Virus record (IMG/VR): IMGVR_UViG_3300049491_000460
Span: 1 to 30,938 of that record
Reading direction: 5' to 3' (one strand)
Length of the DNA: 30,938 bases
Source of the DNA: a virus
Shown: one piece after another, positions 1-30,938 of the stretch
Position numbering within the stretch: position 1 is the first letter of the stretch
How the letters are laid out: the number at the start of each line of letters is the position of its first letter
Translations under genes and position numbers: made by a program
The notes under the pieces: generated by a model
Database searches by the model: none
What the model saw: only the letters and a program-made list of their open reading frames with translations
What the model was told of the DNA's origin: nothing

Positions 1-36
1 CACGCACAGCTAAGCGCAAAATTAGGAGTTAGCAAA

Positions 37-378
37 ATGGAACAAATTGGTAAATGCAAACAGTTGCACGCGCTTTGGGCCAGCGTTGCCGCGGAACGCA
101 GTCTTGCAATCCTGCCGCGTAAGGAAGCAATTGAGCTGGGGGAAGACAAGGGCTACAATCCTGCAACGTGCCGGACGCAATTTCAAGTTGTTTACAAGCG
201 CTGGCAGTCTGCGCCTGTTCCTGCGCCTACTGCCCTGCCGGAAGTTGATGCAACGCCGGGGGACCAAGTTGGTACGGACTCCGTTTTGGACGCTGCTGTA
301 ATTCCGGTGGAAAACCCCCTGCCTGAACCCAAACTGACCAAAGCGCAAAAACGTGCGCTTGCAATGCAAGTAGCATGA
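37..378 (+). CDS. Small conserved-type phage protein of unknown function
   Basis: A 113-residue protein. An AGGAG ribosome site lies 9 bases before the ATG. The N-terminal half (RKEAIELGEDKGYNPATCRT and the following KRW) resembles small phage proteins that carry an 'RKEAI..c...G.n..TA.tQy..WR' segment; I recognise this only from memory of phage genomes and cannot give a family name. It could be a small DNA-binding helix pair, but that is inference. The C-terminal half is proline- and alanine-rich (residues about 53-95) and ends in a basic KAQKRALAMQ segment, so it is probably disordered. The gene is followed about 100 bases later by a strong intrinsic terminator and appears to be the last gene of a transcript entering from the left. 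Confidence 0.75.
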   Translation: MEQIGKCKQLHALWASVAAERSLAILPRKEAIELGEDKGYNPATCRTQFQVVYKRWQSAPVPAPTALPEVDATPGDQVGTDSVLDAAVIPVENPLPEPKLTKAQKRALAMQVA

Positions 379-690
379 TTCGGGCATGGAATTTGCCCGC
401 GCGCTTTGTACGTAAGCGCGCAGCGTCCTCCTTGCTTGCAAAGTTGTTGCGCGCGTTAGGACGCAAGTAAAAGCAGAAAGTCCGCTAAGGCGGACTTTCT
501 TTTGCCCTTAAAAGAAGTAAGCGCTTACAGCGGGGCGGGTTGTGGATCGCCCACACTCCCTTCTGCGTAGCAAAGCCGCATTCCGTGCATGTTACATCCA
601 TGCAAGCGCAATCGCGCGTTTTTTTGCGCGTCGTTTTTACGCCACGCTGCGTTGTTTTTACGCTTCCTTTTGCATTTGTTTTTCCCCTGT
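379..690. other. Non-coding stretch between two convergent genes
   Basis: About 310 bases between the plus-strand gene ending at 378 and the minus-strand gene ending at 691. It holds the hairpin terminator at 475-503 and GC-rich, T-run-containing sequence at 605-665: GCGC-AATC-GCGC then a T7 run, and two copies of a GTTTTTACGC-type element. These could be further weak terminators. Open frames on both strands are rich in Cys, Arg and Lys and lack ribosome sites, so I call no gene here. Confidence 0.5.
475..503. terminator. Bidirectional rho-independent terminator
   Basis: A perfect 11-bp stem (AGAAAGTCCGC / GCGGACTTTCT) with a TAAG loop, followed by TTT on the plus strand. The A-rich sequence to its left gives a partial T tract for the opposite direction. 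It sits between convergent genes, where a shared terminator is expected. Confidence 0.85.
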
Positions 691-972
691 TTACATTTTA
701 AGCAAGTTGTTGCACGTTTCGTCAAAAGCTTGCGCTGCAATTTCAGCTAAAAATTGCTGCACTGCGCGCGTAAGCTTTTGTTGTTGCAGCGCAGCAATAA
801 CGCTGTCTGCGCTTTGTGCGTGCTGTGTGCAAAACGCAACAATTTGCTCACGCTGTGTTGCGTTTTCCCAACCGTCTAAGTTGTTGTGCAGTGCGTCCGC
901 AATAAGTCCGCACACACTTTCTGCATTGCTGTTTTGCAGCAATTCTAGCGTGCTTTGCATGTTGTATTGCAT
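691..972 (-). CDS. Small helical protein of unknown function, minus strand
   Basis: A 93-residue protein read leftward, the only minus-strand gene I accept in the window. On the minus strand the start is preceded by ACGGAG and six bases, a good ribosome site. The sequence is rich in Gln, Ala, Leu and Asn (LADALHNN-type and IAALQQQ-type stretches), predicts as almost all helix, and has two cysteines near the ends. It has no membrane segment and no family I recognise. It diverges from the rightward gene block across the repeat-rich region 973-1611 and converges on the terminator at 475-503. A regulatory or host-takeover role would fit its position but is unsupported. The overlapping 161-codon plus-strand frame (542-1027) is Cys/Ser/Phe-rich without a ribosome site and looks like a shadow. 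Confidence 0.7.
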   Translation of the reverse strand: MQYNMQSTLELLQNSNAESVCGLIADALHNNLDGWENATQREQIVAFCTQHAQSADSVIAALQQQKLTRAVQQFLAEIAAQAFDETCNNLLKM

Positions 973-1117
973 GTTTAACTCCGTTGTTTATACGCAACAA
1001 CACACGCTGCGTATATTAATAGTATAGTTTATGCAGATGTTGTTTTTATACAAATTTAATAAGTACTTTTACCCGGAAGCATAGTTCCGGCAAGCAATTA
1101 CTTATGCACATAGTATA

Positions 1118-1262
1118 AACACTATGAGGGTTTATACTATGAGTGTTAACCCTCTGTGCATAACTGGTGTTTAACTTATCTACATGTTATACATACAGTA
1201 GTGTTAACACTATGAGGGTTTATACTAATGTACTTAAATACATCTGTACAAACCCTCTGTGC
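1118..1262. repeat. 22-bp direct repeat nested in inverted repeats
   Basis: Positions 1118-1139 and 1206-1227 are identical over 22 bp and 88 bp apart. Each copy contains GAGGGTT and is followed by AACCCTCTGTGC (1148-1159 and 1251-1262). Each unit can therefore fold into a stem of 7-8 bp. TGCACATAGTA also recurs at 1105-1115 and 1282-1292, and TGCATAAC at 1157-1164 and 1271-1278. Confidence 0.8.
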
Positions 1263-1287
1263 GTAGCTTGTGCATAACTTGTGCACA

Positions 1288-1309
1288 TAGTAAGTAAAAC
1301 TACTTACTA
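1288..1309. promoter_or_regulatory. Perfect 9-bp inverted repeat, possible operator
   Basis: TAGTAAGTA and TACTTACTA are separated by AAAC. The arms are perfect and AT-rich with no T tract after them, so a protein-binding site is more likely than a terminator. It lies at the right edge of the repeat cluster. Confidence 0.5.
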
Positions 1310-1529
1310 GTATAAAACAATAATGGAGCACATACTAAAATATTATGCCTGTTTATTAGGCAACAATACTAGCAGATATACTATATAATATAGGTACCCA
1401 CCCCGGCAAGAGGGTACTTGTTTACCGATCCTCCACCATAAAATCGGCCCCCATTTTTACGTTTGCCATCATGTCTTTACTGGTCCTTTTTATAAAGCAC
1501 TGTTACTCTGCCAGATAGGGTTAATCTCC

Positions 1530-1559
1530 TGTAAAGTGGAAGTTAGTGCACACTTTACA
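1530..1559. promoter_or_regulatory. 9-bp inverted repeat upstream of the first rightward gene
   Basis: TGTAAAGTG and CACTTTACA flank a 12-base loop, about 50 bases before the ATG at 1612. It could be an operator or a leader hairpin for the 1612-2956 gene block. No promoter of high quality is visible beside it. Confidence 0.4.
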
Positions 1560-1611
1560 TTTTACATATCAGCAAAAGTCCATCTTAAACAATACGTGCT
1601 ACATTACAGCA

Positions 1612-1827
1612 ATGGAAAAACTACTCTGGCTCTGGGCAGGCATATGCATAGGATGGGGTGCACTTTTTACACTCTATCTATTTGAGGAAAAGCTTCTTGC
1701 TTTTTTCGACCGCGTTTATGACGCAACAAACGGGAGATTTCAATGGGCACTTGGCAGCGTGCTGATTTGGACAAATATGTTTTACAAGCACCTAAAAAGA
1801 AAGTCTTCACAAAAGAAGAAGCAATAG
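1612..1827 (+). CDS. Small membrane protein of unknown function
   Basis: A 71-residue protein starting at an ATG in ACAGCAATGG. An in-frame ATG at 1546 would lengthen it, but adds residues unlike the rest. Residues about 3-25 (LLWLWAGICIGWGALFTLYL) form a clear transmembrane segment. A weaker hydrophobic stretch follows at about 45-58, then a very basic tail (KHLKRKSSQKKKQ) that should be cytoplasmic. The ribosome site is poor. The 3' end overlaps the next gene by 85 bases in another frame, an unusually long overlap. No family is recognised. Being small with one or two membrane segments it might act on the host envelope, which is conjecture. Confidence 0.6.
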   Translation: MEKLLWLWAGICIGWGALFTLYLFEEKLLAFFDRVYDATNGRFQWALGSVLIWTNMFYKHLKRKSSQKKKQ

Positions 1828-1937
1828 CTTTGGCAAAGTCACATAAGAAAGTGACATATTTGCCACATTGGATGCCCGACGACTGGGTTATCGCTGCAAT
1901 TTTAGAGGCCGCTAATGGCCAAACAACTGGAGAATGA
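1743..1937 (+). CDS. Small unknown protein
   Basis: A 64-residue protein. GGGAGA lies about five bases before its ATG, better than the ribosome site of the gene it overlaps. The sequence has a basic N-terminal third (PKKKVFTKEEAIALAKSHKK) followed by LPHWMPDDWVIAAILEAANG. No motif or family is recognised. Its stop overlaps an upstream ATG of the next gene, so 1743, 1940 and later genes are probably co-translated. Confidence 0.65.
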   Translation: MGTWQRADLDKYVLQAPKKKVFTKEEAIALAKSHKKVTYLPHWMPDDWVIAAILEAANGQTTGE

Positions 1938-1939
1938 GA

Positions 1940-2179
1940 ATGGATATCGAAACCTCAAACAAAATCCTTGCAGAGAGATTCCCTCAAGGTACAGTAGGTG
2001 AAACACTTTTCAGCGACACGGTTTTGTACTGCCAGCTTGGGTATTTCATCACGATAACTGGAAGCGAAGCAACAATCGGCGGGAAGTTTACTGCTGATGA
2101 ACTAGAAGCCTTAGCTGTGTGGATGCGCAACGCACAGACCTTGTCATTGCCGGACATTGCCGAGCATGACCCGGCTTAA
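1940..2179 (+). CDS. Small unknown acidic protein
   Basis: A 79-residue acidic protein. I prefer the ATG at 1940, with GGAG seven bases upstream, over the ATG at 1934, which sits only a base from the same GGAG. The C-terminal part (GGKFTADELEALAVWMRNAQ) resembles the middle of the protein at 2768 (VFNTSEIEVLAEMIQTLRSL): both have F-(T/N)-x-(D/S)-E-(L/I)-E-x-L-A then a hydrophobic helix. The two may be diverged paralogues, though this is only an eye comparison. Function unknown. Confidence 0.65.
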   Translation: MDIETSNKILAERFPQGTVGETLFSDTVLYCQLGYFITITGSEATIGGKFTADELEALAVWMRNAQTLSLPDIAEHDPA

Positions 2180-2289
2180 CAGCTAATCTGTAAGTTTAAT
2201 TGTCATTCGCCTCACAAACTAATTGGGATAGGGCCTGAGCACGCCGAGAAACTGCTCATTATTTCACCACCTGAAACAGGAGACGTAAA

Positions 2290-2501
2290 ATGTCTAGAGA
2301 ATTTGAACGCGATCAAGAAACTATTCAAGTGTATGTCTTGGTATTGAACAAGACTCTTGAAAGCGCCAAGAACAAAAGGCCTTCCTCATCAACGCGACAC
2401 CAATAGGAGACCTGCGCAATGAACTTTGTGACGCAAATATGCAACTTCTGGCAGCAAAAGAAACCTTCTACAAAGCAACAAGAAAGCTTCTTGATAGATA
2501 A
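2290..2501 (+). pseudogene. Small gene interrupted by an apparent one-base deletion
   Basis: The ATG at 2290 has AGGAG seven bases upstream and opens a 38-codon frame ending at 2406. In the -1 frame, coding-like sequence continues from 2361 to the TAA at 2499-2501, reading KAFLINATPIGDLRNEL and then a long helix ending in RKLLDR. That second part has no start codon of its own near its beginning. Adding one A to the AAAA run at 2373-2377 would join the parts into a smooth 70-residue helical protein. I see no canonical -1 slippery heptamer here. A homopolymer sequencing error or a genuine disabling deletion are therefore the leading explanations. Family unknown. Confidence 0.55.
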
Positions 2502-2529
2502 AAAGCGCTACTCAACAGGAGGGTTTGTA

Positions 2530-2766
2530 ATGAGTGACATCGAGACTGAAGACATGTGGTTAACACAAGAACGCAAGTCTAGCGAGACAATGCATTTTCA
2601 ATACATTGTTTCGAGCATGGGAACTATTCTACGAGTTCGGGCTGAGGACACTGTACTCTGGAAAAAGCTCGGAGTGGAAATTTTCGATACGTACCTTGCC
2701 GCGGTTAAACGCTTCACTGACGGTGATGACGATCGTATTGGGTTGCTCTACTTCGAGGAGATTTGA
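2530..2766 (+). CDS. Small unknown protein
   Basis: A 78-residue protein. A strong AGGAGG lies eight bases before the ATG at 2530, which decides the start; the same frame is open back to 2419 but that earlier ATG has no ribosome site. It begins MSDIETEDMWLTQERK and contains a likely strand-rich core (FQYIVSSMGTILRVRAEDTVLW) followed by a helix (IFDTYLAAVKRF) and an acidic turn. No family is recognised. The next gene starts one base after its stop, so the two are translationally coupled. Confidence 0.7.
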   Translation: MSDIETEDMWLTQERKSSETMHFQYIVSSMGTILRVRAEDTVLWKKLGVEIFDTYLAAVKRFTDGDDDRIGLLYFEEI

Positions 2767-2767
2767 C

Positions 2768-2956
2768 ATGTTGTTCTACGATGGTCCATGCATTCGTTCT
2801 GATCGCAAAGAGGTCTTCAACACTTCTGAGATTGAAGTGTTGGCTGAGATGATTCAAACTTTGCGATCGCTGGTGAAAGAAGCGCCTGATTACTTTCATC
2901 AAGAGCTTGACGATAAAAAGACTGAATGGGTAAAGCGTGCTTGGTTCGTATTATGA
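2768..2956 (+). CDS. Small unknown protein
   Basis: A 62-residue protein starting at the ATG just after the stop of the 2530 gene, with GAGGAG upstream inside that gene. The same frame is open further upstream, but only as a shadow of the 2530 gene. The protein is charged and helical (EIEVLAEMIQTLRSLVKEAP) and ends in a basic WVKRAWFVL. It shows weak resemblance to the C-terminal part of the 1940 gene product. It is the last gene before a 450-base non-coding region. Function unknown. Confidence 0.65.
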   Translation: MLFYDGPCIRSDRKEVFNTSEIEVLAEMIQTLRSLVKEAPDYFHQELDDKKTEWVKRAWFVL

Positions 2957-3357
2957 TCGGTTAGCCCTGTGCTACACTGCAAGCTAGTCTGCACTACATT
3001 GCCCCTGCGCAGTTTGCCGTAAGGTGACTTCTGTAGGACTCTGAGCATGTAGTGTGGGACACGGGGGCCGGCCCCAGGTGGCGACTGAAAAACCGGACGT
3101 AAACGTGCAAACAGTCTTCTTTTATGGTCAAGGCTCACCGGATTACCTTAAGAAGGCGAGCGGGTCGTGGGCATATACCCGCTCATTTACATGCAACTCA
3201 TTCCTATTTATTTGATCATCGCAATTGAATTGCAAAATTTCAATCTGGCCTTTGCACCTTTGAAGACAGACTTCTGCTGTGAAATTCCAGCAGGCAGTTT
3301 GTTCAAAGACTTACCTGCAGTCAACGAAAACACGATGTGAGTTGCTTCAAATCATGT
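2957..3357. other. Structured non-coding region, possible RNA element
   Basis: About 400 bases without a credible gene. It carries several stems in order: CACTACAT (2992-2999) with ATGTAGTG (3047-3054); GGGG-CCGG-CCCC (3064-3075) inside a CAC/GTG outer stem; GACTG (3083-3087) with CAGTC (3112-3116); and GAGCGGGT (3158-3165) with ACCCGCTC (3177-3184). The GC-rich part ends near 3190; what follows to 3357 is AT-rich. I cannot match it to tmRNA, tRNA, RNase P, 6S or a known riboswitch. It may be an untranslated RNA or a leader. A 49-codon plus ORF at 3191-3340 lacks a ribosome site. On the minus strand 3208-3351 is open but has no convincing start. Confidence 0.4.
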
Positions 3358-3387
3358 TTGTCCTTCACAATAGATTCCAGTTATAAT
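3358..3387 (+). promoter_or_regulatory. Sigma70-type promoter for the helicase gene
   Basis: TTGTCC (3358-3363) and a perfect TATAAT (3382-3387) are separated by 18 bases. Transcription would begin near 3394, about 20 bases before the GTG start of the helicase gene. This is the best promoter-like sequence I found. Confidence 0.6.
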
Positions 3388-3412
3388 TGCTGCTAGGCAA
3401 CTGGAGTGTGAT

Positions 3413-4696
3413 GTGAAAGTTACAGAACAACAAGCTTTAGCAATTGAATTTTTGAATGACTGGATTGACTCTAAAGAGTTAGTTGCGTGTCTTCAAGGCT
3501 ATGCGGGTACAGGCAAAACATGGCTTATGGGCTACTGGATTGCCCAGCTTCTTAAGAAGTACAAAAATTGGCGTATAGTAGTTATCGCGCCTACTAACAA
3601 AGCTGTCGATGTTCTTCGTAGCAAATGCGGAGATCTCGACGTTGAATTTATGACTATCGCACGCTTCTTAGGCAAGCGCATCAAAAAGAATGACGATGGT
3701 GAAACAATCAAAAGCCGCGGAAAGGGCCAAGAAACTCCAGACCTTATCATCTGCGATGAAGGATCAATGGTCGACAATGAATCAGACGTGGATCTTAGAT
3801 CAAAAAGATGTCGCCTCCTATACGTCGGAGATCCTGCACAACTACCACCAATCAATGAAGAAATCTCAAACGCCTTCAAAGTAGAGCGTAAATTCTTGTT
3901 GACTGAAATCGTTCGTTATGATGGAGCTATCATTAAAGTAGCTACATTTTTGCGTGAACGCATTGAAAATAAGGAAATGTTTCTTCTTGGAGACTTGCGT
4001 CAATTCAAAGAAGACGACCCGGCGCTCACATTCACTAAACTGCACAACTTACATGATTGGGCGTTGAGCGCTCTCAGTAAGGGCTTAGATACACGGATTG
4101 TTGCGTTCACCAATATGGACGTGAATAACCACAACGCTGTGATGCACAAGGCATTGTTTCCTGATGCTCCATTCTTCGGTATTGGCGAGAAAGTAATCGT
4201 CAACGAAACTTTTGAATTGCCCGGAACAGGCAAAAGCCGTGAAGGCCAAGAAGAGCAAGAAATGCTTTACAATGGGGAAATGCTGACAGTAGTTAGCTGT
4301 CAACTAGCTGAGCCTTCTGAAGGTGTGGTTATCTACAATGTAGGTGTTGTTCGTGGCGATAAATCCAAGGCTGCTAGTGCAGAATATATCTTGCCCGTTG
4401 CTTTCGATGAACAACAAGCGATAACAGTTCACAAAGAACTGACAAACAAAGTATGGGAACTTCGCCGTGAAAATCGTCATGCGGAAGTAAAAGCTGTTAT
4501 CGATAAACGCCGTCCGTTAAACTTGCTTGCCCCGCTACGACACAGCTATGCATGTACAGTTCACAAAAGTCAGGGTTCAACTTATGATGTCGCATTCTGT
4601 GACTGGACGAGCATCTACCAGTCACGCGACCGAGCGCGTATGATGTACGTCGCTGCAACTCGCCCTTCAAAGTATCTTGTATTGGCCGCAAAATGA
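3413..4696 (+). CDS. SF1B DNA helicase, Dda/RecD-like
   Basis: A 427-residue ATP-dependent 5'-3' DNA helicase, close to the 439 residues of T4 Dda. Visible motifs in order: I/Walker A GYAGTGKT (29-36); Ia-like VVIAPTNKAVDVL (about 60); II/Walker B LIICDEGSMVD (DEGS about 115-118); III YVGDPAQLPPI (about 137-147); an LTEIVRYD arginine segment; IV-like RIVAFTNMDVNNHN; V HSYACTVHKSQGSTYD (about 376-391); VI MMYVAATRPSKYLVLA near the C-terminus. This set is that of the UvrD_C_2-containing RecD/Dda group. It probably acts on phage DNA in replication initiation or recombination. The start is GTG with CTGGAG seven to twelve bases upstream. The gene has its own promoter and terminator, so it is a separate transcription unit. 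Confidence 0.93.
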   Translation: MKVTEQQALAIEFLNDWIDSKELVACLQGYAGTGKTWLMGYWIAQLLKKYKNWRIVVIAPTNKAVDVLRSKCGDLDVEFMTIARFLGKRIKKNDDGETIKSRGKGQETPDLIICDEGSMVDNESDVDLRSKRCRLLYVGDPAQLPPINEEISNAFKVERKFLLTEIVRYDGAIIKVATFLRERIENKEMFLLGDLRQFKEDDPALTFTKLHNLHDWALSALSKGLDTRIVAFTNMDVNNHNAVMHKALFPDAPFFGIGEKVIVNETFELPGTGKSREGQEEQEMLYNGEMLTVVSCQLAEPSEGVVIYNVGVVRGDKSKAASAEYILPVAFDEQQAITVHKELTNKVWELRRENRHAEVKAVIDKRRPLNLLAPLRHSYACTVHKSQGSTYDVAFCDWTSIYQSRDRARMMYVAATRPSKYLVLAAK

Positions 4697-4702
4697 TTTT
4701 CA

Positions 4703-4767
4703 AACCCGTGGCCGGCGTTGAGTTCTTCCGTCGATACAGTTGCACCATAACGCCGCGGGTTTTTTTT
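4703..4767 (+). terminator. Rho-independent terminator after the helicase gene
   Basis: AACCCG...GGCGTT (4703-4719) pairs with AACGCC...CGGGTT (4749-4761), with an internal asymmetry and a 29-base loop, followed directly by a T run to 4767. It stops the helicase transcript before the gene at 4785. Confidence 0.8.
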
Positions 4768-4784
4768 CACCACAGGAGATAGAA

Positions 4785-5036
4785 ATGACAGGTACCATTC
4801 TTGACGCACACATGGCGCAACATCCTCCCCGTTTCTGGAAGCGTATGCAGAAGCCTACTGCATTGCAGCTGGCAATCGCTGCTTTGGAAGAATGCCGTCG
4901 TGAAGGGCTCGAGCAGGCGCAGAAGTCCGAGTATCACAAAGCAATGGTTGTGATGCTCAAAGAACGAGACAAACGTCTTGTTGATGAAATCAAGCGTCTG
5001 TCCAAGAAACCTCAAGACAGCATGTTGGAGGATTAA
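4785..5036 (+). CDS. Small unknown helical protein
   Basis: An 83-residue protein. The ATG at 4785 has CAGGAGA eight bases before it and lies just beyond the terminator T run; an in-frame ATG at 4740 is inside the terminator and is rejected. The product is charged and helical (ALQLAIAALEECRREGLEQAQKSEY onward, then MLKERDKRLVDEIKRLSKK), consistent with a small coiled coil. No family is recognised. The next gene starts at the base after its stop. Confidence 0.7.
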   Translation: MTGTILDAHMAQHPPRFWKRMQKPTALQLAIAALEECRREGLEQAQKSEYHKAMVVMLKERDKRLVDEIKRLSKKPQDSMLED

Positions 5037-5256
5037 ATGGATCGTGAACACAACCACTATTTCAAGTCTGTTCAAGGTTTGAATTATATTGATGTATATC
5101 ACGTGCTTCAACTTTTTAACGTCACAGATCCTTGTATTCAACACGCAGTCAAGAAACTGCTTGTTGCGGGTGGTCGTGGGGGCAGGCAAAGACATCAAAA
5201 AAGATGTTAAAGAAGCCATCGACACAATGATTCGCTGGCAAGAAATGCAATCCTAA
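5037..5256 (+). pseudogene. DUF3310-like small phage protein, frameshifted in a G run
   Basis: The ATG at 5037 directly follows the previous stop and has GGAG seven bases upstream. The frame reads MDREHNHYFKSV...IDVYHVL..F.VTDPCIQHAVKKLLVAGGRG, then goes out of frame and ends after 57 residues. Removing one G from the GGGGG run at 5178-5182 continues it as AGKDIKKDVKEAIDTMIRWQEMQS with a stop at 5254-5256, giving 72 residues. The restored pattern (H-Y-F, I..A.KKLL.AG..G...I..D..EA......RW.E) is that of a widespread small phage family related in layout to DUF3310; its biochemical role is not known to me. Sequencing error in the homopolymer, real mutation or +1 recoding are all possible. Confidence 0.7.
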
Positions 5257-5289
5257 ACAGATCAAACGTACATTCTGAAATGAGAATAG

Positions 5290-5658
5290 ATGCGTTGCAG
5301 CAAGTGCGGTAGAACTCTTCACAAAGTCATGGAGACAAGAACAGTCCATGATGAGTTCGTAAACCGTAGATCACGCAGTTGTCCTATCGGGCATCGTGAA
5401 ACGACATACGAAATCAGTCTTAAGATGTGGAACGCTGCAAAATCAGATATCAAAAGAACAATCAAAAAACAGGCGTACAACATCAAGATTGAACAGCTTC
5501 GTGTTCAAAAAGCTCAGATGCTTAAGGAGCGTCTTGCTGGCGCTAGTTGTCCAGAGCTAGCTGTAAAATATCAAATGTCAGTGCACATGGCGCGTTACTA
5601 TACACGCCTACCTAGGTCTAAACTCTACCCGGCGGCAAAACATGAAAATGCAATGTAA
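5290..5658 (+). CDS. NrdR-like zinc-ribbon protein with C-terminal HTH
   Basis: A 122-residue protein. The N-terminus (C3-x2-C6 ... RRSRSC31-x3-H35 then RETTYE) closely follows the zinc ribbon of the NrdR transcriptional repressor, including the ETR and 'RRxRxC..GHR.TTYE' segments. The fourth zinc ligand is His35 rather than Cys. The ATP-cone domain of true NrdR is absent. Instead a long basic helix (about 50-77) leads to a helix-turn-helix-like segment (about 78-108, LAGASCPELAVKYQMSVHMARYY). This suggests a phage DNA-binding regulator that reuses the NrdR zinc ribbon; its target is unknown. The ribosome site is weak. Its last 17 bases overlap the next gene. Confidence 0.75.
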   Translation: MRCSKCGRTLHKVMETRTVHDEFVNRRSRSCPIGHRETTYEISLKMWNAAKSDIKRTIKKQAYNIKIEQLRVQKAQMLKERLAGASCPELAVKYQMSVHMARYYTRLPRSKLYPAAKHENAM

Positions 5659-5833
5659 GAACTGTCTTAGTTCAACATTTGAGGCTGTTGAAGTTTACAA
5701 AGGTGTGATCCGCAGTTGTGAATTTTGCACAGGTAGGATTTCACGTTTTCAGAAACTATATTTGGCGCATAGCGTTATGAACTATGATCACCTGCGAGTT
5801 CAATTATCCAAACCCGTTCGAGAGATGTCGTAA
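5642..5833 (+). CDS. Small zinc-finger protein
   Basis: A 63-residue protein with two CxxC pairs (C5-x2-C8 and C26-x2-C29), a four-cysteine zinc site like those of many small phage regulators. GGCGG lies upstream at about 5631-5635, within the preceding gene. It overlaps that gene by 17 bases and the next gene by one (TAATG), so translation is coupled. DNA or RNA binding is likely from the zinc site, but partner and function are unknown. Confidence 0.65.
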   Translation: MKMQCKNCLSSTFEAVEVYKGVIRSCEFCTGRISRFQKLYLAHSVMNYDHLRVQLSKPVREMS

Positions 5834-6291
5834 TGGTAAACATCAGACAAAAAGGATTCAACGCTGAACGTGAAGTTGTTCGCATGTTGAACGAAATCAT
5901 TAACACTGTGATTGCAGCGCAGTCTTGGGATGATAGTGTGGTTAGTGGGGCTCGAGATTGCATTCAACGCAACCAGCAACAATCTGCAGTGGGTGGATCT
6001 GATCTTACTGGCGTGTTTGGAATGGCGATTGAAATCAAACGTCATGAAACATTGCATATCAATCAATGGTGGTTGCAATGTACAGAAGCAGCTAAACGAA
6101 ACAATGAACATCCTGTTCTTTTGTTTCGGCAAAGCAATCAAAAATGGACTTGTGTTACTCTTGGCAGTGCACCTTTGCCGGGAGGCAGATTAAGCGCGAT
6201 TCGAGTGCAGTTCGATGAAGCTACGTTTCGAATCTGGTTTTACCAATGGGTGTACTACAAAATGATAGCGGGTGAAATTCCACGCATATGA
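5833..6291 (+). CDS. PD-(D/E)XK nuclease, Holliday-junction-resolvase-like
   Basis: A 152-residue protein with a PD-(D/E)XK nuclease layout: N-terminal helix with conserved glutamates (KGFNAEREVVRML, E12/E14), GGSDLTG with Asp57, then the strand FGMAIEIKRHE with the E67-x-K69 pair, followed by a helix with WWLQCTEAAKR and a strand PVLLFRQ. This matches the family of small phage resolvase-like or VRR-type endonucleases. It probably cleaves branched DNA intermediates during replication or packaging. Exact substrate cannot be read from sequence. Its ATG overlaps the previous stop by one base. It ends the replication/recombination module before the lysis cassette. Confidence 0.8.
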   Translation: MVNIRQKGFNAEREVVRMLNEIINTVIAAQSWDDSVVSGARDCIQRNQQQSAVGGSDLTGVFGMAIEIKRHETLHINQWWLQCTEAAKRNNEHPVLLFRQSNQKWTCVTLGSAPLPGGRLSAIRVQFDEATFRIWFYQWVYYKMIAGEIPRI

Positions 6292-6310
6292 AACCGGTAC
6301 AGATGGCATA

Positions 6311-6327
6311 TTGATAACCGTTATACT
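6311..6327 (+). promoter_or_regulatory. TTGATAACC site before the lysis cassette
   Basis: TTGATAACC followed closely by TATACT, in the 54-base gap before the lysis genes. The same nonamer followed by TATAAT occurs at 7989-8009 before the terminase genes. The hexamers are too close together for a normal -35/-10 pair, so this may be a regulator site overlapping a -10 box. Confidence 0.35.
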
Positions 6328-6345
6328 CGCGCCAATGACCAATTC

Positions 6346-6567
6346 TTGGTCAATCAACATGCCATACAAGTGAGCAATCAGGAAGACGATCAAGAACCCT
6401 TATCTGATGATGAGCTTAGGCGTCTTCGAATGCTACTTCAAGCAGATGACCGAGCGGTTTGGCTTTGGTCAACAATCAAGGTATGGGCAACATGGATAGC
6501 AGCCGTCATTATTGGGGTCTCCATGGGCTGGGATGCATTGAAGAAAATCGTGCAGGCAATGCGGTGA
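6346..6567 (+). CDS. Holin-like small membrane protein
   Basis: A 73-residue protein with an acidic N-terminal half (EDDQEPLSDDELRRLRMLLQADDRA) and one membrane segment at about residues 39-60 (WLWSTIKVWATWIAAVIIGV), ending in a short basic amphipathic tail. Size, single segment and position as first gene of the lysis cassette suit a holin or holin-like protein that permeabilises the inner membrane. The longest frame starts with TTG at 6346; an in-frame GTG at about 6370 is another choice. Neither has a clear ribosome site, so the start is uncertain. Its end overlaps the next gene in the frame GTGA. Confidence 0.65.
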   Translation: MVNQHAIQVSNQEDDQEPLSDDELRRLRMLLQADDRAVWLWSTIKVWATWIAAVIIGVSMGWDALKKIVQAMR

Positions 6568-7028
6568 CAAATAAAATCACGCTGGTCCTTGCCCATGCAT
6601 TTTGGCTTCCGCTGCTTGTTCTTGCTGTCTGTGCGGCACAGATTACAGTTTGGCTTCTTGACCGTGAAACACCATTTAGAGTTGTAGAGACTTTACCGGC
6701 GAATGCATTACCGGGGGAACGAATTGTCATTGATGTCATCGTTCAACGCGACATTAAAAGAAAATGCTCAGCGCAATACACACGCACTATCAATGACGCA
6801 GCGGGGGTGCGTCATGAGATGGAAGGCGTGTCATCTGCTACAGCTGAAGCCATCACAAACATCGAAACAGCCACGCCTGGACGGTTACGTGTTAGCTTCA
6901 CGATACCATCTAATGCAGCACCTGGCCAAGCAATTATGACAACTTCATTAGTGTACTCTTGCAATCCTATTCACGCATTTTGGCCCATCCATACAACAGT
7001 GTATTTTCCATTTTACATCAGGGGATGA
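6564..7028 (+). CDS. Membrane-anchored periplasmic protein of the lysis region
   Basis: A 154-residue protein. The GTG at 6564 overlaps the previous stop (GTGA), which indicates translational coupling; longer frames upstream only shadow the previous gene. One membrane segment lies at about residues 9-30 (AFWLPLLVLAVCAAQITVWLL). After it comes a strand-rich domain of about 120 residues with two cysteines (KRKCSAQYTRTI and LVYSCNPIHAFWP) that could form a periplasmic disulfide. The domain reads like a small beta sandwich (PGERIVIDVIVQRD, GRLRVSFTIPSNAAPGQ). No named family is recognised. Its place between holin-like and DUF5675 genes suggests a role in lysis or superinfection exclusion at the envelope. 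Confidence 0.65.
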   Translation: MTNKITLVLAHAFWLPLLVLAVCAAQITVWLLDRETPFRVVETLPANALPGERIVIDVIVQRDIKRKCSAQYTRTINDAAGVRHEMEGVSSATAEAITNIETATPGRLRVSFTIPSNAAPGQAIMTTSLVYSCNPIHAFWPIHTTVYFPFYIRG

Positions 7029-7029
7029 T

Positions 7030-7449
7030 GTGAAACTATTTCTCAAACGTGTGCAGTTTGATAACGATGTTACGATTGGGGAATTGTCAGTTGATGGAAA
7101 GTTTCAATGCTGGGTTTGTGAAGACACAGTTAGGTCTGAAGGTTCTGAAAAAATTCATGGCAAAACTGCCATACCTGCAGGTACCTATGATGTCTATGTG
7201 ACGTTTAGCAATAGATTTCAGCGTATGCTACCCTTGCTCATCAACGTACCAAATTTCGAAGGAATTCGGATTCACCCAGGTAATACTTCAGAAGATACCG
7301 ACGGTTGCCTCTTACCTGGAATTGAGCGTCTATCTAAAGGTGTAGGCGCTTCTCGCGTTGCTTTCAACTTGTTGTTTGAAAAGATCAACGGCGCAAAGAT
7401 GCGGATGGAGCAAGTAACGATTGAAATTCAAAACGGAGATTTAGCATGA
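7030..7449 (+). CDS. DUF5675 family protein, candidate lytic enzyme
   Basis: A 139-residue protein matching the DUF5675 pattern: TIGELSVDG near the start, CEDTVR (30-34), KIHGKTAIPAGTYDV (41-55), S.RF...LPLL..VP.F.GIRIHPGN (60-85) and EDTDGCLLPG (88-97). His82 and Cys93 in an 'RIHPGN...TDGC' arrangement recall the His and Cys of L,D-transpeptidase (YkuD) domains. A peptidoglycan-acting role is plausible but not established for this family. No other endolysin is visible among the lysis genes. The GTG start has AGGGGA four to nine bases upstream, and the 3' end overlaps Rz by four bases. Confidence 0.8.
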   Translation: MKLFLKRVQFDNDVTIGELSVDGKFQCWVCEDTVRSEGSEKIHGKTAIPAGTYDVYVTFSNRFQRMLPLLINVPNFEGIRIHPGNTSEDTDGCLLPGIERLSKGVGASRVAFNLLFEKINGAKMRMEQVTIEIQNGDLA

Positions 7450-7964
7450 TTCCAGTTGTTGGTTCCATAGTTAGCATCAAGATGCTTGCAATCGCAGGTG
7501 CACTGGCTTCTGTGGCTAGCATAGGCAGCTATTTTATTGGTCATTCAAATGGAGTCGATGATGACAAAAAACGCTCAGATCTCGTTATACTCCAACTTCA
7601 AGTTGATGCTGCGAAAGATTTGGCTGATGCAAACAAGCTCATCAAGTCGCAGAGCGATACAATGCAAGACATCAAAGATAAAGCTCAGCAGGATCTTCAA
7701 ATTGAAAAATCGAGAAACAATCGTCGGCTTGCTGATGCTACTGCCACTTCTAATCTCGTGCGCGACCAAATTGCAGGGTTTGCCAGTGGTGCCAGCGCCG
7801 CTCAAGATTCCCTCACCACCTGCAGAAGTGATGCCAGCGCCCTCGGGAGCGTATTGGCTACTGCATTGCAAGCTCATGGAATATGTAGCGGAAACTCTGA
7901 AACAGAAGCTAGCAATGCCCGAAGTCTGCTCTCAGCTTGGCCAAGAACCACAATTCAAAACTAA
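7446..7964 (+). CDS. Inner-membrane spanin subunit (Rz-like)
   Basis: A 172-residue protein with an N-terminal membrane segment (about 5-31, VGSIVSIKMLAIAGALASVASIGSYFIGH) and a long charged coiled-coil region (about 36-105). This is the build of i-spanins, which are anchored in the inner membrane and bridge the periplasm to an outer-membrane lipoprotein partner to disrupt the outer membrane in the last lysis step. The ATG overlaps the DUF5675 stop in the ATGA manner. The Rz1 partner is encoded inside its 3' half in another frame, the classical embedded arrangement. The presence of a spanin pair means a Gram-negative host. Confidence 0.85.
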   Translation: MIPVVGSIVSIKMLAIAGALASVASIGSYFIGHSNGVDDDKKRSDLVILQLQVDAAKDLADANKLIKSQSDTMQDIKDKAQQDLQIEKSRNNRRLADATATSNLVRDQIAGFASGASAAQDSLTTCRSDASALGSVLATALQAHGICSGNSETEASNARSLLSAWPRTTIQN

Positions 7965-7968
7965 GTGA
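7702..7968 (+). CDS. Outer-membrane spanin lipoprotein (Rz1-like), embedded in Rz
   Basis: An 88-residue lipoprotein in the +1 frame relative to Rz, ending four bases beyond it. Starting at TTG 7702 gives a textbook lipoprotein signal: MKNRE, a hydrophobic core, then lipobox LISC with the lipidated Cys at 20. AGGA (7690-7693) lies eight bases upstream of this TTG. The mature part is proline-rich (LPVVPAPLKIPSPP), as in Rz1 proteins. The longer open frame from an ATG at 7537 gives a charged N-terminus unsuited to secretion, and the ATG at 7735 leaves too short a signal with no positive charge. It acts in the outer membrane as partner of Rz. Confidence 0.8.
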   Translation: MKNRETIVGLLMLLPLLISCATKLQGLPVVPAPLKIPSPPAEVMPAPSGAYWLLHCKLMEYVAETLKQKLAMPEVCSQLGQEPQFKTK

Positions 7969-8034
7969 GCAGAGTTATCAGAAAGCCGTTGATAACCTGC
8001 TCGTATAATATAGGCCAAGTAAACGGGGTTATCA
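7967..8034. promoter_or_regulatory. Large inverted repeat, TATAAT box and third GTTATCA site
   Basis: GAGCAG-A-GTTATCA (7967-7980) and TGATAACCTGCTC (7990-8002) form a 13-bp stem with one bulged A and a 9-base loop, immediately after the spanin stops. A TATAAT follows at 8004-8009 and another GTTATCA at 8028-8034. The stem lacks a T tract. It may be an operator or an mRNA processing hairpin between the lysis and head operons, with a promoter for the latter. No good -35 box stands 16-18 bases before the TATAAT, which suggests an activator or phage-specific factor. Confidence 0.5.
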
Positions 8035-8049
8035 ACACGGGGTATGAGC

Positions 8050-8553
8050 ATGAGCTCTGCTGATTCAGATCAATGGACATGGGCTATGATGGAGCCCGAG
8101 CTCACTGCGCGCGAGCGTGAGCTACGTGATCTGTACGTCAACGAATACCTTGTTGATTACGACCCAGTCAAGGCTGCGCAACGATGTGGATTTCAGCAAT
8201 CCTTTGCAAAGGACTACGCTGTTAAGTTCATGCAAGAATCGTATGTGCAGAAACGTATCGAATTCATGAAGCACCAGAAAGTTGATGAAAAAAGCATCGA
8301 CGAGTATGATAAGCAACGAGTTCGGGCAGTGCTTATGAAAGAAGCACACGATTCATCGAGTACAGGTAGTGCTCGAGTTTCTGCGGCTGCAAAGCTTGCA
8401 GTGATTCTTGGTATGGATGCGCCTACTAAGATTCAGACTGACAACACTCACAAGGGTGGCGTGTTGATGGTTCCAGCGATTGCCAATATCAGCGATTGGG
8501 AAGCCGTCGCGCAAGCCAGCCAAGCGAAGCTGGTGGCAGATGCTCGAACCTAG
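8050..8553 (+). CDS. terS: Terminase small subunit
   Basis: A 167-residue protein that binds phage DNA and loads the large subunit for packaging. The sequence follows the Terminase_2-type small subunits: LTARERELRDLYVNEYLVDYDPVKAAQRCGF is the N-terminal helix-turn-helix DNA-binding domain (about 18-65), followed by helices with KRIEFMK and ARVSAAAKLAVILGM for oligomerisation. I place the start at the ATG at 8050, with GGGG seven bases upstream; the ATG at 8044 is in frame but only one base from that GGGG. The gene overlaps the large-subunit gene by 14 bases. Confidence 0.85.
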   Translation: MSSADSDQWTWAMMEPELTARERELRDLYVNEYLVDYDPVKAAQRCGFQQSFAKDYAVKFMQESYVQKRIEFMKHQKVDEKSIDEYDKQRVRAVLMKEAHDSSSTGSARVSAAAKLAVILGMDAPTKIQTDNTHKGGVLMVPAIANISDWEAVAQASQAKLVADART

Positions 8554-10114
8554 AATTGCCTGGAAGCCTCTTGCTGGTTCTCAGACTCTCGCCCTTAGTT
8601 GTCCGGCCCACGTAATCATATATCATGGTACGCGCGGCCCTGGCAAAACTGACGCTCAACTAATTCGTTTCCGACGCAATGTCGGGCAGGGCTATGGTGC
8701 CCATTGGCGTGGCATCATCTTTGATCGTGAATACAAAAACCTTGATGACTTGGTCGCCAAGTCTATGCGTTGGTTTCCCGAAATCAAAGAAGTAGGTAAC
8801 ACAAAAGGTGATGCACGTTTTCTCAGTAGTAAATCTGATTACAGATGGGTATGGCCTAATGGTGAACAACTGCTATTTCGTGCTATCAAAAAAGATACAG
8901 ACTATTGGGGATACCATGGTCAAGAATTTCCTTTCATTGGATGGAACGAACTAACAAAGTTTCCTACTGACATCTTATTTGATGCTATGATGTCTTGTAA
9001 TCGTAGTTCATTTCGTCCAGAAGATTACCCAATAATTGACAATAAGACAGATGTAATCAATTATCTTCCTGAGATTCCATTGGAAGTTTTTGCGACCTGT
9101 AATCCACACGGTGTAGGACACAATTGGGTCAAGAAACGATTTATCAACGTCGCACCGATGGGAACTATAGTGAAGCGCACTGTAAACGTATTTAATCCGA
9201 AGACACAGAAACGGGAAGATGTGGTTAAGACTCAAGTTCATCTTTTTGGGTCTTACAAAGAAAATATCTATCTTGCACCTGAGTACATCGCAGAACTAGA
9301 AACTATCACTGATGTTAACAAGCGCAAGGCTTGGTTGATGGGCGACTGGGATATTGTAGCTGGTGGAATGTTTGACGATGTATGGGATTCATTTCACCAC
9401 AAGGTCTCGCCATTTGAGATTCCGCATAGTTGGAGAATCAATCGATCTTTTGACTGGGGTTCAAGTAAACCTTTTAGTGTAGGTTGGTGGGCTAAGTCAG
9501 ATGGAAGCAGTGTTAAACTTCGCGATGGAACTTGGCGCAGCACTGTTCGTGGGGATCTGTTTCGTATTGCAGAATGGTACGGAACAAACGGAAAGACTAA
9601 TCAAGGTCTCATAATGCTTGCCAGCAAAGTTGCAGCTGGTATAATCGAGCGCGAAATCAAGCTTGGCATCCATGGACGGGTCAAGCCTGGCCCTGCTGAT
9701 AATAGCATCTGGGATACTGAAAACGGCAATAGCATCGCAGCTGATATGGCTAAAGCTGTAAGGTTAAAAGATGGCACTCTGCATCCTAATGGAGTTACTT
9801 GGGTTAGATCGGATAAAACAGCCGGAAGCCGCAAAGCAGGTTGGGAAAAAATTCGAGAGTATCTAGCTGCCGCATTGCCACAGTACGCTACAAAAGAAGA
9901 CGGTGAAAAAGTCCGTATCCCTCGTGAAAAATCCGGGTTATTTGTTTTCGATACTTGTTTCTATTTTCTTGATCTTTTTCCAACACTTCCTCGTGATGAA
10001 GAAGATCCTGATGATGTTGACACTGACGCGGAAGATCACATTGGTGATGAAACCCGCTACGAAGTTCTTGAGTCTGGTCTAGGCGCTACTATAGGTAGCA
10101 CGAAGGGTACATAA
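8540..10114 (+). CDS. terL: Terminase large subunit
   Basis: A 524-residue packaging motor: N-terminal ATPase and C-terminal nuclease. Walker A is G30-TRGPGKT-37. The Walker B strand reads FPFIGWNEL, with Asn where most families have Asp before the catalytic Glu. FATCNPHGVGHNWVKKRF is the coupling region. The nuclease domain shows SFDWGSSKPFSVGWW (first Asp), GPADNSIWD (second Asp) and an acidic C-terminal segment after FVFDTCFYFLDLFPTLP. The start at ATG 8540 gives the expected N-terminus; the frame is open to 8480, but the added residues lie within terS. This motif set is common in siphoviruses of Gram-negative bacteria. Its stop overlaps the portal start by one base. Confidence 0.93.
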   Translation: MLEPRIAWKPLAGSQTLALSCPAHVIIYHGTRGPGKTDAQLIRFRRNVGQGYGAHWRGIIFDREYKNLDDLVAKSMRWFPEIKEVGNTKGDARFLSSKSDYRWVWPNGEQLLFRAIKKDTDYWGYHGQEFPFIGWNELTKFPTDILFDAMMSCNRSSFRPEDYPIIDNKTDVINYLPEIPLEVFATCNPHGVGHNWVKKRFINVAPMGTIVKRTVNVFNPKTQKREDVVKTQVHLFGSYKENIYLAPEYIAELETITDVNKRKAWLMGDWDIVAGGMFDDVWDSFHHKVSPFEIPHSWRINRSFDWGSSKPFSVGWWAKSDGSSVKLRDGTWRSTVRGDLFRIAEWYGTNGKTNQGLIMLASKVAAGIIEREIKLGIHGRVKPGPADNSIWDTENGNSIAADMAKAVRLKDGTLHPNGVTWVRSDKTAGSRKAGWEKIREYLAAALPQYATKEDGEKVRIPREKSGLFVFDTCFYFLDLFPTLPRDEEDPDDVDTDAEDHIGDETRYEVLESGLGATIGSTKGT

Positions 10115-11643
10115 TGGCTTTGAATTCCACTCATCCACACTACGATAGTTTTATTGTAGATTGGAGAACGATGCGCCACACTTATGCGGGCCAGCGTATC
10201 GTAAAAAAGGAAGGGACCCGTTATCTACCTGCTACCCCAGGACAGATTTTAGACGGGCAAGGTACTACAGGCAAGACAGGTGAGATTGCGTACGAGGCAT
10301 ATAAGACACGAGCAATTTTTCCTGATTTTGTCAGCGATGCGGTTGAAGCCTACGTTGGGCTTTTGCATCAAAAACCTGCAACTTTCGAACTTCCTGAAGC
10401 TATGAAGTTTTTGCTTGAAAAAGCAAGTATCGATAAAGAAACTCTTCTACAGTTACTCCGAAGAATTAACGAACAACAACTTGTCTCAGGCCGAGTTGGT
10501 TTGTTGCTCGACTTGCCACAAAATCCAGATCCTGCGAACCCTATGCCGTATATTGCGATGTACGTTGCCGAGGCACTTGTGAATTGGGATGATAGCAATG
10601 ACAAACAAGGCGTCAATGAGATAAATCTTGTTATTTTGAATGAAAGTTCTTTTGAGCGCAGTTCGGATTTTCAATGGGTACAGCGAGAAAAATATCGCGT
10701 GCTGATGCTAGGTCCTCAGCAAAATAAGATTGATGGACAAGAAGTTGAAGGTGACGTATATGAGACCGGTGTCTTTTACGTCAAGGACGGAAACGAGATT
10801 GATCCTTCACAATTGCAAGCTCCAAACATTCGTGGAAAGACTCTAGATAAAATTCCATTCGTGTTTGTAAATAGCAAAGACATTATTCCTACACCAGATA
10901 ATCCGCCCTTACTCGGGCTTGCACATCTTTCACTTTCTATTTATCGTGGTGAAGCAGATTACCGCCATTCTTTGTTCATGCAAAGCCAAGACACACTCGT
11001 TGTGATTGGTGGATTGATTGAAAACCCACAAACAGACGGAACTGTTCGTGTTGGCGCAGGTGCTAGGCTTGACGTTAATCTAGGAGGCGACGCTAAATAT
11101 GTTGGTGTAACTGCCAACGGTTTGTCTGAGCAACGTATTGCTATCGAAAATGACACAAAGAAAGCACAAGCGAAGTCAGGACAATTGATTGCACCTGCTG
11201 CCGGTAAACAAGAATCAGGGGATGCATTACAGACAAGACTTGCTGCGCAGACTGCAACATTAAACCAGATTGCTTTGACTGGTGCCGCAGGTCTTGAGCG
11301 AATTCTAAAAGCCTGCGCTGAGTGGATGGGTCTTGATTCAGATCAAGTCAAGGTCATTCCAAACCTAGAATTTGCTGATTTTGTCATTGATAGCCGTGCG
11401 TTTGTTGAACTCATGTCTGCGCGTTCAATGGGTGCTCCGTTGTCTCTTGAGTCAATTCATTCCTTGGCTGTTGACCGCGGTCTTACTGGAATGACGTTTG
11501 AAGAAGAAATAAATAAAATTGTTGAAGAGGACGCAGGCAGAGCAAAAACGAATGCGCAGCTAGGATTGGACCCTAAAGGCGACGTAATTCCACCCCCACC
11601 CGCACCCCCGGCAAGCGGTGCAAAGGGCCCGGCAAGCACATAA
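10114..11643 (+). CDS. Portal protein, DUF4055 type
   Basis: A 509-residue portal, the dodecameric ring at the DNA entry vertex. It fits DUF4055: HPHYDSFIVDWRTMRHTYAGQRIVKKEGTRYLP near the N-terminus, YEAYKTRAIFPDFV, the early 'YVGLLHQKP', and LSIYRGEADYRHSLFMQSQDTLVV in the middle, typical of the portal stem/wing region. A long C-terminal helix region precedes a proline-rich tail (IPPPPAPPASGAKGP). GAAGGG lies six to eleven bases before the ATG, which shares one base with the terL stop. Position after terL and before the Mu F-like gene agrees. Confidence 0.9.
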   Translation: MALNSTHPHYDSFIVDWRTMRHTYAGQRIVKKEGTRYLPATPGQILDGQGTTGKTGEIAYEAYKTRAIFPDFVSDAVEAYVGLLHQKPATFELPEAMKFLLEKASIDKETLLQLLRRINEQQLVSGRVGLLLDLPQNPDPANPMPYIAMYVAEALVNWDDSNDKQGVNEINLVILNESSFERSSDFQWVQREKYRVLMLGPQQNKIDGQEVEGDVYETGVFYVKDGNEIDPSQLQAPNIRGKTLDKIPFVFVNSKDIIPTPDNPPLLGLAHLSLSIYRGEADYRHSLFMQSQDTLVVIGGLIENPQTDGTVRVGAGARLDVNLGGDAKYVGVTANGLSEQRIAIENDTKKAQAKSGQLIAPAAGKQESGDALQTRLAAQTATLNQIALTGAAGLERILKACAEWMGLDSDQVKVIPNLEFADFVIDSRAFVELMSARSMGAPLSLESIHSLAVDRGLTGMTFEEEINKIVEEDAGRAKTNAQLGLDPKGDVIPPPPAPPASGAKGPAST

Positions 11644-11678
11644 CGCTGTAGCACTGCATCCCAATGCCCACTACAGCG
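11644..11678 (+). promoter_or_regulatory. Hairpin enclosing the start codon of the next gene
   Basis: CGCTGTAG (11644-11651) and CTACAGCG (11671-11678) form a perfect 8-bp stem whose 19-base loop contains the ATG at 11664. No Shine-Dalgarno sequence precedes that ATG. The hairpin may expose or gate the start codon. Confidence 0.45.
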
Positions 11679-12878
11679 AACAACGCCCTACGGGACGCCT
11701 TTATTCGCCATCAAATATACTTGTTGAGGTATAGTGGATCAGTGCGAAATAAAATCGTTGCGATGCTTGATAGAACAGAAGAAAGCATTGCATCTACAAT
11801 CCGTGACAAACTACGTTCAACTGGATTGCAGACACCAGCGGAAGTAAAGCGTTTACAGTCAATTCAACGAACTGTTGAATTGCTTCGAGAAAAAGCATGG
11901 TCTGACGCAACGGACTTTCTTTTGAATCAAATGGAGGATCTTGCTTATCAAGAACCCCTGTTTACTCAAAATATGTTTGTGTTGAGCGCTCCTGTAATTA
12001 TCGAGACTGTTATTCCTCCTGCTATACAATTAAAAGGTATTGCACTTTCACGCCCATTCGAAGGACGCCTGTTGAAAGAATGGGCTGAAACTATGAAGGC
12101 GGACGATCTTCGAAGAATACATGCTGCCATCCAAATGGGTATGATAGCAGGGGAAGGATCAAATGTAATTGCAAAACGTGTCGTTGGAACAGGTTTACTC
12201 GACGGCCGTGATGGTATGACTGAACAATCGCGGCGTCAAGTTGATACGATTGTTCGCACTGCTGTTCAGCATGTGGCTAATAGTGTAAGAGCTGAATTTT
12301 TTGAACTTAATTCAGACATCATTGAGGCAGAGGTATTTGTAGCCACACTTGATGCTAGAACAACACCTGTTTGTCGTGGTCTTGATGGTAAACGGTTTCA
12401 GGTAGGTAAAGGTCCTCGCCCTCCTATTCATATGGGTTGCAGATCTATACGTGTTGCAGTCTTCAATGATAGTGTGTTGGGATCAAGACCTGCTAATGCA
12501 GCTAGTAGGGCATTACTATTAGATGAGTTCACAGAAGAACAAGGTTTGCCGCAAGTAGATAAAAGAAGCGAACTGCCTTTTGGAATTCGAGGCAAATTTG
12601 ATTCATTTGAAAAGAAAAGCTTAAAGAATTTGATTGGCCGTGTACCTGCTTCTACAACATATGATGCATGGCTTCGCGCTCAACCACATTCTTTTCAGAA
12701 TGAAATTCTTGGAATCACTAAAGCTAAACTGTTCCGTGGTGGATTAACTCTGGACAAATACACCGCTGTGAATGGAACAGAATTAACTCTTGCGCAACTT
12801 GCTGTCAAGTATAAAGACGCTTTCAAGTCGGCTAATCTTGACTATAGCGCATTTTTGAATTCGAGGCGTGGGCCTTGA
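11664..12878 (+). CDS. Head morphogenesis protein, Mu F-like
   Basis: A 404-residue minor head protein. The diagnostic part is at about 225-265: VFVATLDARTTPVCRGLDGKRF followed by GPRPPIHMGCRSI, the conserved core of Mu gpF / SPP1 gp7 proteins, which are packaged in few copies and help procapsid assembly or DNA ejection. The N-terminal 220 residues are helical (SGSVRNKIVAMLDRTEESI, VDTIVRTAVQHVANSVRAEF). The C-terminal 100 residues (YDAWLRAQPHSFQNEILG.TKAKLFRGGL) resemble the tail found on many such phage proteins. The start has no ribosome site; an 8-bp hairpin surrounds it. Confidence 0.88.
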   Translation: MPTTANNALRDAFIRHQIYLLRYSGSVRNKIVAMLDRTEESIASTIRDKLRSTGLQTPAEVKRLQSIQRTVELLREKAWSDATDFLLNQMEDLAYQEPLFTQNMFVLSAPVIIETVIPPAIQLKGIALSRPFEGRLLKEWAETMKADDLRRIHAAIQMGMIAGEGSNVIAKRVVGTGLLDGRDGMTEQSRRQVDTIVRTAVQHVANSVRAEFFELNSDIIEAEVFVATLDARTTPVCRGLDGKRFQVGKGPRPPIHMGCRSIRVAVFNDSVLGSRPANAASRALLLDEFTEEQGLPQVDKRSELPFGIRGKFDSFEKKSLKNLIGRVPASTTYDAWLRAQPHSFQNEILGITKAKLFRGGLTLDKYTAVNGTELTLAQLAVKYKDAFKSANLDYSAFLNSRRGP

Positions 12879-12914
12879 TGTAACGCTGCATGGCAGCATA
12901 AATGGAGAACTGTA

Positions 12915-13766
12915 ATGGCACTGAAGACTGTGATCGCAAGCCTTGATGATGTTGATGAAGTGTTTCGTGAACACTACGTCGAAACCAAGGACCCAAAAGA
13001 CCCTGCAAAGGTTCAATTTGTTCTTGGCATTGAAGGGTCTATCGATCCTCTCCCTGGTGTCAAAGCTCTTCGAACAGAAAATGGTTCATTTCGAATCAAA
13101 CTTCGTGATACTGAACAAAAGTACGGCAAGCTCGAAGCGTTTAAAGACATGGACCCCGCGGAGGTTCTTTCTAAGCTTGATCGCATCGCCGAACTCGAAC
13201 TTGCAGCTGGCGGTAAGCTTGACGATAAAGCGATTGAAACGATCGTTGAAAGCAGAATCAAAACCAAGACTGCACCTCTTGAGCGGCAACTTCAGACTGT
13301 CACGCAAGAACGTGATACATTCAAAGTTCAAGTCGAAGAGTTTAGCACTCGTGACAAAAAGCGTTTGGTCGAAGACGATGTTCGTGCAGCCGCTGTCAAG
13401 ATGAAGATGTTGCCTGAAGCTGTTGAAGACGCAATCATGTATGCTGACCGCGTGATGGAAGTTAACGCGGAAGGTGTGGTTAGCGTCAAAGACAAGGTTG
13501 GGTTTACGCCAGGTTTGGATGTTGCATCTTGGCTAGGTGATATGCAAGCAAAACGTCCTCACTGGTGGCCTGCCTCCGCTGGGGGTGGTGGGCGAGGGAA
13601 TAGCGGCGGTGGAAATGGTGTTGGCGGGCCAAACCCGTGGAGTAATGAGAACTGGAACATTACTGAACAAAACCGTATCTACAAAGAAGACAAGAAAAAG
13701 GCTGAGCAGTTGGCAACTAATGCTGGTACGAAATTGGGAGGTACTCGCCCGGTAGCCAAAAAATAA
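12915..13766 (+). CDS. Scaffold-like head assembly protein
   Basis: A 283-residue protein with TGGAGA upstream of the ATG. The layout fits a phage scaffold: long charged helices (about 60-150, LEAFKDMDPAEVLSKLDRIAELE, then a coiled-coil-like QTVTQERDTFKVQVEEF), a short globular segment, then a Gly/Asn-rich linker (about 220-240) and a C-terminal NPWSNENWNITEQNRIYKED. That last motif is seen in scaffold-like proteins beside capsid genes. It would guide capsid assembly and leave or be cleaved. Normally the capsid gene follows directly; here 3.4 kb of other genes intervene. The stop codon lies within a 16-bp repeat found again before the capsid gene. Confidence 0.75.
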   Translation: MALKTVIASLDDVDEVFREHYVETKDPKDPAKVQFVLGIEGSIDPLPGVKALRTENGSFRIKLRDTEQKYGKLEAFKDMDPAEVLSKLDRIAELELAAGGKLDDKAIETIVESRIKTKTAPLERQLQTVTQERDTFKVQVEEFSTRDKKRLVEDDVRAAAVKMKMLPEAVEDAIMYADRVMEVNAEGVVSVKDKVGFTPGLDVASWLGDMQAKRPHWWPASAGGGGRGNSGGGNGVGGPNPWSNENWNITEQNRIYKEDKKKAEQLATNAGTKLGGTRPVAKK

Positions 13767-13775
13767 CACTGATCA
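13760..13775 (+). repeat. 16-bp direct repeat, left copy
   Basis: AAAATAACACTGATCA, identical to 17213-17228. It overlaps the stop codon of the scaffold gene and marks the left edge of the block inserted between scaffold and capsid genes. Confidence 0.7.
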
Positions 13776-13777
13776 CA

Positions 13778-13809
13778 GATTATCGCTGTTAACATACGCA
13801 GCGATAATC
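13778..13809. terminator. Strong stem-loop after the scaffold gene, no T tract
   Basis: GATTATCGCTG and CAGCGATAATC form a perfect 11-bp stem with a 10-base loop. No T run follows, so it may be an mRNA processing or stabilising hairpin or an operator rather than a true intrinsic terminator. Confidence 0.5.
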
Positions 13810-13828
13810 GTCAACAAGCGGGGTGATA

Positions 13829-14044
13829 ATGCGAATCTTTTGTTTAACTTCTTTCAAGGACGGTACGCGCCTCTTTGAAAATGGCGACGTTTGTACGTTG
13901 ACTGACATCGACGGGCAGCGTTTCATTGACAATGGCTGGGCTGCTGTTGAAGGTGAGGAAGTCAAAGCTGCGCCAGGCGCTCCAACAGTGGACTTGAACG
14001 TGCACGGCTCTTTTCTTGGCGTCGTTGATAGTAAGGTTTCCTAA
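13829..14044 (+). CDS. Small unknown protein in the head module
   Basis: A 71-residue protein; the ATG at 13829 has GGGGTG about six bases upstream, and an in-frame GTG at 13823 is rejected because it lies in that site. The sequence (FKDGTRLFENGDVCTLTDIDGQRFIDNGWA) suggests a small SH3-like beta unit, followed by an Ala/Pro-rich linker and a short end. It may be a small virion or neck-type protein. No family is recognised. It opens the block between the two 16-bp repeats. Confidence 0.65.
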   Translation: MRIFCLTSFKDGTRLFENGDVCTLTDIDGQRFIDNGWAAVEGEEVKAAPGAPTVDLNVHGSFLGVVDSKVS

Positions 14045-14046
14045 TC

Positions 14047-14424
14047 ATGTCAAAGTCAGCTAACGACATAATCATGGACGCGGCTTTGGATGTGGTTGCT
14101 ACTGCTACGCGGATGCTTGCGTGTAGCGCTCAGCCCACAACGTATGCCGAAGCGAACGCTACTTTCGCCCTTGCGGACGTTACAATGGCAGGTGGCGACT
14201 TCACTAAGTCGAACGGTGATACGAGCGGCCGAAAGACAACCGTAGCCGCTAAGTCCGGTGTACTTATCGACTTCAGCGGTACAGCGACGCATGTTGCTCT
14301 TGTTCGTGTCTCTGATACGACGCTGTTGTACGTAACTACGTGCACCTCACAGGCACTTACAGCCAACGGTTCCAATACGGTGAATTTCCCTGCATGGGAT
14401 ATCGAAATTGCCGACCCGGTTTAA
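14047..14424 (+). CDS. Unknown strand-rich virion-type protein
   Basis: A 125-residue protein, starting two bases after the previous stop with AAGG nine bases upstream. After an Ala-rich start it becomes strand-rich: FALADVTMAGGDF, SGRKTTVAAKSGVLIDFSG, THVALVRVSDTTLLYVTTC and NTVNFPAWDIEIADPV. The IDFSGTATHVALVR segment and the C-terminus read like a phage decoration or fibre-associated beta domain. I know no Pfam name for it. Codon use is GC-richer than in the portal or terminase genes. Confidence 0.65.
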   Translation: MSKSANDIIMDAALDVVATATRMLACSAQPTTYAEANATFALADVTMAGGDFTKSNGDTSGRKTTVAAKSGVLIDFSGTATHVALVRVSDTTLLYVTTCTSQALTANGSNTVNFPAWDIEIADPV

Positions 14425-14451
14425 TTCTCTTACATCAAGGACGCAAACACC

Positions 14452-15012
14452 ATGTCTGACGGCATTTTTTACCTCGACACGCGAGAGCCCCACATTGTCA
14501 CCGATATCGCTGCGGTCACGATGGCGGCAACAGCGAAGGCGCTTTACCCCGCTTCCGCGTTTCCGGTGCTAGGCGGGCAGTATTTCAATCGCCCCGGCAA
14601 GAAAATCAAAATCAGCTTGTGGTTGAAGGTGGTGCTTGCTGGAACCCCTGGCAACTTTTCGTTTAACCTCCATTGGGGAACGGGCGCTGACGCGAACGGT
14701 ACCCTGATATGCGTGGCCGGTACCCCTGTCGCCTTGCAGGCCAGCGTTACGAAGTGCATCTTCGCTGAGTTTACTATCCGCTGTCTGACAACGGGCACTG
14801 CCGGCACGTTGCAGGCGACAGGCTGGGCAATTGCGGACGGTCTGCTGATTACCGCTGGCACGCTCAACCCTATCTTGATTCCCACTGCGGGTGCGGCTGC
14901 CTCTGCAGCGCTGGACCTCACTGCTGCAAACATTGTATCGGTGCAGGTTCTGCAATCTGGCACTGCTGGCACAATCCAGGTGCAAGAAATGCAGGTTGAA
15001 GCCCTGAACTAA
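14452..15012 (+). CDS. Probable virion surface protein, beta-sandwich type
   Basis: A 186-residue protein with AAGGA about ten bases before the ATG. It is rich in beta strands and small residues (KKIKISLWLKVVL, NFSFNLHWGTGADANGTLI, KCIFAEFTIRCL, GTAGTLQATGWAIAD, NIVSVQVLQSGTAGTIQVQEMQVEAL), as in jelly-roll proteins on phage heads or fibres. The gene is markedly GC-rich: 37 of 60 bases at 14701-14760 are G or C, against 20 of 60 at 9001-9060 in terL. This suggests different ancestry from its neighbours. Exact function unknown. Confidence 0.65.
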   Translation: MSDGIFYLDTREPHIVTDIAAVTMAATAKALYPASAFPVLGGQYFNRPGKKIKISLWLKVVLAGTPGNFSFNLHWGTGADANGTLICVAGTPVALQASVTKCIFAEFTIRCLTTGTAGTLQATGWAIADGLLITAGTLNPILIPTAGAAASAALDLTAANIVSVQVLQSGTAGTIQVQEMQVEALN

Positions 15013-15021
15013 AGGGTTGTC

Positions 15022-15579
15022 GTGCCGGTCATTATCTTTCCGCTGCGAAACAAGCTTCGTGGGGCCGGCAACCTCATCTTTTTGCAACAACGTCCACGAT
15101 CTACTGGTGGTCGGCGTGTGGTGTTGTCTCCTGTACTACCATGGACGCGAATGACGCGCCCTCCCAGCCTAAATTTTAGTCGGTATGATCCAGCACCGTT
15201 GCTGAGTCAGACGTGCGGTCTAAACTATGGTCTTTGCGCACTGAACATCAAACAGCCGGAAACCTTTTCAGCGGCTCAAAGTGTCAACAACGGAACGCAA
15301 CCTGCTGTTGTTCACGCAATTAAACCAATGCCGTTTGTGCGATACACACTTACGGGCCGCACGCTTGATAATACTGGCGGCACTTTGCCGTTTGCGCCCG
15401 TTGATTTATACACAGCAGGAGACAAGCGATGGATAGGCAGTGCAGTGTCAGAAGCCGACGGAACTTATCGCATTCATACGGCCATGCGACAGCCTGCGCT
15501 GCATTTTGTCGTTGCGTATAAACCTGGTTCTCCTGATATAGCTGGAATCACGGCAACCTCGTTACAGGCAGACACATAA
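15022..15579 (+). CDS. Virion-type protein with carboxypeptidase-regulatory-like domain
   Basis: A 185-residue protein with GTG start and AAAGGG six bases upstream. The C-terminal half (about 105-180) has the pattern of a CarboxypepD_reg-like beta sandwich: TLTGRTLDNTGG, FAPVDLYTAGDKRWIGSAVSEADGTYRI, then ALHFVVAYK. Such domains are common on phage capsids and fibres as surface adhesins. The N-terminal half is basic and Pro-rich with no clear fold. It overlaps the next gene by one base. It forms a unit with the HxH-repeat gene and may anchor or cap it, which is inference. Confidence 0.65.
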   Translation: MPVIIFPLRNKLRGAGNLIFLQQRPRSTGGRRVVLSPVLPWTRMTRPPSLNFSRYDPAPLLSQTCGLNYGLCALNIKQPETFSAAQSVNNGTQPAVVHAIKPMPFVRYTLTGRTLDNTGGTLPFAPVDLYTAGDKRWIGSAVSEADGTYRIHTAMRQPALHFVVAYKPGSPDIAGITATSLQADT

Positions 15580-16871
15580 TGGCGTCGAACGATGTCATAT
15601 TATGGAGTACAGCGCTTCCCTCTCAACGTAATGTCATACTTCGCAACCCAAATATGTGGGAAGCGTACCTTGGTGTTGCCAATGCTAAGCACACGCACAA
15701 TGCCAGCGCTTCCAACCTGATAACTGATAGCGTACTCGCCCTTGACGACTCGTTGCATAACCATGCAGCTGATAATATCGTTTTGGCCGCTGGAGTCGCG
15801 CTTACTGTTGATGAAGCGGTGCACAACCACGCGGCCGACGCACTAGTTTTAACCCTCGCGTCTTCACTTGCTCTTGCTGACGCAACTCACGCACACAGCG
15901 TTGACGCGCTCACGTTAACGGCGGAAAGTCAACTTGCGCTAGCAGATGCACTACACGCGCACACGGTCGACAGCGAGGTGTTAACATCGGACACGGCCCT
16001 TGCTGTAGCTGAGGCATTGCACAGTCACACCGCGGATGTGCAAGTGCTATCTACCGGCACGGAGCTCTCCCTTGCCGACGCCTTGCACGACCACACAGCA
16101 GAGCCTCTTGGGCTGTCAACGGCGCTTGTACTGACGATAGCCGAGGCCCTACACGGGCACGCAACGGACGCCATTGCATTGTCAGTGATGAGCGTGCTGG
16201 TGATGACTGATACAGTGCACGGGCACACTAGCGACGCGTTAGACCTGTCTACATCCACGCTTCTCGCAGTGTTCGATGCTGTGCACGCACACGCAGCCGA
16301 TGCGCCCTTGCTGGCGATCGTGCTTACGCTGGCGCCTGCAGATGCTACGCATGGGCACAGTGCCGAGAATCTGACACTTGATACACTTCTGGCCATTGGC
16401 ATCGACAGCGCAACACATGCGCACAGAGCCAACAACCCTGGGCTAACCTCTGACTCGTTGCTGGCAATTGAAGAGGCCTTGCACGGACATCTATCAGACG
16501 ACACGGCGCTAACGACGTTGGTGTCACTAGCCGTAGCTGAAGCGTTGCACGCGCACGCTTCGGACCTTGTGAACATTGATGCTGGTCTGCGGCTCACAAT
16601 TGCTGAAGCTACACATGACCAGACCACAGAAATAGTGACATTGACGGTGTCAGTAACACTGACAGTCAATGACGCGAATGCGGCACACATTGCAGATACC
16701 ATCACTCTTACTGCCTCAATTTTCTCAATAGCATCGCTAGTGACCGGCGTAACTGTGGTTACGGTACAAATCATAGGCAACACTGTGATACCCGTATATG
16801 TTGCCGAAGCAGCGGCACCTGTGTATTCAGCTGGCTTCAGCGATTTCGATATTCGTGGCACTCTTCACTAA
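15579..16871 (+). CDS. Tandem 22-residue HxH-repeat protein, putative head fibre or surface protein
   Basis: A 430-residue protein. Residues 38-389 are sixteen back-to-back repeats of exactly 22 residues with no indels. Each opens with H-x-H-(A/T/S)-(A/V/S)-(D/E), has alternating hydrophobics in the middle and ends (L/V/I)-x-(L/V)-(A/T)-(D/E)-A-(L/T/V). Fourteen copies keep HxH; the fifteenth has HDQ and the last AAH. HxH rows in trimeric phage fibres such as the T4 gp37 tip bind iron, so a metal-lined trimeric fibre or solenoid is a reasonable model, not a demonstrated one. The N-terminal 37 residues (MWEAYLGVANAK) and C-terminal 40 (TVIPVYVAEAAAPVYSAGFSDFDIRG) are non-repetitive caps. DNA copies differ widely at synonymous sites. 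It sits in the head region. Confidence 0.75.
   Translation: MASNDVILWSTALPSQRNVILRNPNMWEAYLGVANAKHTHNASASNLITDSVLALDDSLHNHAADNIVLAAGVALTVDEAVHNHAADALVLTLASSLALADATHAHSVDALTLTAESQLALADALHAHTVDSEVLTSDTALAVAEALHSHTADVQVLSTGTELSLADALHDHTAEPLGLSTALVLTIAEALHGHATDAIALSVMSVLVMTDTVHGHTSDALDLSTSTLLAVFDAVHAHAADAPLLAIVLTLAPADATHGHSAENLTLDTLLAIGIDSATHAHRANNPGLTSDSLLAIEEALHGHLSDDTALTTLVSLAVAEALHAHASDLVNIDAGLRLTIAEATHDQTTEIVTLTVSVTLTVNDANAAHIADTITLTASIFSIASLVTGVTVVTVQIIGNTVIPVYVAEAAAPVYSAGFSDFDIRGTLH
15690..16745 (+). repeat. Sixteen 66-bp coding tandem repeats
   Basis: The DNA encoding the HxH repeats keeps a 66-bp period for the whole stretch. Copies are protein-level similar but nucleotide-diverged (for example His codons flanked by AGT, GCG, GAC or GGG), so they are not recent slippage products. 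Confidence 0.8.
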
Positions 16872-16877
16872 AAATAT

Positions 16878-17207
16878 ATGACTGAAATCACACGTAAACG
16901 CGGTGACACATACCCGATTGACATCGCTGTAACACGCGACGGCGTTGCTCTTGATATTACGGGTTGCACTTTTGTTCTTACAGTTGATCCAAGTAAGGCG
17001 CCATTGGACGATACAGCTAATTTATTTCAGCTTGCTGGCGTCATTGTCAACGGTTCCGCTGGCACGGTGAGTTTCACGCCTACAGCAGGCGATACTGACC
17101 ACGTTGGGAAGTTTTTTTACGACGTGCAAATGACTGACACATCGGGTGCAATACGTACCATCGCCGCTGACAAATTTACGCTTGTGCAGGATATCACCAA
17201 GTTGTAA
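16878..17207 (+). CDS. BppU-N-like beta-sandwich protein
   Basis: A 109-residue protein. KRGDTYPIDIAVTRDGVALDITGCTFVLTVDP, then GVIVNGSAGTVSFTPTAGDTDHVGKFFYDVQMTD and FTLVQDITK, match the pattern of BppU N-terminal-like domains, which plug host-binding fibres into a virion. Here it directly follows the HxH-repeat gene (six-base gap), so it may attach that fibre, though by position this would be on the head, not a baseplate. The ATG lacks a clear ribosome site and follows an A-rich spacer, so coupling to the upstream gene is likely. Confidence 0.7.
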   Translation: MTEITRKRGDTYPIDIAVTRDGVALDITGCTFVLTVDPSKAPLDDTANLFQLAGVIVNGSAGTVSFTPTAGDTDHVGKFFYDVQMTDTSGAIRTIAADKFTLVQDITKL

Positions 17208-17212
17208 TCAAT

Positions 17213-17228
17213 AAAATAACACTGATCA
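17213..17228 (+). repeat. 16-bp direct repeat, right copy
   Basis: Identical to 13760-13775. Here the repeat supplies the left arm of the stem-loop at 17218-17246; the left copy lacks the matching right arm. Confidence 0.7.
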
Positions 17229-17298
17229 ATGGTTGTGATCAGTGTTGTAGTGGTATTACAGTCTGCTGCATGGTGTTAGGGCTGGCTTTAATACCACT
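17218..17298. other. Two stem-loops in the capsid gene leader
   Basis: First stem: AACACTGATCA (17218-17228) with TGATCAGTGTT (17236-17246), 11 bp and a 7-base loop. Second stem: AGTGGTATTA (17249-17258) with TAATACCACT (17289-17298), 10 bp and a 30-base loop. Neither has a T tract. They lie 75-155 bases before the capsid ATG and could stabilise or process the capsid mRNA, which is needed in large amounts. Confidence 0.55.
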
Positions 17299-17372
17299 CT
17301 CATTCAACCGACAGCGAGCCATGGGGTGCGCTTCGAGTCTTATCAACTTGAGCCATTTCAGGAGAACACCAC

Positions 17373-18398
17373 ATGGCTTCCGGAACCACTGCTGTAGCTG
17401 ACGTCGTCGTACCCGAACTCTTCGGTCCGTACGTTCAGCAACTCACTGAAGAAAAGTCGCGCCTGATTCAGTCTGGCGCTGTTGCTCGTGATTCTTTTCT
17501 GGACAGTTTTCTTGCTGGTGGTGGTCTGACGATCAATGCGCCATCTTGGAAAGACCTGGAAAATGACGCAGACAACGTGTCAAGCGATACAACTGGCACC
17601 AGCACTCCGAACAAAATCGGTTCTGCTGATGAAATCGCAGTTCGTTTGTCGCGAAACAACAGCTGGGCGACTGCTGATCTGAGCGCTGCACTTGCTGGAT
17701 CGGATCCGGCGAATGCGATCGCATCGCGTGTTGCAGATTACTGGGTGCGTCGTGCTCAGGCTGCATTCGTTGCAGTAATGACCGGAATCTTTGCAGACAA
17801 CGCGGCTGCTCCTTCTGCTACTGAACACGTTCAAAACGACATGACGTTTGACGTTTCCGGCAGTAGTTTTGTTGATGGTGTTACCAACTTCAGCGCTGAA
17901 TCGTTTATCGATGCTTGCCTGACGATGGGCGACAGCATGGAAAGTCTTGGCATGATCATGGTCCACTCAGTGGTCTATGCTCGTATGCAAAAGAACAACC
18001 TCATCGACTTCATTCCTGACTCACAAGGTCAAATCAACATTCCGACCTTCTTGGGCCGGATGGTGATTGTTGATGACGGTATGCCCGTGACTTCGGGTGT
18101 TTACCAGTCCTGGTTGTTTGGCGCAGGTGCAGTTCGTCTGGGTGTCGGCGCGCCGAAAACGCCTACTGAAGTTCTCCGCATTCCGTCGGCAGGTAACGGT
18201 GGTGGCCAAGAACAACTCTACAATCGTGTCGAGTGGTGCTTCCACCCGGTTGGTAACAAGTATGCCGGTACCCCTGCATCTGGTGGTCCGTCGAATGCTG
18301 CGACGAGCAACAACTTGGCGGCTGCGGGTTCTTGGCAGCGAGTGTTCACTGAACGTAAACAGATCAAGATCGCGCGACTCATTACCCGCGAAGCATGA
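17373..18398 (+). CDS. Major capsid protein
   Basis: A 341-residue protein with AGGAG eight bases before the ATG. It has the features of a phage major capsid protein of HK97 fold: VVVPELFGPYVQQLTEEKSRLIQSGAV at the N-terminus, LARNN-like RLSRNNSWATADLSAALAGSDPANAIASRVADYW in the long helix, SFIDACLTMGDSMESLGMIMVHSVVYARMQK and FLGRMVIVDDGMP in the P/A domains, and YNRVEWCFHPVGNKY near the C-terminus. It forms the icosahedral shell. The gene lies in its own leader-terminator setting (stem-loops before, hairpin terminator after), as expected for the most abundant product. Confidence 0.9.
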   Translation: MASGTTAVADVVVPELFGPYVQQLTEEKSRLIQSGAVARDSFLDSFLAGGGLTINAPSWKDLENDADNVSSDTTGTSTPNKIGSADEIAVRLSRNNSWATADLSAALAGSDPANAIASRVADYWVRRAQAAFVAVMTGIFADNAAAPSATEHVQNDMTFDVSGSSFVDGVTNFSAESFIDACLTMGDSMESLGMIMVHSVVYARMQKNNLIDFIPDSQGQINIPTFLGRMVIVDDGMPVTSGVYQSWLFGAGAVRLGVGAPKTPTEVLRIPSAGNGGGQEQLYNRVEWCFHPVGNKYAGTPASGGPSNAATSNNLAAAGSWQRVFTERKQIKIARLITREA

Positions 18399-18406
18399 TC
18401 TAGCTG

Positions 18407-18432
18407 AACAGGGTGCTTCGGCACCCTGTTTT
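18407..18432 (+). terminator. Hairpin terminator after the capsid gene
   Basis: AACAGGGTGC and GCACCCTGTT form a perfect 10-bp stem with a TTCG tetraloop, followed by only two more Ts. It probably reduces but does not block transcription into the following genes. Confidence 0.8.
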
Positions 18433-18457
18433 GCAACCAACCACGATAGGAACCGCC

Positions 18458-18967
18458 ATGTCCAAGGGTATGCCCCGTTCGCTTGCTCGCAGCAATCCGC
18501 AACAGCAACCGATTCGCCGTCAACGTGTCAAACTTAATGATCTTGCAATCCGTACCACTGGTGCCTCAGGTGTCGGTTTTGGTACGGCAGTGATTGGAGA
18601 TCTTCCAGCCGGAAACATTTTGTTTTTGGGTGCTGCTGCTTATATGCAGTTCACGAAGACAGATGCAGGCACAATTGCAACATTCGATGGTAATTACAGT
18701 GTGGGTTCTGCGCCGACTGCTGATAACGCCTTGAGTGGTGCGGAAGTTGACATCATTCCTTCAACTGCTTTGGGTGCTGCGACTGCAGGTTTGTCCCCTA
18801 ACGTCCGTGGAGTCAACGCCACTCAAGTGATGTTAGATAACACTGACGGTTCACTAGAACTCAATTTGAATCTGCTATTGGCTGATGCTTCAGTCAGTGC
18901 TGACGATCAAGACTTCACTGTTGACGGAATTCTTGATCTAGTCTATGTTGTGATGCTTGACGACTAA
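18458..18967 (+). CDS. Putative capsid decoration or head protein
   Basis: A 169-residue protein. The ATG at 18458 follows TAGGA; an earlier in-frame start at 18413 lies in the terminator hairpin and is rejected. The N-terminus is basic and disordered (RSLARSNPQQQPIRRQRVK). The rest is strand-rich and Gly/Ala-rich (GFGTAVIGDLPAGNILFLGAAAYMQF, GTIATFDGNYSVGSAP, LELNLNLLLADASV). Location immediately after the capsid gene, size and strand content suit a decoration (cement) protein. No specific family is recognised. It is separated from the capsid gene by a leaky-looking terminator. Confidence 0.65.
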   Translation: MSKGMPRSLARSNPQQQPIRRQRVKLNDLAIRTTGASGVGFGTAVIGDLPAGNILFLGAAAYMQFTKTDAGTIATFDGNYSVGSAPTADNALSGAEVDIIPSTALGAATAGLSPNVRGVNATQVMLDNTDGSLELNLNLLLADASVSADDQDFTVDGILDLVYVVMLDD

Positions 18968-18992
18968 AATTCGTCTTTTGATGGAGAATCGA

Positions 18993-19598
18993 ATGACTGC
19001 CAAAATCCTTGAAGCGTTGGCAAAGCTAGATACTGCCAATGATAACCATTGGACGAAAGAAGGAAAGCCTCAATTGGCAGCTCTTCGGTTGTTTGCTGGT
19101 GATCAAGCTTTGACGCAACAAGCAGTCGACCTAGCTTCTCCAGATTTTTCTCGTCCGTTATCAAATCAAGGTGAATCCACATCGGTGACACAAAATGCGA
19201 GCGTCGAAGGATCTGCTGGAGCAGGGAAAACCGACACGCAAGTTGAAAAGAGCGATGAAGAGCTCAGTCCAAAAACTGCGTTCAACATCGCCAAAAAAAC
19301 CTTGGTCGAAGCAGAGGCACGAAAAGCAGCGTCGGATCAAGCTTACCAAGCGGCAATCACGCAAGTTGACAAGTGCATTGATGCGCTCGAAAAGAGTGTT
19401 GGAAAACAAACGCTGGCTACTCACCTGAGTGATTACTATGGCAGGCAAAAAGAAATCGCCGCTGAACGGGTTCGACGCAAAGAAGCTTTGAAAGGTATCG
19501 ACATCAAAGAACTGATAGCGGGTAAGGCTCCTATCGACGCTGCGATGGCTCGCAAGACTGTGCGAGGTGGACAACGTCCTGTGAACCGCTTGGGGTAA
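18993..19598 (+). CDS. Unknown coiled-coil protein of the head region
   Basis: A 201-residue protein starting at ATG 18993 with TGGAGA upstream; an in-frame start at 18957 lies in the previous gene. The N-terminus (ILEALAKLDTANDNHWTKEGKPQLAALRLF) is a short motif, 'LD..ND.HWT..G.P....', seen in several phage head-region proteins. It is followed by a disordered Ser/Gln-rich stretch (about 55-85) and a long coiled coil (about 90-160) with basic ends. Function unknown; a core or assembly protein is possible. Confidence 0.7.
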   Translation: MTAKILEALAKLDTANDNHWTKEGKPQLAALRLFAGDQALTQQAVDLASPDFSRPLSNQGESTSVTQNASVEGSAGAGKTDTQVEKSDEELSPKTAFNIAKKTLVEAEARKAASDQAYQAAITQVDKCIDALEKSVGKQTLATHLSDYYGRQKEIAAERVRRKEALKGIDIKELIAGKAPIDAAMARKTVRGGQRPVNRLG

Positions 19599-19599
19599 C

Positions 19600-19920
19600 A
19601 TGACTGTTGCTCAGCGTCGCAGACAAGATGTAAGCGCCTTTAAGGCGCTTATTTCTACGCCTGGCAATCTGACAACAGGTTTTGCGTTGCCAGGTAATGC
19701 GGACTGCTACGTGAGCACGACATCCGTGCTTGCTGCCACTACGAAACTCCTGGACTGCGGAACAAGGCAGCTAGGTGCCAAGGCAAGTGTGGCTAATAAA
19801 AAGAACTCTATCGGGCATCTGGAGCGCGGTCATACTGTGATCAAACATTCAGGCGCCCCGGGTACTGTATCGCTTTATATTCGCGATGGTGCAGGTAGGC
19901 TCTTGAAAGTAGGCGGGTAA
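19600..19920 (+). CDS. Small unknown protein of the head-tail region
   Basis: A 106-residue protein beginning one base after the previous stop, with GGGG upstream of ATG. It has a basic N-terminus (VAQRRRQDVSAFKAL), a Thr/Leu-rich middle and a basic strand-rich end (GAPGTVSLYIRDGAGRLLKV). No family is recognised. It is tightly packed between the coiled-coil gene and the DnaT-like connector, so it is probably a structural or assembly component. Confidence 0.65.
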   Translation: MTVAQRRRQDVSAFKALISTPGNLTTGFALPGNADCYVSTTSVLAATTKLLDCGTRQLGAKASVANKKNSIGHLERGHTVIKHSGAPGTVSLYIRDGAGRLLKVGG

Positions 19921-19921
19921 A

Positions 19922-20428
19922 ATGGCATTTGTCGTCGAAGACGGCACAGTAGTTGCTGATGCCAATTCGCTTTGCGATGTTGAATTCGCTGATGAGTATT
20001 TCAGTGATCGTGCTGTTGTTGCTTGGACGGGCAGTGATTCTATCAAAGAAAGCGCACTCATCCGAGCTACTGACTATATTGAAACAAGATTCGGTCTTCG
20101 TTTCAAAGGTTCGATTGCAGATGAAGAACAAACTTTGTCATGGCCACGACTATATGTGGATGCAGATGATATTGTTCCGACTGCAATCAAAAAAGCAACT
20201 GCCGAATATGCACTTCGTGCATTGACTGCTGAACTTGCACCTGATCCCGACATTGATTCTAGTGGACGTGCTATCGCTTCAAAAAGCGAAAAAGTAGGTC
20301 CTATCTCTGAAACAACAACTTACGCAACTTCGTTTGGACTTGTGCCATTTCTTTTCAAGCCATATCCAGCGGCAGATGCATTGTTGAATGCTTACTTGAA
20401 ATACTCAAGCGGAGTCATTCGAGACTGA
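19922..20428 (+). CDS. DnaT-like (DnaT_2) head-tail connector protein
   Basis: A 168-residue protein with AGGCGGG upstream. The pattern ANSLCDVEFADEYFSDR, the tryptophan in VAWTGSD, ESALIRATDYIETRFGLRFKG, EQTLSWPR and IPTAIKKATAEYALRAL-like helix (here VPTAIKKATAEYALRAL) is that of the family named DnaT-like ssDNA-binding in Pfam. In phages this family sits between capsid and tail-tube genes and has the helical build of adaptor (gp6/gp15-type) proteins, so a head-tail connector role is more likely than DNA replication. Confidence 0.8.
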   Translation: MAFVVEDGTVVADANSLCDVEFADEYFSDRAVVAWTGSDSIKESALIRATDYIETRFGLRFKGSIADEEQTLSWPRLYVDADDIVPTAIKKATAEYALRALTAELAPDPDIDSSGRAIASKSEKVGPISETTTYATSFGLVPFLFKPYPAADALLNAYLKYSSGVIRD

Positions 20429-20429
20429 A

Positions 20430-20810
20430 ATGGACTACGTAAGGGCCGCAGCGCTCGTCACTCGTTTGATCAACAAAAATGGACGTACTGTTGATATTCT
20501 GAAGTTAGACGATACACCACTTGATTCCAACAAACCTTGGAAGGGAAAGGGTACACCAACTGTGGCTGTTTCAACAACAGTCAAGGGTGTTTTTGTACCT
20601 GCGTTTAACAGCGAGAATCTAGGTTTAGATTTCATCAACGATGAGTTGTTAAAGACTGCTAGTGAAGTTCTACTCGTAGGGCCAAACGATGTTGACTTCA
20701 CTACGTACCACATGGTACTTGACAATTTCATTCAATGGAATATCGAATTCATTCAAACATTGCGTCCAGCTGACGATATCTTGTTGTATGCCATTGGGGT
20801 CAAACGATGA
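20430..20810 (+). CDS. Head-tail joining (neck) protein
   Basis: A 126-residue protein whose ATG lies one base after the previous stop. The N-terminus (AAALVTRLINKNGRTVDILKL) and strands TVKGVFVPAF, SEVLLVGPNDVDFTTYHMVLDN and IEFIQTLRPADDILLYAIGV form a small strand-rich fold typical of head closure or stopper proteins encoded at this place. It would close the portal channel and join head to tail. The assignment rests on position and fold impression more than on a motif. Its end overlaps the next gene by four bases (ATGA). Confidence 0.7.
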   Translation: MDYVRAAALVTRLINKNGRTVDILKLDDTPLDSNKPWKGKGTPTVAVSTTVKGVFVPAFNSENLGLDFINDELLKTASEVLLVGPNDVDFTTYHMVLDNFIQWNIEFIQTLRPADDILLYAIGVKR

Positions 20811-21211
20811 CCGCTGATCAAGCACGCGATGAGATGCTTGCAGTTTTCAAAACTGCATGGGACACTACAGGTTATGCGGCAACGTATACGGATGTTCCTG
20901 CTGTTAAACCTGGGTCCGAAGTATCTTGGGCAAGGGTTATCACTCGTCATGAGACAGGTGGACAAACAGGCTTCGGTGCTAGTGCTGCGAAAAAGTACAC
21001 TCAGACAGGTTCCTTGTTTGTGCAAGTGTTTGCACCGGTAGGGGATGGTCTAACGAAGGCGTATGAGCTGGCTCAAACCGTCCTTGTGGCATTTAGTCAA
21101 GCAAGAGGCGCGGTCTGGTACCGTAAGCTAAAGCTTCGAGAAGTAGGCAGCGACGGCTCTTTTGAGCAAATTAACGTCATCATTGACTTCACTTACGACG
21201 ATCAGAGGTAA
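20807..21211 (+). CDS. Tail terminator protein, DUF4128-like
   Basis: A 134-residue protein with GGGG upstream of an ATG that overlaps the previous stop. It begins with a helix (DQARDEMLAVFKTAWDTTG) then shows strands WARVITRHETGG, YTQTGSLFVQVFAP, a helix GLTKAYELAQTVLVAFSQAR, and the C-terminal VNVIIDF-like end INVIIDFTYDDQR. This is the usual layout of DUF4128 / lambda gpU-type tail terminators, which cap the tail tube at the head end. Placement just before the tail tube gene agrees. Confidence 0.78.
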   Translation: MTADQARDEMLAVFKTAWDTTGYAATYTDVPAVKPGSEVSWARVITRHETGGQTGFGASAAKKYTQTGSLFVQVFAPVGDGLTKAYELAQTVLVAFSQARGAVWYRKLKLREVGSDGSFEQINVIIDFTYDDQR

Positions 21212-21213
21212 CC

Positions 21214-22746
21214 ATGGCTGACAAGCAAGACTCAAACCTGACCGGGCTCCGCTATGCGGAAGAGCAATCTTTGAAAGTTCTACCAGGCTCGCCAATTTGG
21301 TATGCCCTGGAGCCTAATAGTTACAGTGACTTTGGTGGGCAGCTAAAAACTGTCGCTCGCAACCCGATCAATCCTACTCGCCAACGCAAAAAGGGTACGA
21401 TCACTGATCTAGATGCTTCAGGCGGTTTTAACCAAGACTTGACCCTGAATAATCTCGTCCGTGCAATGCAAGGTTTCTTCTTTGCTGATATTCGCGAGAA
21501 ATCTACAACTTTCCCGATGAATGGCACAGAGGTTGACATCACCGCTATCACTGCGGCTGCTGACGACTATACCGCAGCCTCTGGTCTCCCCACGACGATT
21601 GTTTCAGGACATCTGTTGTTTGCGTCCGGTTTCGGAGTCACGGGAAATAATGGTTTGAAAGTTGCCAATGGTACTTCGACAGGTACGGCAATTTCTGTTT
21701 CCAGCTCGTTATCTGATGAATCAACCCCTCCTGCTGGTGCGAAAGTGCAAGTTGTTGGCTATCAATTCAATAGCGGCACGAGTGCTATTGCTCTGAGTGG
21801 TTCGCTTGTTCGTTTCACTGATAGTGCCAAAGATTTGACGACGCTTGGCCTTATTGAAGGTGAATGGGTATATGTTGGAGGCGACGCAGCAGGTGTGGCT
21901 TTTCCGACAGCCGGCAATACTGGGTGGGCTCGAATTGGCGTCAATGGTATTGCTGCGGGCTACCTGGAATTCGATCGAGTGTCTTGGACACCTACAGCTG
22001 AAGTAGGTACTTCGAAAACCATCCAAGTGTTTTTCGGTTCTGTGCTGAAAAATGAAGATGATCCTGCACTGATTGTTCGTCGCACCTACAACGTGGAACG
22101 CACGCTGGGTGAAGACGATGACGGCACGATGTCTGAGTACCTCGTTGGCGCTGTGGCCAATGAGCTCACAATCAATGTTCCTCAAGCTTCCAAAGTTACT
22201 ACTGATCTGTCTTATGTTGCTCTTGACAATGAGCAACGTGATGGCGCTACAGGTGTTAAGACTGGCAGCCGTCCTACTTTGGTTGCGGAAGAATGTTTCA
22301 ATACCAGTTCGGATCTGACTCGTATCAGCTTGGCTGAAGTGTCTGTCGTTGATTCAACTGTGACAGATCTTTTTGCTTATGCGACAGAGCTCACACTCAC
22401 GGTGAAAAATGGTGTGACTCCTAACAAAGCGCTAGGCGTACTAGGTGGTTTTGACACTAGTGCAGGCACCTTTGAAGTCGGTGGAAAGTTGACTGTGTAT
22501 TTCGCTAATGTTGCGGCTGTTCAAGCAGTTCGTAACAATGCGGATATCACACTCGATTTGATTCTGTCTAAGAACAACTCGGCGATCTTGTTTGATATTC
22601 CTTTGCTTGGCCTGGGAGATGGTCGATTGGCAGTTGAACAAGACAAAGCTATCACGCTACCTCTTGATATGTCGGCTGCTGAGAGTCCGTTCGGCCATAC
22701 GTTCATGTTCATGCACTTCGCTTACCTGCCTGATATCGCAGGTTAA
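21214..22746 (+). CDS. Major tail tube protein
   Basis: A 510-residue protein, long for a tail tube but typical of phages with added surface domains. AGAGG precedes the ATG. The start (LRYAEEQSLKVLPGSPIWYALEPNSY) and PINPTRQRKKGTITDLDASGGFNQDLT are the characteristic N-terminus of this tail-tube group. The C-terminal part (FDIPLLGLGDGRLAVEQDKAITLPLDMSAAES) is also typical. The middle region (about 110-260) looks like an inserted beta-rich domain. It polymerises around the tape measure. It is followed by a strong intrinsic terminator, fitting a highly expressed gene. Confidence 0.87.
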   Translation: MADKQDSNLTGLRYAEEQSLKVLPGSPIWYALEPNSYSDFGGQLKTVARNPINPTRQRKKGTITDLDASGGFNQDLTLNNLVRAMQGFFFADIREKSTTFPMNGTEVDITAITAAADDYTAASGLPTTIVSGHLLFASGFGVTGNNGLKVANGTSTGTAISVSSSLSDESTPPAGAKVQVVGYQFNSGTSAIALSGSLVRFTDSAKDLTTLGLIEGEWVYVGGDAAGVAFPTAGNTGWARIGVNGIAAGYLEFDRVSWTPTAEVGTSKTIQVFFGSVLKNEDDPALIVRRTYNVERTLGEDDDGTMSEYLVGAVANELTINVPQASKVTTDLSYVALDNEQRDGATGVKTGSRPTLVAEECFNTSSDLTRISLAEVSVVDSTVTDLFAYATELTLTVKNGVTPNKALGVLGGFDTSAGTFEVGGKLTVYFANVAAVQAVRNNADITLDLILSKNNSAILFDIPLLGLGDGRLAVEQDKAITLPLDMSAAESPFGHTFMFMHFAYLPDIAG

Positions 22747-22750
22747 AACT

Positions 22751-22795
22751 GACTCTTGGCAAGAGTCACGTAGGGCGGCTTCGGCCGCCTTTTTT
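22751..22795 (+). terminator. Rho-independent terminator after the tail tube gene
   Basis: GGCGGC-TTCG-GCCGCC (22774-22789) followed by six Ts. A second hairpin, GACTCTT-GGC-AAGAGTC, lies just before it at 22751-22767. Confidence 0.88.
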
Positions 22796-22816
22796 GTAAC
22801 TTTGATAGGAACTGAC

Positions 22817-23269
22817 ATGTCAACACTGTACCAGCAATTTACGACTGACCCTAAGCTCGAAAAAGAAGGAGTTCTTCTTGAGTACGGTTTCAATAGCAAA
22901 AACAAACCAATCACGATTCGTGTTGCTCGTGCTGGGGGTGCAAACCAACAATACGCCAAGCGCATGGAAATCAAGGTGAAGCCTTATCGTAGGCAGATCC
23001 AAACAGAAACAATTGATAAAAAACAACTCGAGAAATTGATCTTGGAAGTGTTTTGTGAAACAGTTGTGCTGGGATGGGAAAATGTTGAATTTCCTGTAAA
23101 AGGTGCAGATGGTTCACCTACCGGAGAATTTGAAGAACGACCATTCTCTTTTGACAACGCCGTTCAGTTGTTCACCGACTTGCCAGATCTGTTTAGCGAT
23201 GTTCAAGAATCGGCCCAGAAGTCGGCGCTTTTTAGAACCGACATCCGAGAGGCGAACGCGGGAAACTGA
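22817..23269 (+). CDS. Tail assembly chaperone, G-like
   Basis: A 150-residue protein starting at ATG 22817 with TAGGA upstream; the frame is open to 22592 only as a shadow of the tail tube gene. It lies between tail tube and tape measure, as lambda G does, and is acidic and mixed alpha/beta (GVLLEYGFNSKNKPITIRVARAGGAN, KQLEKLILEVFCETVVLGWENV, PFSFDNAVQLFTDLPDLFSDVQE). The last codons GGA-AAC-TGA contain the slippery heptamer GGGAAAC, so a fraction of ribosomes should extend it into the next frame. These chaperones wrap the tape measure during tail assembly and are absent from virions. Confidence 0.88.
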   Translation: MSTLYQQFTTDPKLEKEGVLLEYGFNSKNKPITIRVARAGGANQQYAKRMEIKVKPYRRQIQTETIDKKQLEKLILEVFCETVVLGWENVEFPVKGADGSPTGEFEERPFSFDNAVQLFTDLPDLFSDVQESAQKSALFRTDIREANAGN

Positions 23270-23302
23270 CAGAGGTCCTGCTCTACGTGATGGAGCAGGG
23301 CC
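23260..23302 (+). promoter_or_regulatory. Programmed -1 frameshift signal (slippery GGGAAAC plus stem-loop)
   Basis: GGGAAAC (23260-23266) is in the required phase G-GGA-AAC for the upstream frame, directly before TGA. Seven bases downstream, 23274-23283 pairs with 23293-23302 in a 10-bp stem (one G-T pair) with a 9-base loop. Heptamer, spacer and stem match known tail-chaperone frameshift sites. Confidence 0.88.
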
Positions 23303-23604
23303 CAACGGAAAAATCGATAATTGAGCAGTGCATTCGTCAACGTCGCCCACTTCCTAATGCGATAGCGAATGCACCTTCAATTGAAATAGGGTTAGACATC
23401 TTTTTTGTTGCTTTCATGGATCTAACCACATGCCGCACAATGGGTTTTGGAGAAGGCCCTATTCCTTGGACTGCCAAGAGAATATATGCGGTTGATGAGC
23501 TAAGCTTAGAAGGTGAACAAAAAGAAGACTTCTATTTCTATTTGGCTGAAATGGACCGTGTATATCTTGCCCAACGCGCGGAAGAAATGAAAAAGAAACA
23601 ATGA
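23266..23604 (+). CDS. Tail assembly chaperone extension, T-like (made by -1 frameshift)
   Basis: The T part of a G-T fusion. After slippage the ribosome continues at 23266 with LTEVLLYVMEQGPTEKSI and adds 112 residues, giving a fusion of about 262 residues. The frame is blocked by TAG at 23233-23235 upstream, so it cannot be entered from much earlier. GTG 23287 and ATG 23290 are in frame, but they lie in the loop of the frameshift stem and lack a well-placed ribosome site, so independent translation is unlikely. The segment (IDFFVAF-like IGLDIFFVAFMDLTTCR, DFYFYLAEMDRVYLAQRAEEMKKK) is helical with a charged end, like other T domains that bind tape measure and tail tube. ATGA overlap with the next gene. 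Confidence 0.85.
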   Translation: MTEVLLYVMEQGPTEKSIIEQCIRQRRPLPNAIANAPSIEIGLDIFFVAFMDLTTCRTMGFGEGPIPWTAKRIYAVDELSLEGEQKEDFYFYLAEMDRVYLAQRAEEMKKKQ

Positions 23605-24050
23605 TGCCTAGCTTTGGTGATTTTTCAAAAAGAGTGAAAGAGTTGGGCTCAACTGTCGAGGACAATTCTGGAAAACTGCTGAGAAAAGTCGCCCTTGCTG
23701 TTGATCAAACAGTTGTCATTGCTACGCCTGTAGATACAGGCCGTGCGCGTTCAAATTGGATTGCGAATGTAGGTACATCTGTTAACGGTATTCGTGAGGC
23801 CTATTATCCTGGGAAGGAAAGAAGTACCGCAGGCCCGAACGCGCAAGCAGCTATTGATCAAGCTAAGGCGACAATAGCGGGCGCCAGTATTGGTCAGGAA
23901 ATTCATATCACGAATAACTTGAATTACATCGGAAAACTTAACGATGGATCAAGTCGGCAGGCTCCTGCAGGGTTCGTTGAAATCGCTGTCAAAGAAGGCG
24001 TTGCTGCATTCAACGATGCAAAGATAACTGTTAAAGGTGGAGTCAAGTGA
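23601..24050 (+). CDS. HK97 gp10-like tail/neck protein
   Basis: A 149-residue protein. ATPVDTGRARSNW (about 41-53) is the hallmark of HK97 gp10-like proteins, followed by HITNNLNYIGKLNDGSSRQAPAGFVEIAV, where the N-L-x-Y-I...L..G.S.QAP.G.. pattern is also typical. These proteins act at the head-tail junction or tail completion. Two ATGs are adjacent (23601 and 23604); either may be used. Placement after the chaperones rather than before the tail tube is an uncommon but known variation. GTGA overlap with the tape measure gene. Confidence 0.82.
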   Translation: MMPSFGDFSKRVKELGSTVEDNSGKLLRKVALAVDQTVVIATPVDTGRARSNWIANVGTSVNGIREAYYPGKERSTAGPNAQAAIDQAKATIAGASIGQEIHITNNLNYIGKLNDGSSRQAPAGFVEIAVKEGVAAFNDAKITVKGGVK

Positions 24051-27000
24051 CTACTGAACGAATTGACATAGTCATCCGTGAAGATGGGTCACGAGTTGTC
24101 AAGCGCAACATCGAAGATATTGGTGCCAGCGCACAAAAGACAGACTCTGCTTTGCAGTTTCTGAAAAGAACACTTGGAGGCATTGCTTTCGGCTTGATTG
24201 TTCGTGAAACATTTCAGTTGATTGATAGTTTCACCTCATTACAAAACAAGCTTCGTGGAGTTGGAATTGAAGGCCAAACGCTGACGCAAGTTTACAAGGC
24301 TATTCTTAGAATTTCAGATGATACTAGAAGTTCTCTTGAAGGCACTGCGACAATCTATTCCCGTCTCGCTCTCAACTCTAGAGAGTTAGGCACCAGCCAG
24401 CAAGAATTACTCAACTTCACTAAAACATTAAACCAGGCAATCATATTGTCTGGTGCAACAACGCAAGAAGCATCTGGTGCGTTGATACAGTTTTCCCAAG
24501 GCATGGCATCAGGAACACTACGGGGTGACGAACTACGAAGTGTTCTTGAACAATTGCCCATCGTTGCTGACATAATTGGGCGCCAACTGGGGGTGACTCG
24601 CGGTGAATTGCGCAAGTTCGGGCAAGAAGGCAAAATTACTTCTCAAGTCATCTTGGAAGCTTTTAAGAATGCTGCGCCTGAATTGGAGCGTTCATTCTCA
24701 AGAACGATTCCAACAATGTCTCAGGCTTTCCAAGTCCTGAAAAACAACTTTGTTGATTTCATTGGACGTGCAGATCAAGCAGCTGGTGTGAGTCGTGCTA
24801 TAGCCCAGTCACTTATCTACATCTCCAAGAATCTCGATTTCTTTGCAGATTCTTTGCGTCGTGCTACTATCGCTCTAGCTACCGCAGGTGCTGTTTATGC
24901 AACTGTCGTCGCTGCGATTCGAGTAAATGTTTGGCTTGACGCTGCCGCAGCGACCCTTGCATACGCTAGGGCAGTTTCAGCGGGTACTGTGGTTACACTG
25001 GGCAGTGCTGCCGCTGAGGATATGCGTGCAGCTCATGCCGCAGCGGGTGCAGCAGCACAAGTATCTGCAGCGGCTGCTATCGCGGCTGCTCAAGCTAGTG
25101 CTGCGGCTGCTACATTTGAATCAGCTGTTGTTTCTTCGACTGCGCAGGCCTTGCAGACAACTGCGGCTCGTGTGTCGATTGAGACGGTACGCCAATCGAC
25201 GATTGCTAGAATCGCAGCCGTTCAAGTAGAAAGACAATCCTTGCTCGCTACGATAGCTGCGGCTGAAGCAGCTGGCGCTCAAAGTTTTGCATTGGCAACA
25301 AAACGAACCGCAATTGTTGAGTTGGCATCAGTTGAAACCACATACGCTGCGTTGGTTCGAGAATTGGTTTTACTTGACGCGAGGCGTATTGTTGCAGTTG
25401 AAGCACAAACTGTGGCGCTTGCAGACCAAGCTAAAGCACAGTCTGCGCTTAATGCAGCGCAAGCACGCGCGGCAGTATCCCAAGGCGCGTCCGTTGCAGC
25501 TAGCGCAGCCGCTACTACAGCCACAGCGGCTGCAAGCGCTGCCGGGGCTGTAGCAGGAACCGGACTCATTGCACAAGCACTTGCAAAGGTCAAAGACGCT
25601 TTCAGCTTCGTCTTCGGACTTGTAAGTCGTTTCTTTGCATTGATCAATTCAAATCCTTTTACTGTGCTGATAGTTGGATTGGTCGCGGCAACAGGCCTTT
25701 TGTTAGGTTTCGGCGACAAAATTGATGCAGGAATCGATGGTATTACGAACATGCAAGACGTCTTGCGTGCTCTTGCTGCATATGCCCAAGACGCATTTTC
25801 TGTTGTCAAAGAATATGCTTCAAGTGCATTCAATGGTATCGCACAGGTTGCACAAGATGCTTTGTCAGCTATCACAGGATTCACAACAACCGAGATTGCG
25901 AAATGGCTTTCTTCATACGCTGATTTCTATTCAGACGTAGGTAGTGGTTTTGCTGGTGTCGTTCGTGGAATCGCCAAGACATTTGATGCTATTGCTGGAC
26001 TGATCACAGGTCTACTTATTGGAATAGGTAGAGCTATTACAGGTCTTCCTGAACTATTCAAAGAAGTTTTCAATCGTGTCTATAATGCTGTAGTAGGAAC
26101 AGTTGAAGACATGATCAATATGGTGTTGAGTGGAATAAACAAGTTACGAGCGTTTATCGGAAACGCACCCATTGAACTTGTTAAGTTCACTCGGCAAGAT
26201 GTTGATGCAAAAGTTTTTGAGCAATACGGGCAAAACATTTCTGAATCCATCACAGCTGGGTTTGAGGCTCAGGGTGGTTTCATGCTTGACAAAGTTAATA
26301 ACTTCTTTGATCGTGCTTCTACGATCAGCAAAAATCGTGCCAAAGATCTTTTCATAAAAAGTGAAAAAGAATCACAAGTAGTTGACTTGACACAAAAAGG
26401 ACCGCCTGCTAAGGTCCCTGATGTTCCTGACAAAGGCATCGATAAAATGCGCAATGCTCTTCGCGCATTGCTTGATACTATCATCCCTGCTGAAGGGGCA
26501 TTCTTAGATCTTGAAAAAGCAGCTAAGACTCTTGATGACGCAGTTGCGCATCTCGGACTGTCGCAGGCAGATTCAAATCGATACTTTCAGCTTGCCATCG
26601 AGCATTACAACGACATCATTTTTCCTATCGGCAAGCTGAACCGAGAACTTGACGAACAGATTGGATTGTTGCGCCTGACTGCGCAAGCTCGTGAAGTCGA
26701 AGCAAAAGTCATCGAGCAAGTCAACGCAGCTAAGAAGCGCGGTGAGCCTTTAGACGAAGCAGGCGTCAAAGCAATTCGTGAACGCTATCTTGCGATACAG
26801 CAACTGAACAATGTGGTTACTGCGCAAGATTCAATTCTTGAAAATAGTGTCCGTAAGCGTCAAGCTTTTGCGATACAACTCATTGCAATTCAAAACTTGC
26901 TTGCTGATCCTACAAGTGGATTTGAAATCACTGATGTTGCAGGTGCCTTTGAAAAACAATTCGAAGGAACTAAAGAAGGTTTTGCTAAGCAGATTGCTGA

Positions 27001-27883
27001 AACAAAACAATTCTATTCTGAACTTGAGCAATTGAAACAAAATGGTTTGCTTAGTGATGAATCATTGAAGCTAAAACAAGGAGAGTTACAAAAGAAACTT
27101 CTTGGAGATGATCTATTTGCTGGCACACAAGAAGCGATGGATTTTCAGATCGCACAATTCCAAAACATGTATGCGCAAATTGATCTTTTGCGCAATGCGG
27201 ACCTTATCAGTGAACAACAGGCGGCGCAAGCCAGGGCAAAGATTGCCGTTCAAGAGAAGCAGCTCAAGCTTTCAATCACACAAGAATTATTCGGCACATT
27301 GTCTTCTTTGCAATCCTCAAGCAATAAGAAGATTGCTGCTATCGGAAAAGCCGCTGCAATCACGCAAGCGACAATCGATGGTGTCTTGGCTGTTCAGAAA
27401 GCTCTTGCTTCTTATCCGCCCCCTTATAATTACGCGATCGCCGCAGCAGTAGGTGTGACTGCGGCTGCAAACGTCGCTAAGATCGCGGGTTTTGAAGAAG
27501 GGGGATACACAGGAAACGTAGGACGAAAGACACCTGCGGGCATCGTGCACGGCAATGAGTTTGTTGTGAATGCCGATGCTACAGCAGAATATCGGCTTTT
27601 GCTTGAGCGTATCAATGCAGGTTTGCCTTTGGGTAACGGATTCATGGATGGTGGATTCGTTCAACCTGTTTCAATGGGAAGTTTGCCTAAACCCTCTGCG
27701 ACCGCACCTTCGCAACAAAACTATCCTGTTGCAGGTCCTACCATACTTGAAGTGACAAACATGAATATACTTGACGACTCAATTGTTGAGGAATACATGA
27801 ACAGTCCTAAAGGCGAACGTGTCGTAATTAATGTCATGAAACGAAATAGCGACACAGTTCGAAACATAACGCAGAATGGATAA
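24047..27883 (+). CDS. Tail tape measure protein
   Basis: A 1278-residue protein setting tail length (about 190 nm if the usual 0.15 nm per residue holds). GTG start overlaps the previous stop; GGAG lies upstream. Residues about 45-235 form a tape-measure N-terminal domain (SFTSLQNKLRGVG, SSLEGTATIYSRLALNS, GALIQFSQGMASGTLRGDEL, LEQLPIVADIIGRQLG). Hydrophobic segments lie at about 273-293 and 538-556, the latter probably membrane-active in DNA ejection. Residues about 298-508 are an extremely Ala-rich helical stretch. Later come coiled coils (about 800-1110) and the usual C-terminal GGYTG...AGIVHGNEFVVN near 1152-1175. No muramidase or peptidase domain is visible. Confidence 0.93.
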   Translation: MTTERIDIVIREDGSRVVKRNIEDIGASAQKTDSALQFLKRTLGGIAFGLIVRETFQLIDSFTSLQNKLRGVGIEGQTLTQVYKAILRISDDTRSSLEGTATIYSRLALNSRELGTSQQELLNFTKTLNQAIILSGATTQEASGALIQFSQGMASGTLRGDELRSVLEQLPIVADIIGRQLGVTRGELRKFGQEGKITSQVILEAFKNAAPELERSFSRTIPTMSQAFQVLKNNFVDFIGRADQAAGVSRAIAQSLIYISKNLDFFADSLRRATIALATAGAVYATVVAAIRVNVWLDAAAATLAYARAVSAGTVVTLGSAAAEDMRAAHAAAGAAAQVSAAAAIAAAQASAAAATFESAVVSSTAQALQTTAARVSIETVRQSTIARIAAVQVERQSLLATIAAAEAAGAQSFALATKRTAIVELASVETTYAALVRELVLLDARRIVAVEAQTVALADQAKAQSALNAAQARAAVSQGASVAASAAATTATAAASAAGAVAGTGLIAQALAKVKDAFSFVFGLVSRFFALINSNPFTVLIVGLVAATGLLLGFGDKIDAGIDGITNMQDVLRALAAYAQDAFSVVKEYASSAFNGIAQVAQDALSAITGFTTTEIAKWLSSYADFYSDVGSGFAGVVRGIAKTFDAIAGLITGLLIGIGRAITGLPELFKEVFNRVYNAVVGTVEDMINMVLSGINKLRAFIGNAPIELVKFTRQDVDAKVFEQYGQNISESITAGFEAQGGFMLDKVNNFFDRASTISKNRAKDLFIKSEKESQVVDLTQKGPPAKVPDVPDKGIDKMRNALRALLDTIIPAEGAFLDLEKAAKTLDDAVAHLGLSQADSNRYFQLAIEHYNDIIFPIGKLNRELDEQIGLLRLTAQAREVEAKVIEQVNAAKKRGEPLDEAGVKAIRERYLAIQQLNNVVTAQDSILENSVRKRQAFAIQLIAIQNLLADPTSGFEITDVAGAFEKQFEGTKEGFAKQIAETKQFYSELEQLKQNGLLSDESLKLKQGELQKKLLGDDLFAGTQEAMDFQIAQFQNMYAQIDLLRNADLISEQQAAQARAKIAVQEKQLKLSITQELFGTLSSLQSSSNKKIAAIGKAAAITQATIDGVLAVQKALASYPPPYNYAIAAAVGVTAAANVAKIAGFEEGGYTGNVGRKTPAGIVHGNEFVVNADATAEYRLLLERINAGLPLGNGFMDGGFVQPVSMGSLPKPSATAPSQQNYPVAGPTILEVTNMNILDDSIVEEYMNSPKGERVVINVMKRNSDTVRNITQNG

Positions 27884-29042
27884 GATAACCACGACTCTTT
27901 TTGGTGTTGTGGCGATGCTTGCATTGCCAGCGTCAGCCCCTGCTCGTGAAACTCTTGAATGGTTGACAGATAATTCCGAAAGCTTCAACGGCATAGAAGA
28001 ACGTATACAGCTTAGGAGCGCCCCGCGGACTAGCTACAGCTATACAGTCCCACGCAACGCTGCGGAAAGGGCTCGTTCATTCAATTTGGAATATGGTGCC
28101 ACAGGGCATCGCTGGGCTATTCCTGTTTGGATGCAGCCGCAATACATTGGTATCGTAGGCAGTGCAGACACAACAATCACATGTGATGTAGATAACTACG
28201 AGTTTCGTAATTCGTCTCTTGCACTTGTCTATCAGTCAACGACTAAATGGGCACTCGTTGAAATCGATACAGTAGGATCAGGTGTGTTAAACCTACTTGC
28301 TGCGGTTGGTACAGCATTCACCGAAGCTTACGTGATGCCTGTTCGAGTTGGTTTCCTTCGTGGTGGCGTAACTGTCAATAAAGGATCCTATTCAGAAGAA
28401 GCTGATTTGCGTTTCGTAGTAGAAGACAATCTAGGATTGACTGTTGCAGATCCTGCTCAATTTCTTTCTAATGATATCTATTATGACGAACAGCTATCAC
28501 CTGATGGTGACAAATATGCTTCGGCAATCACTAATCGTGAAGACCTTGCAGACTACCAGTTAGGTCTCATTGATAGACAAACACCATGGAACTATTCAAG
28601 GGTTCAGCAGAATTTTGCTCGTGTTTTTGAGACACCAGAAGAAATTCAAGCATTTAGAGAATGGTTGCATCGTCGTGTTGGAAGATATCGTTCTTTTTGG
28701 ATGCCTAGTTTTGAGAATGATCTTCGTAAAACTAACACTGGAACAGTGACAACAACACTCCGTTGGAAACGAGACGGTTATGATAACTGGAGTAACAGAA
28801 CACATATCGCAATAGAATTAAAAGATGGTTCTTGGTTGCCTAGGACGTTATCTGCAATCAGTGCGTTTGATTCAACAACGATGCAAGCTACGCTGAATAC
28901 AACAATCAACACACTTGCCAGTAACATACGTCGTATCAGTTTCCTAGGCTTGAAGCGCCTTGCAAGTGACACTGTGCAGTTGGACTGGATAGGTAATTCT
29001 GTCGCCAAGTGCAATTATTCAGTGATTGAAATTTCTCCGTGA
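27876..29042 (+). CDS. Distal tail protein
   Basis: A 388-residue protein, ATG overlapping the tape measure stop by eight bases. RETLEWLTDNSESFNGIEERIQLRSAPRTSYSY is the signature start of a conserved siphovirus tail protein found directly after the tape measure; FREWLHRRVGRYRSFWMPSFENDL in the second half is also conserved. Position and fold suggest it serves as the distal tail (Dit-like) or hub component. The first 24 residues (TTLFGVVAMLALPASAPA) look hydrophobic with an A-x-A, signal-like, but are more likely only a variable N-terminus since tail proteins are cytoplasmic. Overlaps the next gene (GTGA). Confidence 0.78.
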   Translation: MDKITTTLFGVVAMLALPASAPARETLEWLTDNSESFNGIEERIQLRSAPRTSYSYTVPRNAAERARSFNLEYGATGHRWAIPVWMQPQYIGIVGSADTTITCDVDNYEFRNSSLALVYQSTTKWALVEIDTVGSGVLNLLAAVGTAFTEAYVMPVRVGFLRGGVTVNKGSYSEEADLRFVVEDNLGLTVADPAQFLSNDIYYDEQLSPDGDKYASAITNREDLADYQLGLIDRQTPWNYSRVQQNFARVFETPEEIQAFREWLHRRVGRYRSFWMPSFENDLRKTNTGTVTTTLRWKRDGYDNWSNRTHIAIELKDGSWLPRTLSAISAFDSTTMQATLNTTINTLASNIRRISFLGLKRLASDTVQLDWIGNSVAKCNYSVIEISP

Positions 29043-29812
29043 AAACAGTTGAACTTTATCGTTTCGTTCAGGATAGCTCAGTCACAACATTGACTAGTGC
29101 TGATACCGAACAAACGCATTCAGCTGAAACATATGATCCTGTTGCAATGGGACGTTCTATTATTTCACAAAATGGAGAACTTTCTAAGTCAAACATTGAA
29201 GTAACGATGACGCTTAACAACGTCTGGGCTCGTTACTGGATGAGTGCAACTTCAGAGAGCCCTTTAAGTTTAACGATATACAGCAAGAATGCGCTAAGCA
29301 CTTCGATTATTTGGAAGGGTCGACTCGCTGGTATTAATCCTCAAACTTCCGATGTGAAATTTGTCTTTGAATCTATTTTCACATCGATGCGCAGACCAGG
29401 TTTGCGAGCTCGGTTTCAGCGAAATTGCAGGCACCCCTTGTATGGCCCACGCTGTGGTGTCGATAAAGATGATTTTGCCGAAGTTAGAGAAGTAACAGCT
29501 ATTTCAGGCAATGTGGTTACTATTCCAGGAGCAGCATCTGATCCTGCAGGTGATTATTTTACAGGAATGCTTCTAGCTCCAGATGGAACACTAAGGTTCA
29601 TAACTGGGCATTCAGGTGCAACTATTACTTTGACACGGCCTATTCTGACATTGACAGCCGCTGTTCTTATCGCACCTACAGATGTGACATTGTATCCTGG
29701 TTGCAATCGTTCCAGAACTAGATGCAACGCAAGATTCAATAATCTTGTTCGTAATGGGGGATTTCCTTTCATGCCTCTACGTAATCCGTTTGACGGTAGC
29801 TCAATCATCTAG
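29039..29812 (+). CDS. Tail protein of the DUF2163 / phage BR0599 type
   Basis: A 257-residue protein with GTG start overlapping the previous stop. The N-terminal two thirds fit DUF2163 (VELYRFVQDSSVTTLTSADTE, MTLNNVWARYWM, IIWKGRLAGI). RRPGLRARFQRNCRHPLYGPRCGVD carries the conserved cysteine pair, and the C-terminus (TLYPGCNRSRTRCNARFNNLVRNGGFPFMPLRNPF) is the BR0599 signature with its two further cysteines. The four cysteines might bind a metal or iron-sulfur cluster as proposed for the lambda gpL type; that is by analogy. It belongs to the tail tip. Confidence 0.88.
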   Translation: MKTVELYRFVQDSSVTTLTSADTEQTHSAETYDPVAMGRSIISQNGELSKSNIEVTMTLNNVWARYWMSATSESPLSLTIYSKNALSTSIIWKGRLAGINPQTSDVKFVFESIFTSMRRPGLRARFQRNCRHPLYGPRCGVDKDDFAEVREVTAISGNVVTIPGAASDPAGDYFTGMLLAPDGTLRFITGHSGATITLTRPILTLTAAVLIAPTDVTLYPGCNRSRTRCNARFNNLVRNGGFPFMPLRNPFDGSSII

Positions 29813-29820
29813 GTGTAATC

Positions 29821-30054
29821 ATGGGATGGGAATGGGCTGTTTATTTTCTAATCGCGCTCTTCGTAGTTGTCGCGATGGCTCCGAAACCACAGAGCCAACC
29901 ACCCGCGGGATTAAAAGATATTCAAGCGCCTATTGCAGAAGAAGGCGCTGAAATAGCTGTTTTGTTTGGCACACGTGAAATGAAAGGACCTAACGTCATA
30001 TGGTACGGAGATTTTGAATCTGTGCCAGTGCAGAAAAAAGGTGGGAAGAAATGA
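29821..30054 (+). CDS. Small conserved tail-region protein with N-terminal membrane segment
   Basis: A 77-residue protein with AGGT upstream. Residues about 3-20 (EWAVYFLIALFVVVAMA) are strongly hydrophobic; then comes PKPQSQPPAGLKDIQAPIAEEGAEIAVLFGTREMKGPNVIWYGDFE and a basic KKGGKK end. This 'P.A.EG.EI.V.FGTR...GPNV.WYGD' pattern is seen in a small gene just before tail-tip genes in several siphoviruses. It likely assists tip assembly; the function has not been defined to my knowledge. ATGA overlap with the next gene. Confidence 0.78.
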   Translation: MGWEWAVYFLIALFVVVAMAPKPQSQPPAGLKDIQAPIAEEGAEIAVLFGTREMKGPNVIWYGDFESVPVQKKGGKK

Positions 30055-30245
30055 CCACACTAATCACGATGCGCCATGTACGTCAAGCTCATATGTGCAG
30101 TCGTGGGGTGCGTGCATTTTTTGTTCGTCATGATCTAGATTGGGTTACTTTCATCAAAGAAGGTTTGCCTGAAGATGTTGTTCTTTCAACAGGTGACGCG
30201 ATGGCAATCAAAGTCGTGGAGGTAGCTCGTGGGCAGCGGGGGTAG
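30051..30245 (+). CDS. Small conserved tail-region protein
   Basis: A 64-residue protein with GGTGGG upstream of an ATG overlapping the previous stop. MRHVRQAHMCSRGVRAFFVRHDLDWVTFIKEGLPEDVVLSTGD is a recognisable pattern: 'H.R.a..C..G.R.wf.rh.ld...F...GlP...ll.tgD', shared by a small protein between the previous gene and the tip gene in many siphoviruses. Its function is not known to me; a tail-tip assembly role is inferred from its fixed place. It overlaps the tip gene by 17 bases. Confidence 0.78.
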   Translation: MTTLITMRHVRQAHMCSRGVRAFFVRHDLDWVTFIKEGLPEDVVLSTGDAMAIKVVEVARGQRG

Positions 30246-30938
30246 CGCACAGACGATAGGATACAAGTATTATCTAGGAATGCACCTGGTATTTTGCCAT
30301 GGTCCTGTAGATTCTTTGTATCAAATAAAAGTCGACAGTAAGGTCGCGTGGAGAGGTACGTCCGTTGGCAGTCAAGAAACAATAGACAGTGAAGGACTCT
30401 TTGGTGGAGAGTCAAGAGAAGGTGGTGTAAGCGGAACAGTTGATATTGAGATGGGCGGATCTTCTCAGATAGCTAACGATTATCTACAAACCCAATTGAC
30501 AGACGTTCCGGGGTTTCGCGGCGTTGTTGGGATGGTGCTTCGCAAGTGCTATCTTGGCATGAATCCTTATCTAAAACGATGGTCTGCAATTCTTTCTCGC
30601 ATTCACGTTCGTCAAAACGGTCTCACGCAATGGTACGATGCTAAAGCAGCAATCGGTAGCGGCAATTTTTTGAACCAGGGCACAGTTGACGAAGGCACGC
30701 GGTTAAGCGTCGATTTTGTCGGCGGCACTATCAACGACAGTGCCATGTCACCTATTACGCCGGCATATGTTGGCACGGTGTACGGACTCCTTGGTGATAG
30801 GTTCGTAGTTGGCCCTGTGAGTGCTGAAACCTACATTTACTGGGAAAGTTCTCAACTCGCCTTTGATCCCGCTCTTGGCTACCATCTAACTTCTATAGCT
30901 ACGCTGGAAACGGGGGTAGTAGATTTCGCGTTCTTAGC
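30229..30938 (+). CDS. Tail tip / host-specificity protein, N-terminal part (cut by window end)
   Basis: An open frame of 236 codons that runs off the window. It starts at GTG 30229, with GGAGGT five bases upstream, inside the end of the previous gene. Visible pattern: TIGYKYYLGMHLVFCHGPVD near the start, LFGGESREGGVSGTVDIEMG, then VPGFRGVVGMVLRKCYLGMNPYLKRWS. This is the N-terminal region of large tail-tip (lambda J-like) proteins of siphoviruses, which hold the central fibre or receptor-binding part. Length and receptor domain cannot be judged because the gene is incomplete. Confidence 0.8.
   Translation, partial: MGSGGSAQTIGYKYYLGMHLVFCHGPVDSLYQIKVDSKVAWRGTSVGSQETIDSEGLFGGESREGGVSGTVDIEMGGSSQIANDYLQTQLTDVPGFRGVVGMVLRKCYLGMNPYLKRWSAILSRIHVRQNGLTQWYDAKAAIGSGNFLNQGTVDEGTRLSVDFVGGTINDSAMSPITPAYVGTVYGLLGDRFVVGPVSAETYIYWESSQLAFDPALGYHLTSIATLETGVVDFAFL

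Follow-up and report, generated by a model that had tools for sequence, protein, structure and literature searches.

Genes and signals between the scaffold and capsid genes

The window analysed here is a stretch of virus DNA 30,938 nucleotides long (IMG/VR record IMGVR_UViG_3300049491_000460), a 30.9-kb record that is partial when set against its 57–64-kb relatives. Its major capsid protein (MCP) is 72% identical to that of Pseudomonas phage PaMx25, and its head genes follow the order of PaMx25 and NP1 (portal, morphogenesis, scaffold, MCP, connectors), which places it with the Nipunavirus/Queuovirinae-like siphophages, phages that carry deazaguanine/queuosine DNA modification genes. The scaffold-MCP gap of PaMx25 and NP1 is about 150 bp and empty, whereas that of the window holds six genes. 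The head scaffold gene (positions 12915 to 13766; PHROG 206 head scaffolding protein, E 8.7e-43) and the MCP gene (17373 to 18398; PHROG 247, E 1e-109) lie on the plus strand, as do all six open reading frames between them, the number given in the first-pass annotation.

The six are named b1 to b6 as follows: b1 (13829 to 14044, 71 aa) resembles phrog_2616, a PHROG of unknown function (E 1.8e-4), and b2 (14047 to 14424, 125 aa) is a small beta-sandwich in its AlphaFold2 model (pLDDT 96). The product of b3 (14452 to 15012, 186 aa) is probably all-beta and has relatives only in loci L172 (90%) and L173 (87%); its structure model was set aside (pLDDT 43, built from three near-identical sequences only). 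b4 (15022 to 15579, 185 aa) has a weak carboxypeptidase-regulatory-like (beta-sandwich) segment (Pfam E 0.049, below the cut-off) and travels with b3, which it adjoins in L172 and L173. b5 (15579 to 16871, 430 aa) encodes a repeat fibre with 14 His-x-His (HxH) motifs at an exact spacing of 22 residues and has no sequence match in the PDB, and b6 (16878 to 17207, 109 aa) has a BppU_N domain (PF10651, 25.9 bits against a cut-off of 23.1); sequence scans with b5 or b6 alone gave no or few relatives. Pfam and PHROG recognised no transposase or recombinase in the block, where b3 to b5 are mostly without assignment, and a scan with consensus signals that may not be the organism's gave no clear promoter or terminator pair of the block's own.

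The 16-mer AAAATAACACTGATCA is present in exactly two plus-strand copies in the window, at 13760–13775, where it contains the last codon and TAA stop of the scaffold gene, and at 17213–17228. Part of the right copy forms the 5' arm in a perfect 11-bp hairpin (17218–17246, arms 17218–17228 and 17236–17246), and the left copy lacks the partner arm. The first-pass annotation had described both the repeat and this asymmetry, and both descriptions are accurate. A different 11-bp hairpin (13778–13809; inverted repeat I12, arms 13778–13788 and 13799–13809) lies directly 3' of the left copy and 5' of b1, and is absent from the predicted terminators listed for the window.

To the right of the right copy lies a weak promoter-like element, TTGTGA-18-TACAGT (17233 to 17262, plus strand), which aligns with TTGCAA-17-TACATT of the relatives (alignment A1) and is absent from the consensus promoter scan output. 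It is followed by the MCP leader (17306 to 17372, plus strand), made up of a conserved CATGG hairpin, a second hairpin and a ribosome-binding site; a covariance model whose training set includes the window itself scores 51.1 bits at 17310–17362, and the leader motif lies between −50 and −66 in 52 of 68 cases. The leader has no Rfam match and RNAalifold gave no common structure on a 39-row alignment. The hand-named structure has moderate covariation on 18 rows (10 of 500 shuffles scored at least as high), pairs changed on both sides were not above shuffles there (138 of 500), and the mean folding z of 51 leaders is only −0.79.

A derived insertion of foreign composition

Scaffold and capsid genes are indeed normally adjacent, as the first-pass annotation had assumed: the gap does not exceed 323 bp in 79 of the 81 related loci that have both genes and 126–229 bp in all 34 isolates. 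In the MCP tree the window is nested among loci whose gap is empty (L010, L008, L007 and L023; support 97/93). The distance from the TAA within the right repeat copy (17217–17219) to the MCP start is 153 bp, very near the position of the scaffold stop in the relatives (median 147, quartiles 137–159, 65 loci), and both the leader motif and the promoter-like element align with those of the relatives to the right of this copy. Because the old stop position is kept at that distance and the relatives' leader is intact behind it, the insert lies between the scaffold stop and the capsid leader. The six-gene block is thus a derived insertion, and the earlier suggestion that an ancestral scaffold-hairpin-capsid junction had been split stands. 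Two other scaffold-MCP inserts are known among the loci compared (L063 and L040). Neither is flanked by a repeat, which shows that insertion at this site can do without a duplication.

The block is also foreign in composition. It has a G+C fraction of 0.531, where the remainder of the window has 0.459, its GC3 is 0.53 against 0.38, and the codon use of b3 to b5 is atypical; GC3 of the native MCP gene is also high (0.51). The counts by which part of the block had been called GC-richer (37/60 at 14701–14760 and 20/60 at 9001–9060) are exact, and the GC and codon profiles agree with that view, but outside the block 631 of 27,350 60-bp windows have at least 37 G+C, so such a window is not unique. 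Phage morons are genes of differing composition, with a promoter and terminator of their own, that separate two genes which are neighbours in related phages, and the block was inserted in the same manner; it differs from them in holding six structural-type genes, and the scan above showed no clear promoter or terminator of its own.

The direct repeat at the junctions

Does the repeat record the insertion? A 16-bp exact repeat somewhere in 31 kb is not rare, since the longest repeat is at least 16 in 29 of 200 dinucleotide shuffles of the window. When only the two junction regions are compared, each marked independently by comparison with relatives, the longest shared word is 16, and none of 1000 shuffles gave one longer than 13. 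We propose that a 3437-bp cassette (13776–17212) entered directly behind the scaffold stop and before the capsid's promoter-like hairpin and leader, and that the repeat is its scar, most simply a duplication of the scaffold 3' end and one hairpin arm. Such a duplication would leave the scaffold gene its stop and the capsid gene its whole 5' region, and if capsid expression is independent of read-through the insertion should disturb neither gene. This reading as a whole, a composite fibre cassette inserted here, with the 16-mer as scar and a surface appendage as cargo, seems to us reasonably likely.

An unlikely though coherent alternative accepts the same insertion and takes the 16-mer as a functional repeat (an operator half-site or the arm of a processing hairpin) that was kept or copied for regulation. 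It would fit the 29-bp dyad of which the right copy makes up one half, the different dyads that surround the promoter at this position in relatives and the hairpin at the left junction, but the 16-mer reaches beyond the dyad arm to cover the scaffold's last codon and stop, and the left copy is without the second arm. Somewhat less likely still is a coincidental match at a real insertion, the block having entered by illegitimate recombination without duplication. The whole-window shuffles and the repeat-free inserts of L063 and L040 are in keeping with coincidence; against it, none of the 1000 junction shuffles reaches even 14, and the right copy sits at the expected old stop codon.

If the 16-mer served for exchange at this site, as had been proposed with the label of an exchangeable module, it should recur. 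Apart from the window's own two copies, its 11-bp core is in none of 86 loci; the two other inserts are, as stated, repeat-free; no second genome was found with the 16-mer at these junctions or with this cargo, or a different gene set, between two copies; and other cargo inside the same flanking site was found nowhere else among the genomes compared. That part of the proposal is not supported. The exact 16-mer is present in 17 IMG/VR contigs; in the DNA examined, none of them has a relative of the scaffold, the MCP or the block. If the block were a cassette of transposon-like or site-specific recombination type, and the 16-mer its target duplication or att site, this would explain exact direct repeats at both ends, but these 17 contigs, the lack of any recombinase recognised by Pfam or PHROG in the six genes, and the lack, among the inverted repeats listed, of one joining the insert ends make it very improbable. 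Equally improbable is an ancestral block lost in the relatives, which the first-pass annotation had tied to its presence in all of them: they do not all carry it, and although surface cargo is common in the MCP-Ad1 slot of this group, losses would be needed across 79 of 81 loci and all 34 isolates, and the nested position in the tree and the foreign composition argue against it.

Relatives, fold and mount of the cargo

The cargo genes have their own relatives. b2 has 67 in IMG/VR, with identity up to 89%; b1 is present in 24 of these 67 loci, often just upstream of b2, b1 or b5 adjoins b2 in 38, and none of the 67 has a window-type MCP or scaffold. Phages whose capsids are unrelated repeatedly carry relatives of b1, b2 and b5 as a set, a recurring gene module. 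In L110 the module lies between the MCP and Ad1 connector genes, and the b5-type repeat protein there has a laminin-G/ConA-like lectin domain; one in L177 weakly matches Ig, and L123 encodes a YadA-head protein right beside the repeat protein. In L174, L175 and L036 a relative of b6 immediately precedes the Ad1 connector (head-tail adaptor) gene. A small gene before Ad1 in L010, considered as a further b6 relative, has no sequence relationship to it. The MCP-Ad1 interval is another slot of this phage group in which surface cargo is common.

Where the neighbours of b2 are named among the top 25 families of each PHROG and Pfam tally they are portal, capsid and connector genes, and many of the neighbour families listed are without a named function. 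These tallies were drawn from 49 chosen b2 loci (140 ORFs upstream, 150 downstream) and count families, not loci (the downstream set had 151 ORFs, of which one duplicate, L112:6847-8205, was left out). A selected panel of connector and MCP sequences matched only 12 of 82 b2 loci (L104 included) and was too narrow for measuring context. The GP4 fibre-tail adaptor Gp77 was matched by 6 of the 150 downstream ORFs, which 20 candidates tried one by one did not pin down; their identification with b6 was dropped for poor alignment. Among the titles and abstract beginnings listed from open-licence PMC, none mentions this insertion or the b2 family.

The best solved fold matches of the b2 model are neck chains, namely Shigella phage Sf14 chain 9c39_K (Z 9.8, rmsd 2.8 Å over 107 residues) and the Bas63 neck chain (Z 9.6), so b2 is predicted to have the fold of fibre-attachment or whisker domains. 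This fold is also among solved tail structures (9rkv, 8jou), the BFVD matches of b2 include tail-fibre proteins, and b2-like folds include a fibre-tail adaptor entry. The accessible part of the Sf14 report locates its whiskers (gp30/gp31, PDB 9C39) on the neck and describes no b5-type repeat fibre (PMC11821841). The homologue of chain K in phage Sf19 is encoded between portal and capsid genes. Sf14 differs from the siphophage-like window phage in its contractile tail, and b2 has no detectable sequence kinship with the whisker protein (hhalign probability 0.4%); for this reason b2 was not filed as an Sf14 gp31-type whisker, in spite of the shared fold.

The regularly spaced HxH motifs of b5 resemble those of metal-binding trimeric fibres; the T4 gp37 tip and Alteromonas phage R22Y have repeated His-x-His motifs that are shown or proposed to hold iron in a trimer (PMC11705849). 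The neck fibre of Anabaena phage A-1(L) is multi-gene, with an attachment protein, repeated beads and a tip (PMC10966104); its likeness to the block is one of gene make-up. In our proposal b2 and b6 would be small attachment domains, b5 a trimeric shaft with a ladder of His-x-His metal sites, and b3 and b4 would contribute beta domains, the whole building a virion-surface appendage. The BppU_N domain of b6, which takes its name from a baseplate protein, is an attachment domain of receptor-binding proteins. With the predicted b2 fold, the period-22 motifs of b5 and the relatives in unrelated phages, it agrees with the earlier impression of surface beta domains and a repeat fibre, and the cargo is probably a composite fibre cassette of surface-fibre parts.

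Judged by the relatives of its genes, whose neighbours include genes for portal, capsid and head-tail connectors, the fibre is likely to be mounted on the neck or head. A tail-tip or baseplate receptor-binding module merely located in the head gene region is a doubtful but serious competitor, favoured by the baseplate origin of the BppU_N name and by the tail-fibre chains and fibre-tail adaptor entry among b2-like folds; the named gene neighbours and the neck chains that are b2's best solved matches speak for the neck or head. The cargo's likely job would be binding host or environmental glycans. More tentatively, the block may be a self-contained neck- or head-fibre kit (b2/b6 for attachment, b5 as a 14-site metal-ladder shaft, b3/b4 as beta domains) that travels between unrelated phages as a loose set, for which the gap between the scaffold stop and an insulated capsid promoter/leader would be a second, rarely used landing place, in addition to the usual one ahead of the head-tail adaptor gene.

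The window thus offers a tree-placed case of a foreign, probable fibre module that has settled in the most conserved section of a phage head operon. If the repeat is read as we propose, the junction still shows the scar, and the capsid leader downstream of it is intact. Dozens of phages have members of the almost unannotated b1/b2 family, which the module ties to fibre attachment; b5, a very regular His-x-His fibre, is a candidate for metal-binding tests.

The insertion between the scaffold and capsid genes

The head genes of the window, a partial IMG/VR virus record, match those of Nipunavirus/Queuovirinae siphophages (scaffold PHROG 206, major capsid protein [MCP] PHROG 247 in PHROG matches; the MCP is 72% identical to that of PaMx25), and the six genes between its scaffold (12915-13766) and MCP (17373-18398) genes are a derived insertion. 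The first-pass annotation held that these two genes are normally adjacent, and comparison with relatives bears this out. An MCP scan of viral contigs gave 193 relatives, of which 80 were taken into the comparison; both genes are present in 81 loci, four isolates included, and are separated by at most 323 bp in 79 of them and by 902 bp (L040) and 3528 bp (L063) in the other two. Among the matches listed for both genes (60 of 142 scaffold records and 60 of 727 MCP records), 34 isolates remained after RefSeq duplicates were dropped, and the gap is 126-229 bp in all 34. In an 85-row MCP tree, whose bootstrap values are not fully settled, the window groups with L010, L008, L007 and L023, all of which have an empty site, and this clade is supported (97/93). 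Because L040 and L063 fall together in another clade (100/99), the site has been used at least twice. L040 carries a fatty-acid hydroxylase family gene there (2558-3166; PF04116, E 6e-20), and the 3.5-kb insert of L063 (3474-7001), which has no Pfam match and no flanking repeat, encodes a repeat protein and two mutually similar-looking proteins.

The 16-bp direct repeat reported earlier is exact at 13760-13775, where it contains the scaffold stop codon, and at 17213-17228, 5 bp beyond the end of b6, and has no third copy without mismatch in the window. The expected six genes, all on the + strand and tightly packed, occupy the intervening 3437 bp: b1 (13829-14044), b2 (14047-14424), b3 (14452-15012), b4 (15022-15579), b5 (15579-16871) and b6 (16878-17207). 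As noted, an 11-bp hairpin has the right copy as one of its arms. No such partner accompanies the left copy, which is followed by a separate hairpin of its own. Exact 16-bp repeats are not unusual in a sequence of 31 kb, as 29 of 200 shuffles contained one at least that long. A junction-to-junction match longer than 13 bp occurred in none of 1000 shuffles, and the 16-bp match at the two junctions is rare by chance; these junctions were picked because the repeat had been seen there, and the same two places are marked independently by comparison with relatives.

Read by eye, the gap in the relatives begins with the scaffold stop; promoter-like hexamers accompanied by a dyad come next, then a leader whose CATGG loop is conserved, and finally a ribosome-binding site ahead of the MCP start. 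In the window everything from the hexamers to the ribosome-binding site lies beyond the right repeat, on its MCP side. From the TAA within the right copy to the MCP start there are 153 bp, much like the stop-to-start distance in 65 relatives (median 147 bp, quartiles 137-159), which identifies the right copy as the former scaffold end; the block therefore went in behind the scaffold stop and ahead of the capsid leader, most simply with duplication of the scaffold end. The repeat is scar-like, and the capsid leader is intact behind the insertion. The promoter-like element of the window is weak, known from the alignment only, and not listed by a consensus promoter scan.

The leader itself (17306-17372) is RNA-like and conserved, with a CATGG loop hairpin, a second hairpin and the ribosome-binding site. 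In 52 of 68 loci the loop motif (CATG plus one of G, T or C) is found 50-66 nt 5' of MCP, whereas random positions have it in 5% of cases. Searching with a covariance model trained on 18 leaders returned 30 hits on the forward strand with E no higher than 1, every one at an MCP leader; 18 of these leaders belong to the training set, and three are nearly identical to training members. Seven further hits were on the reverse strand over the same places. Covariation support is moderate, no Rfam family matched, and the leader is possibly a capsid translation control element. Elsewhere, the intergenic stretch 1085-1310 has a 22-bp direct repeat (at 1118 and 1206) and three TTATGCACA DnaA-box-like sites (1102, 1155 and 1269), a box count not above chance over the whole window; it is a possible replication origin.

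Composition and relatives of the six genes

The cargo is foreign in composition. The block is GC-richer than the rest of the window (0.531 versus 0.459), as had been claimed for part of it, and the codon-usage comparison proposed with that claim gave a GC3 of 0.53 versus 0.38, with at most 0.449 in runs of at least 1000 codons of other genes. Codon use in b3-b5 fits the phage more poorly than that of nearly all other genes, unlike that of b1 and b6, which is not atypical.

Relatives of b2 number 67 in IMG/VR (identity up to 89%) and 14 in bacterial or MAG contigs, and Microcystis phage Mae-JY22 has one together with a b5 relative. The 67 IMG/VR loci include b1 in 24, b5 in 30, either in 38 and both in 16; none has b3, b4, b6, or a window-type MCP or scaffold. 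Genes b3 and b4 occur together in L172 (in the order portal, structural protein, b3, b4, head/protease gene) and L173, and b6 relatives lie directly 5' of the head-tail adaptor gene Ad1 in L174, L175 and L036. Because relatives of b1/b2/b5, b3/b4 and b6 occur in different loci, the block is a composite. Many b2 neighbours are without a name; among the named ones are portal, major head, terminase and head-tail adaptor families, and L110 carries the module in the interval from MCP to Ad1.

The MCP-Ad1 interval is the usual cargo slot in this phage group (771 to 5910 bp) and can hold surface-type genes (pectate-lyase-like in L012, BNR in L031). L010, the window's tree sister, has a b2 relative there (hhalign probability 97.5%), and tblastn found no close match to b1-b6 in L010. 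In this interval the window carries just a short gene. Either its fibre module was gained in a new place, or it replaced one. By eye, MCP-Ad1 cargo proteins of seven loci (L013, L031, L048, L050, L057, L075 and L076) have very different C-termini and share an arginine-rich N-terminal stretch (e.g., ALYYSRKRNR), perhaps a virion anchor.

A recurring fibre-type module

The structure predicted for b2 is confident (pLDDT 96, alignment of 38 rows), and among solved structures its fold comes closest to neck chains from phages Sf14 (Z 9.8) and Bas63 (Z 9.6), followed by a 7-7-1 tail-fibre chain (Z 8.0), the HFTV1 tail (Z 6.8) and the GP4 fibre/adaptor entry (Z 6.5); Foldseek E-values reach no better than about 1e-3. 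Matches among predicted viral structures include tail-fibre proteins. The Sf14 chain has a homologue in gp34 of phage Sf19, encoded between portal and capsid genes, and from gene order we infer that it is whisker gp31 of the Sf14 paper (PMC11821841). The fold of b2 is like that of the Sf14 chain; kinship in sequence between b2 and the whisker is undetectable. The b5 protein has 14 His-x-His motifs spaced 22 residues apart; many of its relatives share the repeat, at 22 to 24 residues, a few lack the motif, and the L110 relative has an additional laminin-G lectin domain. His-x-His fibres are linked to iron in PMC11705849. The b6 protein scores above the cut-off for BppU_N (PF10651).

The cargo is a recurring fibre-type module. 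The scaffold end may have been duplicated during illegitimate recombination at the hairpin, and b1-b6 would be expressed by read-through from the scaffold operon. Their products would assemble a trimeric, metal-held fibre on the neck or head, which may bind glycan.

Follow-up and report, generated by a model that had tools for sequence, protein, structure and literature searches.

What does a protein built of sixteen exact 22-residue units, most of them opening with His-x-His (HxH), do in the head-gene block of a phage? The question is raised by a 30,938-base IMG/VR virus record, analysed at its full length (the window), in which the gene for such a protein, P0001, lies between the scaffold and major capsid genes (Table 1). 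An earlier note, which had correctly placed the gene there, proposed a metal-stabilised head fibre or decoration by analogy with T4 gp37.

Genomic context of the repeat gene

The portal, Mu-F, scaffold and capsid genes of the window fit Nipunavirus-type siphophages. In NP1, R7M and MMDA13, the gene at the scaffold position directly precedes the capsid gene, whereas approximately 3.6 kb with six genes separates the two in the window. The six-gene block is therefore an insertion relative to those relatives.

Table 1 Features of the scaffold-capsid region of the window
Feature	Coordinates	Strand	Evidence
Scaffold protein (context)	12915..13766	+	phrog_206, E 9e-43
P7, small 73-aa protein	13823..14044	+	phrog_2616, E 1e-4; in 34 of 80 P6 loci
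P6, conserved partner of 125 aa	14047..14424	+	AF2 pLDDT 95.2; closest solved fold Sf14 gp31
186-aa protein of no family, encoded between P6 and P0001	14452..15012	+	Family searches
185-aa protein	15022..15579	+	Carboxypeptidase-regulatory-like (Ig-type) stretch at residues 109-152, weak, E 0.049, below cut-off
P0001, HxH-repeat protein, 430 aa	15579..16871	+	ORF call; homologous repeat proteins in >20 IMG/VR loci, E 1e-14 to 1e-89
Repeat array, sixteen exact 22-residue units, residues 38-389	15690..16745	+	Unit alignment
109-aa protein with BppU_N domain, directly after the repeat gene	16878..17207	+	PF10651, 25.9 bits against a cut-off of 23.1
Major capsid protein (context)	17373..18398	+	phrog_247; at most 72% identity to Nipunavirus-type MCPs

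P7 occupies its usual cassette position immediately ahead of P6. The 186-aa protein, for which no homologue was found at 1e-4 among the P6 loci, is the variable part of the cassette. The gene of the 185-aa protein overlaps the start of the repeat gene by one base, and its homologue was found in only one (L210) of the P6 loci searched. The BppU_N protein sits between the repeat and capsid genes. BppU_N is an N-terminal domain found in lactococcal phage baseplate proteins; in another locus (L110), the repeat gene is followed by a 357-aa protein whose start is a homologous BppU_N domain.

The repeat array is exact and old

P0001 consists of a 37-aa N-terminus, the repeats and a 41-aa C-terminal tail. 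Its units follow one another without an indel, and 14 of the 16 start with HxH, the 15th reading HxQ and the 16th AxH. When the protein was shuffled 5,000 times, at most 3 HxH fell at period 22 in any phase, against the 14 observed, and a DNA pattern of three HxH spaced 66 nt, which occurs 12 times in the window, was found 0 times in 100 shuffles. The copies share a mean identity of 46% in DNA and 35% in protein. By codon position, the identity is 0.29 (near random) at position 3, 0.50 at position 1 and 0.59 at position 2. Because third positions are saturated and the first two conserved, the array is old and has been maintained by protein-level selection. Both the indel-free array and the long-term selection on the protein, rather than recent duplication, had been put forward in the earlier note and were upheld.

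The repeats have a pI of 4.6, with no Lys, two Arg and 30 His among 352 residues. No family match for P0001 was obtained at E 0.01 in Pfam or PHROG. An antisense open frame of 278 codons (16025-16861, minus strand) lies opposite the repeats and is probably a by-product of their codon make-up.

Relatives of the repeat protein

Searches with short peptide patterns of P0001 alone found no loci, as short patterns of a diverged repeat make poor bait. IMG/VR was scanned with a DNA pattern of four HxH spaced 66 nt, and simple His-rich and out-of-frame repeats among the matches were excluded by eye and length. With low-complexity sequences removed, two protein types were present among the matches listed, namely PTR tail repeats (SHTHAIADVTGLQTALDGKAA) and the P0001 type (HAHTADNVTLTQxHxLAVADAL). 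The unit consensus of the wider family is HAHTADNVTLTQ.HVLAVADAL. Homologues were found in IMG/VR (Table 1), and among 50,697 phage records the family was found only in Microcystis phage Mae-JY22. By sequence similarity, the family is widespread among the uncultured phages of IMG/VR, and it is unnamed.

No publications on Mae-JY22 were found. In its record (L002/L126, PP438414.1), the annotated start of the repeat gene (39942-41362) is too late; the repeat frame reaches the record end and includes a Laminin_G-like stretch, and the gene is probably cut by the linear record ends.

The number of repeats ranges from about 3 to 27 per relative. In most relatives at least 100 residues precede the first repeat, compared with only 37 in P0001, and Laminin_G_3 was detected in 4 of 44 relatives and CBM96 in 1 of 44. 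Since the N-terminus of P0001 is so short, any adhesive part may reside in neighbouring gene products. Past the 22-residue array, many relatives (L164, L177, L186, L184, L203, L212 and also L002) carry short C-terminal repeats of the ExRTLxVxxExRTxxV type, which P0001 does not. Four relatives with few or no HxH (L156, L162, L171 and L174) have in common a C-terminal segment, WEAQTGLxxxSLxDLEKAFYD, that is probably a separate domain.

HxH repeats of period 22 have been reported from the tail fibre of Alteromonas phage R22Y, where they are putative iron sites (PMC11705849). The statement in the earlier note that no example is described therefore goes too far as regards the motif. No head-located HxH fibre was found in the literature searched. 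The R22Y gp12 repeat is of the PTR type (PF12789 match 5.8e-24, used as positive control), which is like P0001 in having HxH at an exact 22-residue spacing and proposed iron sites (PMC11705849). However, the second half of the PTR unit reads LQxALDGKA, compared with LTQxHxLAVADAL in the P0001 type, and PTR repeats occur in tail-fibre genes, unlike the P0001 gene in its head block. No PTR match was found in P0001 or the window, 2 of 26 family segments matched at best with E 0.018, and hhalign gave a probability of 4% between the PTR profile and P0001-type repeats. At the level of profiles, the P0001-type repeat is different from the PTR repeat.

The repeat gene is linked to P6

P6 homologues co-occur with the repeat gene in most of the HxH-pattern loci (at least 18 hits, Mae-JY22 included). 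The reverse search by P6 returned 80 loci, 63 of which contain the repeat family; among uncultured P6 loci with 5 kb on either side, the proportion was 30 of 32. The two genes lie on the same strand in all loci, with a median gap of 433 nt. Mae-JY22, the sole phage with either gene among the 50,697 records, has both, and a P7-like gene adjoins the pair. P6 was also detected in three MAG contigs (Rubrivivax, a Betaproteobacterium and an Anaerolineae), with the repeat protein nearby in two of them in a closer-alignment scan, and no plasmid relatives were found.

The cassette has as neighbours genes for terminase, portal and MCP that belong to many different PHROGs and families, and P6 identity reaches 88-89% between loci whose other genes barely resemble those of the window. 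P6 of this identity amid dissimilar loci, together with the varied neighbour families, points to module transfer between head-gene blocks. These comparisons point to P7, P6, the variable genes and the repeat protein as a transferable cassette among the head/packaging blocks of unrelated phages.

Histidines occupy replaceable core-type positions

Masking positions 1 and 3, we collected 476 units, which come from 60 proteins. His occupied positions 1 and 3 in 388 and 335 units, Gln in 33 and 59, and Leu in 30 and 47, counts in which His-free members are under-represented because the proteins were picked by an HxH-built model. The other residues were mainly aliphatic or Thr; Lys/Arg were absent, and acidic residues made up 0 and 1.3%. 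Besides HxH, whole proteins were of the QxQ (L205 and L192), LxL (L168, L193, L204 and L208) or IxI/V (L173) type. Members in which HxH is swapped throughout for LxL, QxQ or IxI/V (L168:6612-9224, L193:2549-4903, L205:5714-7960 and L171:8391-10406) keep the remainder of the 22-residue unit, a natural core swap. Unit positions 8, 10, 16 and 18 are hydrophobic, positions 6 and 20 are acidic, and Asn is the most frequent residue at position 7 (43%).

The absence of Lys/Arg and the replacement by Q, L, I, V or M at positions 1 and 3 indicate that the His pairs point into a core, where histidine is replaceable. Inside individual proteins the two positions did not co-vary significantly (108 of 2,000 shuffles reached the observed value), as each protein is nearly uniform and the concordance lies between proteins.

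By this substitution pattern, HxH takes core-facing positions in the P0001 family as in T4 gp37, so the analogy drawn in the earlier note holds for the placement of histidine. The T4 gp37 tip, the R-pyocin fibre and P2 gpV likewise have buried-core HxH pairs in an elongated phage protein (PMC6116203). The analogy does not extend to spacing or sequence: HxH motifs are irregularly spaced in gp37 (32, 14, 37, 14, 9 and 9 residues) compared with exactly 22 in P0001, and the P0001 repeat model gave no match to gp37 at E 10 and found R22Y weakly (E 0.0012). Moreover, the solved gp37-type HxH fibres are trimeric, whereas P0001 is known from its sequence and a monomer model.

The existence of QxQ and LxL relatives means that the repeat does not require metal and that metal is no general property of the family. 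Iron is bound by HxH pairs in phage and pyocin trimers of known structure (PMC6116203), which makes metal plausible for HxH-type repeats; for members such as P0001, we consider metal binding and its absence about equally probable.

P6 resembles whisker and fibre adaptors

The AF2 model of P6 (pLDDT 95) best matches the neck chain K of Sf14, which is gp31 (Z 9.9, 2.7 A over 107 residues; Foldseek probability 1.00), followed among solved structures by the Bas63 connector (Z 9.6). Further fold matches are the 7-7-1 tail fibre chain A, the HFTV1 tail and the GP4 fibre adaptor, and the fold also occurs in baseplate or arm proteins of A511/phi812. The predicted model thus has the same fold as the neck-whisker and fibre-adaptor proteins Sf14 gp31 and GP4 gp80, and by fold P6 is an adaptor-type protein of fibres or whiskers, which may attach at the neck.

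In Sf14 (Mooglevirus), the gp30 and gp31 proteins form neck whiskers (PMC11821841), and their genes sit between the portal and capsid genes. Unlike the window, Sf14 has no HxH-repeat gene annotated in the portal-capsid interval, and the likeness of P6 to gp31 is one of fold, not sequence, the P6 sequence profile giving no match in the PDB. Sf14 gp30 was also considered as a relative of the BppU_N protein and rejected, as no match was found.

Predicted fold of the repeats

For P0001, AF2 monomer prediction gave a single-chain, right-handed beta-helix-like model with three short strands per 22-residue coil, at a pLDDT of only 63, and a trimer was outside the reach of the monomer job. In VIA-align, this low-confidence model matched the Pam1 tailspike (Z 27.3, 3.3 A, 377 residues), Sf6 (Z 24.1) and phi29 gp12 (Z 23.8). 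PDB sequence searches with P0001 and with the repeat alignment gave no usable match.

Each chain might accordingly fold by itself into a right-handed parallel beta-helix, with one coil per unit and the two His columns as internal ladders, a reading to which we assign somewhat less than an even chance. The three short strands per coil of the low-confidence model liken P0001 to the tailspikes Pam1, Sf6 and P22, and the repeats of one relative (L165) exceed the Pfam cut-off for NosD, a beta-helix family (27.6 against 23.6 bits). Twenty-two residues are a typical coil length, Asn or aromatic ladders occur within known beta-helices, and the prevalence of Asn at position 7 recalls a short beta-helix turn. 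However, the model has low confidence and comes from a monomer-only job, Foldseek with it found nothing below E 0.018, and P0001 differs from those tailspikes in its exact repeat length and its His pairs. Departures from the 22-residue spacing are to 24 or 20 in 28 cases and odd in 8 (p 0.001), suggesting that positions 11-15 are constrained by a strand or hairpin; free beta-helix loops would not favour shifts of two. Phage-protein HxH metal sites of known structure are also trimeric. A single-chain helix would lack three-chain six-His sites, yet it concerns the fold and is compatible with a fibre role; for the geometry of the His stack, a trimer and a single-chain ladder are both possible.

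Proposed role of P0001

We give roughly even chances to P0001 being the long, repeat-built shaft of an adhesive appendage close to the head or neck, fibre- or whisker-like, that is delivered by the cassette and has P6 as its attachment helper. Such a shaft would be part of the virion, and its attachment site, oligomeric state and metal are proposed in the same conditional sense. The cassette would enter the head/packaging blocks of many unrelated tailed phages, and P6, with its gp31-like fold, would probably help to anchor the shaft close to the neck or head. In every 22-residue unit, short beta-strands would turn residues 1, 3, 8, 10, 16 and 18 toward the core, and acidic turns at 6 and 20 would make the shaft surface strongly acidic. 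The variable N-terminal domain of many relatives, lectin-like or carbohydrate-binding in some, would be the likely adhesive part. In HxH types, the stacked His may coordinate transition metal in pairs, stiffening the shaft, with Gln or Leu filling the same core in relatives.

The head-fibre guess of the earlier note gains from the appendage-type protein, the neck-whisker fold of P6 and the occurrence of the cassette in head-gene blocks of unrelated phages; it is weakened by the fact that tail-fibre adaptors have the P6 fold too. Because that fold is found in the GP4 and 7-7-1 adaptors, attachment at neck and tail are both possible, and the A511/phi812 baseplate or arm proteins share it. P0001 could thus be the shaft of a tail fibre or tail spike, with its place in the head block incidental: head-block genes can encode tail parts, HxH motifs, like PTR repeats, are characteristic of tail fibres, and a gene a few places further on in Mae-JY22 resembles a tail spike (phrog_2234). 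We consider tail attachment unlikely, as the cassette lies repeatedly among the genes for terminase, portal and MCP in unrelated phages and the two top fold matches of P6 are neck or connector proteins. A free, non-structural protein acting in the infected cell as metal sponge or DNA mimic would agree with the acidic, Lys-free and His-rich composition of the repeats. The His residues are nevertheless at core-type positions where Leu or Gln can replace them, and the linked adaptor-fold gene, the lectin-like domains and the structural-gene context make this explanation very improbable.

A wider reading, which we advance tentatively and regard as doubtful, is that the head- or neck-proximal shaft represents a large undescribed family of neck/head fibres spread by the cassette among unrelated phages, with an exact 22-residue core ladder able to take up a row of at least a dozen metal ions in HxH members, or made of Gln or Leu layers in others. 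If this is true, a family that is unnamed, yet common among uncultured phages, would constitute a widespread neck/head appendage system exchanged across unrelated capsids. The natural swap among HxH, QxQ and LxL would then offer a ready comparison for the role of metal, be it in stiffness, in folding or in the supply of iron to or from the host.
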